From the NCBI GenBank assembly GCA_017694955.1, contig JADIMC010000053.1, positions 1 to 64,000 on the forward strand: 64,000 nucleotides of DNA, in the 5' to 3' direction. Numbering within the stretch: the first letter of the stretch is position 1; each line of letters begins with the position of its first letter. The position numbers were made by a program, and so were the translations under genes. Shown in pieces: positions 1 through 64,000 of the stretch. Source of the DNA: Candidatus Limisoma faecipullorum (GTDB lineage Bacteria; Bacteroidota; Bacteroidia; Bacteroidales; Muribaculaceae). Under the pieces are notes generated by a model that worked only from the letters and a program-made list of their open reading frames with translations, did no database searches and had not been told where the DNA came from.

Positions 1-2
1 GG

Positions 3-416
3 ACAGCATCGAAAGGCATTCTATGCGGGTTGCACCTTATATTAGGACTTCCCGGAGAAAACGAAAACGACATATTGGCGACTGCCGACAAAGTATCCGA
101 ATTACCTGTCGATGTAATCAAACTCCACCAACTGCAACTAATCAAAGGAACTAAGCTCGCCCGACAAGTGGAGCAAGGAGTACTGCAAATATGCCAATGG
201 AGCGTTGACGAATATATTAGCCTCTGCCTCCTGTTCATTGAACGCACACGCGGAGACATCGCCATAGAGCGTTTCGTGTCACAATCGCCCGACAATCTGC
301 TGATTTCACCCCGCTGGGGACTGAAAAACTACGAATTCACCAACCGCCTCAACGCCGAAATACGCCGCCACGGCACCGTACAAGGCTCGAAATACAAACA
401 AAGTGTTGAGAATTAA
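3..416 (+). CDS. Radical SAM protein, TIGR01212/YhcC-like family, C-terminal part (5' end outside window)
   Basis: Open frame runs in from the left edge (TASKGILCGLHLILGLPGENENDILAT...); GLPGE motif and C-terminal region typical of the family. Confidence 0.75.
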   Translation, partial: TASKGILCGLHLILGLPGENENDILATADKVSELPVDVIKLHQLQLIKGTKLARQVEQGVLQICQWSVDEYISLCLLFIERTRGDIAIERFVSQSPDNLLISPRWGLKNYEFTNRLNAEIRRHGTVQGSKYKQSVEN

Positions 417-600
417 TGAGCTATGTATGCCCAACTCTCAACACTTTTCTGTTCAACTCTTATAATAACGTGAGTCCAATATACGAATTGAAAGAGCTGT
501 GAAATCAAAAGAATGAATTACAAAGGTTTCACTTTTCAACGCACACCTTTCCAGCTTCCAAACGGATATAGGACAAGTTGATGACTGGTTTGAAAAATCC

Positions 601-1269
601 TTATTGCGGTTTCATTGTGAGCGTGCCATCAGGGGCTACTTCAAAGTCGATTTCATAGTAAACGATTGATGTGGTCCCGGCATTCGACACTGTTTCGTTG
701 CCTTTTTCAATTACGTTGAACGTGAATTCCGTGCGGTAGTCGGCAACATATTCACCTTTGCCGGAGCTTGATTCGGGTACTCCCGCCTTTATCCTGTACT
801 CTGCCAGCGATTTAAATTCATATTCCGCGGGAATCATAGCCTTTGCGTCTTCCAATTGCTTTGTGATTGCAGCTGGGTCGAGCTTACTTGCGTCAATAGG
901 CGTTATCTTCTCGTAGTCAAGCCCTTGACTGTACCAATGGTCAGGAGATATATCGGCGGGTTTCCAGCCGAGTTGACCTAAGAATCCTTGGCTGAACACC
1001 TGCCCGTTCGATTTTACGAGCTTCACGAAAATGCTGCCCAAATTAAGGTTGTTTTCTAATTTCTCAGAGTCGCTTGTGCCTTCGCTCCATTCGACTTGGA
1101 TAAGTTTCCACTCCTTGGGGTCAACGTTCTTGGTAGTGATTTCCTTTACTTTCTCTACCGCTTCGGGTGAGTCCATCGCAAGTTTTCCGAATGAGCTTGC
1201 ACCACCGCAAGAAGTGATTGCGCCTGCTGTCAGTGCGACTGCCATCAAATTTAAGAATTTGGCTTTCAT
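601..1269 (-). CDS. Hypothetical lipoprotein
   Basis: 222 aa ORF, signal peptide with lipobox (MKAKFLNLMAVALTAGAITSCGG). Confidence 0.7.
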   Translation of the reverse strand: MKAKFLNLMAVALTAGAITSCGGASSFGKLAMDSPEAVEKVKEITTKNVDPKEWKLIQVEWSEGTSDSEKLENNLNLGSIFVKLVKSNGQVFSQGFLGQLGWKPADISPDHWYSQGLDYEKITPIDASKLDPAAITKQLEDAKAMIPAEYEFKSLAEYRIKAGVPESSSGKGEYVADYRTEFTFNVIEKGNETVSNAGTTSIVYYEIDFEVAPDGTLTMKPQ

Positions 1270-1361
1270 AAATAAGGTATGTTTTAAAATTTATAAATAG
1301 TTAGTTGGTTTGAATTTTAATTGGTCTTTCAATATTGCAAATATACAGAAAAGGGGTATTA

Positions 1362-1369
1362 CCCCCCCC
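1362..1369. repeat. C8/G8 homopolymer upstream of the 601-1269 lipoprotein gene
   Basis: accccccccg read directly; about 16 nt upstream (minus strand) of a TATATTTG -7-like element at 1338-1345. Confidence 0.7.
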
Positions 1370-1559
1370 GATTTGGTTAAAAAATCATAATTTCACCTTA
1401 ATTTGAGATGCTTTTTCCCAATGCACCATCGCCAATATTTACTTTTCTACCACCAAATAAATGCGTTGATTGATATTCCTATCTATGTTGACATTAGACT
1501 TGACAAGGCATAGCCAGTAAACACATTGTAATACAGATCCATAAAGGCAGCGGACAGGA

Positions 1560-1582
1560 AACCCGCGGCTTTGCCGCGGGTT
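1560..1582. repeat. GC-rich hairpin AACCCGCGGC-TTT-GCCGCGGGTT, REP-like
   Basis: Perfect 10-bp stem; resembles the second hairpin of the 14.4/43.5 kb units; no T-run follows. Confidence 0.6.
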
Positions 1583-1704
1583 GTTCATACGAAGAGTCTA
1601 TAAGACTTTTAACTGTCAAACAAGTAATCATCTATTCTCTTTTGACTTATAGAATAAATCCTACTATATCGATCTCCCGACACTTTCTGCTCAACGTTTA
1701 CAAA

Positions 1705-2541
1705 CTATTTATAAAGCGCCTTGCTAAGCTCTTCCAGACCGGATTCACCAGGCAAACCGGGATAAGCCTCTTTCATCGCATCCACGAAAGCCTGTGCCGT
1801 TTTGTTTTCCTCAAGCAAATCTTTCATCTTCTTCAGATAAGCAATTTTGAACTCCACAGCATCGCGTGTAGCCGCCCCGCCATGACCGCCGGCAAACAGC
1901 GTCGCCCCAGAAGCCAACGAGTTTTCCGCTTCCGCGATTTCCGCGTCGATGGCAGCCGGAGATGAAACTTGCAGGTGGCTGACATGGGCCTTTGCCGGAG
2001 TCCAATGTGTATAATAAGCCTTGCCACCTATCAAGATACTGGCAGCAGGGAAATCGGATGTCGCACCGCAACGGAACTCGAAAGTCATCCCTGCCCAAGT
2101 CTGCGTAGTGCCGAAAGGCACTTCCGTTACAACTCCCGTAGGCATCTCTGTCATAGAGTCGCCCCACATTTCCTCAAAGTGTTTCATCATGCCTCCATAG
2201 ACAGGTCCTTTGGAAAAAGTATCCATACCTTCCGCCATAATCTGGTCGTGGCTGCCCGTACCGCCCACGTGATAGTCAGAAATGATTTTTTCCACAGGCT
2301 TGCCCAGTTTATTAATGTAGCTGTCGAACTCCGCCACATTGTCCTTGAACAAAGGATGCTCCATTGTCACAAGCGAGTCTTTGCCCTCAACAATGTAACT
2401 TGCATCTGCCATCACATCATTAGTATAATATACATGCAGCTTAAAATTACCGAGGTCGTGCACCTCGAAACGTCCTTTTGTCTGTGCCATAACTGTAATT
2501 GTTAAAATATTCAACAAAATAAATAATGCTTTTCTCATCAT
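1705..2541 (-). CDS. Secreted metallo-beta-lactamase-fold-like protein with degenerate metal motif
   Basis: Signal peptide; overall MBL-like layout (DYHVGGTGSHD, AGGHGG) without a canonical HxHxDH. Confidence 0.55.
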   Translation of the reverse strand: MMRKALFILLNILTITVMAQTKGRFEVHDLGNFKLHVYYTNDVMADASYIVEGKDSLVTMEHPLFKDNVAEFDSYINKLGKPVEKIISDYHVGGTGSHDQIMAEGMDTFSKGPVYGGMMKHFEEMWGDSMTEMPTGVVTEVPFGTTQTWAGMTFEFRCGATSDFPAASILIGGKAYYTHWTPAKAHVSHLQVSSPAAIDAEIAEAENSLASGATLFAGGHGGAATRDAVEFKIAYLKKMKDLLEENKTAQAFVDAMKEAYPGLPGESGLEELSKALYK

Positions 2542-2787
2542 ATTTCTATTTTAATGACCATAAATATCGCACCCAATAGCAACTAAAAGTTTCTTTATCA
2601 CTTTTACACTGCAAAAGTAATACGCAATTGTACTCAAAACAAGTGGGTTCTCCGACGTAAGCTACTTACCCCAATGAAAGCATCACTGATTGCCAACCAA
2701 TTAGAATAATAATTTTTTTAAAAAAGTTTCTTGCCGATTAAAAGAAATCTACATACTTTTGTAGAGTAATTTGACACACATAATATT

Positions 2788-3198
2788 ATGGACAGGACAA
2801 CGATAGAAGACGCAGCATATCCGAATTGCCCAATACGCAACATCTTATCAAGACTTTGCGACAAATGGTCGCTTTTGGTCATCTATACGCTCAACAAGGC
2901 AGGAAAATCAGCCGTGCGCTTCAAGGAATTGCAGCGTGAGATACCCGATATATCGCAAAAAATGCTGACCGTGACACTGCGTACATTGGAAAGCGACGGC
3001 TATGTCACTCGCACCGTGTATCCCGAGGTACCCCCAAGAGTAGAGTATGCGCTGACACCGCGTACCCATACCCTGCTCCCACACATAGATGCATTAATGA
3101 AATGGGCAATAGAAAATAATGATTCCATCATAAATGATAGGAAAAAGGCAAACGCAAAAAATAACCTTGCCATTAAACACCAATGCCAACTAAAATAA
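2788..3198 (+). CDS. HxlR-family winged-helix transcriptional regulator
   Basis: CPIRNILSRLCDKWSLLVIYTL...RFKELQREIPDISQKMLTVTLRTLESDGYVTR is typical HxlR; TACTTTTG -7 element at 2754-2761. Confidence 0.9.
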   Translation: MDRTTIEDAAYPNCPIRNILSRLCDKWSLLVIYTLNKAGKSAVRFKELQREIPDISQKMLTVTLRTLESDGYVTRTVYPEVPPRVEYALTPRTHTLLPHIDALMKWAIENNDSIINDRKKANAKNNLAIKHQCQLK

Positions 3199-3206
3199 AA
3201 GAAAAT

Positions 3207-3243
3207 GGAACGCCGCATAAGAAAAAATCTTATGAAGCGTTCC
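3207..3243. other. Long stem-loop between convergent genes
   Basis: GGAACGC-CG-CATAAGA / TCTTATG-AA-GCGTTCC: 14 paired bases with a 2x2 internal loop. Confidence 0.6.
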
Positions 3244-3269
3244 GTCTATGCTGTCCAACTATATATTAA

Positions 3270-3995
3270 TCAATTTCCCATACGGAAATCTGTCACCGAT
3301 TTTTGCTCTAACGAAATATCCTCGAAAACACTTTTACAAATTCCTGTTTTTGGGCATTGGCTTGAAATACCAACCCACAGGCTGTCAGGATAATTGTTTT
3401 TATAAAGCCGGACCATATACCACTCGTTCTTGTCAAATGAATAATAGCTCGCCAGCGTACGTGTATCAGAAGAGAAACGCAAATATACAGATGCCGAATC
3501 GAGTTTTTCATGATTATTGTCGTCGGAAGTTCCTACAGTCCTGACAGTAACTATGCGGTGATTTCCGCGCTCATCCTGTTCAAAAGCAAGTTTATGCCAC
3601 AAAGTGTCATTGGCATATATAAAAATGTCGGCGGCATTATAAGTTCCTTCCTCAGTAAATCCGGGAGTGACTTTTACTGTAAACGTAAACGGTTTTGTAT
3701 TGTCTATTGCGGAAAGCAATATAGGAGCATTGTCGCTTACCGACCCATTAGGATCCCGAAAAAAGTCACGTTTTTCCGCACAACTAAATTCGAGAATGCT
3801 GTCACCTTTCACAGCCACACAAGTATCCGCACCATTAAGAGCACCGGTAAAAGATACTCCATTAAAGCGGACATCACACCTTGAAACATTCACGACACCA
3901 GCATCACTACCATCCATTTGCACGGCAGATTTTTGTTTACAACCTTGCATCGCAAACATACCGGCAAAAACCAATAATACAATCGTTTTCTTCAT
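3270..3995 (-). CDS. DUF1349-like lipoprotein
   Basis: Lipobox (MFAMQGCKQ); concanavalin-like DUF1349 features (FFRDPNGS...W). Confidence 0.6.
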   Translation of the reverse strand: MKKTIVLLVFAGMFAMQGCKQKSAVQMDGSDAGVVNVSRCDVRFNGVSFTGALNGADTCVAVKGDSILEFSCAEKRDFFRDPNGSVSDNAPILLSAIDNTKPFTFTVKVTPGFTEEGTYNAADIFIYANDTLWHKLAFEQDERGNHRIVTVRTVGTSDDNNHEKLDSASVYLRFSSDTRTLASYYSFDKNEWYMVRLYKNNYPDSLWVGISSQCPKTGICKSVFEDISLEQKSVTDFRMGN

Positions 3996-4147
3996 ATATT
4001 CCTTATTTTATAATTAATTTTCATCCATTTACAAATGCTTTACATTATCTTTGCACCTATCTTATAGCGGATTAGGACAATCTTTTACAATGCAAAATTA
4101 AAGCGACCGAACAGGATGCACAATAGTTAAAATTAGCCATTTTCATT

Positions 4148-4915
4148 ATGGATGACCAAGAGCAAAAATTAAAGGAACTTTTTACAGAACAAGATTTTCG
4201 CGAATCAGAGAATGGCAATTCCGAGATATTGGCACAAAGGAAGTCATTGGCACAATCCTTCGCAGAAACAGGAAATGGCATTGCAGTGCTGTCCGACTAT
4301 CAAAAAGACATCAGTTACATTTATTCCGGTGCTTTAGGAAAGAAAATAGGATTAGAGAGTAATTCAATAAAAGAATTTTCAGCTTTTGAGGAAGCCATTT
4401 TCAAACACGTACCGTATGAGGAATTAATAGAACGGCATATATTAGAGCTGCGTTTCTTCCAACTGCAAAAGACATTACCTGTTTGTGAACGCCCTTATTA
4501 CTGTATGCTCAATTCTCTTCATTTCAGAACTACAAACCAAAAATACATTCCTATTCTCCACCAATCTTATTATTTGGAAAGCTTCCCGAACGGAAGCATT
4601 TGGCTGGCATTGTGCCTCTATACTCCTTTTGTTGAAAACAATAAACAAATAATTCGTGAGATAATCAATAATAAAACCGGTGAGACCGTATTATCCGACA
4701 CATACAAGCAGCTTGACAAACAAATTCTTTCAGAACGGGAGAAAGAAGTGATATCGTTATTGGCAAAAGGGCAAAGCAGCAAACAAATTGCAGACATCCT
4801 GAATATATCAGTAAATACGGTCTATCGCCACCGGCAAAACATTCTTGCTGCATTACAAGTCAGCAATACGGCGGCAGCCGTTGAAATTGCCGTTCGCCTG
4901 AATTTGATTCATTAA
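4148..4915 (+). CDS. LuxR-type HTH transcriptional regulator
   Basis: C-terminal LSEREKEVISLLAKGQSSKQIADILNISVNTVYRHRQNIL. Confidence 0.88.
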   Translation: MDDQEQKLKELFTEQDFRESENGNSEILAQRKSLAQSFAETGNGIAVLSDYQKDISYIYSGALGKKIGLESNSIKEFSAFEEAIFKHVPYEELIERHILELRFFQLQKTLPVCERPYYCMLNSLHFRTTNQKYIPILHQSYYLESFPNGSIWLALCLYTPFVENNKQIIREIINNKTGETVLSDTYKQLDKQILSEREKEVISLLAKGQSSKQIADILNISVNTVYRHRQNILAALQVSNTAAAVEIAVRLNLIH

Positions 4916-4930
4916 ATAGCATACAGGCCT

Positions 4931-5030
4931 TCATTATATTTCAATAATATAGGATGCGCCTCGGCATAATCAAGTTTGAAAACTCCGTTTTCATTTGCTT
5001 CTGCGCTCGGCTTTCATTACATTTGCAATA
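4931..5030. repeat. Dispersed promoter-bearing intergenic repeat, copy A
   Basis: Aligns over about 100 bp with 61990-62092, ending in TACATTTG upstream of the 5048 ATG. Confidence 0.75.
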
Positions 5031-5047
5031 CACTAATAATTAACCAG

Positions 5048-5539
5048 ATGAAAAAGAGCATCGAGATAACCGAAAAAGACCTACAATTCCTGAAAACGGC
5101 TTCCGACATTGCACTGCGCAGCGTCGGCGAAGGCGGCGGGCCGTTCGGGGCTGTAATAGTGAAGGACGGAAAGATAGTGGCGGAAGCCAGCAATTCCGTA
5201 ACCATCGACAACGACCCTACGGCACATGCCGAAGTCAACGCCATCCGCAAGGCTTGCAGCAGTTTAGGCACGTTCAAGCTCGACGGCTGCTACATCTACA
5301 GTTCGTGCGAGCCGTGCCCGATGTGCCTCAGCGCACTCTATTGGGCAGGAGTGGCGCGCATATATTATGGAAACACAAAAGAAGACGCCGACGCCATCGA
5401 CTTCAGCGACAAATTCATCTACGATGAGTTGGACAAGCCACAATCCGAGCGCACAATACCGTGCATCCACATTCCCGGGACAGACGCAATAGAAGCGTTC
5501 CGCGCGTGGCAAGCGAAACCCGACAAGACCGAGTATTAG
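5048..5539 (+). CDS. Nucleoside deaminase (guanine deaminase/CMP deaminase-like)
   Basis: HAEVNAIRKA and SCEPCPMCLSALYWAG zinc motifs; start set at MKKSIEITEKD, downstream of the promoter repeat. Confidence 0.9.
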   Translation: MKKSIEITEKDLQFLKTASDIALRSVGEGGGPFGAVIVKDGKIVAEASNSVTIDNDPTAHAEVNAIRKACSSLGTFKLDGCYIYSSCEPCPMCLSALYWAGVARIYYGNTKEDADAIDFSDKFIYDELDKPQSERTIPCIHIPGTDAIEAFRAWQAKPDKTEY

Positions 5540-5566
5540 CCGATAGTTCTAAAATCAGAAAGTAAA

Positions 5567-5604
5567 AAAAGGGTTACAAGCTAAAATCCACCTGTAACCC
5601 TTTA
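5567..5604. terminator. Bidirectional rho-independent-like terminator
   Basis: AAAGGGTTACA ... TGTAACCCTTT between convergent genes. Confidence 0.75.
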
Positions 5605-5631
5605 CTTAGATCTTATAACCTGCGGATAAAA

Positions 5632-6210
5632 TCAATAGTATTCATTGATTTTCTGCTGCGGATAAAGCAGCATATCGTTCATAACCTTGTCGGCACGCAT
5701 TTTTCCGAGTTCTATCTTCAGAATTTCGTATGCAAGATTCAAAGTTGATGACGGACCGTTGGCTGTGACAATATTACCGTCAACCACTCCACGTGCATCA
5801 ATCATTTTTGCCCCTTTGCACAACTCCTCAAATCCCGGATAGCAAGTGGCTTCCTTGCCTTCAAGCAATCCCATTTGACCAAGCACCACAGCCGGTGATG
5901 CGCAAATAGCGCCTATCTTTCCTCCCTTTGCGTTATGAGCAAGCAACATCTCACGCAAAGTCTCACACTCATACAGATTGGTCGCACCAGGCATACCGCC
6001 AGGCAGTATCAACCATTCCGCATCCGATGTATCTATTTCGCTGATCAATGCATCAGCTATAACTTTCACTGAATGAGCACCAACAACTTCATTCGAATCG
6101 GAAATGGAAACTGTCTTCACATCCAATCCGCCGCGCCTGAGCACGTCAACAGTTCCGAGGGCCTCTATTTCCTCAAAACCGTTTGCAAAAAACAAATAAG
6201 ACGTTTTCAT
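5632..6210 (-). CDS. DJ-1/PfpI family protein
   Basis: MKTSYLFFANGFEEIEALGTVDVLRRGG...LPGGMPGATNL...GAICASPAVVLG; ORF start trimmed to 6210. Confidence 0.9.
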   Translation of the reverse strand: MKTSYLFFANGFEEIEALGTVDVLRRGGLDVKTVSISDSNEVVGAHSVKVIADALISEIDTSDAEWLILPGGMPGATNLYECETLREMLLAHNAKGGKIGAICASPAVVLGQMGLLEGKEATCYPGFEELCKGAKMIDARGVVDGNIVTANGPSSTLNLAYEILKIELGKMRADKVMNDMLLYPQQKINEYY

Positions 6211-6354
6211 AAATCTGAATATTAATGGGTTAACCAAATAACATATATTAATGGAGCTTTTTACAACGTAAAAATATGTATAAATTTTCTTTTTGCAAAC
6301 TTTTAACCATAGAAAATTATAATTTTGCACCAAAATAGCAGATATCATATCAAT

Positions 6355-7377
6355 ATGAACAACTCTAAACAGACAAGAGCCATAATACTCGCAATAATAG
6401 GCGTCATAGGAATAATCGCAGTCTTTACGATAAAACCCGAAAGGGAAAGGTGGATAAACAACTCCGGAATAACATGGAACACAGAATACAATATAAAATA
6501 CTGTCACCATACGAATCTTTCCGATTCAACAATATCAGTATTGAGGAAAGTCGAATTAAGCGTGTCGCCTTTCAACAAAAAATCACGCATCACAGCCATC
6601 AACGAGAATCGTTCCGACACCCTCGACGTATATTTGTCACGGCTCTATGACAAATCTGTCGAAATTAACCGCGAAAGCGGAGGAGCATTCGACCCCACGG
6701 TATCTCCCCTTGTCAATCTTTGGGGATTCGGATATAAGAAAACGGACAAACCGAGCCAGCAAGCCATCGATTCGATATTGGCATTCGTCGGCATCAACAA
6801 AACCGACAAGAAAGGGAATGTACTTATAAAATCCGACGACCGTATCACATTTAATTTCAGTGCAATTGCGAAGGGAATGGGATGCGATGAGGTGGGAAAG
6901 ATGCTTGAGCGCAACGGTGTTACCGACTATATCGTGGAAATCGGAGGCGAAATTACGGCAAAAGGACATAATCCGAAAGGACAAAAATGGCGTATTTCCA
7001 TCGACAAACCTATAAATGCCAACGACACGGTCATACACCATTCTGCAGGAATAATCGAAATCACGGATTGCGGAATAGCGACTTCCGGCAATTACCGCAA
7101 CTATCATACCGACAGCGCAGGCAACAAAGTGGCACATACGATAAACCCACACACCGGGATGCCTGAACAATCCGACGTGCTGAGCGCAACGGTAATTGCC
7201 CCTGACTGTATGACAGCCGATGCCTATGCAACCACTTTTATGGTTCTCGGACTTGAAAAATCAAAGAAACTGCTTGACAAACATCCTGAAATATCGGCAA
7301 TGCTGATTACTTCCGACAACGGAAACTCTTTCAAGATATGGGAAAGCGACAACTTCCCCAAAATGCAACAACACTAA
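6355..7377 (+). CDS. apbE: FAD:protein FMN transferase (ApbE family)
   Basis: NFSAIAKGMGCDEV, EIGGEITAKGHN, TSGNYRNY, HTINPHTG motifs. Confidence 0.9.
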   Translation: MNNSKQTRAIILAIIGVIGIIAVFTIKPERERWINNSGITWNTEYNIKYCHHTNLSDSTISVLRKVELSVSPFNKKSRITAINENRSDTLDVYLSRLYDKSVEINRESGGAFDPTVSPLVNLWGFGYKKTDKPSQQAIDSILAFVGINKTDKKGNVLIKSDDRITFNFSAIAKGMGCDEVGKMLERNGVTDYIVEIGGEITAKGHNPKGQKWRISIDKPINANDTVIHHSAGIIEITDCGIATSGNYRNYHTDSAGNKVAHTINPHTGMPEQSDVLSATVIAPDCMTADAYATTFMVLGLEKSKKLLDKHPEISAMLITSDNGNSFKIWESDNFPKMQQH

Positions 7378-8441
7378 TTACAAATCTCGAACGTAACTCT
7401 CAGCAACCCGACCACATCACAACTACCATCCGCCACAATGCAATGAACAGCAGGCTGCAACGACAGATATTTCCACACCGGACATATCACCGACAGCTCG
7501 ACATCTGTCTCGTCAATTCCAAGCGGACAGAATATACGATTGGCTGACAATCCCACCGACAGGTCCATTTTCGAAACGCCTGTGGCAAGAACCGCACCGG
7601 AAACATATCCACGACATTCCACCTCACTGCCAGGATGCCATCCCCCTTGCGCCATCACACTCAACTGTGCTTCACCAATAGTTGCAACATATTGCTCTAC
7701 ATTCGCCCAATAGCTTGAACGCACCCCGCCTCTGTTTCCTCCGGAATCAAGCATATACCCTAACTCGTACAATGAGAAGGACTCATCTTCGTCATCCGGG
7801 AGGTATGAAACCGAACCAATATTAAGCACGCCATCCGATACAGGACAAAAACGGAATTGACGATTGAAAGCATCAGATGAGACACCGTTATACAAGCTCT
7901 CCTTAAGCTTCCATTTCTCATTCGGACTGTATTCAAAATGCAATGCCAACGCCGACATCGGGAAAGTAGGCAAAGCATATTCCATAGAAAGCACCGGGAA
8001 ATTTCCATACGACGAACCTGTAAAAAACGACGTGACAGGAGTGTTGAAATAATCTTCATCCATCGAACGGAGACCGGCAAAAACATACAATCTGTCATCA
8101 AACGTATGCCCCAAACCAGCCTTTACCAAACGGAAAGCCTTATCTTCTCCGGCATCAAGATTAGAATATCCCTGCACATCATCAGCAACCGGAGTACCGG
8201 CACAATATGAAGACAGTGCTGCAATCTCAAAACCACCGTCATCCCATAGTTCCATATTGGCGCCGACTTCCAGCAGATTAGCCCATCCTGTTGCTCCGCC
8301 GGTCATATTCCACTGTCCCTCAGTGTGCAATGCAACTCCCCATTCACATTCAAATTCACCGCATTCCACCGTCGCACACATATACAACGGGAACAAAAAA
8401 ACCACAGCGCGTTTCGACAGGCGCGTTCTAAACAAATTCAT
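7374..8441 (-). CDS. OprB-like carbohydrate-selective porin family protein
   Basis: 355 aa beta-rich OM protein with OprB-like spacing (GLRSMDEDYFNTP, STYELGY-like segments). Confidence 0.5.
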   Translation of the reverse strand: MNLFRTRLSKRAVVFLFPLYMCATVECGEFECEWGVALHTEGQWNMTGGATGWANLLEVGANMELWDDGGFEIAALSSYCAGTPVADDVQGYSNLDAGEDKAFRLVKAGLGHTFDDRLYVFAGLRSMDEDYFNTPVTSFFTGSSYGNFPVLSMEYALPTFPMSALALHFEYSPNEKWKLKESLYNGVSSDAFNRQFRFCPVSDGVLNIGSVSYLPDDEDESFSLYELGYMLDSGGNRGGVRSSYWANVEQYVATIGEAQLSVMAQGGWHPGSEVECRGYVSGAVLATGVSKMDLSVGLSANRIFCPLGIDETDVELSVICPVWKYLSLQPAVHCIVADGSCDVVGLLRVTFEICN

Positions 8442-8488
8442 TTATAATTATGTAACCGATTAACTACAAAAAACCAAGGACTGCAAAG

Positions 8489-9439
8489 TCAAGCAGTCAC
8501 TGTCAGCAATGTTGCCTTACCTATTATGTCAAGCCCCGTAATCTCCGCCGGGACAAGGACTGTTTCACCCTGACTCAGCTCTATGGAAGTCGCATTATCG
8601 CATTTCAGCACAGCTTCCCCAACAAGGCACATAACCACCAAAAAAGAATCCTCCTTACATTCCCTATGGAAAGTCCCGTCAGTGATAATACGGTCAACAG
8701 TGAAATACTCGCAATCAACCAGCTTGACTTCCCCATGGCTATCTCTGTCATAATCCACAAGGTAATCATCTTCTACAGAATAGTTGATTGCCATTTTTGC
8801 CCGCTCTGTATGCAAATCACGCGGCTTACCATTGCTGTCAAGACGTCCGAAATCATATACCCGGTAAGTGATGTCGGATGCCTGTTGCACCTCGACAAGC
8901 AAATTGCCGGCACCTATCGAATGAATTCTTCCTGGCGGAAGGAAAAACAAATCGCCGTCATGCGAATAATGGCATGCCACAACATCCATTATGGTATTGT
9001 CGGCAACTCGTCTTTCATATTCCTCCGGAGTGATTTCCTCCTTTAATCCTGAATAAATCTTGGCATCATCGTCAGCCTTTATAACATACCACATTTCGGT
9101 TTTACCCGAACCGTTATGAAACATCTGCGCCACACGGTCGTCAGGATGCACCTGCAGCGAAAGATTCTCCTTAGCATCTATTATTTTAACAAGCAAAGGG
9201 AAATCACACCCGAACTTCTCATAGATATGCCGCCCTACAAGCCGCTCCTTAAGGACCCCTATCACCTGCTTCAATGTCAATCCTTCAAATATGCCGCCTA
9301 CGGCAACAGTCTCTTTCCCGTCAAGGCATGACAGTTCCCAGCTTTCTCCGATATTATGCAAATCGGTAGCCATTCCCTTATATGATGCTATCTTTTCTCC
9401 TCCCCATAAGACCGTCTTGAAATATGGAGAAAATTTCAT
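8489..9439 (-). CDS. manA: Mannose-6-phosphate isomerase, class I
   Basis: PLLVKIIDAKENLSLQVHPDD, KTEMWYVIKAD, PGRIHSIGAGNLLVEVQQASDITYRVYDFGR; start at MKFSPYFKTVLWGG. Confidence 0.9.
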   Translation of the reverse strand: MKFSPYFKTVLWGGEKIASYKGMATDLHNIGESWELSCLDGKETVAVGGIFEGLTLKQVIGVLKERLVGRHIYEKFGCDFPLLVKIIDAKENLSLQVHPDDRVAQMFHNGSGKTEMWYVIKADDDAKIYSGLKEEITPEEYERRVADNTIMDVVACHYSHDGDLFFLPPGRIHSIGAGNLLVEVQQASDITYRVYDFGRLDSNGKPRDLHTERAKMAINYSVEDDYLVDYDRDSHGEVKLVDCEYFTVDRIITDGTFHRECKEDSFLVVMCLVGEAVLKCDNATSIELSQGETVLVPAEITGLDIIGKATLLTVTA

Positions 9440-9731
9440 AGGAGCTATCGCCTTTATACTATTATCTATGTATTCTTCCACAAATGTGAAACCGTTACAA
9501 TTTACACTCACCTCATATCGCTTGACAGAAACTCAAAGAAATATGAGAAATCATAATTTTTGCAAAGATAATGAAAGTTGATAGCAATACAAAAAGCTCA
9601 ATTATTAACATCGCAGAAACCGGAACGTCGTCAACACATATTTTCAACATCACATTATCGGCACATCAGACTAACACACAACCGTTTACACCAGTAAGAC
9701 AATAATCATCCGACAAAAAAACGCATAATAA

Positions 9732-9763
9732 TTTGCACATTTCACAAATTAGGCTTAACTTTG
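9732..9763 (+). promoter_or_regulatory. tRNA-Lys promoter, Bacteroidetes type
   Basis: TTTG (9732-9735) - 20 nt - TAACTTTG (9756-9763). Confidence 0.7.
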
Positions 9764-9797
9764 CACTCGCAATCAGGAAAACTGACTGCTCAATGAT

Positions 9798-9873
9798 GAT
9801 TCGCTAGCTCAGCTGGTAGAGCACAACACTTTTAATGTTGGGGTCTTGGGTTCGAGCCCCAAGCGGATCACCA
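9798..9873 (+). tRNA. tRNA-Lys (anticodon TTT), CCA encoded
   Basis: Acceptor GATTCGC/GCGGATC, anticodon stem CAACA-CTTTTAA-TGTTG, GGTTCGAGCC T-loop, CCA at 9871-9873. Confidence 0.95.
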
Positions 9874-9875
9874 GG

Positions 9876-9913
9876 AGAATCGCCAATCAAAAAGACTGGC
9901 GATTCTTTTTTTC
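9876..9913 (+). terminator. tRNA-Lys terminator
   Basis: AGAATCGCCA...TGGCGATTCT followed by T-run. Confidence 0.85.
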
Positions 9914-10107
9914 ATATCTTGTCAACACAAAATATTGTTAAAATACAGGCTTTTGCGCTTACCCTATTTCAATAGTGCAAATAATGCCTTATATTTGCAC
10001 ACGGAAATAAAATCATACCTGTTTTAAGCTATAAATCTTTAGGAATCAGTTTAGTTACATAGATATTAACGCCGAGAGGCTTGTTAAATTTAAACCCAAT
10101 TATCAAG

Positions 10108-11472
10108 ATGGATATCAACAAGAAACCAAAAAGACCGCGTATTGGAGATAGTCAGAACACTGAAAACGGTCATTTTGAGAAAGTAACCTACAATCCCAAT
10201 TCTACTTACAGCGCCGGGCAGCCGCAAAGCAATGCAGACGGACAGCATGGCGAAAGAAATGACTACAGAAGCTACAATCAGAACAATTATGGAAACCGTG
10301 GCGGAAATTACGGGAACAACAACTATCGTGGCAACAACAACCGCTACAACCGCCAGCAAGGGAACTATAACAATTACAACCAGCAAGGCGGCGGATATGG
10401 CAACAACCGTCAGCAAGGTGGTTACAACAATTATGGAAACAACCGCCAACACGGATATGGCAACCGTCCGCAACAAGGTGGTTACAACAACTATAACCAG
10501 CAAGGCGGATACGGCAGCAACCGTCCGCAACAAGGCGGTTACAACAATTATGGCAACAACCGCCAGCAAGGTGGTTACAACAACTATAACCAGCAAGGCG
10601 GATACGGCAGCAACCGTCCGCAACAGGGAGGTTACAACAACCGCCAACAAAACGGATACAACCGCCGCAACAATAACAATCGTCCGCAACAGGGCAAACG
10701 CTTCACCCCTCGTCCACAGCAAATCATCTATGATATGCCGGAAATCGACCCGAATGAAGAAATTCGTCTTAACAAGTTCATGGCGAATGCCGGCATATGC
10801 TCTCGCCGCGAAGCCGACGAATTGATACAGAAGGGACAGGTGAAGGTCAATGGTGTGACTATAACGGAACTCGGAACGAAAATCAAACGCGACGACATAG
10901 TCGAATACAACGGCAAGGTAGTGACTCTTGAAAACAAGTGCTACATCCTGCTCAACAAGCCGAAAGACTGCGTGACGACAAGCGAGGACCCGGACGGAAG
11001 GCTGACTGTTATGGATTTGGTGAAGAATGCCTGCAAAGAACGCATCTATCCGGTGGGACGACTTGACCGCAACACAACCGGCGTGCTGCTTCTTACAAAC
11101 GACGGCGATTTGGCATCCAAGCTGACTCATCCTAAGTTTGTCAAGAAGAAAATATATCAAGTATGGACCGACAAGGACATTTCGGAAGACGACATGCAGC
11201 GTCTCGCCGACGGCATAGAGCTTGAGGACGGTCCGATACATGCCGATGCCATAAGCTATGTCAACGACCGCGACAAGAATCAGGCTGGAATTGAAATCCA
11301 TTCCGGCAGAAACAGGATCGTGCGCCGTATGTTTGAATCGCTCGGCTACCGTGTCACAAAGCTCGACCGTGTCTATTTTGCCGGACTGACAAAGAAAAAT
11401 CTTGCACGCGGAAAATGGCGCTATCTGACACAGGAAGAAGTAAACTACCTAAAACAAGGTGCTTTTGAATAA
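10108..11472 (+). CDS. rRNA pseudouridine synthase (RluB/RsuA-like) with long N/G/Q/Y/R-rich N-terminal region
   Basis: S4 domain (LNKFMANAGICSRREADELI...VKVNG) and GRLDRNTTGVLLLTNDGDLASKLTHP; TATATTTG at 9990-9997. Confidence 0.92.
   Translation: MDINKKPKRPRIGDSQNTENGHFEKVTYNPNSTYSAGQPQSNADGQHGERNDYRSYNQNNYGNRGGNYGNNNYRGNNNRYNRQQGNYNNYNQQGGGYGNNRQQGGYNNYGNNRQHGYGNRPQQGGYNNYNQQGGYGSNRPQQGGYNNYGNNRQQGGYNNYNQQGGYGSNRPQQGGYNNRQQNGYNRRNNNNRPQQGKRFTPRPQQIIYDMPEIDPNEEIRLNKFMANAGICSRREADELIQKGQVKVNGVTITELGTKIKRDDIVEYNGKVVTLENKCYILLNKPKDCVTTSEDPDGRLTVMDLVKNACKERIYPVGRLDRNTTGVLLLTNDGDLASKLTHPKFVKKKIYQVWTDKDISEDDMQRLADGIELEDGPIHADAISYVNDRDKNQAGIEIHSGRNRIVRRMFESLGYRVTKLDRVYFAGLTKKNLARGKWRYLTQEEVNYLKQGAFE
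10380..10645 (+). repeat. Coding tandem repeats (GGYNNYNQQGGYGSNRPQQ)
   Basis: About 59 nt near-identical block at 10474 and 10567 (93-nt period), plus shorter related units. Confidence 0.85.
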
Positions 11473-11498
11473 AAACCAATAATATTAAAAATACGCTG

Positions 11499-11541
11499 AC
11501 CTCCTTCCTTTCCACCATCACAATATGGAGGTGAAGGAGGT
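11499..11541 (+). promoter_or_regulatory. asnS leader hairpin pairing an SD-like with an anti-SD-like sequence
   Basis: ACCTCCTTC (11499-11507) complements GAAGGAGGT (11533-11541); 28 nt before the asnS ATG. Confidence 0.5.
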
Positions 11542-11569
11542 TGCTCATTAAAACAGAACATAAACAGAA

Positions 11570-12958
11570 ATGGAACGTACAAAAATATCCGAGATATGGA
11601 ATCCTGAATTAATCGGGAAAGACGTATGCGTCAAAGGTTGGGTAAGGACTCGCAGGGGCAACAAACACGTGCAGTTCGTCGCTCTCAATGACGGTTCTAC
11701 CATAAAGAACATACAAATAGTGTTCGATATGGAAAAATTCACCGAAGACCAGCTGAAACCCATCACCACTGGAGCAAGCCTCCACGTTGAAGGCAAGCTT
11801 GTGGAATCGCAGGGAAAAGGACAGACGGCAGAGATACAGGCTGAGACACTTGAAATCTACGGCACTGCCGATGTCAACGACTACCCTTTGCAAAAGAAAG
11901 GGCACACATTGGAATTCCTCCGCGAGAAAGCGCATCTCCGTCCACGCACCAACACATTCGGAGCGGTGCTGCGCATACGCCACACCCTGGCATTTGCAAT
12001 ACATAAATTCTTCAACGACCACGGATTCTTCTATCTCAACACTCCGCTAATCACGTCGAGCGACTGCGAAGGCGCCGGAGCAATGTTCCAAGTAACCACT
12101 CTCGACCTCAACAACGTGCCTAAAGGCGAAGACGGAAAAGTTGACTATTCACAGGATTTCTTCGGAAAACCGGCAAGCCTTACTGTCTCCGGACAGCTTG
12201 AAGGAGAGCTGGGAGCCACAGCTCTTGGTGCAATCTACACTTTCGGACCTACTTTCCGCGCCGAGAATTCCAACACACCGCGGCATCTTGCAGAATTCTG
12301 GATGATAGAGCCTGAAGTGGCTTTCAACGACATCAACGACAACATGCAGCTCGCCGAGGACTTCATCAAATATTGCATCAACTACGCTCTCGAGAACGCA
12401 GCCGATGATATCGAATTCCTCGCAAAAATGTACGACGAAGAGCTCGTTGACCGCCTTAAATCGGTTGTCAGCCACGAATTCGTGCGGTTGACATACACCG
12501 AAGGAGTAAAAATACTGGAAGAATCCGGTCATAAATTCGAATTCCCGGTATATTGGGGAGCCGATCTCCAGAGCGAGCACGAGCGATTCCTCGTGGAAGA
12601 GCATTTCAAGCGCCCGGTGATACTCACCGACTATCCGAAAGAAATCAAGGCTTTCTATATGAAACAGAACGACGACGGAAAGACAGTACGCGCCATGGAC
12701 GTGCTCTTCCCGAAAATCGGCGAGATAATCGGAGGCTCCGAACGCGAAGAAAGCTACGACAAGCTGCTCGCTCGCATCGACGAGCTTGGCATCCCGATGA
12801 AAGACATGTGGTGGTATCTCGACACGCGCCGTTTCGGTACTGTGCCACATTCAGGATTCGGCCTTGGGTTCGAGCGTCTGTTGCTGTTCGTCACAGGAAT
12901 GACCAATATCCGCGACGTGATACCATTCCCGCGCACGCCAAACAATTGCGAATTCTAA
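11570..12958 (+). CDS. asnS: Asparaginyl-tRNA synthetase
   Basis: [76 protein letters not shown]. Confidence 0.95.
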
Positions 12959-12977
12959 TCAATACACAAATAACAGA

Positions 12978-13012
12978 AAGCGTGGCTGCCTTCCGGCAAC
13001 CACGCTTTTTTA
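12978..13012 (+). terminator. asnS terminator
   Basis: AAGCGTGG..CCACGCTT followed by T-run. Confidence 0.8.
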
Positions 13013-13032
13013 TGCCATCTAAATGCTGACAA

Positions 13033-14124
13033 TCAGATATACCGTGCGACTGCCGCATCAATATCGTCAATGTTGATGACCCGTTCCGAAAGCTCACCAT
13101 TACGGTTGATTATGAATATTGCGGGAAGTGCGCCCACATTGTAGCGCAACAGATTCTCCGACTGCGCGCCGGCAGGGTCATACACCGTTATCCACGGCAG
13201 ATTTTGCGCCGCTGATTTCCAATTGAACTCATTAGCGTCATAGCAGATTTGGAAAATCTGGAATCCGGACGACGCATATTTCTTGTAAAGCTCGGCAAAA
13301 TGCGCGTTCAAAGCCGGCGACTCGTCGGCAAGATACGTAGTGAAATTCAGCACGACCACATTACCCTTTGCTGCCTCCTCGCTCAAATGGCGCATTTTCC
13401 CGTTCCGGTCAATCAGGCTTATATCGATTATCTGAGATTCATTCACATATACCGTATCGGCTTTTCCTGTCGGTACGAAAGTGTTGCGTCTGCCGGCAAA
13501 AAACACATTTTTCAGCAATTCAGTCCGCGGGTCAGATGGCTTATGCGTGTCATATGCATTGGCAACTGCGCCAAGGATGCGCACGTCCTCACGGTCGTTG
13601 AGCGAATAAAGCGGACGGTCGCCTATTATCTTGTTCACCGTGTAATAGGCCACGATGCTCGAAGGGTCTTTCAATATCATCTCCGCGAATTCCACCTTCG
13701 CGCTGTCATAAGCCGGGTCGCCGTAAGGCAAGCTTGCCAGGCGACGGGAAATGCTGTCAACCCGCATCATCCACACCGCATTTTCCGACCCCGACAGCTC
13801 ATATCCTGAGTCGAACACCGCAGTATCTGTCTTTATTGTGACTTCATCAATACTGTCGATCGGGAAATAGATGAACTTGCCTTTACGGTCAAGCCTGAAA
13901 ATTTCAGGATATGCCGGCGCTTCCCCCGAGAATGAGAAATTACCGCCGCCGTCAGTCTTGATTGAGTCTATCACAATCCATCTGCCACTCAATGCACGCT
14001 CAAGCAACAAAGTCTCGCCGTCGGCATTCTCAACCGTACCGGCAACCTTAAACTCGTTCCCGCCGCTGCAGGCAGTAAGCAGGACGGCAGATATGGCTAT
14101 TGACAATATCGATTTCTTCATCAC
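13033..14124 (-). CDS. Lipoprotein with N-terminal DUF4369-like and C-terminal thioredoxin/TlpA-like domain
   Basis: Lipobox LTACSGG; AKGNVVVLNFTTYLADESPALNAHFAELYKKYASSGFQIFQICYD; lacks a CxxC. Confidence 0.75.
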   Translation of the reverse strand: MMKKSILSIAISAVLLTACSGGNEFKVAGTVENADGETLLLERALSGRWIVIDSIKTDGGGNFSFSGEAPAYPEIFRLDRKGKFIYFPIDSIDEVTIKTDTAVFDSGYELSGSENAVWMMRVDSISRRLASLPYGDPAYDSAKVEFAEMILKDPSSIVAYYTVNKIIGDRPLYSLNDREDVRILGAVANAYDTHKPSDPRTELLKNVFFAGRRNTFVPTGKADTVYVNESQIIDISLIDRNGKMRHLSEEAAKGNVVVLNFTTYLADESPALNAHFAELYKKYASSGFQIFQICYDANEFNWKSAAQNLPWITVYDPAGAQSENLLRYNVGALPAIFIINRNGELSERVINIDDIDAAVARYI

Positions 14125-14266
14125 ATATAATTTTTCACAAAGTTACACTTTATTCCCATATACACCAAACGCATATTGTCCCCTAAAACAGTCGCACCGC
14201 CCTGTATGACTGCGCATCGACGTTATGCGCGGCATCCATAATGCCGATTCACCCACCGTATCCTGT

Positions 14267-14314
14267 CCTACGGCTGAAGCCGCAGGTTAACTGTACGCAG
14301 CCGCCATGCGGCTG
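14267..14314 (-). repeat. Two-hairpin REP-like unit, inverted orientation
   Basis: Reverse complement CAGCCGCATGGCGGCTGCGTACAGTTAACCTGCGGCTTCAGCCGTAGG; matches 14411-14458. Confidence 0.8.
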
Positions 14315-14410
14315 ACTTCCCATCCTCAAACATACCACAGCACCACCTCTGCAGCACACCACATCACCACCACGGCGGCACGGCAACACAAAAACACACA
14401 GCAGCAGTGA

Positions 14411-14458
14411 CAGCCCTGAAGGGGCTGCGTACAGATAACCCGCGGCTTCAGCCGTGGG
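14411..14458 (+). repeat. Two-hairpin REP-like unit, direct orientation
   Basis: CAGCCCTGAAGGGGCTGCGTACAGATAACCCGCGGCTTCAGCCGTGGG. Confidence 0.8.
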
Positions 14459-14520
14459 ATAAGCGAGACACCCCACTCAGCCCCATAGGGGCTGCGCACC
14501 GCGACGCTGCAGACGGGGGC

Positions 14521-14550
14521 AAAAAAGAAGCGCGGCTCGCGCCGCGCTTC
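14521..14550 (-). terminator. Terminator for 14601-16310 gene / PUL operon
   Basis: GAAGCGCGGC-TCGC-GCCGCGCTTC followed on the minus strand by TTTTTT. Confidence 0.8.
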
Positions 14551-14600
14551 CCCTGTGTCCGGCCTGAGCCGGACGGTGCTACGTGTGTATGTAGATTTAC

Positions 14601-16310
14601 TTATTTCATCACCTTAACGGCAGTGTTGTCGTTGAACTTCAGGATATACAAGCCCTTAGCCAAATCCTGAGCCGGAACGACAGTAGTGCCCTCGATAGCT
14701 GCAGAAGCAACCTTCTGGCCAGCCACGTTGTAAACGTCAACCGAAGTAGCCGAAGCAGCCTCAACCTCGAAGTTGCCGTTAACCACATTAACCTTGTTAG
14801 CGCTCACCTCAACACCAGCAACACCAGCAACACCTTGCTGGATTCTAATCTTGTCATAACCACCATACTGAGTTCCAAGTTCCAAATCGAACGAACGGCC
14901 GCTAACACCAGAAGGCAAAGCATCTACTTCAACAACAAAATATTGATCAGCCTCGTCATTATAACCTACAGAAATCCAATCCGGAAGTTCCGTATAAGTT
15001 ATAAGAGTCGAAACAATGAAATTACTCTTGAACGCAACTTCTTTAGCCTCACCTGCAACATCAAAGGTCAACACATCCTCGTCCATCACAAACGAACCCA
15101 AAATTGCATTGAAGCAAATCAAAGGAGCAGAATAGAACGGCGTAGTAAAGTATTCACTTACCGGGATAAACATGTCTTCTCCAGCCGATATGTAACCACA
15201 GTTCTTGAGATAATAATTAGAATATTCTGTTTGGTCTCTATCCACATCAGCAAACAAGAAGAATGACTCAACGCTGGCATCCGTAGTTCCATAACCAGAA
15301 ATTTCAGCATATACAGCCTTGTCTATTGATAAAGCTATTTGAGACAGACCACCCAATGCATCTTCTTGATAAAACTTGAATTCTATAGAGCTGACTGTAC
15401 CACCTTCACCATCTGAACCAAGAGCAGTCACATCATTTGCATTAGCATATCCAGTAGCTAAAACTTCACCTTTCTCTCCATTTGTGAAATCGTATAATGT
15501 CATTGTAAGACGCGCGCTGTTCTTTAAACTGACATTAGTAGCAAATGTATAAGCAGTCTCAAGATAGTAAGGTGTAACAGGTGCAGAAAAAGCAAGACCT
15601 ATTCCCGTAATACCCTCTTCACGACCTGCGTCACCAAACCAATAGCCATTTCCATCCGCACCAGCACCAGTAATAGCAGTGTACAAAGTAAACGGCATTG
15701 CTGTTATACCCATGAAATCTGAATTAATTTGTGGGAGACCTGACGATACAACAGTGCCACCAAGCACATATTCCCCTGTTTGCGTCTGTCCCTTAACAGC
15801 CAAATTCCAACTTTTTTCACCTATTTTTAAAGTTGGCGTATTGGAATAAACCATATCATCATACGCAAACGTAAGATCTCTGTCATTTGAATAATAAGTA
15901 GCTGCTTCATAGTTTGAAGTAGCATCTCCAATCCCATATTCCCATGAAGAATCCCCGGAAGCAGTCGACATATTCATCCATGTATATTCCATATATGGAG
16001 CGACAAGCAACCATGCACCGGAATATGCGCCGAATTCGATAGACGGAGAAATATAATATGCACCAGCAGGAGCATCATATGCTACTGACAAATTTTCGTT
16101 CACTTTAGACGGTTTGGACAATTCTGCCTTTTCCATCTTAAGAGGTTTTACCTCTCGATTCAACAAGCTTTGGAGTTTCAAATCAGAAACAGGCATCTGC
16201 TTTGAAACCAAAGAAGCGTCAAAACCAACAGACGCACTTGTCTTCACTTCTGCTGTCGCCCCTGCTGCAACCGCAACAGACATAGCCACAAAAAGTAATG
16301 ATTTTTTCAT
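14601..16310 (-). CDS. Secreted protein with BACON-like domain and T9SS type A sorting tail
   Basis: Signal peptide; LPDWISVGYNDEADQYFVVEVDALPSGVSGRSFDLEL...IRIQQG (BACON-like); C-term VDVYNVAGQKVASAAIEGTTVVPAQDLAKGLYILKFNDNTAVKVMK. Confidence 0.75.
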   Translation of the reverse strand: MKKSLLFVAMSVAVAAGATAEVKTSASVGFDASLVSKQMPVSDLKLQSLLNREVKPLKMEKAELSKPSKVNENLSVAYDAPAGAYYISPSIEFGAYSGAWLLVAPYMEYTWMNMSTASGDSSWEYGIGDATSNYEAATYYSNDRDLTFAYDDMVYSNTPTLKIGEKSWNLAVKGQTQTGEYVLGGTVVSSGLPQINSDFMGITAMPFTLYTAITGAGADGNGYWFGDAGREEGITGIGLAFSAPVTPYYLETAYTFATNVSLKNSARLTMTLYDFTNGEKGEVLATGYANANDVTALGSDGEGGTVSSIEFKFYQEDALGGLSQIALSIDKAVYAEISGYGTTDASVESFFLFADVDRDQTEYSNYYLKNCGYISAGEDMFIPVSEYFTTPFYSAPLICFNAILGSFVMDEDVLTFDVAGEAKEVAFKSNFIVSTLITYTELPDWISVGYNDEADQYFVVEVDALPSGVSGRSFDLELGTQYGGYDKIRIQQGVAGVAGVEVSANKVNVVNGNFEVEAASATSVDVYNVAGQKVASAAIEGTTVVPAQDLAKGLYILKFNDNTAVKVMK

Positions 16311-16435
16311 AATTAAAGCATTTTAGTTATAGTTCGCTGTAAATTTAAAAATAAAAATTCAATTCAACGCAAATTCGTTTAATAAATTGTCTGGATGTAT
16401 AGCTTAATATACTATCCAGACAATCATAAAATCGG

Positions 16436-17752
16436 TCATTCACCCGCAGGCTTAGTTAACACAAAATAATCTTCCGCATTGTCTTTGCTGACTAACTTCA
16501 ATGTTTCCGGCATAAACGGCACACAGTTGAACACATCAACAGTATATGTACCATTCACAGCCTGAACAAAATCTTTCAAAGCAGGAATAGCATTTGAATA
16601 AGGTATCGAGTTATCATCTCCAGAGCCATCCGCCACAATAGAGATACCACCATCAGAAGGATTTAATTCCATATAGAACAATGCAATCATAGGATTGGAG
16701 GAAGACCTACTATGTATATTCACCTGCAAGGCAAAAGACGAGGTCAAAGCATCAAAGACAACACCCCAGTCCACAGTCATGCCAAGAGCTTCCGCTCCTT
16801 TAACCACAGCATCGTAGGCAGCAGCAAGTTCGCCAGACATATTGGCATAAGCACCTGTACCATCCAATGAAGCATCGATATCCCACGTCAATGAAGCATT
16901 TAACAGCTGGTCAATTAGAGACGGACCACTAATAACACCTGTCTGACCCTCGTCGATGCATTCAAGCTTTGAGCCGTCTTCCGACAACTTGAAGTTCTGC
17001 AATGCAAGGTCGAAATTGCGTCCTTCAAACGGAGTACAGAAATGTACCGTACCATCAAGACGCACTACAAACGGGTCGCTTACAGCATCGGTAGCCGGGT
17101 CGCCGCCCTCAGGCAAGAACACCATCACACCGTCAGAAACACTTATCGTGTAGTTCAATCCCCCAGCTGTCATTGTCAATTCAGGAACTTGTGTACTGAA
17201 CATAGCATCCATATGCTCCGTAATCTTATCGTAATAAGTCTTCCAGTCCTGGTCTGCCGGCATCTTGTAGAGATACACTTCCAGGCCATGCTTCTTGCCT
17301 TTCATCTTGAAATGCTCGGAATCGCCCTCATAAATCACGAACTCATAATCCCCATTATGACCGATACCGTCAGACGACGGGTCGGCAAAAGTATGAAGCA
17401 ATGAGTTATTGACATTAAAAGTCAATACCGGTCCCTGGTCAGAGATTATCTCATAATTGCCGTTCTGCTCCTTATATGCACCGCCAGACGAAACGGCATT
17501 GTTGGCAGCCATAAGTACATTCTTATGGGCATCGAACTTGACAATGATAGGATAACCCTTTTCGCTCTCGTTTGCAAAATATTCCATCACCCAACCGTTC
17601 TCGGCAGAGGTAAGCAATTCATAATATTCGTTGACCTTTGCCTCCGTACGCTGTGCCGACGACTGTTCCCATATATCGTCCTCCTGCTTGAAGCAAGAGC
17701 TCAAAGGCAGCAGCACTGAAGCACATAACAATATTCCAAATATTTTTTTCAT
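16436..17752 (-). CDS. DUF4302-like lipoprotein
   Basis: Lipobox LSSCFKQEDDIW; AEVNEYYELLTSAENGWVMEYF-type N-terminus seen beside SusCD/HExxH lipoproteins. Confidence 0.75.
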   Translation of the reverse strand: MKKIFGILLCASVLLPLSSCFKQEDDIWEQSSAQRTEAKVNEYYELLTSAENGWVMEYFANESEKGYPIIVKFDAHKNVLMAANNAVSSGGAYKEQNGNYEIISDQGPVLTFNVNNSLLHTFADPSSDGIGHNGDYEFVIYEGDSEHFKMKGKKHGLEVYLYKMPADQDWKTYYDKITEHMDAMFSTQVPELTMTAGGLNYTISVSDGVMVFLPEGGDPATDAVSDPFVVRLDGTVHFCTPFEGRNFDLALQNFKLSEDGSKLECIDEGQTGVISGPSLIDQLLNASLTWDIDASLDGTGAYANMSGELAAAYDAVVKGAEALGMTVDWGVVFDALTSSFALQVNIHSRSSSNPMIALFYMELNPSDGGISIVADGSGDDNSIPYSNAIPALKDFVQAVNGTYTVDVFNCVPFMPETLKLVSKDNAEDYFVLTKPAGE

Positions 17753-17769
17753 AATTCCTTACAAGCTAA

Positions 17770-18792
17770 TTATTGTTCAACACTTGTTTCTCCATTATCC
17801 GACTGTCCCGGCACCGGGATGTCGTAAACCTGCTTTCTCAATTCCTCAAGCACAGACAGGCTGTAGGTGTTCTGCACATGCTGCACCTCTTCGCGCAAAG
17901 CGTCGAGATCGGCACCCCAGGCATCACGGAACCAGTTGCGTGCAATCTCCACCTTCTGGTTGATCAAAGCCACGCCATCAACGCCATCAGCGTCCTCTGT
18001 CTCGACATAGCTCTCACCAACAAGTTCCCAGCCCTTAGCTGCATTTTCAAGCAAAGCGTTCCATTCGGCATCACGCATCGTGATATAGCGCGCGATAGTT
18101 TCCGCAAAGTCCTCACGAGGCTGGCTACTTGCATAATTCGAGACAAAGCCGAGCGAAGCTGTAACGCGCTCGTCACGGTCCTGCCATCCCAAAGCGTCAT
18201 AGTGCCCTACCGACAACGAATCGAAATTCTTCGGATAAGTCTTTGTCTGGTGAAGGATATGCGCGAACTCGTGATGCATAGTGATGAAGTAGTATTCATT
18301 CAGATTGTCGATACTCGAAACATCCATCTCGTTGACATAGAACAACGAAACTTTCAAACCGCCCTCCGCAAGACCAAGAACGATGGTATGATTGGCAGGA
18401 TTCACAGCCGGAGAGCCGATAAGATGGATGATCCGCGGGGAATTGGTCTTCATAAAGTTCTTGTCGGGCACAACCTTGTCATAGACGTCGAACCAAAGAT
18501 ACTTTGTCAGCACCGCAAGATCCACAGAGTTCTCGTATGTCGCCGGCACAAGGTTGTAGTTCATATCCGTGCCCACGTCCTGCAGCTTGTAGCGGAACTG
18601 TATGTTATAGGTCTGACGGAATGCCTCGTCGAGATATACATCGAGCTGATAAGTCGATGACTGCGGGTCAATCTCCACCACATCCGTAGGGAAAATGCTG
18701 TTAGGGTCGAGGTCGTCATCGCCGCAAGCCGCAAAGGCAAGCCCCATGCAGCAAGCCACCGCCGTCCTGAATATATAATTCTTGATTTTCAT
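17770..18792 (-). CDS. Substrate import-associated zinc metallohydrolase lipoprotein (TIGR04549-like)
   Basis: Lipobox FAACGDDD; HHEFAHILHQ contains HExxH; directly beside SusD/SusC. Confidence 0.85.
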   Translation of the reverse strand: MKIKNYIFRTAVACCMGLAFAACGDDDLDPNSIFPTDVVEIDPQSSTYQLDVYLDEAFRQTYNIQFRYKLQDVGTDMNYNLVPATYENSVDLAVLTKYLWFDVYDKVVPDKNFMKTNSPRIIHLIGSPAVNPANHTIVLGLAEGGLKVSLFYVNEMDVSSIDNLNEYYFITMHHEFAHILHQTKTYPKNFDSLSVGHYDALGWQDRDERVTASLGFVSNYASSQPREDFAETIARYITMRDAEWNALLENAAKGWELVGESYVETEDADGVDGVALINQKVEIARNWFRDAWGADLDALREEVQHVQNTYSLSVLEELRKQVYDIPVPGQSDNGETSVEQ

Positions 18793-18810
18793 AATTCCTC
18801 AATTATTACA

Positions 18811-20544
18811 TTATTTATTGTTTTCAAAAGGGCTTTTATAAAGCGTCACATTAGCAGGGTGCTTGCTCGACGACACTTCAATAATAGTCTCGCGGTCAGT
18901 AGGCTGCAAGCCGGCAGAAATAGCCTCGATAGGCACCTGGAAAGCACGGCGCGGGTCATTCCATACAAGCACGTCGGTAGTATTGGCGGCATCACGATGG
19001 CCGGTGACATGGGTAACCTCGATTCCATAGCGCTTGATGTCGAACCAGCGCAAACCGGTGCAGACAGTCTCGATACGGCGGAAATGAAGCACACACCACA
19101 AATACGGCTTCATCTCCTCTGTCACTTTTACTCCGTTCACGGCATCGCAAATCTCGTCGATATGCAAGGCTGGAATATTGTAAGGTATGGCATCGTTATC
19201 TCTTCCTGTGATGCTTTCCTCTTTGTAATAAGAAGTAATCGCATCATCTGTAAGTGGATCCATCTGATATCCGCTAAGATTGTTGTTGCGGGACTCGACC
19301 CATATCGAAAGATCGGCAACGGCACCCGGTATGTCATTCAGGAAAATCTTAGCCTCCGCCCGCATAAGCAAAAGCTCCTCGGCAGTGAACTCCGCGCGCA
19401 TAGCCTTGTAGAAGCCGATACCGGCAACCTTGTCGGTATATTGGAAAAATGGATTCATATACGAAGGCCACAAACCATATTCCTGATTTCCATTAACATA
19501 AAGGCTTGCATAACAAGGCATGAAGTTGAAATCACGCCATGCCGGACCGTTTCCGAAAATAGTGCCTGTAGCCGCATCGCGGTTAAGCGCGTAGCGCGTG
19601 CCTGAACCGCTGATATACATATGAAGCATCAGCTGTGAAGTTGTCGGTATCAACAGGAAGTTGTTGACTGAGCCCGACGAAAAATAATCGGCACAATCGG
19701 CATCGAGACTTGTAAAAGCCTTAGACCAATAAGTGCGCATCATACTTGCCGGGTTAGAGCCGAGCACAGCGTTTGCATACTCCAGCACTTTCTGGTAGTC
19801 GCGCTTGTAAAGGAAGAAACGTGCCGCAAAAGCGTTAGCAGCGTCCATATTGAAATGATACTTCGGCTGTGAATAATACTCGTCGGTGATATATTTCAAT
19901 CCTTCTTCAAGGTCAGCCTGAATCTTGTCATATACAGCCTGTACCGATTCACGCTCATAATGAGGGCTAACCTCGTCTTCCGGTTCTGTAACATAAGGAA
20001 TACCCATAGCAACCGAGCTTGTCTCACCATATTGCATAGCGAAAAGATTGACAAGGTTGAAATGGCAATAAGCCCGCAAGACTAAAGCCTCGCCGTAAGC
20101 GGCATCCATCTTTTCGGCATCCTTGCCTTCAGCAAACTTGCCTTCGGCACGGAATTCCTCGATGGCCTGAAGCACGTGGTTGGCAACGGCAACGCCATGA
20201 TAATAACCCGACCACAACGAAGTGGGAGTATCCTGGATGCTGCTCATATCGGCATCCTCCCATGCGAAAATCTGGTCGTCGATAGGGTCGAAAGCCGCAA
20301 GGTTGTCGTAGCTGATACCGTTAGCGTCCTTCGCGTGGTTGTCAACGATATTGTCAGAACTCATCTCGCCCATCACCGTATAATTCGCATCTGGATAGCC
20401 GTCGGTAAGAGCGGCAAGAAGCAAATCCGGCTGCGAAAGCTCCGCACGGTTGTCGGGCAACGTGTCAAGAAAATCGTTGCACGACGACAGCCCTAACATA
20501 CTGATGCCGGCGGCTGCTAAATATATTGAATTTCTTAATTTCAT
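18811..20544 (-). CDS. RagB/SusD family lipoprotein
   Basis: Lipobox LSSCNDFLDTLPDNRAEL; SusD-like AEALVLRAYCHFNLVNLFA; LLMRAEAKI. Confidence 0.93.
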   Translation of the reverse strand: MKLRNSIYLAAAGISMLGLSSCNDFLDTLPDNRAELSQPDLLLAALTDGYPDANYTVMGEMSSDNIVDNHAKDANGISYDNLAAFDPIDDQIFAWEDADMSSIQDTPTSLWSGYYHGVAVANHVLQAIEEFRAEGKFAEGKDAEKMDAAYGEALVLRAYCHFNLVNLFAMQYGETSSVAMGIPYVTEPEDEVSPHYERESVQAVYDKIQADLEEGLKYITDEYYSQPKYHFNMDAANAFAARFFLYKRDYQKVLEYANAVLGSNPASMMRTYWSKAFTSLDADCADYFSSGSVNNFLLIPTTSQLMLHMYISGSGTRYALNRDAATGTIFGNGPAWRDFNFMPCYASLYVNGNQEYGLWPSYMNPFFQYTDKVAGIGFYKAMRAEFTAEELLLMRAEAKIFLNDIPGAVADLSIWVESRNNNLSGYQMDPLTDDAITSYYKEESITGRDNDAIPYNIPALHIDEICDAVNGVKVTEEMKPYLWCVLHFRRIETVCTGLRWFDIKRYGIEVTHVTGHRDAANTTDVLVWNDPRRAFQVPIEAISAGLQPTDRETIIEVSSSKHPANVTLYKSPFENNK

Positions 20545-20568
20545 ATCTCTTTTACGTTTTATCTAAGT

Positions 20569-23500
20569 TTATAAGCTGAATCTCAAAGTAAGCGTAAATT
20601 GCTTCGGGTTAGGCACTGCCACACCACCAGCGTTGAAGAACTCAGGATCCTGTCCGTTGAGTTTCTTGTCGGCATAGAGCAGACAGAGGTTGGTAGCCTG
20701 CAACTTCAAGGAAGCCGAAGAAAAACGAATCTTCTCGAGGAATGACTTCGGAAGGTCGTAAGTCAATGAAACTTCCTTCAAACGGATGAAACCGCCGTCA
20801 GCCACACGCTCGGTTGAATAGTTGTAAGCGCTGTAAGCACGCTCCAAGTATTGGTCTTGCTCGTCCTGACGCTTGCTGGCGATAACCGGGATAGTGGTAT
20901 AAGCCTCGTCGCCCGGCAATGTCCAACGATTCTTGAACTCACGCGGAAGCGCGGTCATATCATCGTATGAGTTGGAGAATACCGGATCAAGACGCACCTT
21001 GTTGCCGAATGAATAAGTAAGGAACACGTTCAGGCGGAAATTCTTCCAACGCAAAGTGTTACCGAAACCACCGGTGATAGTCGGGTCGGTAGGACCTTCA
21101 TATACAAGGTATTCATTTTCGAAATCCTGGAAGTTGATGTCAGTTGTGGTAACTTCGCCTTTCTCGTTGATTACTTGCGGAATACCTTCTTCGTTCAATC
21201 CTACGAACTGGTAAGAGAACAACGCACGTACAGGATAGCCTTCCTTGGCATAACCGGCGCCGTTTACAAGTTCGATTGCCTGTGAATAGTTTTCAAGCTC
21301 CGTAATCTCGTTCTTGACTTTCGAGAAAGTAAGGTCGGTAGTCCAGCTGAAATCCTTATTTTCAATGTTCGTCGTGGAGATTGTAACCTCGGCGCCGTGC
21401 GACTTCATAGAAGCGACGTTACCGAATTTACGCGACTCACCGCCGACACCTTCATTGTATGCGATACCGATAAGGTCGTAGTTGTTACGGAAATAGATAT
21501 CGGCTGAAGCGTTGATGCGGTTGTTGAGGAAACCGAGGTCGATACCGAAGTTGAACTCGTGCTTCTTCTCATAAGTCAAATCGGAGTTTCCGAGCGAGCT
21601 GAGGATAAGCGCAAGCTCCTGGTCGGAAGCATTCGGACGCCAAACAGTAGAAGGCGTGAAAATCGGCGTAGCGTTGGAAACGCTTGCAGGTCCGCTATCG
21701 GCAGTCAGCGAATAAGAGACACGTGCCGTGGCATGCGAAAGAATCTTCGGGTCAACATTCTTCTTGAAGAAAGCCTCCTCATGCGCGTTCCATGCGCCGG
21801 AAACGTTCCAAGTAGGCAGCCAGCGGGCGCTGCGCGCCTTACCAAGCTTGTTAGTACCCTCATAGCGGATAGTACCGTTCAATACGTAACGTCCGGCATA
21901 AGAATATGTCAAGTTGGCAAACGAAGCGAACGAGCGGCGGTAAGTAGGAACGAAACCATAATAAGTGTGTCCTTCCTCAATCTGCTGCTTGAACAACTCA
22001 TAGTCGAGCAATGGCACACCGCCGTAATCGTAAACGAATCCCCATCCTTCCCAGCTTGTCTGGTTACGGTTGGTGCTGCTTACTTCCACACCGGCAAGCG
22101 CATTGAAGATATGCGTGTTGTTCCAGTTCTTGTTATATGTAGCCGTTCCACGGAAATCGTACTGCGAAACCGTATATGTATCATTATAATAGATACCACC
22201 TTGCGGAAGGATAGTCTGCGGCAAAGCATTAGGATCATCAGGGTTAGTGTAAAGGAACGGGTTCAAATCGCGGATAGTGGCATCCTCCGGATCGATACCG
22301 GCACGGTATGCATTCGCCTGATTGGAATGGTCCTTCACATAGTGCTGCTGCACAGAGCTCTGATAGCGATACGCACCCAAAGCATTGAGCTCCAGCCCCT
22401 CGATTGGTTTCCAGTTCAATTCAGCCTGGAATTTCAGATCGGTCACACCTATGTCGATATAGTTGTTCTCCAACTCGTTGAAAATGTTGAATTCAGCATA
22501 GTTGCGCTTATAATACTCATTCGGGTCGAGAGCCCTTGAAGCATTGATTGCGTAGCTATACGGGTTGATATCGAAATCGCGCTGAACAGTACCGCTCACG
22601 GCATCGACATTCTGGCTCAAAGTACCCGGGGCTTTCTGCTCACGATAAGAATCGGAAGTCAATACGGAGAAACGCACTGTCGGCGAAATCTGATACGAAG
22701 CGTTGGCGTTGAACGTATAACGGCGCACATTGCTCGAAACTGTCCATCCCGGGTCGTTCATAAACGACAACGAAGTATAGAAGTTACCTTTTTCCGTACC
22801 GCCGGAAACGCTCACAGAGTGGTTCTGCATGACAGCGTTGCTGAACAATTCATCGAACCAGTCGGTATTGCGGTACTCAGCCTCACGCAGATATGCATTC
22901 ATAGCCGACTGAGTGTGGGCCAGACCGAATTGGCCGTTGGTAGCATTATACGTATCGATCAAATCGTACATCTTACCATAGATACCGCTTGTGGAATTCT
23001 GAGCGATCGAAGCGAATTCCAACCATCCCTTGTCGGCCATTTCCTTATATATACCCATTTGTTCCTGAGAATTGGAAATGTTGAATTCGCTATAATGCGG
23101 CTTCAGACGAGTGGTGAATTCACCAGTATAGCTTACGCGGGTCGAACCGGCCTTACCTTTCTTTGTGGTAACGACAATCACACCGGCCATCGCGCGCGCG
23201 CCATATATAGAGGTGGCGGAACCGTCCTTCAGAATCTGGAAGCTCTCGATATCGTCGGAGTTAAGACCGGCAATCGCAGAAGAGATAAGCGTAACGGCAT
23301 CACCGGACGACAACTCGTCGGCAGAAACCTCCACGGCATCCTCCATAACGACACCATCCACAACCCACAACGGCTTGGAATCGCCATAAATAGAAGTGGC
23401 ACCACGCACACGGATCTTAGGAGCAGTACCGAATGTACCGGAAACGTTCTGGATAGAGACACCGGAAACCTTTCCTTCAAGCCCGCGGCTTATATCAGCC

Positions 23501-23904
23501 ACACCGTCGAGCTTGGCATCGGATGCATCAATCTGCGTGGTTGCACCGGTAAACAGACGCTTGTCCATCTTACCCATACCGGTAACGACAACCTCGCCCA
23601 GCACCTGTGAATTACTTTCCAAAACAATCTTCATCTCAGACGAGGAAACTTTCACTTCCTTGGTATCCATACCAACGTAAGTGACCACGAGCCTTGAGTC
23701 GCTCGAAGGCACCGTAAGCGTAAACCGGCCGTCGAAGTCGGTCGCCGTGCCTGTCGCTTCCTGTCCCTTAACCCTTACCGTAGCACCGATAATTGGTTCG
23801 CCATCTTCGGCGGAGACAACGACACCCGTCACCTTCATCTGCGCGAATGCCGGCAGCGAAAGGATGGCCATCGTTATCAGAATGACAAATCTTTTCAGTT
23901 TCAT
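20569..23904 (-). CDS. SusC/RagA family TonB-linked outer membrane protein
   Basis: Carboxypeptidase-regulatory N-domain (VTGVVVSAEDGEPIIGATV), plug (LWVVDGVV, ILKDGSATSIYGARAMAGVIVVTTKKG). Confidence 0.95.
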   Translation of the reverse strand: MKLKRFVILITMAILSLPAFAQMKVTGVVVSAEDGEPIIGATVRVKGQEATGTATDFDGRFTLTVPSSDSRLVVTYVGMDTKEVKVSSSEMKIVLESNSQVLGEVVVTGMGKMDKRLFTGATTQIDASDAKLDGVADISRGLEGKVSGVSIQNVSGTFGTAPKIRVRGATSIYGDSKPLWVVDGVVMEDAVEVSADELSSGDAVTLISSAIAGLNSDDIESFQILKDGSATSIYGARAMAGVIVVTTKKGKAGSTRVSYTGEFTTRLKPHYSEFNISNSQEQMGIYKEMADKGWLEFASIAQNSTSGIYGKMYDLIDTYNATNGQFGLAHTQSAMNAYLREAEYRNTDWFDELFSNAVMQNHSVSVSGGTEKGNFYTSLSFMNDPGWTVSSNVRRYTFNANASYQISPTVRFSVLTSDSYREQKAPGTLSQNVDAVSGTVQRDFDINPYSYAINASRALDPNEYYKRNYAEFNIFNELENNYIDIGVTDLKFQAELNWKPIEGLELNALGAYRYQSSVQQHYVKDHSNQANAYRAGIDPEDATIRDLNPFLYTNPDDPNALPQTILPQGGIYYNDTYTVSQYDFRGTATYNKNWNNTHIFNALAGVEVSSTNRNQTSWEGWGFVYDYGGVPLLDYELFKQQIEEGHTYYGFVPTYRRSFASFANLTYSYAGRYVLNGTIRYEGTNKLGKARSARWLPTWNVSGAWNAHEEAFFKKNVDPKILSHATARVSYSLTADSGPASVSNATPIFTPSTVWRPNASDQELALILSSLGNSDLTYEKKHEFNFGIDLGFLNNRINASADIYFRNNYDLIGIAYNEGVGGESRKFGNVASMKSHGAEVTISTTNIENKDFSWTTDLTFSKVKNEITELENYSQAIELVNGAGYAKEGYPVRALFSYQFVGLNEEGIPQVINEKGEVTTTDINFQDFENEYLVYEGPTDPTITGGFGNTLRWKNFRLNVFLTYSFGNKVRLDPVFSNSYDDMTALPREFKNRWTLPGDEAYTTIPVIASKRQDEQDQYLERAYSAYNYSTERVADGGFIRLKEVSLTYDLPKSFLEKIRFSSASLKLQATNLCLLYADKKLNGQDPEFFNAGGVAVPNPKQFTLTLRFSL

Positions 23905-23957
23905 AAAAAACATTACATCAAATTATAAAAACACACAATAAATTAAATTCAACTCAT

Positions 23958-23980
23958 TGCAGTTTCAATCTGAAACTGCA
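23958..23980. promoter_or_regulatory. Inverted repeat in the SusC leader region
   Basis: TGCAGTTTCA-ATC-TGAAACTGCA, perfect 10-bp arms, about 50 nt upstream of the susC-like start. Confidence 0.55.
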
Positions 23981-24229
23981 TTTTCGCTGCCGTAATGTTA
24001 ATTCCGTCATAAGAATTAAGAATCGACCGCCTTTTTCAACACGCTATGAATAACAAATTTTCAAATCCGCATCCGATTAACAATACCACTTTTTCAAAAA
24101 TTCGTCCGTTTCGTAGCACTATGCTAAGTTATGAATCTTTTTTTAATCCCACAAAATATTTTTGTACTTTTTTGCATTGTATTTGTCAACAGAGAAAAAT
24201 GAAGACAAAGGGAAAAATGTCTGGCAACA

Positions 24230-24243
24230 ATGTTATATAACAT
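24230..24243. promoter_or_regulatory. Palindrome ATGTTATATAACAT (family ATGTTWTAWAACAT)
   Basis: Perfect 14-bp palindrome; related sites at 32702-32715 and 55889-55902. Confidence 0.5.
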
Positions 24244-24734
24244 ATTTACAAACAATATCATACCCACATTCCTGCATAAAATGAGCAACACCAAGAAAAC
24301 CGGATTCCCAGATATAATTAAAGGTGGAGCCGAAAAAATCTCACAAAAAACCACGAATGGGAAGTCGAATTTTAGAAAGATATGACCGCAAATTCATAAC
24401 AAAATAAAAGTTTACGACCTCAAAAAGCGAAAATACGTCACCTTTGAAAGACATCCCATAACCTGTTACAGAAATGTTAAATTTTAACACTATTGAAACA
24501 AGCTATTAAAATCTTGTCCAAATAACAACAACACAATAATAATCAAAACATTAACGCGACTTTCAATTTATAAGCGCATAATTAATGATACAACAAATCC
24601 ACACCTTAATATAATATTGTGTCACAAATTGACCCCAAAAAGAATATTTATTGTAATTTTGCAGCCGCAAAGCAGACATCATCTGTCTGCTGGCAAGATT
24701 ATTTTACGCATATATTAAATCGGAAAAGGAAAAA

Positions 24735-25745
24735 ATGAGAGTTGCTATTGTCGGCGCAAGCGGTGCCGTTGGGCAAGAGTTCCTGCGCGTTCTTGAAGAG
24801 CAGAATTTCCCAACAGACGACCTGCTACTTTTCGGCTCAAAGCGCAGTGCCGGAAAAAAATACACATTCAAAGACAAGGAATACACCGTAAAAGAATTGT
24901 GCCACAATGATGATTTCAAAGACGTTGACATAGTATTCGCATCAGCAGGCGCTAGCACATCGAAAGAATTCGCCAGCACAATCACAAAGTACGGAGCCAT
25001 AATGATCGACAATTCAAGCGCATTCCGTATGGAGGACGACATTCCATTGGTGGTACCGGAGGTGAATGGCGACGATGCGCTCCACGCTCCACGCAACATC
25101 ATAGCAAACCCTAATTGCACCACAATACAAATGGTGGTAGCATTGAAAGCTATCCACGACATATCCCCAATCAAACGCGCCCATGTCGCAACCTACCAGG
25201 CAGCAAGCGGAGCAGGCGCGCTCGGGATGGAAGAGCTTGTGCAACAACACAGGGACATCGCCGCCGGCAAAGAGCCGGTAGTGGAAAAATTCGCCTATCA
25301 GCTCGCCTACAACCTCATTCCTCATATCGACGTATTCATGGACAACGGATACACTAAAGAGGAAATGAAGATGTATCACGAAACAAAAAAGATAATGCAC
25401 GCACCGGACCTGGACGTAAGCGCCATGTGCGTACGCGTACCTGTAATGCGAGCCCACAGCGAAGCCATTTGGGTTGAGACCGAACGGCCAATCAGCGTGG
25501 AAGAGGCCCGCGAGGCATTCCGCAAAGGCAAAGGACTTGTCGTGACCGACGAGCCTGAAAACAAAAAATACCCGATGCCGTTGTTCGCTGCGGGGTGTGA
25601 CCCAGTATATGTAGGGCGCATACGCAAAGACCTGACAAACGAATGCGGACTGTCGTTCTGGGTTGTCGGCGACCAGATAAAGAAAGGTGCAGCACTCAAT
25701 GCCGTACAGATTGCCCAATACCTTATAAATAACAAGAAAGCATAA
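24735..25745 (+). CDS. asd: Aspartate-semialdehyde dehydrogenase
   Basis: [57 protein letters not shown]. Confidence 0.95.
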
Positions 25746-25748
25746 AAT

Positions 25749-26594
25749 ATGAATTTCGACAGGCTGGCACAAGCAACAGGGAAATTGTCGCAGACAATTG
25801 GCAGCATACTGAAAATAGTCCTGCTTTCCCGCAGTCAGTCCGTAAAACGGACAGCGACCGGCAACGATGAAATTATCGTGCTCGGCAACGGTCCGTCGTT
25901 GAACCAGACCGTCGAGACATCATACACTTTTCTGGAGAGCCGCAAAAAACTCGCAGTAAATTTTGCGGCAAACACTCCATTATACTTCAGACTCAAGCCA
26001 GAATACTACGTTCTTGCAGACCCACACTTTTTCAGCACCGGCAACGAAGCAGTTGATAATCTGTGGTTGACTTTTTCCAAGAAAACCGACTGGGATATGG
26101 TGCTATTTATTCCGACAAGAGCGAAAATTCCGAATCCGGAAGAGATAAAGCGGAATCCGCACATCACAGTCGAGCGGTACAATCTGACACCAGTGGAAGG
26201 ATGCAAACGTCTCTGCCATTTAGCCTACCGCAAAGGTTGGGGAATGCCGCGTCCGCGCAACGTGCTGATACCATCCATTATGCTCGCTCTCAATTCCGGA
26301 TTCCGCACAATATATGTTGCGGGAGCAGATCATTCGTGGATGAAAACACTGTCGGTTGACGAGAATAACAATGTCGTTAGCATTCAACCGCATTTCTACA
26401 AGGACAGCGAAAAGGAAAACACACGCGTCAGCACAGAATACGCCGGCTATCCATTGTACAAGATTGTATATAGCTTTTACGTCGCGTTTAAAGCCTATTT
26501 CGACATCCGCGACTATGCCGGAAGCATTGGGGCAACCATCTACAACATCACTCCCGGCAGCTTTATCGACGCATTTCCACGAAAAACCGTGTGA
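25749..26594 (+). CDS. DUF115/MptE-like glycan-associated protein
   Basis: GNGPSLNQ nucleotide-binding-like motif; YYVLADPHFF; AGADHSW. Confidence 0.65.
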   Translation: MNFDRLAQATGKLSQTIGSILKIVLLSRSQSVKRTATGNDEIIVLGNGPSLNQTVETSYTFLESRKKLAVNFAANTPLYFRLKPEYYVLADPHFFSTGNEAVDNLWLTFSKKTDWDMVLFIPTRAKIPNPEEIKRNPHITVERYNLTPVEGCKRLCHLAYRKGWGMPRPRNVLIPSIMLALNSGFRTIYVAGADHSWMKTLSVDENNNVVSIQPHFYKDSEKENTRVSTEYAGYPLYKIVYSFYVAFKAYFDIRDYAGSIGATIYNITPGSFIDAFPRKTV

Positions 26595-26790
26595 TGGCAC
26601 GCTGAAGCCTTTTTCAAAAACACGGCCCGACAATCCCCTATCCTACAAGGCATTAACATTCCCTGTAGAGATTTTGTAAACGAGAAGTTTATTGTCGCAA
26701 GTATCATAATAGGGTGAGATTTTTCATATCAGGCTACATAATATGAATATTTTTGCCGAAAAAACATTCCTTAACTAAAACTTAACTGTT

Positions 26791-27591
26791 ATGAAAAAAT
26801 TTACTCTATTAGTTGCCGCAATCGCAGTATGCGGCTCTATCAACGCACAAAAACAAGATGTGATAATTGATGACTTTGAAAACGGAGAATATGCATTCAC
26901 CGACGAATTACACATCAACCCTGTAACAGAAATGCAAGTAGAAATAGCCGACAATCCGGCAAAAGAAGGAATCAATCCAAGTGAGAAGGCAATGAAATTC
27001 ACAAGAATCGAAGCTGTGAACACATGGGCCGGAACCTATGCCGACCTAAAACAGACCTACTCAGACTATTCCTATATGCACATTATGTATTATCGCGACA
27101 ATGAAAATTCACGGTTGAGAATCAATGCCAAAGCTTCGAGCTCAACTCCACAAAACAATGAATTCGAATCCATCGAACGTCCGACAAAAGCCGGAGAGTG
27201 GGAATGGATTACATTCGATTTGAAAGGACATAATGTAACCGAACTCGGAATGCTCGGATTCCAGCCGGACTTCACCGACGTGCTTGAAAACGGCACAGTG
27301 GTGTATATTGACAATATCACATTAAGCGACAACGAAAATCCGGCAGGAAACTCAGCATCCGTTGCAGACACTGTATCCGATTACAAAATCTCGATAGAGA
27401 CAATCGGAAACGAAGTATCAATATCCTCCAACGGTAAAATCCACGCAACAGCCTACAATCTCACAGGCAGCAAAGTGGCCGAGTCCGAAAACGATGGTAC
27501 AATTTCACTACAACTGACAGAATCCGGAATTTATCTGATTGCAATCAATGCTAATGGCAAGAGCATTGCCCAAAAAGTGATTATACGCTAA
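26791..27591 (+). CDS. Secreted stand-alone carbohydrate-binding-like module with T9SS tail
   Basis: DVIIDDFENGEYAFTD... strongly similar to the N-terminus of the next protein; C-term IHATAYNLTGSKVAESENDGTISLQLTESGIYLIAINANGKSIAQKVIIR; TATTTTTG at 26748-26755. Confidence 0.75.
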   Translation: MKKFTLLVAAIAVCGSINAQKQDVIIDDFENGEYAFTDELHINPVTEMQVEIADNPAKEGINPSEKAMKFTRIEAVNTWAGTYADLKQTYSDYSYMHIMYYRDNENSRLRINAKASSSTPQNNEFESIERPTKAGEWEWITFDLKGHNVTELGMLGFQPDFTDVLENGTVVYIDNITLSDNENPAGNSASVADTVSDYKISIETIGNEVSISSNGKIHATAYNLTGSKVAESENDGTISLQLTESGIYLIAINANGKSIAQKVIIR

Positions 27592-27628
27592 TTCATATTT
27601 TCACAACACCTCTCTAATTTTCATATTT

Positions 27629-30556
27629 ATGATAAAGAAAGTCATTCTTCTACTCGGGACGTTGATTATCAGCACTGTATGCTTTGCGCAAAAGGGCGAT
27701 ATCATTATCGACGATTTCGAAAACGGGGTAACATTCACAGACCAGCTCAACGTCCTTCAAACGATGAAAATCGAAGTGGCTGACAATCCTTCCTCCAGCG
27801 GAATAAACGGCAGCAAAAAGGCACTGAAATTCACACGTATAGAAAAATCAGCCGAATGGGACGGTTTCTGGGCTGAATTGAAATCAGGAAAGACCTATAA
27901 AGGCTACAAATACCTACATTTGCAATATTATAGAGAAAATCCATCCTCTATATGCCGCATTAACACAAAGGCGTCAAATGCAGCAGACAACAATGAGTTC
28001 CTACCTGTCGATGCGCCTGTGAAAACTGGCGAATGGGAATCACTTGTGTTCGATCTTGAGGCTCACAATGTCACTGAAATCGGGGTAATTGGCGTACAGC
28101 CGGATTTTGTCATCGACAATGTTGCCGGCACTGTGACCTACATCGACAACATCGTGCTAAGCGACAGAAAGACACTGTCTGATAAATTCACCGAACAAAT
28201 CCCATCCGGGCTGGAAGTGACATCACGCGGAGTGAACAGTATTTCATTATCGTGGATGAGCATAAAAGGTGCAACCGGATACGAAATATACATTGACGGC
28301 GACAGCAACCCATACACAACGACCAGCGCAACCGAAGCCACAATCGGCAATCTCGACTCATTCAACGTTTACAGCTTTTCTGTACAAGCAATAAATGGAG
28401 AAGGAGAAAAAAGTTTGACAAGCGAGCCAGTCTATACCGCAACAACAGAGACAAAAGCAGAAAAAGACGCTCGTATGGGATGGTGGCGCGAAGCACGTTT
28501 CGGTATGTTCATCCATTGGGGACCATACGCTGCCCTTGCAGGACATTACACAGGTCCTACCCTCTTGAATATGGATGCGAACAAACCTTACGTCACACGC
28601 AACGGATGGATTGATGATTACTATTCCTGCTATCCTGAAGACTGGATCAACTCCGACGGCTCAATCAAAATAGACCCTGCAACAGGCAAGGAATACGAGC
28701 GTCGCGGATATGCCGAATGGATTATGTTCGACGTTCAGATTCCACGTGACGAATATAAGCGTCAGGCGTGCGCAGGTTTCACGGCATCAGCCTACAATCC
28801 CGCCGAATGGGTGAAAATGGCTAAAGAAGCCGGAATGAAATACATCATCATCACATCAAAGCACCATGATGGAATTTCGTTGATGAACAATGGAATAGGA
28901 TACAATGTATATAACCGTGGAGATAATGGCGTAGGCAGCGTAGATGCCTCGCGCGACCTGCTGAAAGAGCTTGTGACAGAAGCACGCAAAGCCGAATTGA
29001 AAATCGGATTTTACTATTCACAGGCTCTCGACTGGAATAATCCTGGCGGTATGGGATGGATTCCTCAAAACAACGAGACTGGATTCGTAGCATCACCAGA
29101 AGCCCAGGAAAAATATGTTGACGAAATTGTAATCCCTCATTTGAAATCAATTGTCAGAGATTATAATGTGGATGTGATATGGTGGGATATGGGAGGTGAC
29201 AGCACTCCAAAATTCCGCTATAAGATGATGAAGGCAATCAAGGAGCTTGACACAGAAAAACGGCTGATATTCAATAGCAGGCTGGAAGACGGGCTGACCT
29301 CCGATTTCTCAACTCCGGAACAAAGCATCCCGAATATGCCACCATTTGGTGACGGGACAGACTGGGAAACTTGTATGACACTCAATGACAACTGGGGATA
29401 TGCCGCACACGATCACCGATGGAAAACGAAACAAGATGTGATACAAAAACTTATCGACATTGTCAGCAAAGGAGGAAACTATCTGCTAAACATAGGTCCG
29501 GAAGCCGACGGCTCATTCCCGGAAACAAGCATTAATCGACTGCAAGAGATATCCTATTGGATGAAAGTCAACAAAGAATCAATCTACGGAACTCAACCAA
29601 GTCCGTTCCTCGAGCAACTGCCATGGGGACGAGCTACAAGAAAAGCCATTGATGGCAAACAATATATGTATCTTCATATATTCACCCAACATTGGCCTGC
29701 TGACAACAAATTATCAATCCCGACTATGAATTCCAATCCCACAAAGGCATGGCTACTCGATGGTGAACAAGAACTAACGTTCCAAGCAGTCAACAACACC
29801 ATCATAATCGATTTACCCGACAAACCGACAAACGACGTCAGCACAACAGTCGTTCTTGAAATGGACGGGGAAGTAGCTCCTGCCACTATTGCCGTTCAAA
29901 AAGACGGGATACTCACAATGCCGGCAGCAATAGCCACGCCCCACGGCTCTTCCATAAAGATAGAGAACAATCCTGCCAACATAGGAGGATGGACCGATGA
30001 CAACGAATATGCCAGTTGGAAAGTCAAAGTGGCACAAGGGGGCAACTATCCGATATCGGCAGTAGCGAGCGGATTCGGGAGTACATTCTACCTGATCATA
30101 GACGGAGAAGAAAGTGCACATTTCGAATTCAGCGATATCGACGGCACATTCAACGAGTATGCGGAAATAGAGCTTGGAAATGTGGACCTGAAAACGGGCG
30201 AGTACGAAATTGAGCTGCATAGAATCAGCTCCGGAGAATGGGACCCTGTCAATGTCCGTGAAGTCAAGATAGGCAAGGCTACAGGTGCATCCGTAAATAC
30301 GACAAGCAAAACAACAAGTGAAATAAAGATACTCAACAACCCCGTAAGCGACATTCTTAAATTCAAGACCAATAGTTGCGGAAATACAAATATATCCATA
30401 TCGGATATGGCTGGTGCAGAAGTATATCGTACTGAACTAACAATCAGCGGCAACGAAATACAAAACATCCCGATAGCATCCTTGCCTAAAGGAGTATATC
30501 TGCTGCAAGTGGCATCAGAAAAGTCGATATATTGCGAAAAGATTATCAAAAACTGA
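27629..30556 (+). CDS. GH29 alpha-L-fucosidase, multidomain, T9SS-sorted
   Basis: REARFGMFIHWGPYAALAGHY, KYIIITSKHHDGISL, VIWWDMGGDS, GGNYLLNIGPEADGSFPE; FN3-like segment; T9SS tail. Confidence 0.92.
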   Translation: MIKKVILLLGTLIISTVCFAQKGDIIIDDFENGVTFTDQLNVLQTMKIEVADNPSSSGINGSKKALKFTRIEKSAEWDGFWAELKSGKTYKGYKYLHLQYYRENPSSICRINTKASNAADNNEFLPVDAPVKTGEWESLVFDLEAHNVTEIGVIGVQPDFVIDNVAGTVTYIDNIVLSDRKTLSDKFTEQIPSGLEVTSRGVNSISLSWMSIKGATGYEIYIDGDSNPYTTTSATEATIGNLDSFNVYSFSVQAINGEGEKSLTSEPVYTATTETKAEKDARMGWWREARFGMFIHWGPYAALAGHYTGPTLLNMDANKPYVTRNGWIDDYYSCYPEDWINSDGSIKIDPATGKEYERRGYAEWIMFDVQIPRDEYKRQACAGFTASAYNPAEWVKMAKEAGMKYIIITSKHHDGISLMNNGIGYNVYNRGDNGVGSVDASRDLLKELVTEARKAELKIGFYYSQALDWNNPGGMGWIPQNNETGFVASPEAQEKYVDEIVIPHLKSIVRDYNVDVIWWDMGGDSTPKFRYKMMKAIKELDTEKRLIFNSRLEDGLTSDFSTPEQSIPNMPPFGDGTDWETCMTLNDNWGYAAHDHRWKTKQDVIQKLIDIVSKGGNYLLNIGPEADGSFPETSINRLQEISYWMKVNKESIYGTQPSPFLEQLPWGRATRKAIDGKQYMYLHIFTQHWPADNKLSIPTMNSNPTKAWLLDGEQELTFQAVNNTIIIDLPDKPTNDVSTTVVLEMDGEVAPATIAVQKDGILTMPAAIATPHGSSIKIENNPANIGGWTDDNEYASWKVKVAQGGNYPISAVASGFGSTFYLIIDGEESAHFEFSDIDGTFNEYAEIELGNVDLKTGEYEIELHRISSGEWDPVNVREVKIGKATGASVNTTSKTTSEIKILNNPVSDILKFKTNSCGNTNISISDMAGAEVYRTELTISGNEIQNIPIASLPKGVYLLQVASEKSIYCEKIIKN

Positions 30557-30594
30557 ATGAAAATAGCTAACTTAGCAAACTAAATTTTATTAAT

Positions 30595-32169
30595 ATGAAG
30601 ATTTTCAAATATTTGTCACTACTAATTCTGACAATCGCTTTTACAAGCTGCAAGGATGAGGAAAAAGAGCCCGTCCCACAACCGACAGGCGCCATCGACT
30701 TCACAGCGGTCGCTGATGGCACGACAATTACCCTTTCATGGACCACGAAAGAAAAAGTGGACATCTGGAGAGCTACAGAAGGGGTCGATTTCATTGAGAT
30801 TGCTTCGAACGTGGCAGAAAGCCCTTATATCGACAATGTAGATAATGTTTCCGACAATGATGAAGTAACTTACCGTGTCGTAACAGCCGGCAGCGGCATC
30901 AACAATTCAGAAGTCATGCGCAAAGAGCAGACAGTGAGAATCGAGACTTTGACAGACGACGAACTGCTCGATATTGTGCAAAGCTCCACTTTAAAATATT
31001 TCTATGATTTCGCCCATTCGAGCGGAATGATACGCGAACGCGACACAAGCGGTGACGTAGTGACCACCGGAGGCACGGGATTCGGTGTAATGGCACTGAT
31101 AGCAGGAGCCGAACGAGGCTTCATATCACGCGACGAGGCTTTCACCCAAATAAGAAAAATCACCGACTTTCTGATGGCTGCGCCACGTTTCCACGGAGCT
31201 TACGCACACTGGTACAACGGCTCGTCGCGCGCAGTAGTCCCATTCAGCGACAAGGACGATGGCGGAGACCTTGTGGAGACATCGCTGCTTTTCCAAGGAT
31301 TGCTTACCGCTAAAGAATATTTTGCAGAAGGCAACACTGAAGAAGCCGCTCTCGCAAAAGACATAGACAAGTTATGGCGTGAAATAGAATGGACACACTA
31401 TGTTAAAGATAACAAACTGATGTGGCATTGGTCTGAGAATTACGGTTTTGAGATGAATCTTGCAATAACCGGCTGGAACGAAGCAATGATCGTATATGTG
31501 CTTGCAGGCTGCTCACCCACATACCCCATCAACAAGAGCGTGTATTCCAACGGTTTCCAGGACAATGGGGGCATACGCGGAGGCAGCACCTATTATGGAT
31601 TCCAGTCTTTAATAGGCGATGGTATGAATAATCCGCTGTTCTTCGCCCATTATTCTTTCCTTGGCCTTGATCCTCGAGGTCTAAAAGACGATATATGCGA
31701 AGACTATTTCCTCAACAATAAGAATCACACACTGATACACCGGGCGTACTGTATCGACAACCCTAAGGATTACACAGGCTACGGCGAAAACCTATGGGGA
31801 TTGACAGCATCTGATTGTCCTGTAGCCGGTTACACTGCACATTCGCCAAACAACGACAACGGTACCATATCACCGACCGCAGCATTATCGTCGATGCCCT
31901 ACACACCGGAAGAAAGTATGGATGTTTTGAAGCATCTCTACCGCGACCTCGGTATGTTGGGAAATTATGGATTCTACGACGCAATCAACCTGTCGGTTGA
32001 ACCCGACAAGCAAATTGTGCGCAGCTTCCTCGCCATCGATCAAGGCCCAATCATTGTTATGATTGAAAACTACCGCTCGCAACTGCTATGGTCGTTATTT
32101 ATGCGTAATGCCGACATACGCAACGGACTGCCGCGTCTCGGCTTCTCGTCATCCCAGCACAACATTTAA
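30595..32169 (+). CDS. Glucoamylase-family (COG5368) lipoprotein, GH144-like putative beta-1,2-glucanase
   Basis: LKYFYDFAHSSGMIRERD...GTGFGVMALIAGAERGFISRDEA, HWYNG, DGGDLVETSLLFQGLL, YGENLWGLTASDCP. Confidence 0.82.
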   Translation: MKIFKYLSLLILTIAFTSCKDEEKEPVPQPTGAIDFTAVADGTTITLSWTTKEKVDIWRATEGVDFIEIASNVAESPYIDNVDNVSDNDEVTYRVVTAGSGINNSEVMRKEQTVRIETLTDDELLDIVQSSTLKYFYDFAHSSGMIRERDTSGDVVTTGGTGFGVMALIAGAERGFISRDEAFTQIRKITDFLMAAPRFHGAYAHWYNGSSRAVVPFSDKDDGGDLVETSLLFQGLLTAKEYFAEGNTEEAALAKDIDKLWREIEWTHYVKDNKLMWHWSENYGFEMNLAITGWNEAMIVYVLAGCSPTYPINKSVYSNGFQDNGGIRGGSTYYGFQSLIGDGMNNPLFFAHYSFLGLDPRGLKDDICEDYFLNNKNHTLIHRAYCIDNPKDYTGYGENLWGLTASDCPVAGYTAHSPNNDNGTISPTAALSSMPYTPEESMDVLKHLYRDLGMLGNYGFYDAINLSVEPDKQIVRSFLAIDQGPIIVMIENYRSQLLWSLFMRNADIRNGLPRLGFSSSQHNI

Positions 32170-32191
32170 GCGACCCAATCTACATAACAGG

Positions 32192-32226
32192 ACCACTCCA
32201 TATAGCTACTGTGGAGTGGTTCTGTT
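32192..32226 (+). terminator. Terminator after GH144-like gene
   Basis: ACCACTCCA...TGGAGTGGT then TCTGTTTTT. Confidence 0.8.
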
Positions 32227-32265
32227 TTTACAATATTATTAAATAAGTATCCTCAGGACACAAAA

Positions 32266-32294
32266 AAAGCCGCTACGCAATGCGCAACGGCCTT
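32266..32294 (-). terminator. Terminator of the small repeat lipoprotein gene
   Basis: Minus strand GGCCGTTGCGCATTGCGTAGCGGCTTTTTTT; stem closes with G-U pairs. Confidence 0.65.
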
Positions 32295-32313
32295 AATCGT
32301 TGATTGTATCAGC

Positions 32314-32493
32314 TTATTTTACAGAATCAACAGCTGCAGTGTCAACAGCTGCAGTGTCAGCAGCTACAGTGTCAACAACAGCTACAGAATCAGTAGCTAC
32401 AGTGTCAGTAGCAGCAGCGTTTTCTGCTTTGTTACCGCAAGAGAACAAAGATGCGCTAAATACAACAGCAAGTAATAAAACTAACTTTTTCAT
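32314..32493 (-). CDS. Small repeat lipoprotein (59 aa), absent from the ORF track
   Basis: MKKLVLLLAVVFSASLFSCGNKAENAAATDTVATDSVAVVDTVAADTAAVDTAAVDSVK*; lipobox LFSC; terminator downstream. Confidence 0.8.
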   Translation of the reverse strand: MKKLVLLLAVVFSASLFSCGNKAENAAATDTVATDSVAVVDTVAADTAAVDTAAVDSVK

Positions 32494-32701
32494 CTTTTTT
32501 TGATTTTAATAATAAAACAATTTTTTATGCTTCAAAAACGCTACAAAGTTATATCAAAATATTTTACTACACCAATTTTGACGAGAAAAAATTGCCTTTT
32601 GAGGATTTTTTTTGGATTTTTTTTGGTCAATAAGTCGCTTAAAATGCTTGATTTTAACCACAACCATCTATATATTAATTATTTACAAAAGGTTTAACAA
32701 T

Positions 32702-32722
32702 ATGTTATAAAACATATTTTTG
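32702..32722 (+). promoter_or_regulatory. ATGTTATAAAACAT palindrome abutting a plus-strand TATTTTTG -7 element
   Basis: Palindrome 32702-32715; TATTTTTG 32715-32722; no annotated gene downstream on plus. Confidence 0.45.
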
Positions 32723-32913
32723 TGGCTTCTGCCTTGTAAAAAATTGGTATCCGCTAAAGACTCGGAAACTGATTGTATTGCATTTATTCACGGGCATTAA
32801 TATGGCTCTATGAGAAATGGCTTGTTTTTGAGATTAATAGAGCCCTGCGAGGGCTCCAGAACTTAACCCTGTTTATGCAAGCGAGACTTGGCGTAGCGCA
32901 GCTTGGGGTATGG

Positions 32914-32955
32914 AAAAAACAGAGCGTAGCAGTGTCATTATTCCGCTACGCTCTG
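32914..32955 (-). terminator. tyrS terminator
   Basis: Minus strand CAGAGCGTAGC...GCTACGCTCTG followed by TTTTTT. Confidence 0.85.
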
Positions 32956-32975
32956 TCGTTTATGGTTATATCCAC

Positions 32976-34268
32976 TTATTTCGCGATTACGAGGTAGTAA
33001 TTCTTTTTACCCCTTTGCACGAGCAAATATTTGTCATTCAGCAAGTCGGATGTGGTAATCTCCTTGTCGAAAGCTTCAAGTTTCTCCTTGTTAACAGAAA
33101 CTCCACCACCCTGCACCAATTTACGCATCTCACCCTTCGAAGCAAATATTTTAGCATACTCGGCAAACAAATCAACAGCTTTTACTCCTCCAGAAAGCAA
33201 ATCGCGCGAAACCTCGAATTGCGGCACGCCCTCGAATACGGCGAGCAATGTGTCCTCGTCGATTTTATGCAAGGTGTCGGCGGCTGCATTACCGAACAAA
33301 ATACCAGAAGCCTCAACTGCCGCATTATAATCTGCCTCGGAATGCACCATAACAGTCACCTCCTTAGCAAGACGTTTTTGCAAGACACGCAAATGCGGAG
33401 CAGCCTTATGCTCTTCCACAAGGCTCTCGATTTCCTCACGCGGTATGAATGTGAATATCTTTATATATTTTTCCGCATCCTCATCGCTTACATTCAACCA
33501 GAATTGGTAGAATTTGTATGGCGATGTATAGCGCGGGTCAAGCCATATGTTGCCTGATTCAGTCTTGCCGAACTTTCCGCCGTCGGCTTTGGTTATGAGC
33601 GGGCATGTCAAGGCAAAGGCCTCACCTCCAAGCTTACGGCGTATCAGCTCCGTACCGGTTGTGATATTTCCCCATTGGTCGGAGCCTCCCATCTGCAACT
33701 TGCAGTTTTTTGTCTCGTAGAGATGCAGGAAGTCGTATCCCTGAAGCAACTGATAAGTGAATTCCGTGAACGACAGGCCGTCGCGCGCCTCACCATTAAG
33801 ACGCCGCTTTACAGAATCTTTCGCCATCATATAGTTTACGGTGATGTGCTTGCCTATCTCACGCGCAAAGTCGAGGAATAGAAAATCCTTCATCCAGTCA
33901 TAGTTGTTGACAAGCTCGGCAGCGTTGGGAGCGTCGGAATCGAAATCAAGGAATTTCGACAACTGTTTCTTTATGCATTCCTGATTGTGACGCAACGTTT
34001 CTTCATTGAGCAGATTACGTTCTGCCGATTTGCCAGACGGATCGCCAATCATTCCAGTAGCACCACCGACAAGGGCAATTGGCTTATGTCCGCAACGCTG
34101 AAAATGACGAAGTATCATCACACTCACAAGGTGTCCAATATGCAGTGAATCGGCAGTCGGATCTATTCCGACATAAGCCGTTGTCATTTCTTTCTGAAGT
34201 TGTTCTTCCGTACCCGGCATCATATCATGAACCATGCCGCGCCATTTTAATTCTTCTACAAAATTCAT
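32976..34268 (-). CDS. tyrS: Tyrosyl-tRNA synthetase
   Basis: [79 protein letters not shown] at 34289-34296 (minus). Confidence 0.96.
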
Positions 34269-34389
34269 CGATTTATTTTATTTTTTTGCAAAGTTAATCA
34301 AAGTTGAGTGCTATACAAAAAAGCTTACTCATCCCATACCACACAACAACACATTAAAATTCTGACAGACACAATAATACAAATGCAAC

Positions 34390-34911
34390 TTACCATTTCA
34401 CAAGATAATACGTATATACCGTACCATCATCCTTCACCAATTGCAACTGTTTTTCCTTTCCTTCACGGATAAGGATTTTCAAGTCACATTCAACTTTAAA
34501 CTCACCAGCCGAAGTGCCACATTCCGGACATTCCCAAACACCTATCAAGCTTTGGCCGACATAGCCACAAACAGGACACACGAATTTATCCATATGCAAT
34601 TTGTTCAAAGGAGTATTCAGACCTTCTTTAAAATCAAAATGCATATAACCTCCAGTCTCCTCCCAGTTGCCGTATTTTAAAGACGACGACTCTGCATACC
34701 CGTTGTTTGTCACAAGCACGACAGTCACTACTGAAGATTGAAAACGCAGCAAACAATCCCCTTCGTAATCAGGATCCGGCATTCCGTCCTTATCAATCCT
34801 CTCAACCTTCCATTGCCCGAACCACGGACCGATATCGCCATTATTGTGAGTGCATCCGCAAAACGACAACACCACAAAAATCATACAGGATATATATACC
34901 GTTCTTTTCAT
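34390..34911 (-). CDS. Hypothetical lipoprotein with zinc-ribbon-like CPVC...CPEC motif
   Basis: Lipobox LSFCGCTHN; FVCPVCGYVGQSLIGVWECPECGTSAGEF; overlaps the upstream gene by 4 nt. Confidence 0.7.
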   Translation of the reverse strand: MKRTVYISCMIFVVLSFCGCTHNNGDIGPWFGQWKVERIDKDGMPDPDYEGDCLLRFQSSVVTVVLVTNNGYAESSSLKYGNWEETGGYMHFDFKEGLNTPLNKLHMDKFVCPVCGYVGQSLIGVWECPECGTSAGEFKVECDLKILIREGKEKQLQLVKDDGTVYTYYLVKW

Positions 34912-36461
34912 TTTCCAAACAAATTTAAAATTCCGTCATATTTCAAAGAGACAAGCACACCATAACTGTCACCTAACAAATTGCCCCTATCCATAGCAAA
35001 TTGTCCTTTTAGCGACAATCCTTTAACTTGATTGAAAGCATACGAAGCCTCAAGCATGAACGAGGTATCTTTTGCCTTTTCTAAACGTGGAGCATCATAA
35101 GAGCCCCAAGATTTGCGATAAGAAACAAGAAATCGATAATCGAGATTGTCCAACAAGCTTCCCGACACACCCGCATGGAATCCGCGGATACGGTTATCGA
35201 AAACCTTTAGGTAGCCGTTCTGATTGTATATCGTTGACGGAATGAACGGAGTACCTTGCGACATTCCGAAATTCATAAACGAGTTATAGCGGAAATTGTT
35301 ATAATAGCTGTCACCACCTGTCGCCTCACCCTTCATATCGGAATCCAGATTGTCGGCAGGAGCCCAATGTGTAGGACCGCTCTGGTTAGTGAAATCTATA
35401 TATTCAATCACAGCATTAGCTACAATCGCCTTTTTGTCCTTATTCTGATACTCAAGTCCCCAAATACCGTCAAACCCGTTCAATTTTCCTATGCCAGAGC
35501 CGTCCTCATACGGCCATTGAAAGTAAGCCTTCAACTGAGTATCATCATGGAACCGGTATCGTGCCACAAAATCCCAGGAGCCAAGCGAATTCCCGTAATA
35601 ATATTGAGAATCACCCTTATTGTCACCCTTTCCTCCTCGCGTTGGCAGAAATATGTCAACCAAATCCTTGAATTTGACGTCATATGGATCCTCTTTTATC
35701 AATTCCCCCCTGTTATAAGTCCTGGCATTCCCTCCGAACTGTGCATACATCTGCATACCCACAGTCACAGAAAACGGCTGAGAAGGCTTTGTACGGAAAT
35801 AGCAACGCTTATAATGCGTCCATACGCCTGTGTTTATAAAATGGCCATAATAGCTGTAATGATCTTCCAGCCAATCGTCCTGCACATATTTCCCATAAGA
35901 GATTTCACCCTGAATCTGCACCCAACCGTTGGTAAATGGTATGTCCTGAAAATCCACGAAACCGACACGCACTTCAGGAACAGGACGGGCATTATTCGAC
36001 TGGATGAAATCGCCTGCCCCAAGACTGCTGTTAAGCAACGGAGATGTCCGCTCCTTCATACCTGCCATCAAAAACACGCCACGATATTTCACTTCGGCAT
36101 ACAGCTGTTGCAACCATATGGCAGCCGGTTTTCTTCCAATTGGCTGCATTTCGCCAGACTGCACATCATAATGCAAATAGTCAACCTCGCTCGAAGCACC
36201 TGTAATGAAATCAGCTCCAAAGGAATAGCTGAACCGCCGCGACAAATCCAAATCTTTCCAGGCTTTTGCCCGAAAATTCATAGTCTTGGATTGCGTGACC
36301 ACACCACCATTATTCGACATTATATAATAGGGAGCCAGACCGGAATCGCTCTTACCAACCGTACCAAGCAGCTCTCCCTCATAATGCAACGGCGTTTCAG
36401 CGGAAATGACACCAACGAGCAGCGCCGACATAATTATTGATATCAGACGTTTATTCATCAA
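34908..36461 (-). CDS. Capsule assembly Wzi-family outer membrane protein
   Basis: Signal peptide; beta-barrel; GTVGKSDSGLAPYYIMSNNGGVVTQSK; YAEVKYRGVFLMAGMKE. Confidence 0.8.
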   Translation of the reverse strand: MMNKRLISIIMSALLVGVISAETPLHYEGELLGTVGKSDSGLAPYYIMSNNGGVVTQSKTMNFRAKAWKDLDLSRRFSYSFGADFITGASSEVDYLHYDVQSGEMQPIGRKPAAIWLQQLYAEVKYRGVFLMAGMKERTSPLLNSSLGAGDFIQSNNARPVPEVRVGFVDFQDIPFTNGWVQIQGEISYGKYVQDDWLEDHYSYYGHFINTGVWTHYKRCYFRTKPSQPFSVTVGMQMYAQFGGNARTYNRGELIKEDPYDVKFKDLVDIFLPTRGGKGDNKGDSQYYYGNSLGSWDFVARYRFHDDTQLKAYFQWPYEDGSGIGKLNGFDGIWGLEYQNKDKKAIVANAVIEYIDFTNQSGPTHWAPADNLDSDMKGEATGGDSYYNNFRYNSFMNFGMSQGTPFIPSTIYNQNGYLKVFDNRIRGFHAGVSGSLLDNLDYRFLVSYRKSWGSYDAPRLEKAKDTSFMLEASYAFNQVKGLSLKGQFAMDRGNLLGDSYGVLVSLKYDGILNLFGK

Positions 36462-37466
36462 TTAAAAATTATTTGTTTTCGACCTGGCATATTCTTTTAT
36501 CCTGTGTATCACATCCTGACGGTACTCGATAAAGCGCTGATAGAAAGTGCGTATATGCCTCATTTTCTTTTCCTCATAGATATCTGATATGGAGAAAAAT
36601 ATGCCTGTTTCCTCCACATCGCCGAACTCGTCGTTGATTGCCGTGCCAAATAATTTCATCTTCGGCGACAAATTCATATACGAATTAACCAATGGAGGAA
36701 TATTCATACCTCTTGCCCGCACACTGGTATTAAGGATACGGTAATCTTCCTTAAAGCTGTCGCCGACAAAAAGTCTTTGCATTTTTCTCACATTTATATT
36801 CGTCTCCAACGGCTGTATCGGCTGGACAAGATTCTCATTGTCATGGAAGTATTTGTCAAGAAAATACAGTATCATATCACGGCACTCCACCGGATAGCTC
36901 GGATACATTGTCATTTTTCCGAACAAATATTTAATTTGGGGATACACCACAGTCAGCGCGCCCAGTCCATCCCATAGATTATCCAAGGCATAAAGTGCTT
37001 TCGCCCCGGCTTTTGTTGACTGGTAATCTACCGAAACGAACGAACGGCCCAACTCTATCGTATAAGGAAGATATTCTTTCAGGAATTTGTCAGAATATTT
37101 GAACATATGCGACATTGCAATATTCGGTATGCCTGCACTGTCGAAACTCATATTCTCACCTAACAAGAAACGATATCCCCCGATTATTTCCTCCGCTTCA
37201 GGATTCCACACAATCAGTTGCTGGCAAGGCTCATCCATCGTGTCAAACTCATCGATGTCGGCACTTTTTCCTGTTCCACCGCCTGAAGCACGGAATGCAA
37301 TCTCCCGCAAACGCCCTATTTCCCACATTATGTTAGGAGAATTGACCGAATCAACTATATATATTTCATTGCGTCCCTTGTTAGTAGGACGCAGAAACCG
37401 TTCTTCGGTCAGCTCCATCTTCAAAAGACTTTTATGCACTGGAGCAATTATACTTTCTATTTTCAT
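36462..37466 (-). CDS. GNAT-family N-acyltransferase, GlsB-like (glycine lipid synthesis)
   Basis: OlsB/hemolysin-like acyltransferase (IGRLREIAFRASGGGTGKSADIDEFDTMDE...YTIELGRSFVS); adjacent to PlsC-like gene as in Bacteroides glsB-glsA. Confidence 0.8.
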   Translation of the reverse strand: MKIESIIAPVHKSLLKMELTEERFLRPTNKGRNEIYIVDSVNSPNIMWEIGRLREIAFRASGGGTGKSADIDEFDTMDEPCQQLIVWNPEAEEIIGGYRFLLGENMSFDSAGIPNIAMSHMFKYSDKFLKEYLPYTIELGRSFVSVDYQSTKAGAKALYALDNLWDGLGALTVVYPQIKYLFGKMTMYPSYPVECRDMILYFLDKYFHDNENLVQPIQPLETNINVRKMQRLFVGDSFKEDYRILNTSVRARGMNIPPLVNSYMNLSPKMKLFGTAINDEFGDVEETGIFFSISDIYEEKKMRHIRTFYQRFIEYRQDVIHRIKEYARSKTNNF

Positions 37467-37478
37467 CTGAATAACCTA

Positions 37479-38303
37479 TTATTCAACCGACATTTCATAC
37501 ACCCGGCGCTTCACTTCCTGCGCCCACTCCTTCTGAGAGCGGCTATTGTCAAATTCAGTGTAAGGAATCGGCTTTCCTATCTTAATGCGGAAAGTCGAAC
37601 CGGCACCATCGACCATCTCGCCCGGAAGCAGCACCATCTCTATGTTTAATTTTATTCCTATCCGCTTACGGAACTTAGCAAACTTATAAAAGAAACCGGA
37701 GTTAGTCCCGCCAAAATATATAGGGACCACATCCCGCCGGGATTCAATACTTTTTGTTATGAACGACTTTTTCCATTCCGTATCACTTATTTTTCCGTTC
37801 TTCCCTCGGCGCGAGCATAAACCGGCAGGAAACGTTATCATCTGGCAACCGCCATGATAAGCCTCATCTACAGCCTCCATATTCTTCCGCGACTGCCCGC
37901 CGTGCTTGTTAATCGGCAAAAACACGCCATTAAGCGGCTTTATAAGCATCAATATATCATTGACTATGCACTTCACGTTTCCATCATATTTCCGTCCCAA
38001 TATGGTAATCAATGCCATACCGTCGAGACCTCCAAGCGGATGGTTCGAAGCGAATATGTAACGACCGTCGTCAGAAATATTGTCCAAACCCTCAACTTCC
38101 AATTTGATGCCGAATGAGCCGAGAACCCCCTCAGCGAAATCAACGCCTCTCCTGTCGGCATTTTCTTTCAGCACCCTGTTAAGCTCTTTTTGCCTGACAA
38201 CCCGCTCCAACCAGCGGTAAACGAAACCTGGTATATGCTTTGCATAGCTCGGAATCTTAGCCTCCACAGCCTCGCGCACGTCAATATGTAGCGGTTGTTC
38301 CAC
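37479..38303 (-). CDS. PlsC-type acyltransferase, GlsA-like
   Basis: FASNHPLGGLDGMALITILG, PINKHGGQSRKN, TFPAGLCSRRGKNGKI. Confidence 0.82.
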   Translation of the reverse strand: MEQPLHIDVREAVEAKIPSYAKHIPGFVYRWLERVVRQKELNRVLKENADRRGVDFAEGVLGSFGIKLEVEGLDNISDDGRYIFASNHPLGGLDGMALITILGRKYDGNVKCIVNDILMLIKPLNGVFLPINKHGGQSRKNMEAVDEAYHGGCQMITFPAGLCSRRGKNGKISDTEWKKSFITKSIESRRDVVPIYFGGTNSGFFYKFAKFRKRIGIKLNIEMVLLPGEMVDGAGSTFRIKIGKPIPYTEFDNSRSQKEWAQEVKRRVYEMSVE

Positions 38304-38569
38304 TTCTGTCGATTTTTTGTTGCAAACTTACAAAAAAATCCAATATCGACAGGACATAACACTATCCGATTTTAATATTTACATTTCCAGAAGACACTTC
38401 CTACTGCCAGGACTTCCCGAATCGTTTACAAAACAAAACGAATATTCCGCCTTGCAGAAAATAACGATTTAAATAAGAGTGCATATAATTTCGATAGAAA
38501 ATTTGCAAGTTTCAAACCGAAATGATATATTTGCAACAACCTAACAACCAAATTCAAAAAATTCAAACT

Positions 38570-39595
38570 ATGGCTAACATTTCAAGAAGATCCTTTCTAC
38601 AGAAAGTAGCGACAGTTGCAATGGCTTCTGCTGTCGCTCCGGTCGCAGCGCTTGCCGCCGATGAAACGGCCAAGACAAAAGCAGTGCCCGGAACAGGAGG
38701 ATTTGACGCTGACGGACGCCCTCTGCCTCCAAAAAAGATTATCGGACGCGGTTCCGAAATGAAAATCATCCAAATCACCGACACGCATCTGAGAGGCGAC
38801 AATCTATTGTCATTCGGCAAATGCGACACGTCAACCACCGTACGAAAAGCCGTCGAATACTTCCAGAAGATGCAGGAAAAGGACCTGCCCGATATGTTCA
38901 TTGCCACTGGCGACCTGGCAGACAACGGCAACCACACTGCCTACGGAAAAATCCACGACTATTTCTCCGACCTTCCACGTCCTGTGTTCTGTGTTCCAGG
39001 AAACCACGACAACCGTGCCGATATGCTCAGGCTCCTTGGCGACAAAATGTGCCCGGTAAAAGACGACATCGCCCCCTACATCTGTTATACGGTTGAAGGG
39101 TATCCGGTTCGCATAATATGCATCGATACAATCGTTCAAGGCAAGCACTGGGGAGGCATCACGGAGAAAGTGGCAGACTGGCTGGAAGCGAAACTCGACG
39201 AACAGCCAAGAAAGAAAACACTCATCTTCACACACCACCCACCTTTCGACACAGGCATGGGCTTTATGGACGAAGGCTTTGAAAACATCGGAAGACTGGA
39301 GGACATCCTCACAAGGCACAAAAACCACATACAGCTCTGTTGCGGACATATGCACCGCAACATCGCCACCCGCTGGAGAGGAGTGCCTGTCACCGTGTCC
39401 GCCCCGATTTGCATGTTGATGGAAATAGATTTCACGGAAGCCGGAGGCGACCGTTTCTGGCTTGCAGACCCACAATACACAATACATCATTTCTATCACA
39501 ACCAAATCAACACTTACAACTGCATCATCCCTACGCATGCAAGCTACGACGGGCCATTCCCGTTCAAATATCTGGATGTTGACAAGAAGAAATAA
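38570..39595 (+). CDS. Metallophosphoesterase with Tat-type signal peptide
   Basis: SRRSFLQKVATVAMASAVAPVAALAADE; ITDTHL, GDLADNG, VPGNHDN, HHPP, CGHMH; TATATTTG near 38525. Confidence 0.88.
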   Translation: MANISRRSFLQKVATVAMASAVAPVAALAADETAKTKAVPGTGGFDADGRPLPPKKIIGRGSEMKIIQITDTHLRGDNLLSFGKCDTSTTVRKAVEYFQKMQEKDLPDMFIATGDLADNGNHTAYGKIHDYFSDLPRPVFCVPGNHDNRADMLRLLGDKMCPVKDDIAPYICYTVEGYPVRIICIDTIVQGKHWGGITEKVADWLEAKLDEQPRKKTLIFTHHPPFDTGMGFMDEGFENIGRLEDILTRHKNHIQLCCGHMHRNIATRWRGVPVTVSAPICMLMEIDFTEAGGDRFWLADPQYTIHHFYHNQINTYNCIIPTHASYDGPFPFKYLDVDKKK

Positions 39596-39737
39596 TCACA
39601 CGACAAAACAAGCTTTTCAGTGCTGGCAGATTTATTTTAACCTGCCGGCATTTTTATTATCCGGCGAATCAGCTTCCATTTCAGAAATTCTCCATATCTT
39701 CGCAAGCGACATATAATCCGGTAATCTTAATATAATA

Positions 39738-40451
39738 ATGTATAAGAACATCAAGGTGGCAATAACATGCGATATCGACGAGGAAGAACGGATACGCATG
39801 CTTGTCTATTACCACGAAGCGATTACGGTTGGCGGAGCCGTTCCGTTGATAGTCCCGCCATACACCGACGAGGAAAGATTAGCCGAATGGCTCGATTGCG
39901 TGCAACCCGACGGACTGATGCTCAGCGGCGGGTCCGACATCAACCCGGCAATATACGGAGAAAAGCCGGAAGCAGGACTTGGCAGAGTGTCGGAAACCCG
40001 CGACGCATACGAGCTGGCATTACTTAAACTCGCTATCGGGAAAGGAATCCCGGTGCTGGGCATTTGCCGTGGCTTGCAGACTATAAATGTGGCGTTCGGC
40101 GGCACGCTCATCCAAGATATGCCGGCACAAATGGGAAAAGAATATGCATATCACGACCAAAAACAACCTACCTGGCAACCTGTACACGAAGTCACGTTTT
40201 CCGACAATTCCAAAGTAGGGAAACTTTTTGGCATAAACCGTATAATGACAAATTCCCATCATCATCAATGCACAGACAGGCTCGGAAAAGGATTAATCGC
40301 ATCCGGACACACTGCCGACGGTGTAATCGAGGCTCTGGAAACGCCCGACGGAAAAATAATGGCAGTACAATTCCACCCGGAACGTATGGTCTATACCGAC
40401 CGACGGATGTCTGAATTCTTTTCACAATGGTGCAACTCATTAAAAAGCTAA
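39738..40451 (+). CDS. Class I glutamine amidotransferase-like / gamma-glutamyl-GABA hydrolase family (peptidase C26)
   Basis: LSGGSDINPAIYGE, GICRGLQTINVAFGGTLIQDM, VQFHPERM. Confidence 0.9.
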   Translation: MYKNIKVAITCDIDEEERIRMLVYYHEAITVGGAVPLIVPPYTDEERLAEWLDCVQPDGLMLSGGSDINPAIYGEKPEAGLGRVSETRDAYELALLKLAIGKGIPVLGICRGLQTINVAFGGTLIQDMPAQMGKEYAYHDQKQPTWQPVHEVTFSDNSKVGKLFGINRIMTNSHHHQCTDRLGKGLIASGHTADGVIEALETPDGKIMAVQFHPERMVYTDRRMSEFFSQWCNSLKS

Positions 40452-40625
40452 GAAAATAAGGACAGAAAATGGCACATTCCTCCGATTATCTGCACATTTG
40501 AACTTTTTTTGTGCAAGAAACGACCGTTTTCTGTTAAAAAATTTTCGTGTAACCAAATTAATTATTTACTTTGCAGCTCTAAAAGAAGAATCAATATTTA
40601 TTATTAATTTTTAAAACTTAAAGTT

Positions 40626-40859
40626 ATGTCTGAAATTTCAGAAAAAGTAAAGGCTATAATCGTAGAGAAATTGGGTGTAAACGAAAGCGAAGTTACGCCG
40701 GAAGCTACATTTGCACAAGATCTTGGTGCTGATTCTCTCGACACTGTAGAATTGATTATGGAATTCGAAAAGGAATTCGGCATCACAATTCCTGATGACA
40801 AAGCTGAAGGAATCAAGACTGTAGGCGACGCTATCGCTTATATCGAAGCTAACAAATAA
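40626..40859 (+). CDS. acpP: Acyl carrier protein
   Basis: [22 protein letters not shown]. Confidence 0.97.
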
Positions 40860-40874
40860 TTTACATCCATTAAA

Positions 40875-42140
40875 ATGGAACTTAAAAGAGTTGTAATCAC
40901 AGGTCTTGGGGCAATCACACCGCTTGGCAACGACGTGGCAACGACGTGGACCAACGCATTAAAGGGAGTGAGCGGCGCAGGACCGATTACTCATTTCGAC
41001 GCTTCGCTGTTCAAGACTCAGTTTGCATGCGAAGTGAAGGGGTACAACTCTGCCGATTATTTCGACCGTAAGGAACTCCGCAAATACGATCTTTACGCAC
41101 AATATGGCGTGGTTGCAGCCAAGGAAGCCATCAAGGACTCTGGCCTTGAGGAATATGCCGGGCTCGACCGCGACAATGTCGGTGTAATCATCGCTGCCGG
41201 AATCGGAGGTTTGCACACTTTCGAGGAAGAGGCTGGATACTATGCGATGCATCAGGATCAAGGTCCGAAATACAATCCGTTCTTCATACCGAAGATGATT
41301 GCGGATATGGCTGCCGGACACGTGTCGATGATTTATGGCTACCGTGGCCCCAACTATGCCACTGTTTCAGCCTGTGCTTCTTCGACCAACGCACTGATTG
41401 ACGCATTCAACTACATACGCCTCGGAAAAGCGGTAGCTATCGTCACCGGTGGTGCGGAAGCGGCTATCTATCCTGCCGGAGTTGGAGGTTTCAACTCGAT
41501 GCACGCGCTCTCAACACGCAACGATGACCCGCAGCATGCTTCGCGCCCGTTCAGCGGCTCACGCGATGGATTCGTCATCGGCGAAGGAAGCGCATGCCTC
41601 GTATTCGAGGAATTGGAACACGCACTTGCACGTGGAGCGCATATCTATGCCGAAGTGGCAGGAGGCGGTATGTCGGCAGACGCTTATCACCTGACAGCAT
41701 CACATCCGGAAGGATTAGGTGCGAAACTGGTGATGCAGCGCACCCTTGAGGATGCCGGGATGAAGCCGGAAGACCTTGACTATATCAACGTACATGGCAC
41801 ATCAACCCCCGTTGGCGACCTCTCTGAAGTAAAAGCCATTAAGGAAGTTTTCGGTGAACACGCTTATAAATTGAACATAAGCTCTACCAAATCAATGACA
41901 GGCCACCTGCTTGGTGCCGCCGGCGCTTTGGAAGCCTTGTTCTGCGTAAAAGCCGTGACCGACGACATCATCCCTCCGACAATCAATCACGTTGAAGGTG
42001 ATAATGACCCGGAAATCGACTACAACCTCAATTTTACTTTCGGTGAAGCTCAAAAACGCACTGTAAATGCGGCATTGTCCAACACATTCGGTTTCGGCGG
42101 ACATAATGCCAGTGTTATCGTAAAAAAGTTCAATAAGTAA
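40875..42140 (+). CDS. fabF: Beta-ketoacyl-ACP synthase II
   Basis: KRVVITGLGAITPLGNDV, ACASSTNALIDAFNYI, NVHGTSTPVGD, SMTGHLLGAAGALEA. Confidence 0.97.
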   Translation: MELKRVVITGLGAITPLGNDVATTWTNALKGVSGAGPITHFDASLFKTQFACEVKGYNSADYFDRKELRKYDLYAQYGVVAAKEAIKDSGLEEYAGLDRDNVGVIIAAGIGGLHTFEEEAGYYAMHQDQGPKYNPFFIPKMIADMAAGHVSMIYGYRGPNYATVSACASSTNALIDAFNYIRLGKAVAIVTGGAEAAIYPAGVGGFNSMHALSTRNDDPQHASRPFSGSRDGFVIGEGSACLVFEELEHALARGAHIYAEVAGGGMSADAYHLTASHPEGLGAKLVMQRTLEDAGMKPEDLDYINVHGTSTPVGDLSEVKAIKEVFGEHAYKLNISSTKSMTGHLLGAAGALEALFCVKAVTDDIIPPTINHVEGDNDPEIDYNLNFTFGEAQKRTVNAALSNTFGFGGHNASVIVKKFNK

Positions 42141-42156
42141 ACAAAAACCACGGCAA

Positions 42157-42936
42157 ATGTGGTTTTACGATAAAATCCTGTTTTATATAAAGCTCCTTTC
42201 CTCAAAAGAAAAGGAGCTTTATTTGTTTCTTTATCAACTGCTCGGTTTCTGCCCGCACAACCTGCAACTTTACAAGCAAGCATTCTGCCATCGCTCGCAT
42301 GCAAAAAAACACCCTGACGAGAAAAACCTTGACAACGAGCGGCTCGAATTTCTCGGCGACGCGATTCTCAACGCGGTCGTTTCCGATATGCTATACAAGA
42401 AATTCAGCAAAGGTAAAGAAGGATTCCTCTCCAATACCCGGTCTAAAATAGTGCAGCGCGAATCATTGAACCGCCTTGCCGACGAAACAGGACTAATAAA
42501 GCAACTAAAATACTCCTGCCCTGCCCACAGCCATAATTGCTATATGGGAGGCAACGCCGTAGAGGCCCTGATTGGCGCCGTATATCTTGACCGCGGCTAC
42601 TCCTGTTGCCGCTCATTCATCGAACAAAGGCTGATAAAGCCACACATCAACGTCAACTCGCTTGCAAGAAAGGTGATAAACTTTAAATCCAAGCTATTGG
42701 AATGGTGCCAGAAAAACAAAATTGAAATTAACTACGAGCTCATCTCGTCAAAACGAGATAGCGAAGGGTGCGAAATATTCTGTTCATCCGTCATCATCGG
42801 CGGAATAGAAAGGGAACAAGGCAAAGGTTATACAAAAAAAGAATCACAACAGGAAGCATCCCGCAAAATACTGATTAAAATCAACAATTCAGAAGAATTC
42901 CGGAATTCACTGCTCAGTTCTGCCATTCAAAAATAG
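42157..42936 (+). CDS. rnc: Ribonuclease III
   Basis: NERLEFLGDAILNAVVSDMLY, GNAVEALIGAVYLDRGY, C-terminal dsRBD. Confidence 0.93.
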   Translation: MWFYDKILFYIKLLSSKEKELYLFLYQLLGFCPHNLQLYKQAFCHRSHAKKHPDEKNLDNERLEFLGDAILNAVVSDMLYKKFSKGKEGFLSNTRSKIVQRESLNRLADETGLIKQLKYSCPAHSHNCYMGGNAVEALIGAVYLDRGYSCCRSFIEQRLIKPHINVNSLARKVINFKSKLLEWCQKNKIEINYELISSKRDSEGCEIFCSSVIIGGIEREQGKGYTKKESQQEASRKILIKINNSEEFRNSLLSSAIQK

Positions 42937-43005
42937 ACCTATCTCCGGATTCGCCATACCTCCATAATAATTCATCATCACTGTACTTCCCACACTATCA
43001 AACCC

Positions 43006-43027
43006 CTACGGAAAACCGTAGTTTTTT
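43006..43027 (+). terminator. rnc terminator
   Basis: CTACGG-AAAA-CCGTAG-TTTTTT. Confidence 0.85.
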
Positions 43028-43101
43028 AGCGCAAAAAGATTTTTTAAGGTTTAAAACTTGTTACACACAATCTTTTATTTCTAAATTTGAAGCAGCAGAA
43101 A

Positions 43102-43415
43102 AGTGTCCTCCCCTGTTCACGAAGCGGAGCGGACTTAATAGGGGAAGTGGGTCGAAGACCCGGAGGGGTTCTTTATTGTGGCTGTCGCCACAGGTTAGAG
43201 GTTAAGGGTCATAGGTTATAGCGGCGAGGCCGCGCTACAGGCTAACCAGCAAATATAACCTGTCAGCTGCGCTGACAATAACCTGAGCCAAAGGCTCACT
43301 GAATAGTCCTGAACGGAGCCGCTTTGCGGCTCTTCCCGGCGGCAGAGGCCGCAGGTATCAACCCCCTCGGCACTCCGTGCCACTCCCCCTATTTGCTCCG
43401 CAAACAGAGGGAGAC
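43102..43415. repeat. Composite intergenic element, copy 1
   Basis: Shares agtgtcctcccctgttcacg...ttaatagggga...cggaggggttct...ccccctcggcactccgtgcc...ctccccctatttgctccgc..aaacagagggagac with copies 2 and 3. Confidence 0.8.
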
Positions 43416-43473
43416 ATAGGAATGTTGAGTGAGAATTTTCACTAAACACTCAACACTAAACGCTCAACTGAAC

Positions 43474-43521
43474 AGCCCCATAGGGGCTATTGATGCGTAA
43501 CCCACGGCTTCAGCCGTGGGT
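43474..43521 (+). repeat. Two-hairpin REP-like unit, third copy
   Basis: AGCCCCATAGGGGCT-ATTGATGCGTA-ACCCACGGCTTCAGCCGTGGGT. Confidence 0.8.
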
Positions 43522-43643
43522 CATAGAGCGGCAAAGCACCGGCCTCGTAGAGGTCGCGCTTGAAGCAACCAAGCCACAGGCACGGCACCTACAGAGCAGT
43601 TGTTCTGTCGAAGAATGAATTATTAATAATAAAACATATAGGT

Positions 43644-46600
43644 ATGAAAAACTTAAAATTAAAATGGTTCGTAAGCCTGATTTTCATATTAGGCTCCGCT
43701 TTGCCGGCAGCGGCAAATGTTGAGATAGACGGGATCATATATTCCTTAAGCAGAAGTACAGCCACAGCCTTGGAGTATACAGGCAGCGGCGAAGAAGTGC
43801 AAATACCGGAGCAAGTTGTCAGAAATGGAAACACATATACTGTGACAATTGTCGGTTCAGCCGGAGGTTCCCGCATATCTGGACTTGCAGATTATCCTAT
43901 ACCGGGTTTTGTTGCTCCGGCCGTAAAGAAGCTCGTGATCCCATCTTCTGTGACATTTGCTTATTTAAGCTCGCAGTCACCATTGATTGAAGAAGTGGAA
44001 ACATCATCTGCCGAAACTGCCATCAGAATACAGAATATAGAACTCGGCACGTTGACAATCAAAGGATATGGCTGCACGCTGAATTTGGGCATCAATTCAA
44101 GAGAAGAAGACCAAGGCCCAACATCTGTCGACAATTTGGTGTTCGACTGTCAGAAAGCTATATTGACACGGTTTTCTGATGACACGTATTGGGAATATTA
44201 TTCTGTAAAAAAAGCCACGCTGACTGACAAGGTGACCAACGTAGGCGGACGGTTCGACATCGCCGATGAGATAGAAGTGGCAAATGAGGAGTTTGACGGC
44301 GTGGCCGACTATGCCTTCGCGAATTGCGCTTTGGAACGGTTCAAAGTTAACAGCACTACCTCCGCGCATGTCCTTCAGAATGCAAAAATCGGACGGCTCG
44401 ACATATCGGAAAGAATCGATTATGAGTTGAACATGAAGTCTGTAGGCACTCTTTTTGTCGGGGATGACGTTGAGACATACAATCTTGTCGGAACAACACG
44501 CCCGGGCAAGATTGAGGGCGCAGCTTTGAGAACGGTAACATATCCCACGAGAATGTCGTTGGCCAACACCACGTGGTATGATTTCGACGGCGACGGCAGC
44601 CTGTCGTTCGTGACGAGCGGCGGAGGATATTACAACAACGAGCTTCAGCCGCTCGGCATGGCTGAACCCGTCGATGACAATTATAGAATCAAAGGCATTT
44701 ACCGGGCTTTGGATTCCGACAATTCCGGAGTGCCGACATTATTTATAAACGACAAGTCGGCGTTTAAATACGACCCTGAAACCGACGGATTCAATAAGGC
44801 GGAACTCCCGGAAGGCTATCTGCTGCTCGATGCCGACAACAACGGCCTGACCGACATTCTTACGGCAGAAGATGCAGACCTTTTCATCAATTACCGTCAG
44901 ACCGACGGCGACTATCTGAAAACTAAGCTGCGGTTTACAACCAACCGTGAGGATGTCTACAACGCCACCTACGAACTGTCGGGCAACTGGGGCGACAATA
45001 TCCCCTCGCTCAGCGACGGTTGGATGATTAACGGCAGTTCAATACCGGATTCATACATCAATATAACCCTTGCCGCCGACTTGAACAAGGACGGCATACC
45101 CGACCTTGTCGACAACAACGTGGGCGGCATATTGTATAACATAGGTGGCAACGACTACTACACAAGCCCCGAGAAAGGCGAAATCCACCAGTGCGACCTC
45201 AACGACGACGGTGTACTCGACTATGTGCTGTTTGACGACGACGAGAGCAAGGTTTACCTGATGATTTACCAGTCGGATGGTTCGTATTCGCAGCAGTTGC
45301 TTATCGAGAACAGCAGCGTAAGCAATGTGTGGTGCAAGGATTTCGACCACGACGGCGACATTGATGTGGCTCTGACTGTGGATAACGAGGGCGGCAATAA
45401 CACTTTCAGCTTCATCGCATTTTTCCGCAACGATGGCGGCGGCAAATTCACAAGGAAAGAAAATTCGTTTACCGAAGAATATGAATTTGTCGGCTGCAAC
45501 GACGTAAATGCCGATGGCTTGTATGAATTCATCGCTACCGACGGAGGCAATAGACAGACCGTGCTGCTGGGCTGCGACGGCAACCTCAAAGTGACGGAGG
45601 CGGAAGTGCTGCACGATTCGTATCTCTATCCAGGTTCAGGCAGCAATGCCGATGGATACGTTGCCGGGGATATGGACAACGACGGTTTTGTGGAATATTT
45701 TTATTCCCGTGGAAACGAAATAGGTAAAATCCTGAATTTCGGCGACCGCAAGAACACCGCGCCGGAGAAGATGGCGGCTCCGGTGGCCTACTACGACGAG
45801 GCTTCCGGCAAGCTGCGCATAACGTGGGAAGAGGGAAACGATGCCGAGACTTCGACCTGCGACCTCACCTACGAGCTGCGCATCGGCACGGCTCCCGGAA
45901 AGGCCGACATTCTTGCCACCAACTCGCTTGCCGACGGACGTCGCCGCACGCTGGAAGAAGGCAATATGGGGCGCAACCTCTACAACCTTTTCAACCCGTC
46001 GGCAATGGCTGAAGGCACATACTACATAGCGGTACAAGCCATCGATGCCGGAGGATTGGGCGGAGCATGGTCGGACGATGCTGTCTATCAGCACAAAAAA
46101 GCCGCGGCCGACTTCTCCATCAGCCATTCGGAGATGACCACCGCCGACACCTTGCAGCTTGCGGCACGCAAAATCGACGGCGCGACCTACAAATGGGACA
46201 TTGCCGACGGCACTGTAATCAGCGAAGAAGGCAACCGCATCGATGTGACGTTCAGCAGCTACGGCGAGCGCGAGATAGGACTGACCATTACCCTCGCCGA
46301 CGGCAGCACGCTGACCGCCGACACGAAGACCGTCGATGTGCTGATGTTCAGCATAGGCAGCAGCTATGATTTTGTGCCTGAGGATATTTATTATGATTGG
46401 GATCACGCAGGTTTCGCCGACTTCAATGGCGACGGATATGTGGATGCCATTGTTTCTTCATTTGCTGCATCAGCACATAAAGGGATGTGGTCGAACGATG
46501 GCGACGGGACATTCACAAAAGTCGGCAAATTGTTCAATACGGATTTGAGCACGACTCCATACGGCATCCTCGACTTCAACAAGGACGGCTATTTGGATTT

Positions 46601-49454
46601 CATGTCCAACGAGGAAAAAGGCAACGTGTTTATCAACAGCGGATTCGACGATTTCAGCTTCGAGTACAGCAAGCAGGAGCATACGATGATAAACGCAGAC
46701 AGGGACATACCGCAAGGATTGCTGCTCGGCGACATGAACAACGACGGCTATCCTGAATGGTTCTATGACACAAGTCACACGGCCGACCCAAGCTATCTGA
46801 ACGGAGGCGACAACCTCACGTTCACGCAAGTGGAATCTTTCGAGATACCCGATAAGGATAATCCGGAAAAGACAGTTCGGCTGGACGCTGAATATTATTA
46901 CGACATCAACCGCGACGGCTTTATCGACGCTATCGCATCAAACCGTCATACGGTAGGCGAGGATAATTATACAATGAATTATTATGCCTTGCTTAAAGAC
47001 CCGACAGGCGATTTTTCGTTTGAGGACGAAAAACTGATGTTCGAGGTGAGAAATATAGAATGGCCAGTAGGTTTCACTGTGCTTTTCGGCGACCTCAACA
47101 GCGACGGCTATTTAGATTTGTTCTACCGCAAATCGGGCGAAAATTTTATCCGCGTGATTCCCGGAAAGTCGGAAAGCGAATGGCCGTGCAAGGAAGAGGT
47201 GCGGATACCGCTTGTCGGCGACTATAATTTCTCGCTGCTTAGCAATAAGATAGACTATTTCAGGCTTTACGACTTCGACAACAACGGTTATCCCGACATC
47301 CCGATAAAGGCGGAAGACCCGGCGGGCACTGACGCTATGCCATCATACGCAATCTTGCTGATGCAACCTGATTTCAAGGCGGAGCTTTGCCGTACCAACG
47401 GCGTTAGCAACGACGCATCGCCATTCATCGCCCTTAGCGACGGCGCATATCCGCAAATCGGCGGTTCCTATAAGACTTTGGGCAGAAGCGACAATCAGGC
47501 TCCGGAGCGTCCGTCGGGCGTGATGGCTAAGCAGACAGCCGACGGTATGCTGATAACGTGGTGCGACGCTAAGGACGACCACACCCCGGCGGTGCAGATG
47601 CAGTACAACGTGAGCGTGAAGAAGAAAGGCGCGACCGGAGAGAACAGCTTCGTAATCTCGCCGATGAACGCGCTTTCCGACGAGGCTGCCGTAGTGCCGA
47701 GCTATATGTACAAGAAATCCACACGGATGACCGTGCCTTCGGAATTCTTGGAGGCAGGACAGACCTACGAGGTGCAGATACAGGCTATCGACGCCTTCAA
47801 CGAGCATTCGCCGATGACCGAGCCGGTGGAAATAACAATCAGCGCCGCCGGATATATCGACACTGCCGACAAGGTTGCCAAAGGAGCGGAAACAACGCTG
47901 AAATACGTTGGAACGCAAGCCTCATCGTTCAGCTATGAGCTTGACGGCGGAACGGTTGTTTCCGACAAGGGCAACGGCGAGATAACGGCGAAGTGGGATG
48001 AGCCGGGAGTGAAGCAAATCACCCTCACCGCCAGCGGAATCACCATCAATTCGGCGATAACCGTTGTGGATTTGCTGGACGTTGACTTCACATTGCCGGA
48101 GAATCCGCTTGCCGGCGCGCCCATTGAGGTGGAAGTGCCGGAGGCTATGCTCGACAACTCCCGCGAAAGCGGCTTCCGCTGCGACGACGAGCGCGTGACG
48201 ATAGAATGGAACCGTGGCGACGAGATTGCGGTAATCACCTTTGCGGAAACAGGCACTTACACTGTCGAGTCGTATATCGAGGATGATATTCAAGGCAACA
48301 CCTGCCGCCGCGAGGCTGTAGTGGCTGAAGCGATGCCGTTGGCGGAGATAGCGGGCGTCACAGCCGACGCTGCCGGGCATTACACCGTAAGCTGGAACAC
48401 AGCTGGCATGCCGCAGCAGGTGGGCAAGGTTGTGATAAGCAAGGAAACCAACCGCGTGGACAAATACTCGGTAATCGGAGAAGCCGACCTGTCGGAAGGA
48501 GCGTTCACCGACCCGGAATCCGACCCGGCAGTAAAGTCGGAACGCTACATAATCAACCTTGCGGCCGATAACGGACAGAAGAGCTACGCGAGCGACCCGC
48601 ACAAGCCGCTCCACGTGATGATTAACTTGGCTGCCGCAGGAGGCTACAACCTGATGTGGAACAGCTACGAGGGTATGGAAGTGGACTACTACACTATCCT
48701 GCGTGGGCCGTCGGCCGACAATCTGACGGAGCTGACGCAGATAGCGGGAAGCCAGCAGAACTATACGGATATGAACGCGCCGCAGGGCGAAATGTTCTAC
48801 GCCGTTACGTTCACCCCGACCGCCGCCGAGATGCAGCGCGCCAAAGCCGCGGGCAGGACAGGCGTGGCAGTAAGCTCCAACGTGGTATCGACAAGCGAGG
48901 CCATAGCCGCTACCTATGCAACAAGCATGCAGATACTTTCCGTAGAGCCGGAAATGAGACTGACCTACGAGCAAGGCGCATTGCACCTGTTCACGGAGAT
49001 GCAGCCGCTGTCGGCAACGTTCAACCGCGTCTCGTGGGAAATTGTTGAAGGCGACGGGTTGGCTACCATCGACGCCAACGGCTTGCTGACAGCCACAGGC
49101 GAAGGTTCGGGCAACGTGGTGGTACGCGCCACGGCTCTCGACGGCTCCGGACTGACGGCAAAAGCTACTATCGTTTGCGAGGAGGGAGCAGGAGGCGTAA
49201 CCGAGTTGCGCGACTACAACGACGGAGAATGGCAGTTGCGCGTGGCCAACAACCGCGGCAACCTGAGACTGTCGGGCTGGAACGACGGCGACGAGGCAAC
49301 GCTCTACATAGTGTCGATGCAGGGACAGGTGATGGAAATAGTCCGCACCTCCGACCCGCAGGCCGAAATCGACTGCGCGGGCTACCCGGGAGGCGTATAT
49401 GTGGTGAAAGCCATCGCCGGAGGCGAAGCCAAGGCAGTGAAATTCGCGCTATAG
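43644..49454 (+). CDS. Giant secreted multidomain protein: BspA-like N-terminus, two FG-GAP/VCBS-FN3-PKD blocks, Ig-like domain, T9SS tail
   Basis: Repeated DxDxDGxxD calcium-loop motifs (DFDGDGSLSF, DLNKDGIPDL, DMDNDGFVEY, DFNGDGYVDA, DINRDGFIDA, DLNSDGYLDL); C-terminal T9SS-like tail; start at MKNLKLKWFVSLIF. Confidence 0.85.
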   Translation: MKNLKLKWFVSLIFILGSALPAAANVEIDGIIYSLSRSTATALEYTGSGEEVQIPEQVVRNGNTYTVTIVGSAGGSRISGLADYPIPGFVAPAVKKLVIPSSVTFAYLSSQSPLIEEVETSSAETAIRIQNIELGTLTIKGYGCTLNLGINSREEDQGPTSVDNLVFDCQKAILTRFSDDTYWEYYSVKKATLTDKVTNVGGRFDIADEIEVANEEFDGVADYAFANCALERFKVNSTTSAHVLQNAKIGRLDISERIDYELNMKSVGTLFVGDDVETYNLVGTTRPGKIEGAALRTVTYPTRMSLANTTWYDFDGDGSLSFVTSGGGYYNNELQPLGMAEPVDDNYRIKGIYRALDSDNSGVPTLFINDKSAFKYDPETDGFNKAELPEGYLLLDADNNGLTDILTAEDADLFINYRQTDGDYLKTKLRFTTNREDVYNATYELSGNWGDNIPSLSDGWMINGSSIPDSYINITLAADLNKDGIPDLVDNNVGGILYNIGGNDYYTSPEKGEIHQCDLNDDGVLDYVLFDDDESKVYLMIYQSDGSYSQQLLIENSSVSNVWCKDFDHDGDIDVALTVDNEGGNNTFSFIAFFRNDGGGKFTRKENSFTEEYEFVGCNDVNADGLYEFIATDGGNRQTVLLGCDGNLKVTEAEVLHDSYLYPGSGSNADGYVAGDMDNDGFVEYFYSRGNEIGKILNFGDRKNTAPEKMAAPVAYYDEASGKLRITWEEGNDAETSTCDLTYELRIGTAPGKADILATNSLADGRRRTLEEGNMGRNLYNLFNPSAMAEGTYYIAVQAIDAGGLGGAWSDDAVYQHKKAAADFSISHSEMTTADTLQLAARKIDGATYKWDIADGTVISEEGNRIDVTFSSYGEREIGLTITLADGSTLTADTKTVDVLMFSIGSSYDFVPEDIYYDWDHAGFADFNGDGYVDAIVSSFAASAHKGMWSNDGDGTFTKVGKLFNTDLSTTPYGILDFNKDGYLDFMSNEEKGNVFINSGFDDFSFEYSKQEHTMINADRDIPQGLLLGDMNNDGYPEWFYDTSHTADPSYLNGGDNLTFTQVESFEIPDKDNPEKTVRLDAEYYYDINRDGFIDAIASNRHTVGEDNYTMNYYALLKDPTGDFSFEDEKLMFEVRNIEWPVGFTVLFGDLNSDGYLDLFYRKSGENFIRVIPGKSESEWPCKEEVRIPLVGDYNFSLLSNKIDYFRLYDFDNNGYPDIPIKAEDPAGTDAMPSYAILLMQPDFKAELCRTNGVSNDASPFIALSDGAYPQIGGSYKTLGRSDNQAPERPSGVMAKQTADGMLITWCDAKDDHTPAVQMQYNVSVKKKGATGENSFVISPMNALSDEAAVVPSYMYKKSTRMTVPSEFLEAGQTYEVQIQAIDAFNEHSPMTEPVEITISAAGYIDTADKVAKGAETTLKYVGTQASSFSYELDGGTVVSDKGNGEITAKWDEPGVKQITLTASGITINSAITVVDLLDVDFTLPENPLAGAPIEVEVPEAMLDNSRESGFRCDDERVTIEWNRGDEIAVITFAETGTYTVESYIEDDIQGNTCRREAVVAEAMPLAEIAGVTADAAGHYTVSWNTAGMPQQVGKVVISKETNRVDKYSVIGEADLSEGAFTDPESDPAVKSERYIINLAADNGQKSYASDPHKPLHVMINLAAAGGYNLMWNSYEGMEVDYYTILRGPSADNLTELTQIAGSQQNYTDMNAPQGEMFYAVTFTPTAAEMQRAKAAGRTGVAVSSNVVSTSEAIAATYATSMQILSVEPEMRLTYEQGALHLFTEMQPLSATFNRVSWEIVEGDGLATIDANGLLTATGEGSGNVVVRATALDGSGLTAKATIVCEEGAGGVTELRDYNDGEWQLRVANNRGNLRLSGWNDGDEATLYIVSMQGQVMEIVRTSDPQAEIDCAGYPGGVYVVKAIAGGEAKAVKFAL

Positions 49455-49592
49455 CGTGTGGCTGACGCCACGAGTTATTGTAGCTGTCGCTACAGGTTAT
49501 AGGTTAAGGTTTATTCCCTAACCAGTAACCCCTAACCTGCCGCCACAGCGGCAATAACCCGTGGCGACAGCCGCAAAAAAGCAAAGCGACAA

Positions 49593-49796
49593 AGTGTCCT
49601 CCCCTGTTCACGGAGCGTAGCGTAGTTAATAGGGGAGGTGTCCCAACGGGACGGAGGGGTTCTGTGCCAGTGTCGTGGCAGGTTATAGATTAAGGGTACA
49701 GGTTAACCTATAACCAGAGCCGACAGCTCCAACCCCCTCGGCACTCCGTGCCGCTCCCCCTATTTGCTCCGGCAGGCTCCGCAAACAGAGGGAGAC
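49593..49796. repeat. Composite intergenic element, copy 2
   Basis: Direct match to copy 3 over most of its length. Confidence 0.8.
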
Positions 49797-49883
49797 AATC
49801 AAGGATGCCGGCCTATTGTAGGCATTGGATTTAAAACAACACAAACACAAAAAAACTTATTACTAACTAACAAACTAATAACA

Positions 49884-50597
49884 ATGAAAAGAAACTTATT
49901 GAAAATCACGGCATTGGCATTTGCAGTGTCGGTAGTAGTATCGGGTTGCGGCTCAGGCAGCAACAGCACATTGGGTGAAGCACCTGTCATCCTGTCGAAA
50001 CTCAACGCCGACAGGAAAAGACTCGTGGAAGAGACCCGCAACTCACGCGACTACGACGGCATCAGAAGCAAAATGCAAGAGTTCAAGGATTACGAAAAAG
50101 AATGCTTCGAGCGCGCCGCCGAAGAAGGTCCGAAAGCCGTCGGCAACGATGTGGATTTCTCAGGCGACCCGTATGAGGCATTCAAGGTGAAAGAAGCGAA
50201 AGTGGATGAATATGTAAAGCTCTTCAATGCCGGATATTACAACATACGTGTCAAGGTAGAGGCTAAAAAGGACTTTGTGGTAAGACAAAACAAGAGTGAA
50301 TGCGCAGCCGGAGAAGAAGCCCTCACTGACGCTCCCCTGCACTATGTGGCACTGACTTCAGACGGCACACCAATCATTTTCGGACATCTGAATCCGTTCC
50401 GCACTAACGACAGCGGCAAACTTGAAGCAGACTACCAGCCGGGACAGACCGTGAAAGCAGGAGAATTGTGCAGCGAAAAAGGCGGGATAATCACTTTCGA
50501 CATCTACAACAACGATTTCAGCAAGTTTGCAGAGCTGAAATTCCTCAGCCAAGAGGAATACGACAATATGCGCAACGAATTCTACAGCGGCAAGTGA
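49884..50597 (+). CDS. Hypothetical lipoprotein
   Basis: MKRNLLKITALAFAVSVVVSGCGSGSNS. Confidence 0.75.
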   Translation: MKRNLLKITALAFAVSVVVSGCGSGSNSTLGEAPVILSKLNADRKRLVEETRNSRDYDGIRSKMQEFKDYEKECFERAAEEGPKAVGNDVDFSGDPYEAFKVKEAKVDEYVKLFNAGYYNIRVKVEAKKDFVVRQNKSECAAGEEALTDAPLHYVALTSDGTPIIFGHLNPFRTNDSGKLEADYQPGQTVKAGELCSEKGGIITFDIYNNDFSKFAELKFLSQEEYDNMRNEFYSGK

Positions 50598-50710
50598 CAG
50601 ATTATTGTAGCTGCCGCTACAGGTCATTGTGGCTTCGCCACAGGTCATAGGTTAAGGGTTATGGGTCATCCGACAAAAGCCGCGACAGCCGCAAAAAAGC
50701 CGCTCTACAA

Positions 50711-50920
50711 AGTGTCCTCCCCTGTTCACGGAGCGCAGCGCAGTTAATAGGGGAGGTGTCCCAACTGGACGGAGGGGTTCTGTGCCAGAGTCGTGCAGGT
50801 TATAGATTAAGGGTCACAGGCTAACCAATAACCCATAACCTGAGCCGCAGGCTAAAACCCCCTCGGCACTCCGTGCCACTCCCCCTATTTGCTCCGCAGG
50901 CTTCGCAAACAGAGGGAGAC
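50711..50920. repeat. Composite intergenic element, copy 3
   Basis: See copies 1 and 2. Confidence 0.8.
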
Positions 50921-51043
50921 AATTAAAGCTTCATGGAGCAATGTCTGCACACAATGCGGCGCAAACGACAACGACGGTGTAGCTCCGTAGTGGCTACACA
51001 TCAGGACTTTGAATTTACAACACGATTTACAAACTTAATTACA

Positions 51044-51826
51044 ATGAAAAAAAGCATTTTCAAGACAATAGCAATAGCCCTTGCACTGTGCTGCTCCGCA
51101 GCGGCGCAGGCACAGCTTTCCGGCGTGCAGACCGCGGCTACCGACGGACTGAAAGGCAACGTGAAGAAAACCGACGTATCGCTATATACAACAATGTGGA
51201 GAAGCGGCGAGATAATCAAAGGTCTGCCAACCGACCTGTCGTACGACGATTTCGGCATCATCCCGAACGCCGAGACACGCCAATATGCAGCCGACGGCTC
51301 GCTGGCTTCTGTGGAATCGACAGTTGACGGAATAAAGTCGAAATTCGTTTACACACATTCCGGCGGCAAGGTAACGACCGAAAAACGCTACGACAGCGGA
51401 AAACTGTTCTCGGAAAGCGTGTTCACCTACGACGCAGCCGGCAATCTCGCGAACACAAAGACCACTACCTACTACGAGGGAAGCGACCCCTACACGGCCG
51501 AATATCCGGCAACGGCTAAAAACGTGAAAAAGAACGCCGACGGCACTGTCACGGAATACGGCGAGAACGGCGCGGACTACACTATCCGCGACGCGGCCGG
51601 AAAAGTGCTGAAAACATCTGTTGAAAACGAGATGGACGGCTATACCGACGTGCGCACATACACCTACGACAACGAAGGCCGCCTCACGAAACTCGCGGTT
51701 GACGGCGTGGGAACATACGACTACAAATACGTCAAGGCCGACCCGCAGGGCAACTGGACGGAAATGGTGGTTTACCGCGACGGAAAGGCCTACCGCTTCG
51801 TCACCCGCACAGTACTGTATTATTAA
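51044..51826 (+). CDS. Secreted YD-repeat-like (RHS-like) protein
   Basis: Signal peptide; FTYDAAGNLANTKTTTYYEG, YTYDNEGRLTKLAVDGVGTYDYKY. Confidence 0.7.
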   Translation: MKKSIFKTIAIALALCCSAAAQAQLSGVQTAATDGLKGNVKKTDVSLYTTMWRSGEIIKGLPTDLSYDDFGIIPNAETRQYAADGSLASVESTVDGIKSKFVYTHSGGKVTTEKRYDSGKLFSESVFTYDAAGNLANTKTTTYYEGSDPYTAEYPATAKNVKKNADGTVTEYGENGADYTIRDAAGKVLKTSVENEMDGYTDVRTYTYDNEGRLTKLAVDGVGTYDYKYVKADPQGNWTEMVVYRDGKAYRFVTRTVLYY

Positions 51827-51865
51827 AAACACTCAGGGTGCATCGGTGCGTATTGAAATAATTAG

Positions 51866-51873
51866 TACCTTTG
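51866..51873 (+). promoter_or_regulatory. -7 element TACCTTTG upstream of the exporter genes
   Basis: Perfect TAnnTTTG; overlaps the right arm of the CAGGGTGCA/TGCACCCTG inverted repeat (51834-51842/51872-51880). Confidence 0.6.
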
Positions 51874-51883
51874 CACCCTGAAA

Positions 51884-52651
51884 ATGAAAACAAGTACTGA
51901 ATTAACACAAATCGCCGATTTCGTCGCCGAATATGCCACCTATCTCTTAGGGTCGGGAGTGCATACTTCGCGCGTGATACGCAACTCCCGGCGCATAGGC
52001 AAATCGCAGGGAATCGACATCCAATTATCAGCCTTCCAGAAAAGCATCGTGATGACAGCTCACGACGACAGCACCGGGGAGAACATCACGAGAGTGGTCG
52101 GCATTCCTGCCCTGCCCATCAGCTTCGAGCGCAATTCCGACCTGAGCGCGTTGAGCTGGGAAGCCGTAGATGAGCATCTTTCGCTCGACGAGATACGCGC
52201 ACGCTACGAGCGGCTCATAACGAAACCCTCGATCGACCCTATCTTCGTGCTGCTCACCGTAGGACTTGCCAACGCCTCGTTCTGCCGTCTTTTCGGAGGC
52301 GACTGGACGGCAATGAGCATCGTGTTCACTTCCACGCTTGTCGGTTTCGCCGCCAAGCAAAGGATGCAGGCACACAAGGTGAACCATTTCATCATCTTCA
52401 TCCTGTCGGCGTTCATAGCGTCGCTTTGCGCCTCCGCCGCGCTCAGCTTCGACTGCACGGCCGAGATATGCCTCGCCACCAGTCCGCTGTTCCTCGTCCC
52501 GGGAGTGCCGCTCATCAACGGAATAATCGACATACTCGACGGCCACGTGCTGATAGGCTTCAGCCGGATAGTCAACGCCATGTCGCTCATAGTGTGCATT
52601 GCCGTGGGGCTTTCAATGACATTGATAATGGTAAAAGATAATCTGCTATGA
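51884..52651 (+). CDS. Threonine/serine exporter family, ThrE N-terminal half (DUF1212-like)
   Basis: YLLGSGVHTSRVIRNSRRIGKSQG; multi-TM C-terminus ending FLVPGVPLINGIIDILDGH. Confidence 0.85.
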   Translation: MKTSTELTQIADFVAEYATYLLGSGVHTSRVIRNSRRIGKSQGIDIQLSAFQKSIVMTAHDDSTGENITRVVGIPALPISFERNSDLSALSWEAVDEHLSLDEIRARYERLITKPSIDPIFVLLTVGLANASFCRLFGGDWTAMSIVFTSTLVGFAAKQRMQAHKVNHFIIFILSAFIASLCASAALSFDCTAEICLATSPLFLVPGVPLINGIIDILDGHVLIGFSRIVNAMSLIVCIAVGLSMTLIMVKDNLL

Positions 52652-53139
52652 TTGCTGTTGACATAATTTCCGACGGATTGTTCGCCGCAATAGCGGCAAT
52701 AGGGTTCGGCGCGATTTCCGACCCGCCGATGCGCGCTTTCCCGCGTATAGCCCTGCTCGCCGCCGTAGGACACGCCCTGCGCTACTGTCTGATGCATTTC
52801 GCCGGATTCGACATCGCCACGGCATCACTGGCGGCATCGTTCACCATAGGGATGGGAAGCCTTTGGCTCGGAAAAGGCGCGCACGTGCCGATGACCTGCC
52901 TCTACATCCCGGCGTTATTGCCGATGGTACCCGGCACCTACGCATACAAAACTGTTTTTTCATTGATAATGTTCATACAGTCGCTCGACAATACCGACGG
53001 AGGATTGCAGTATATGCAAGCATTCTTCCTCAACGCCACGGTAGCCACGAGCGTGATAATATTCCTCGCGGCGGGAGCCACATTGCCGATATTCATATTC
53101 AAGAAACGGGCGTACTCAATGACACGCCGCAAACGTTAA
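52648..53139 (+). CDS. Threonine/serine exporter family, ThrE C-terminal half (DUF3815-like)
   Basis: 4-nt ATGA overlap; GFGAISDPP, PALLPMVPGTYAYKT. Confidence 0.85.
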   Translation: MIAVDIISDGLFAAIAAIGFGAISDPPMRAFPRIALLAAVGHALRYCLMHFAGFDIATASLAASFTIGMGSLWLGKGAHVPMTCLYIPALLPMVPGTYAYKTVFSLIMFIQSLDNTDGGLQYMQAFFLNATVATSVIIFLAAGATLPIFIFKKRAYSMTRRKR

Positions 53140-53165
53140 CCTAAAACGACTTACGAAAAGAAACT

Positions 53166-53897
53166 ATGGAAATATTCTGGAACACCATCGCGTCATACAA
53201 TGCCTCTACATGGCATTTGCAAATAATTATTGTACTGATAGCGATATTTCTGACCGTCGCTCTCTACCGCCGCCCTTCCCACAAGGTGAAAGTTGCGATG
53301 AAACTGTTCATGGCGGCTTTGAATTTCTGGATTGCCGGAGTGTATTATCTGATATATTGCGACGGACGCGACTACAATGAGATGTACGCGCTGTTCTGGG
53401 GCATAATGGGCGGAATCTGGATTTACGACCTGCTCATCAAGCACGCCTCGCTCGAATGCACCGGCAAGCACAACAAATTCGCGATAGTGCTTTTCGCCAT
53501 GCCGTTTGTCTATCCCGTGGCATCGCTGCTGCTCGGACGCAGCTTCCCGATGATGACCTCGCCGGTCATGCCCTGCTCCGTGGCCGTGTTCACAATCGGG
53601 CTGATGCTCGCGTTTTCCGAGAGGGTCAACATCGTGCTCTCGATGTTCCTGTGCCACTGGGCGCTGATAAGTTTCTCCAAAGTGTATTTCTTCGGCATAC
53701 CCGAGGACTACATCTTGGCATGCAGCGTGGTGCCGGCACTCTACATATTTTTCCGCGAATACATACAAAGCAAGATGCTGCGCGACTCAAAGCCGTCTGC
53801 AAAAGTGCTGAACGCGCTTTTAGTGATACTTTGCGTGATAATCGGCGCATTTTTCACCTTTTCACTGTTCCAACAGGTGAATATGTTCGCGAAATAA
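53166..53897 (+). CDS. Multi-pass membrane protein, DUF6064-like
   Basis: 243 aa with about 7-8 hydrophobic segments. Confidence 0.6.
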   Translation: MEIFWNTIASYNASTWHLQIIIVLIAIFLTVALYRRPSHKVKVAMKLFMAALNFWIAGVYYLIYCDGRDYNEMYALFWGIMGGIWIYDLLIKHASLECTGKHNKFAIVLFAMPFVYPVASLLLGRSFPMMTSPVMPCSVAVFTIGLMLAFSERVNIVLSMFLCHWALISFSKVYFFGIPEDYILACSVVPALYIFFREYIQSKMLRDSKPSAKVLNALLVILCVIIGAFFTFSLFQQVNMFAK

Positions 53898-53900
53898 GCG

Positions 53901-53908
53901 TAACTTTG
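53901..53908 (+). promoter_or_regulatory. -7 element TAACTTTG five nt before the methyltransferase ATG
   Basis: TAACTTTGcggtATGGAC. Confidence 0.6.
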
Positions 53909-53912
53909 CGGT

Positions 53913-55277
53913 ATGGACAATGCGTTTATCGGACAAATCACAGACCTCCTCGGCAGCAGCGAGGCTCACAGACTGTTTGAGGCGCTGGGCGACGGCCCGG
54001 CCGTTTCCATACGTGTCAACAATGCGAAATGCCGGCTGCAACCGTCCGGCGACAGCGTACCGTGGTGCGGCAACGGCTTCTATCTCGACGAAAGACCAGC
54101 ATTCACTTTCGACCCTTTGCTGCACGCCGGAACGTACTACGTGCAGGACGCATCATCGATGTTCATCACCCACGTACTGAGGCAGATTACCGGCGACGAA
54201 GCCGTGACCTGCCTCGACCTGTGCGCCGCCCCCGGAGGAAAGACAACCGCCGCACTCGACGCGCTGACGGACGATTCATTGATTGTATGCAATGAAATCG
54301 ACAGCCAGCGGGCGCAAATCCTGCGCGAAAACGTCGTGAAATGGGGACGGACCAACTGCGTTGTCACCAACGACACTCCTCGCCGCCTCGGCCGGTTGCG
54401 CGGATTCTTCGACATCATCGCCACCGATATGCCCTGCTCCGGCGAAGGGATGTTCCGCAAGGACGAGGAGGCCGTCAGGCAGTGGTCGCCGTCGCTCGTT
54501 GCGCAATGCGCCGCCCGCCAGCGGGAAATCATAGCCGACATCTGGGACGCGCTGCGACCAGGCGGATACCTCATTTACAGCACATGCACCTTCAACCGTC
54601 AGGAAAACGAGGAGATAATCAACCACATAATCGAAGAATACGGGGCAGAGACGGTGGAAATTGCCGTAAACCCCGGCTGGAACATCTCGCCGGGAATCGG
54701 CACCGCGGCGCATTGCTACCGCTTCATGCAGCACCGCACACGTGGCGAAGGTCTGTTCATCGCCGTGCTGCGCAAGCCGGGGCAATATCAGGGCTGCGCC
54801 GTCAAAGCCAAGAAAGGGAAGATACTGCCTGTGCCTAAGCAATGCCGCAGCTTCGTCAGGGAGGATTCCGGAATAGTGCTTACTGTTGACGGAACAGAAG
54901 TGACGGCGCGCCCCATAGCCATAGCACAAAAGATGGAGGCCGTCAGGCAGAACGCCAATACCCTGCTGTGCGGCATCCCGGTAGCGTCAATTAAAGGCAA
55001 GGATTTGATTCCGCAGCACGCTCTGGCTCTAAGCACGATTCTCAACCGCAAAGAATTCCCTGAAATCGAAACTGATTACAATACTGCCATAGCCTACCTC
55101 CGCGGAGAAGCCATCACGCCGGATTCCGATGCCCCGCGCGGCTATTGCCTCGTCACATACCGCGGCTATCCGTTAGGATGGATAAAGAACTTAGGCAACC
55201 GCGCCAATAACTGCTATCCCAAGGAATGGCGCATACGCAGCGCGTCCACGCCCGAAACCCCGCCCGAAGTATTATGA
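53913..55277 (+). CDS. RsmF/RsmB-like rRNA (cytosine-C5) methyltransferase
   Basis: YYVQDASSMF, DLCAAPGGKTTAALDAL, TDMPCSGEGMFRKD, YSTCTFNRQENEEII. Confidence 0.9.
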   Translation: MDNAFIGQITDLLGSSEAHRLFEALGDGPAVSIRVNNAKCRLQPSGDSVPWCGNGFYLDERPAFTFDPLLHAGTYYVQDASSMFITHVLRQITGDEAVTCLDLCAAPGGKTTAALDALTDDSLIVCNEIDSQRAQILRENVVKWGRTNCVVTNDTPRRLGRLRGFFDIIATDMPCSGEGMFRKDEEAVRQWSPSLVAQCAARQREIIADIWDALRPGGYLIYSTCTFNRQENEEIINHIIEEYGAETVEIAVNPGWNISPGIGTAAHCYRFMQHRTRGEGLFIAVLRKPGQYQGCAVKAKKGKILPVPKQCRSFVREDSGIVLTVDGTEVTARPIAIAQKMEAVRQNANTLLCGIPVASIKGKDLIPQHALALSTILNRKEFPEIETDYNTAIAYLRGEAITPDSDAPRGYCLVTYRGYPLGWIKNLGNRANNCYPKEWRIRSASTPETPPEVL

Positions 55278-55843
55278 CAGGTTACGCCTACAAATCGGAA
55301 ATTTCGGAAGCGCACATCGGCGCGGAAGAATACATAAACAATTTCCGCGACCCCGAGCGGTTTATGGAATATTGCCGCCAATGCCCGATGTACGGAAAGA
55401 CTTGGGCTTGTCCTCCCTACGAATTCGATATCGAGGAATACCTGCACGGCTACCGCTTCGCCACTATCATTATGGCAAAAATCACGCCCACAGAGAAAGG
55501 CATCCCCATTGCCGAAACCGGCAGATTGCTGCTGCCGGAACGGATACGTCTGGAACGGATGCTTTTACAGGCAGAAAAAGAATCAGGAGGAAAAGCATTC
55601 GCATTCATCGGCAAATGCCATTACTGTGTGGAATGCACTCGCGAAGCCGGATTGCCGTGCCGCCATCCCGAGAAAGTGCGGCCATCGCTCGAAGCCTGCG
55701 GATTCGACATCGTAAAGACAGCGACCAAACTGTTCTCCACAGAAATCAAATGGAGCAGCAACAGCTTTGTGCCGGAATACCTAACCCTTATAGGCGGACT
55801 TTTCCACAATTCCGGCAGTTGCATATCATATCTTAAATTATGA
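55274..55843 (+). CDS. DUF2284 metal-binding protein
   Basis: CRQCPMYGKTWACPPYEFD...CHYCVECTREAGLPCRHPEKVRPSLEACGFDI; ATGA overlap with upstream gene. Confidence 0.85.
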   Translation: MTGYAYKSEISEAHIGAEEYINNFRDPERFMEYCRQCPMYGKTWACPPYEFDIEEYLHGYRFATIIMAKITPTEKGIPIAETGRLLLPERIRLERMLLQAEKESGGKAFAFIGKCHYCVECTREAGLPCRHPEKVRPSLEACGFDIVKTATKLFSTEIKWSSNSFVPEYLTLIGGLFHNSGSCISYLKL

Positions 55844-55883
55844 TTTTGTCTGTTCTGCAATTTATCCCAATATGACAAACGGC

Positions 55884-55907
55884 TTTTTATGTTTTAAAAC
55901 ATAAAAA
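55884..55907. promoter_or_regulatory. 24-bp perfect palindrome TTTTTATGTTTTAAAACATAAAAA
   Basis: Read directly; core ATGTTTTAAAACAT (55889-55902). Confidence 0.6.
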
Positions 55908-55970
55908 CTCTCTTAAACCTTTTTACGACAACATATGTTACACTATAAAACTAAACTTAATACCTAAAAA

Positions 55971-56591
55971 ATGAAAACAAAAACATTGATTCTGCAATTG
56001 CCACAACAGCAATGTGCCTGCCAGTGATGGCACAAAAAAGGAGCAGCCTCTGGAACGACACGTTCAACGCAGGAGTGAGCTACAGCACCAATGTCCTGAA
56101 TGAGAAGACAATAGACTACAGGGGGGGCACTGAACTTCGGCTACCGCAAATTCCTGTACTATGGACTGTTTGTGATGCCTGAAGCGTCGCTATATTGGCA
56201 GAAGTACGACTGCACGACGGAAAGAGTGTCATGCCCTTATCCTCCCGATTTTGGAGACCAGGACTCTAAAGCGGGGAAAGACAAGCTCAACCGCGTAGGG
56301 TTGGGAATCGACGCTCTCCTCGGCATCCGTATTTCAATGGCTGAGAAAGTGGGCATCGACCTTATGGCAGGACCGTATATAGGCTGGTCGTTTGCCAATA
56401 AAGAGGATGGCTTTAGTTACGATTACGACAATTTCGAGGTTAGAGGCCGCTTCGGCGTTGGCATTTCCGTATTGGATAAAATCTATGTGAACGCTTTCTA
56501 TGATGTCTGCAAGAAGAAATTCATAGATGATAACTCGTACCACAACAACCGTGGAAACATCGTCACAGTCGGCATCGGATATACATTCTGA
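55971..56591 (+). pseudogene. Outer-membrane beta-barrel protein gene with two frameshifts
   Basis: MKTKTLI then shift to IATTAMCLPVMAQKRSSLWNDTFNAGVSYSTNVLNEKTIDYRGG then shift at G7 (56121-56127) to ALNFGYRKFLYYGLFVMPEASLYWQKYD...VGIGYTF. Confidence 0.75.
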
Positions 56592-56635
56592 CTTTTTTCA
56601 CCTCACAAAGAGGACGTACAAGCACAAGAACAACA

Positions 56636-56666
56636 AAAGGGACGCACCGCCAAGATGCGTCCCTTT
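56636..56666. terminator. Bidirectional terminator
   Basis: AAAGGGACGCA...TGCGTCCCTTT between convergent genes. Confidence 0.85.
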
Positions 56667-56686
56667 CTACTTATAGGATTCCGTTA

Positions 56687-57442
56687 TTAGTCCTTGAACT
56701 TCATTTTCAAGTATTCACGGTTCATACGGGCGATGTTGCTCAAAGAAATGTTCTTCGGACACTGAGCCGCACAAGCGCCGGTGTTGGTACAGTTACCGAA
56801 ACCGAGCTCGTCCATCTTGCTCACCATAGCGCGCACGCGGCGTGCAGCCTCTACCCTGCCTTGCGGAAGGAGCGCGAACTGGCTGACCTTGGCCGATACG
56901 AAAAGCATTGCAGAGCCGTTCTTGCAGGCAGCCACGCATGCACCGCAACCGATACAGGTAGCCGAGTCCATAGCCTCATCGGCAGCTTCCTTTGGAATAG
57001 GAATTGCATTGGCATCCTGTGCGCCTCCTGTGTTGAACGACACATATCCGCCAGCCTGCTGAATCTTGTCGAAAGCCGAACGGTCAACCATCAAGTCGCG
57101 GATTACCGGGAATGCGGCAGAACGCCACGGCTCTACGGTGATAGTGTCGCCGTCGTTGAACTTGCGCATATGCAACTGGCAGGTAGTGATGCTCCCGACA
57201 GGTCCATGAGGATTACCGTTGATGTAGAGCGAACACATACCGCAGATGCCCTCGCGGCAGTCGTTATCGAATACTACCGGTTCTTCTCCCTTCTCTACAA
57301 GCTGTTCGTTGAGCATATCGAGCATTTCGAGGAAGCTGATGTCGGTAGGCACATCATTCATAGGATATTCGACGAACTGACCCGGTTCTTTCGGACCATG
57401 TTGACGCCATATTCTCAATTTTATATTGATTGAATTTTCCAT
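56687..57442 (-). CDS. frdB: Fumarate reductase/succinate dehydrogenase iron-sulfur subunit
   Basis: [53 protein letters not shown]. Confidence 0.95.
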
Positions 57443-57470
57443 TTTTCTAAAATTTTATGCCTTTGGCTGA

Positions 57471-59486
57471 TTATGACTTATAGTTACGGGTTTGAACCTT
57501 GATAGCTTCATATTTCAACGGTTCTTTCAGCAAGACAGGTTTGCCGTCCTCGCCGTTGTACTTCCAGCAAGCCACATACATATACTCGTCGTCGCGGCGT
57601 TGAGCCTCGCCGTCGGATGTCTGGTATTCTTCGCGGAAGTGTGCGCCGCACGATTCGTTGCGGTGCAAAGCATCGATAGCCATCAACTTGCCGATTGTGA
57701 TGAAGTCCTCCAGACGGAGTGCCTTCTCAAGCTCGGTGTTGAGAGTGTCGGCGCTGCCCGGGATAAACAGATTGGTATCGAATTCCTTCTTCACCTCGTC
57801 GATTTCCTTGATAGCCTCGACAAGGCTCTCTGCCGTACGTCCCATACCTACGAGATTCCACATAATCATACCCAACTGCTTGTGGATTGAATCTGCAGAA
57901 CGCTTGCCCTTGATGTTCATCAGGCGCTCGATACGTGCGCGTACCTTCTTCTCAGCCTCTTCGAATTCAGGAGCATCGATACCCGGATGCTTAACCTTGA
58001 TCTGGTCAGAAAGATAGTTCTGCATAGTGTAAGGCAATACGAAGTAGCCGTCAGCAAGACCCTGCATAAGAGCCGATGCGCCAAGGCGGTTACCACCGTG
58101 ATCAGAGAAGTTGGCCTCACCGATTGCGAACAGACCCGGTACAGAAGTCTGCAATTCATAGTCAACCCAAATACCGCCCATCGTATAGTGCGATGCCGGG
58201 AATATCATCATCGGGGTCTCATATGGATTATCGTCGGTAATCATTTCGTACATCTGGAACAAGTTGCCGTAGCGAGCTTCAATCACATCCCTTCCAAGAC
58301 GGTTGATTGCCTCGGAGAAGTCCAGATAAACGGCATTGCCTGTCCCGACACCATAACCGGCATCGCAACGCTCCTTAGCGGCACGGCTGGCGATATCGCG
58401 CGGACAAAGGTTACCGAATGCCGGATAACGGCGCTCCAAATAATAGTCGCGGTCGTCTTCCGCAATCTGCGTAGGTTTCAACTTACCGGCACGGATAGCC
58501 TCTGCATCCTCTTTCTTCTTCGGCACCCAGATACGTCCGTCGTTACGCAACGATTCCGACATAAGGGTAAGTTTCGACTGGTTCTCACCGTGCTTTGGAA
58601 TACAAGTCGGGTGAATCTGAGTGAAACAAAGATTTGCAAGGTATGCGCCATGCTTGTAGCACTGAACGGCAACAGAACCGTTGCAACCCATAGCGTTGGT
58701 AGAAAGGAAGAACACACGTCCGTAACCGCCGGTAGCGACTACTACCGCATGCGCTGCATAACGCTCGATTTCGCCAGTGATAAGGTTGCGGACGATTATA
58801 CCGCGCGCACGGCCGTCAACGACAACCAAATCAAGCATCTCACGGCGTACGAACGACTTCACCGAGCCCTTCTTTATCTGACGGTTCAATGAAGAATATG
58901 CGCCAAGAAGCAATTGCTGTCCTGTCTGTCCTTTTGCATAGAACGTACGTGAAACCTGTGCGCCACCGAAGGAACGGTTTGCAAGCAGACCGCCATATTC
59001 GCGAGCGAAAGGCACGCCCTGAGCGACACATTGGTCGATTATATTATTCGATACTTCAGCAAGACGGTAAACGTTAGCCTCACGTGAACGGAAGTCACCA
59101 CCCTTCACCGTGTCGTAGAACAAACGATATACGGAGTCACCGTCATTCTGATAATTCTTAGCAGCATTGATACCGCCTTGGGCAGCAATCGAGTGAGCAC
59201 GGCGCGGAGAATCCTGAATGCAGAAATTCAACACGTTGAATCCCATCTCGCCAAGTGTGGCTGCCGCCGATGCTCCAGCAAGACCGGTACCGACAACGAT
59301 AATGTCAAGATGGCGCTTGTTTGCCGGATTCACAAGCTTCTGATGAGCCTTGAAGTTCGTCCATTTTTCCGCCACCGGACCTTCCGGTATCTTAGAATCG
59401 ACTTTCTCGTCAGAATAGATGGCATAATTGCCCATTATACTTGTACTGTCAACTATTTTGCCAGTTTGTTTTTTATTGTCTTCCAT
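57471..59486 (-). CDS. frdA: Fumarate reductase/succinate dehydrogenase flavoprotein subunit
   Basis: [85 protein letters not shown]. Confidence 0.96.
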
Positions 59487-59513
59487 TTTTCAATCTGTTT
59501 GAATTGTTAGAAA

Positions 59514-60203
59514 TTATAACGCGTATTGGCAAGTGAAAACAACAGCTTGGATGACAAACAATGCGATGGCAATCGTAGCCCACCAGTTGCCAAGCGTTCT
59601 GAAACGAGGAATCCATTTGTTGTTGGAAACTCCAAGCGACTGGAACGCACTCCAGAATCCATGAGTCATATGGAACCATAATGCGACAAGACCGATAACA
59701 TAAACCGGCAATGTCCAAAGCTGGCTGAATGCGTTCTCAATGTGATGCATACCGTCAGCAGCGTAACCCACAGCAAAAGCCGAAGTCTCGCATCCCATCT
59801 CGTGCATCACCTCCACAAGCTGCATTTTAGCCCAGAATTGCGCAAAGTGAACAATCATGAACGCCACTACCACAATACCAAGCACAAGCATATTCTGCGA
59901 TGCCCATTCCACGCTCTTCGGACGTGTGGTGACCTCATAGCGGTCATTACCACGTGCCTTGCGGTTCTGCAAGGTCAACCAGAAAGCATAGATGATGTGA
60001 ATTACGAAACCGGCAGCAAGAATAAGCGTGCCAATCAAGGCATACCAGTTCGCTCCCAAAAACTCACAAATCAGGTTATAACCTTTCGGAGAAATCAGGG
60101 CTACCGTATTCATTAACACGTGAAAGGTCACAAATAGGATCAGGAAAAGTCCTGTCACCGACATTACGACCTTCCGTCCTAAGGATGAATTTGTTAACCA
60201 CAT
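59514..60203 (-). CDS. frdC: Fumarate reductase/succinate dehydrogenase cytochrome b subunit
   Basis: MWLTNSSLGRKVVMSVTGLFLILFVTFHVLMN; HMTHGFWSAFQSLG; CAAATTTA (-7 on minus) at 60272-60279. Confidence 0.92.
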   Translation of the reverse strand: MWLTNSSLGRKVVMSVTGLFLILFVTFHVLMNTVALISPKGYNLICEFLGANWYALIGTLILAAGFVIHIIYAFWLTLQNRKARGNDRYEVTTRPKSVEWASQNMLVLGIVVVAFMIVHFAQFWAKMQLVEVMHEMGCETSAFAVGYAADGMHHIENAFSQLWTLPVYVIGLVALWFHMTHGFWSAFQSLGVSNNKWIPRFRTLGNWWATIAIALFVIQAVVFTCQYAL

Positions 60204-60416
60204 AGTAGTTCTGAAAATTAAGTTATTAATAATTATTGTTACATTAAATTCACTCACTACATTTAGTGATGCAAATTTACCGTTAATAATCCAAATATTG
60301 AAATAATTCTATATTTTTTCTGTAAATACCGCAGCCAATGCCATTCAACCTCTCACACAAGACATCCTGTCCACTAAAACCGACAGAAAGATTTGATGTT
60401 TTAAAATAAATTGCCA

Positions 60417-60424
60417 TACCTTTG
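60417..60424 (+). promoter_or_regulatory. -7 element TACCTTTG for the PNGase F-like gene
   Basis: TTTG at 60392-60395, 21-nt spacer, TACCTTTG. Confidence 0.6.
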
Positions 60425-60460
60425 CAAAAAGAAATCAAAACATCACATTTATCAACAAAA

Positions 60461-61849
60461 ATGAAGAAGATTGGATATTTTCATATCGGATTAGCTATGT
60501 TTTTAGGGTGTATGACAGCATCCGCGGAGCAGACGATGACATTTTTCGACGACGTAGTGTTCTATGACGGCTACAACGAGACCATTTTCGGCGCAGACGA
60601 AAATGACGGAGTACTCCGTCACCGCAACTCGCTCTACGCGGTGAAGATGACCGACGAGCAACTCGACGCTTTCGGCGAGACCACGGAAATGAACGTCACC
60701 ATACGCCCACTTTGCGACAATTATGACCGCATAGGCAACATCAACCTCGCATTCGTACCGAAAGGACAAGACTCCTACACCATCGACGGCGAAGGCGTGG
60801 AACGCATCGAGCTGGGACGCTTCATCACGCCGTTCATGAACTATCACAAGCTGCCGAACCGTGTGCAATATTCCTTCCAGGTCGATTATCTCACACACCT
60901 GTTCCACGACACGGCAATGCGCGAGAAATACGACTTCTGGCTTGAATTCGAGCTGTTCGGGATGCCCTACTCCGCCAACACGCAGATTGCCGGATGCGCC
61001 GACCGCAACGACATATTCTCCGGAACGCTGGAATTCGTAACATCAGAGCCGGCAATGGCGAGCAACGATGACAATGTGTTGATTCCCATCGTGATGAAAA
61101 AGCCGGAATATCAAGGAAACAACCTCAACAATTACAACTCTGCCGCCACCGACGAAATCGGTAAAACGGAAAAAACTTTCTTTTTCACATTGGCATCCGA
61201 CGTTAATGACGCTCAAATCGTGCTCATTACCTCCAACCACGGTGCAAATGCCAACGGCGAGGAATACAACCGCCGCTGGCATTACGTATATATGGACGGA
61301 AGCGAAGAACCTGTGCTGACCTACAAGCCAGGACGCGAAAGCTGCGAGCCTTTCAGAAAGTACAACACGCAAGCCAACGGCATATACGGAAATCTCAAGA
61401 TGAGCGACGAGGAATGGCAGTCGTTCAGCAACTGGTGTCCGGGCGACGTGATTGACAACCGCATAATCCGCCTCGGAGCGATGAAAGCTGGAGAGCATTC
61501 CGTGAAAATCTCCGTTCCGGAAGCCGTATTCCCTGAACAGCAGGGCGACATCCCTGTATCGATGTTCTTCCAAGGGCTGAAGACAGGCAAGTTTAAAGAA
61601 GATGCAGGAATCAGCTCAATCGTAAGAGAGCCATTCGTGAAAGTCAGCTACAGCGGCGACCTGATAGAGCTAAGCAGCGAGCAGGAAATACTGGAAGTGG
61701 AAATATATTCCATCTCCGGAAACTGCATTTACCGCTCGTTCGACAACTGCAACGTCATTTCACTGACAGGGATGGGAAAAGGCATCTATCTGCTCAACGC
61801 CTATCTCGACAACGATGTAATCGCCACACACAAAATCGTTCGCAATTGA
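60461..61849 (+). CDS. PNGase F-like (peptide-N-glycosidase F family) secreted protein with T9SS tail
   Basis: CDNYDRIGNINLAFVP, IELGRFITPFMNYHKLPN, FELFGMPY, GRESCEPFRKYNTQANG, NWCPGDVIDNRI resemble PNGase F blocks; C-term LEVEIYSISGNCIYRSFDN...GMGKGIYLLNAYLDNDVIATHKIVRN. Confidence 0.78.
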   Translation: MKKIGYFHIGLAMFLGCMTASAEQTMTFFDDVVFYDGYNETIFGADENDGVLRHRNSLYAVKMTDEQLDAFGETTEMNVTIRPLCDNYDRIGNINLAFVPKGQDSYTIDGEGVERIELGRFITPFMNYHKLPNRVQYSFQVDYLTHLFHDTAMREKYDFWLEFELFGMPYSANTQIAGCADRNDIFSGTLEFVTSEPAMASNDDNVLIPIVMKKPEYQGNNLNNYNSAATDEIGKTEKTFFFTLASDVNDAQIVLITSNHGANANGEEYNRRWHYVYMDGSEEPVLTYKPGRESCEPFRKYNTQANGIYGNLKMSDEEWQSFSNWCPGDVIDNRIIRLGAMKAGEHSVKISVPEAVFPEQQGDIPVSMFFQGLKTGKFKEDAGISSIVREPFVKVSYSGDLIELSSEQEILEVEIYSISGNCIYRSFDNCNVISLTGMGKGIYLLNAYLDNDVIATHKIVRN

Positions 61850-61878
61850 GACAAGAAAACTATTTTTCCTAAATACAG

Positions 61879-61902
61879 AAAAGGGGCATTCGCCCCTTTT
61901 TT
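61879..61902 (+). terminator. Terminator after the PNGase F-like gene
   Basis: AAAAGGGGC-ATTC-GCCCCTTTTTT. Confidence 0.85.
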
Positions 61903-61950
61903 CATATCATCTACCCCGCTCCGGAGCTTTCCCCAAAACTCATCCGAATA

Positions 61951-62086
61951 AATCTGAAGACTTCGTTTTCATTTGCTTCTGCTCTCGGCTTTCATTATCT
62001 TTCAATAAGATAAGATACGCCTTGGCATAATCAAATCTGAAGACTTCGTTTTCATTTGCTTCTGCTCTCGGCTTTCATTATCTTTG
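61951..62086. repeat. Dispersed promoter-bearing repeat, tandem copies B and C
   Basis: 52-bp exact direct repeat at 61951-62002 and 62034-62085 (83-bp period); copy C ends in TATCTTTG. Confidence 0.9.
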
Positions 62087-62107
62087 TGAAAACATACCTA
62101 AATTAAA

Positions 62108-62581
62108 ATGAAAGAAACGACTCTAACACTTATCTCCATCATACTCCCTGTAGTGTGTGCCATATTAGGATGGATTATTCACAGAAAAACTGAACGAATT
62201 AAAATAATGGAGAATCAATTATCCGATAAGAAATATAATACCTATTCAGATATTGTCACTATGTTTTTCAACACAATCAAGGACACGAAAGAACATAAGA
62301 CAATAAATCAGAAGGAAACAATGATTAAAATAATGGATGCGAAACGTGACATTTTAATGTATGCATCTGACGATGTCTTCAAGGCTTTTAATAATTTTCT
62401 TCTTACATCATCGCTTATGTCGCAGCAAGATTCCGACTACGCTGTAACAAAAAGTGTTCTACAACTTATGAGAACCATAAGACAGGACATGTGCGGGAAG
62501 CAATCATCCGTAACGGAAAAAGACATTCTGTTATGTCTCACTCAAAACAAAGAAGATATAGATAAATTTTTCGGGAAATAA
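62108..62581 (+). CDS. Hypothetical membrane-anchored protein (single N-terminal TM)
   Basis: TLISIILPVVCAILGWIIHRK then soluble helical region. Confidence 0.7.
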   Translation: MKETTLTLISIILPVVCAILGWIIHRKTERIKIMENQLSDKKYNTYSDIVTMFFNTIKDTKEHKTINQKETMIKIMDAKRDILMYASDDVFKAFNNFLLTSSLMSQQDSDYAVTKSVLQLMRTIRQDMCGKQSSVTEKDILLCLTQNKEDIDKFFGK

Positions 62582-62604
62582 TTATGACTTTATAATCCAT
62601 TATT

Positions 62605-63081
62605 ATGGAAAACGAAGAATCAGATGCAGTACAAGCCGCTGCGCAACTTGCCAAACAATTTCATAAAGGACAAGTTGACAAAGCCGGCAAAGATTATTTT
62701 GAAGGGCATCTTTGCACTGTGGCAAGCTATGGCGAGAACTGGAAAGAACAAGCCGTCGGCTATTTACACGATGTTGCCGAAGATACCCCACACACTGTTT
62801 CTGAAACGATTCATCTGCTACAAGACAAATGCCCGAATGTTACCACAAAAGACTGGGATGAAATAGAAACCGCTTTGAATCTGATGAACTCGCATACGGC
62901 GGCAAATCGCGAAGCATATATTAACCGTTTCCGCAACAACGCTTTAGCAATCAGGGTGAAATTAAATGACCTCCGCCATAATATGGACATCAGTCGAATT
63001 CCAAATCCTACAGAAAAAGACATGGCACGAATTAAAAAGTATCATTACGAATATGAACAGCTAAAAAAGATGCTGGAATGA
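62605..63081 (+). CDS. HD-domain phosphohydrolase (RelA/SpoT HD-like)
   Basis: HLCTVAS...VGYLHDVAEDT...RVKLNDLRHNMD. Confidence 0.82.
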   Translation: MENEESDAVQAAAQLAKQFHKGQVDKAGKDYFEGHLCTVASYGENWKEQAVGYLHDVAEDTPHTVSETIHLLQDKCPNVTTKDWDEIETALNLMNSHTAANREAYINRFRNNALAIRVKLNDLRHNMDISRIPNPTEKDMARIKKYHYEYEQLKKMLE

Positions 63082-63126
63082 TACCAATCCACAATTATCA
63101 GACACAATTAACCTCAACACATCAAT

Positions 63127-63161
63127 AAAAACAGCCTGCCATTATAGCAAATGACAGGCTG
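63127..63161 (-). terminator. Terminator of the GDSL gene
   Basis: Minus strand CAGCCTGTCATT-TGCTAT-AATGGCAGGCTG-TTTTTATT. Confidence 0.8.
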
Positions 63162-63183
63162 CTTCAATGTATAACTATTCAAT

Positions 63184-63852
63184 TTATTCCTCGACGTAGG
63201 GGAGGACAGCGTCGCGCCATACAGCGTATCCCGCGCCAAGCAGGTGGAGACCGTCGTTGGTCAGTCCCTTGCGCATATTGCCGGTCGCAGGGTCAACCAT
63301 ACGCGAATAAATGTCAATCCACGTAGCGCCGGTTTCCTCAGCCACTCTCTTCAGCAACTTATTGGTCTCCACAATCACGCTTTCCTTGCCGGTCATCGCC
63401 TTGTAGCGACAGAAACTGTTGTCGATAGGCAGGAGGCTTTGCAGATAGACCTTGGTCGCCGGAGTGCTCCGACGCACCTTCACAATCAGGTTGCGCATCG
63501 CCGTGGCAATGCTGTCGGGCGTAAGGTCGTGGGAAATGTCGTTCACGCCGCCAAGGATGAACAGCTTCGCCGGACGGCCGTCGATAATCGGCTGCACGCG
63601 GTCGGCGAATCCCTGAATCACGTCGGACGATATGCCGCGGTTCTTCACGTTGGGATTACCGAGCATCTCGTGCCACTCGCAGCCGTTGGTCTGACTGTCG
63701 CCGAGAAACACTATGTCGTCGCTATCGACAGGCAGCATCTCGAAAAGCGTGGAACGCTGGTAGTAGAACTCGTTGTACTCGTACTTTTCCTGCGCCGCCA
63801 TACCACAAATCCCCGACAATGCCAATGCCGACAATATCAAAAAACGCTTCAT
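63184..63852 (-). CDS. SGNH/GDSL hydrolase family protein
   Basis: DDIVFLGDSQTNG, GGVNDIS, NDGLHLLGAGY. Confidence 0.88.
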   Translation of the reverse strand: MKRFLILSALALSGICGMAAQEKYEYNEFYYQRSTLFEMLPVDSDDIVFLGDSQTNGCEWHEMLGNPNVKNRGISSDVIQGFADRVQPIIDGRPAKLFILGGVNDISHDLTPDSIATAMRNLIVKVRRSTPATKVYLQSLLPIDNSFCRYKAMTGKESVIVETNKLLKRVAEETGATWIDIYSRMVDPATGNMRKGLTNDGLHLLGAGYAVWRDAVLPYVEE

Positions 63853-63864
63853 ACGCGCCGAATG

Positions 63865-64000
63865 TTAATGATGGCTCGAACGGTAGGCATCGACAGCCAC
63901 TTTCACTGAGCCGTGGAAAAGAAGCAGACGCTTAGCCTCATCGTAAGGCAAGCCAAGCTCCTCGGAAACCATACGCGATCCGCGGTCAACCAATTTGGCG
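63865..64000 (-). CDS. murQ: N-acetylmuramic acid 6-phosphate etherase, C-terminal fragment (cut by window edge)
   Basis: Frame ...AKLVDRGSRMVSEELGLPYDEAKRLLLFHGSVKVAVDAYRSSHH*, characteristic MurQ C-terminus; absent from the ORF track. Confidence 0.75.
   Translation of the reverse strand, partial: AKLVDRGSRMVSEELGLPYDEAKRLLLFHGSVKVAVDAYRSSHH

Follow-up and report, generated by a model that had tools for sequence, protein, structure and literature searches.

The window, a stretch of 64,000 nucleotides at the start of a Candidatus Limisoma faecipullorum contig (JADIMC010000053.1; host genome G000), carries four copies of a dispersed unit of ~102 nt, which consists of three hairpins in the order HP1, a linker ending in TAACC, HP2, a second linker and HP3 (Table 1). 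This layout was derived from an alignment of 15 copies: HP1 has about 6 pairs and a loop of 3-5 nt, the linker from HP1 to HP2 ends in an invariant AACC, HP2 has 8 pairs and a loop that is mostly TTCA, the linker from HP2 to HP3 is variable (about 12-25 nt), and HP3 has 6-7 pairs. The initial annotation had described an inverted pair at 14 kb and a further copy at 43 kb as a two-hairpin unit of 48 nt. Re-reading of the positions confirmed the letters of these three stretches, and the repeat is real; its extent had been taken wrongly as 48 nt, and the fourth copy had been overlooked. A 24-nt pattern of linker and HP2 (≤3 mismatches) occurred twice in the window, compared with 0.00 expected from shuffles, and folding of the four units as single-stranded DNA gave z-scores of -3.2 to -4.2. 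The 43-kb unit contains a 28-nt stretch of HP3 and its tail (CGGCCTCGTAGAGGTCGCGCTTGAAGCA) that is identical to the upstream one of the two units flanking a transposase gene described below. Another dispersed repeat family rich in hairpins (CTCCCTCTGTTTGCGGAGCAAATAGGGGGAGTGGCACGNAGTGCCGAGGGGGTT and neighbours) was observed as well, and its copies often lie near the units.

Table 1 Repeat units and associated features of the window (R1, covariance model of the unit)
Feature	Position	Strand	Remarks
Segment absent at the orthologous place in G003	448-1674		Holds predicted gene 601-1269 (-) and unit 1519-1611
Fourth unit, more divergent, A+T-rich	1519-1611	-	R1 53.8 bits (training-set member); fold z -4.1
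Unit, inverted member of 14-kb pair	14215-14317	-	R1 89.0 bits (training-set member); fold z -3.2
Hairpins of unit 14215-14317	HP1 14298-14314, HP2 14267-14286, HP3 14230-14246	-	
Spacer of 14-kb pair	14318-14407		HP1 ends of the two units face each other; 14125-14600 without assigned coding region
Unit, direct member of 14-kb pair	14408-14509	+	R1 91.9 bits (training-set member); fold z -3.8
Hairpins of unit 14408-14509	HP1 14411-14427, HP2 14439-14458, HP3 14478-14494	+	
Unit	43470-43571	+	R1 86.1 bits (training-set member); fold z -4.2
Hairpins of unit 43470-43571	HP1 43474-43488, HP2 43500-43521, HP3 43540-43556	+	
Second repeat family	43101-43416, 49475-49797, 50626-50921		Also on contig C85 and at the ends of C39 and C80

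Dispersal and structural conservation of the units

The genome scan proposed in the initial annotation extended the original three copies to about 20 distinct, confident places in G000. The covariance model R1 gave 28 matches, and the number of places is lower because some matches are opposite-strand shadows of others. All window copies belonged to the training set of R1; outside it lay C26, C65 (two), C88, C87 and C85:3974, that is, about six places in G000, together with nearly all matches in the congener G003. The host assembly is 88.9% complete, and several units lie no more than a few hundred bases from a contig end, as is usual for repeats when assemblies are built from short reads; the count is therefore a minimum. 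According to the codon-score gene prediction made in this analysis, 24 of the 25 places examined were free of predicted genes, and the exception, 43470-43571, overlapped solely with the start of a doubtful TTG-initiated frame. The annotation had also considered that the sequences might belong to a known IS or an rRNA-like feature. No known IS could be identified around the units and no Rfam family overlapped them, the sole Rfam match above the gathering score being a tRNA at 9798-9870.

In the host-genome units, 97.3% of the cells of the structure named beforehand were paired, and eight pairs had changed on both sides. The covariation score was 0.338; shuffling gave 0.151, and sliding the structure along the alignment gave no more than 0.065. 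Stems do vary together, as had been proposed, and the fold is maintained. The units of G003, aligned separately, gave a covariation score of 0.231 (0.098 in shuffles) with seven double-sided pairs, and RNAalifold recovered the same three hairpins from them de novo. Compensatory stem changes are seen in the units of the host and, independently, in those of its congener.

A single Y1 transposase gene between inverted units

Exactly one Pfam Y1_Tnp gene was found in the host genome (G000:C93:6773-7222), on a contig other than that of the window. It is flanked by two inverted copies of the unit with HP1 pointing outwards, and the arms are complementary over 72 nt (93%) and 33 nt (97%). Since the sole Y1 gene lies between inverted units, the prediction that such a gene accompanies the repeats holds. 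The encoded protein is intact, comprises 150 amino acids with the motifs DHIH and YISNQQEHH, and matched the solved IS200-family transposases 2a6m, 2vhg and 2xm3 in the PDB. It passed the NCBIfam IS200/IS605 model NF033573 with 77.7 bits (cut-off 55), also matched PF01797, and failed the NCBIfam model for REP-associated tyrosine transposases (REP_Tyr_transpos; 31 bits, cut-off 80). Y113, Q117, H120 and H121, which form the motif Y---Q--HH, were invariant in alignment A2.

Quentin et al. (2018, PMC6006769) characterize TnpA_Y1 subclass 1.2, with 101 members in their study, by Y---Q--HH, a length of about 148 amino acids, DH[IV]H and a low copy number, place it mainly in Cyanobacteria and Bacteroidetes, and list it as 'REP: no' and without IS properties. 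The host protein shares the motif Y---Q--HH, with a length of 150 amino acids, DHIH and a single gene. Judged by these sequence features, the host enzyme is a TnpA_Y1 of subclass 1.2 and not a class-2 RAYT; the latter identity was ruled out by the low score with the REP-associated model and by the motif Y---Q instead of Y---NP. A standard IS200/IS605 element, whose gene would be present in several near-identical copies without inverted flanks, does not fit either: the protein family agrees, yet there is one gene copy, and its flanks are inverted. The published lack of an associated REP is contradicted by these inverted flanks and by the dispersed copies. The initial reading, that REPs are moved by a RAYT transposase in a Bacteroidales genome, thus stands as far as the REP-like nature of the units, their dispersal, their link to a Y1 gene and the host order are concerned, but not as to the class-2 RAYT, the enzyme being one of subclass 1.2.

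In a tree of 96 rows the subclass-1.2 label was clustered (7 changes compared with 16.7 in shuffles) and was not confined to one side of a branch. Six proteins with YSxSQ or with Q but without HH (L099, L047, L051, L056, L110 and L113) nest among the subclass-1.2 proteins in this tree, suggesting that the limits of the subclass may not be set by the motif alone.

Inverted flanks and matching repeats in other genomes

Y1 genes were drawn from 61 related genomes, and 450 nt on either side of each were examined for an inverted repeat. Flanks were counted as inverted if this repeat scored more than 1.5-fold higher than the best among 40 shuffles, a threshold of our own choice. This applied to 35 of the 47 testable subclass-1.2 genes and to none of the eight genes of the IS200-proper clade (29/47 and 0/8 at a threshold of 2 times); for 35/47 versus 0/8, Fisher's test gave a p of about 1e-4, although related genes are not independent. 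The remaining 12 of the 47 subclass-1.2 genes had no inverted flank at the 1.5-fold threshold. Another 80 named loci, taken from a genome collection, formed a second set, in which 47/77 cases had inverted flanks and 30/77 had none by the chosen threshold. The taxa with inverted flanks include Flavobacterium, Mucilaginibacter, Chryseobacterium, Pasteurellaceae, MAGs labelled Verrucomicrobia, Spirochaetaceae and others, where the labels of MAGs may be wrong.

In 52 strong arm pairs, a small hairpin was mostly followed by TA[AG]CC, a central hairpin and another small hairpin, with 2.1 perfect hairpins per arm (0.64 in shuffles); flavobacterial arms often had no HP2. TA[AG]CC was present in both arms of 32 of the 52 pairs, compared with 1.6 in shuffles. 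The canonical REP foot GT[AG]G was hardly enriched (24/52 versus 17.3 in shuffles) and was rejected, TA[AG]CC standing in its place. HP1 and HP3 were more alike within one arm than between arms (0.63 versus 0.43; 0/2000 permutations), and the same was true of their tails (0.31 versus 0.17). The same layout recurs from species to species with different letters. Three class-2-like Y1 genes of the same family (L128, L129 and L130, from G033 and G020) also had strong inverted flanks, so that Y1/REP systems of more than one kind may exist side by side.

In IS200-type elements the two end hairpins are similar and have the same orientation. HP1 and HP3 are alike and equally oriented, and the protein passes the IS200 model, so one could see in the units decayed ends of ordinary IS200/IS605 elements that had moved and then lost their gene. 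Against this, the units number some 20 and the intact gene one; this gene has inverted whole units on both sides, which IS200 elements lack; and the IS200-proper genes of the same genomes had no inverted flanks in any of eight cases. Subclass 1.2 is, moreover, described as having no IS properties (PMC6006769). We regard this origin as unlikely.

The repeats follow the genome that carries the gene. For the arms of 21 genes, additional copies were nearly confined to the genome in which the respective gene lies. The joined arms of 10 of these genes, used as a query, were found among the matches listed only in the genomes that carry these 10 genes, at from at least 2 to at least 29 places in each; among the matches listed there were none in six gene-less genomes and none in four genomes whose own arms were absent from the query. 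Copies of their own arms were present in 11 further genomes, with no matches in G000 or G001, and cross matches were few (the arms of L218 and L198 match G069). Within the genus, R1 had 32 matches in G003, whose gene is 85% identical to that of G000, and it had none in G001, which has no gene, or in G002, whose genes are 34% identical. Common ancestry of entire genomes could account for part of this near species-specific match between gene and repeat. Beside units of its own type, G003 has a few of the G000 type (e.g. L147 3095-3196), which makes two repeat subfamilies in one genome.

The intergenic position, strong folds and compensatory changes would also be expected if the units acted mainly at the RNA level, as terminators, stabilisers of mRNA ends or structured RNA, and were selected as such, the link to the transposase being incidental. 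We consider this unlikely as well, since no Rfam family matched, inverted copies with different letters and the same layout flank the transposase gene across species, and the repeats track the genome carrying the gene. The units have no terminator-like T-tract, and the reading as terminators was rejected for this reason. An RNA-level role can also be a secondary one.

Comparison with related genomes revealed differences in the presence of units. At the gene locus, homology between G000 and G003 spans only HP3, the gene and HP3; the neighbours differ and are not syntenic. On contig C94 of G000, a 258-bp segment with one unit lies just after a stop codon; G003 lacks this segment, and its two flanks adjoin directly there. 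The difference is longer than the unit itself. The comparison of occupied and empty sites suggested at the outset has therefore yielded a unit that is cleanly absent at an orthologous site. The segment 448-1674 of the window, likewise absent in G003, has similar short sequences at both ends. Both differences are compatible with insertion as well as with deletion, and with more than one position for the ends of a mobile piece. The neighbours of the 14-kb pair and of the 43-kb unit are not syntenic in G001-G003, homology stopping at about 14161 and 42852. We infer that the units transpose. Two inverted units on contig C85 (G000:C85:1704-4333, L138) enclose a Sel1-like repeat gene; in the congeners G001, G002 and G003 the corresponding neighbour genes occur without this whole stretch between them. 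The gene could be cargo between the units or part of an unrelated island; as a mixed island, the stretch was not counted as a clean insertion.

The inverted pairs with spacers and the short similar ends of 448-1674 might suggest that the units are MITEs, or scars left by the integration of a DDE or recombinase element that is unrelated to the Y1 gene and inserted beside it by chance. This is highly improbable, since a single terminal inverted repeat is lacking, both orientations are found among the pairs, and the same layout around Y1 genes in many genomes would need repeated coincidence; within the set examined, the association with the Y1 gene refutes this reading.

Proposed mode of action and relation to known REP systems

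The units are probably REP-like non-autonomous repeats of the single-copy subclass-1.2 Y1 (HUH) enzyme, which would recognise, cut, rejoin and spread them. This interpretation is supported by the association with the gene, the structural conservation, the dispersal, the near species-specific pairing of gene and repeat, and the presence and absence at sites. The enzyme would recognise HP1 and HP3, the two small hairpins, together with the conserved TA[AG]CC foot of HP2, the foot possibly acting as a guide, on single-stranded DNA, for example during replication. In the manner of E. coli TnpA_REP, which cuts and rejoins its REPs (PMC8266576, PMC3733652), the subclass-1.2 enzyme would cleave the strand and transfer it, and units would be copied or moved, singly or as inverted pairs, to intergenic sites. 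More tentatively, the unit may itself be a minimal IS200-like transposon, with HP1 and HP3 as its ends and HP2 with TA[AG]CC as cargo or guide, and the subclass-1.2 enzymes across Bacteroidota and beyond may make up a REP-mobilising system of their own, with an evolutionary history distinct from that of the class-2 RAYTs; taking HP1 and HP3 as the two ends is a guess prompted by their similarity and equal orientation.

The organisation resembles the REPtrons of E. coli, Stenotrophomonas and Pseudomonas, which consist of REP/BIME (REPIN) repeats and a class-2 TnpA_REP (RAYT): a single-copy Y1 gene lies between inverted palindromic units, copies are dispersed in intergenic regions, some of them paired in inverted orientation, every gene goes with a repeat family of its own, and stems show compensatory changes. 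In contrast to REPtrons, the enzyme is of subclass 1.2 (Y---Q--HH) and not of class 2, the unit has three hairpins instead of one, and TA[AG]CC precedes the central hairpin, whereas GT[AG]G is not enriched. Tens of copies were found here, compared with more than 100 per genome for classical REPs. IS200/IS605 elements such as IS608 and ISDra2 share the Y1 HUH enzyme and hairpins near the ends; they have no inverted whole-unit flanks, and in them the gene itself is amplified.

With subclass 1.2 as presented in PMC6006769, our enzymes share the motif, length, low copy number and occurrence in Bacteroidetes. No REPs are listed there for this subclass, whereas most members examined here are flanked in a REPtron-like manner. 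We explain this difference by the scan of that study, which used hairpins with a GT[AG]G foot; the units lack these and would have been missed. Subclass 2.6, also described there, occurs in Bacteroidetes as well and has atypical REP structures with copies elsewhere in the genome; compared by description only, it is set apart by its Y motif, YIH[QN]NP. We found no report of REPs or of a REPtron-like organisation for subclass 1.2 in the open-access literature, and one may exist elsewhere; a paper on a Chryseobacterium RayT has resistance-gene neighbourhoods as its subject.

The units probably work like a REP/RAYT system, differing from it in two membership features, the enzyme class and the GT[AG]G tag. 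Most of the examined members of an enzyme subclass that had been described without REPs appear to be accompanied by them, which gives the subclass a likely substrate. The range of REP-like systems is thereby extended within Bacteroidota as well as in several other phyla, and a second case, which may be an independent one, is provided of single-strand transposases that have turned into keepers of intergenic repeats.
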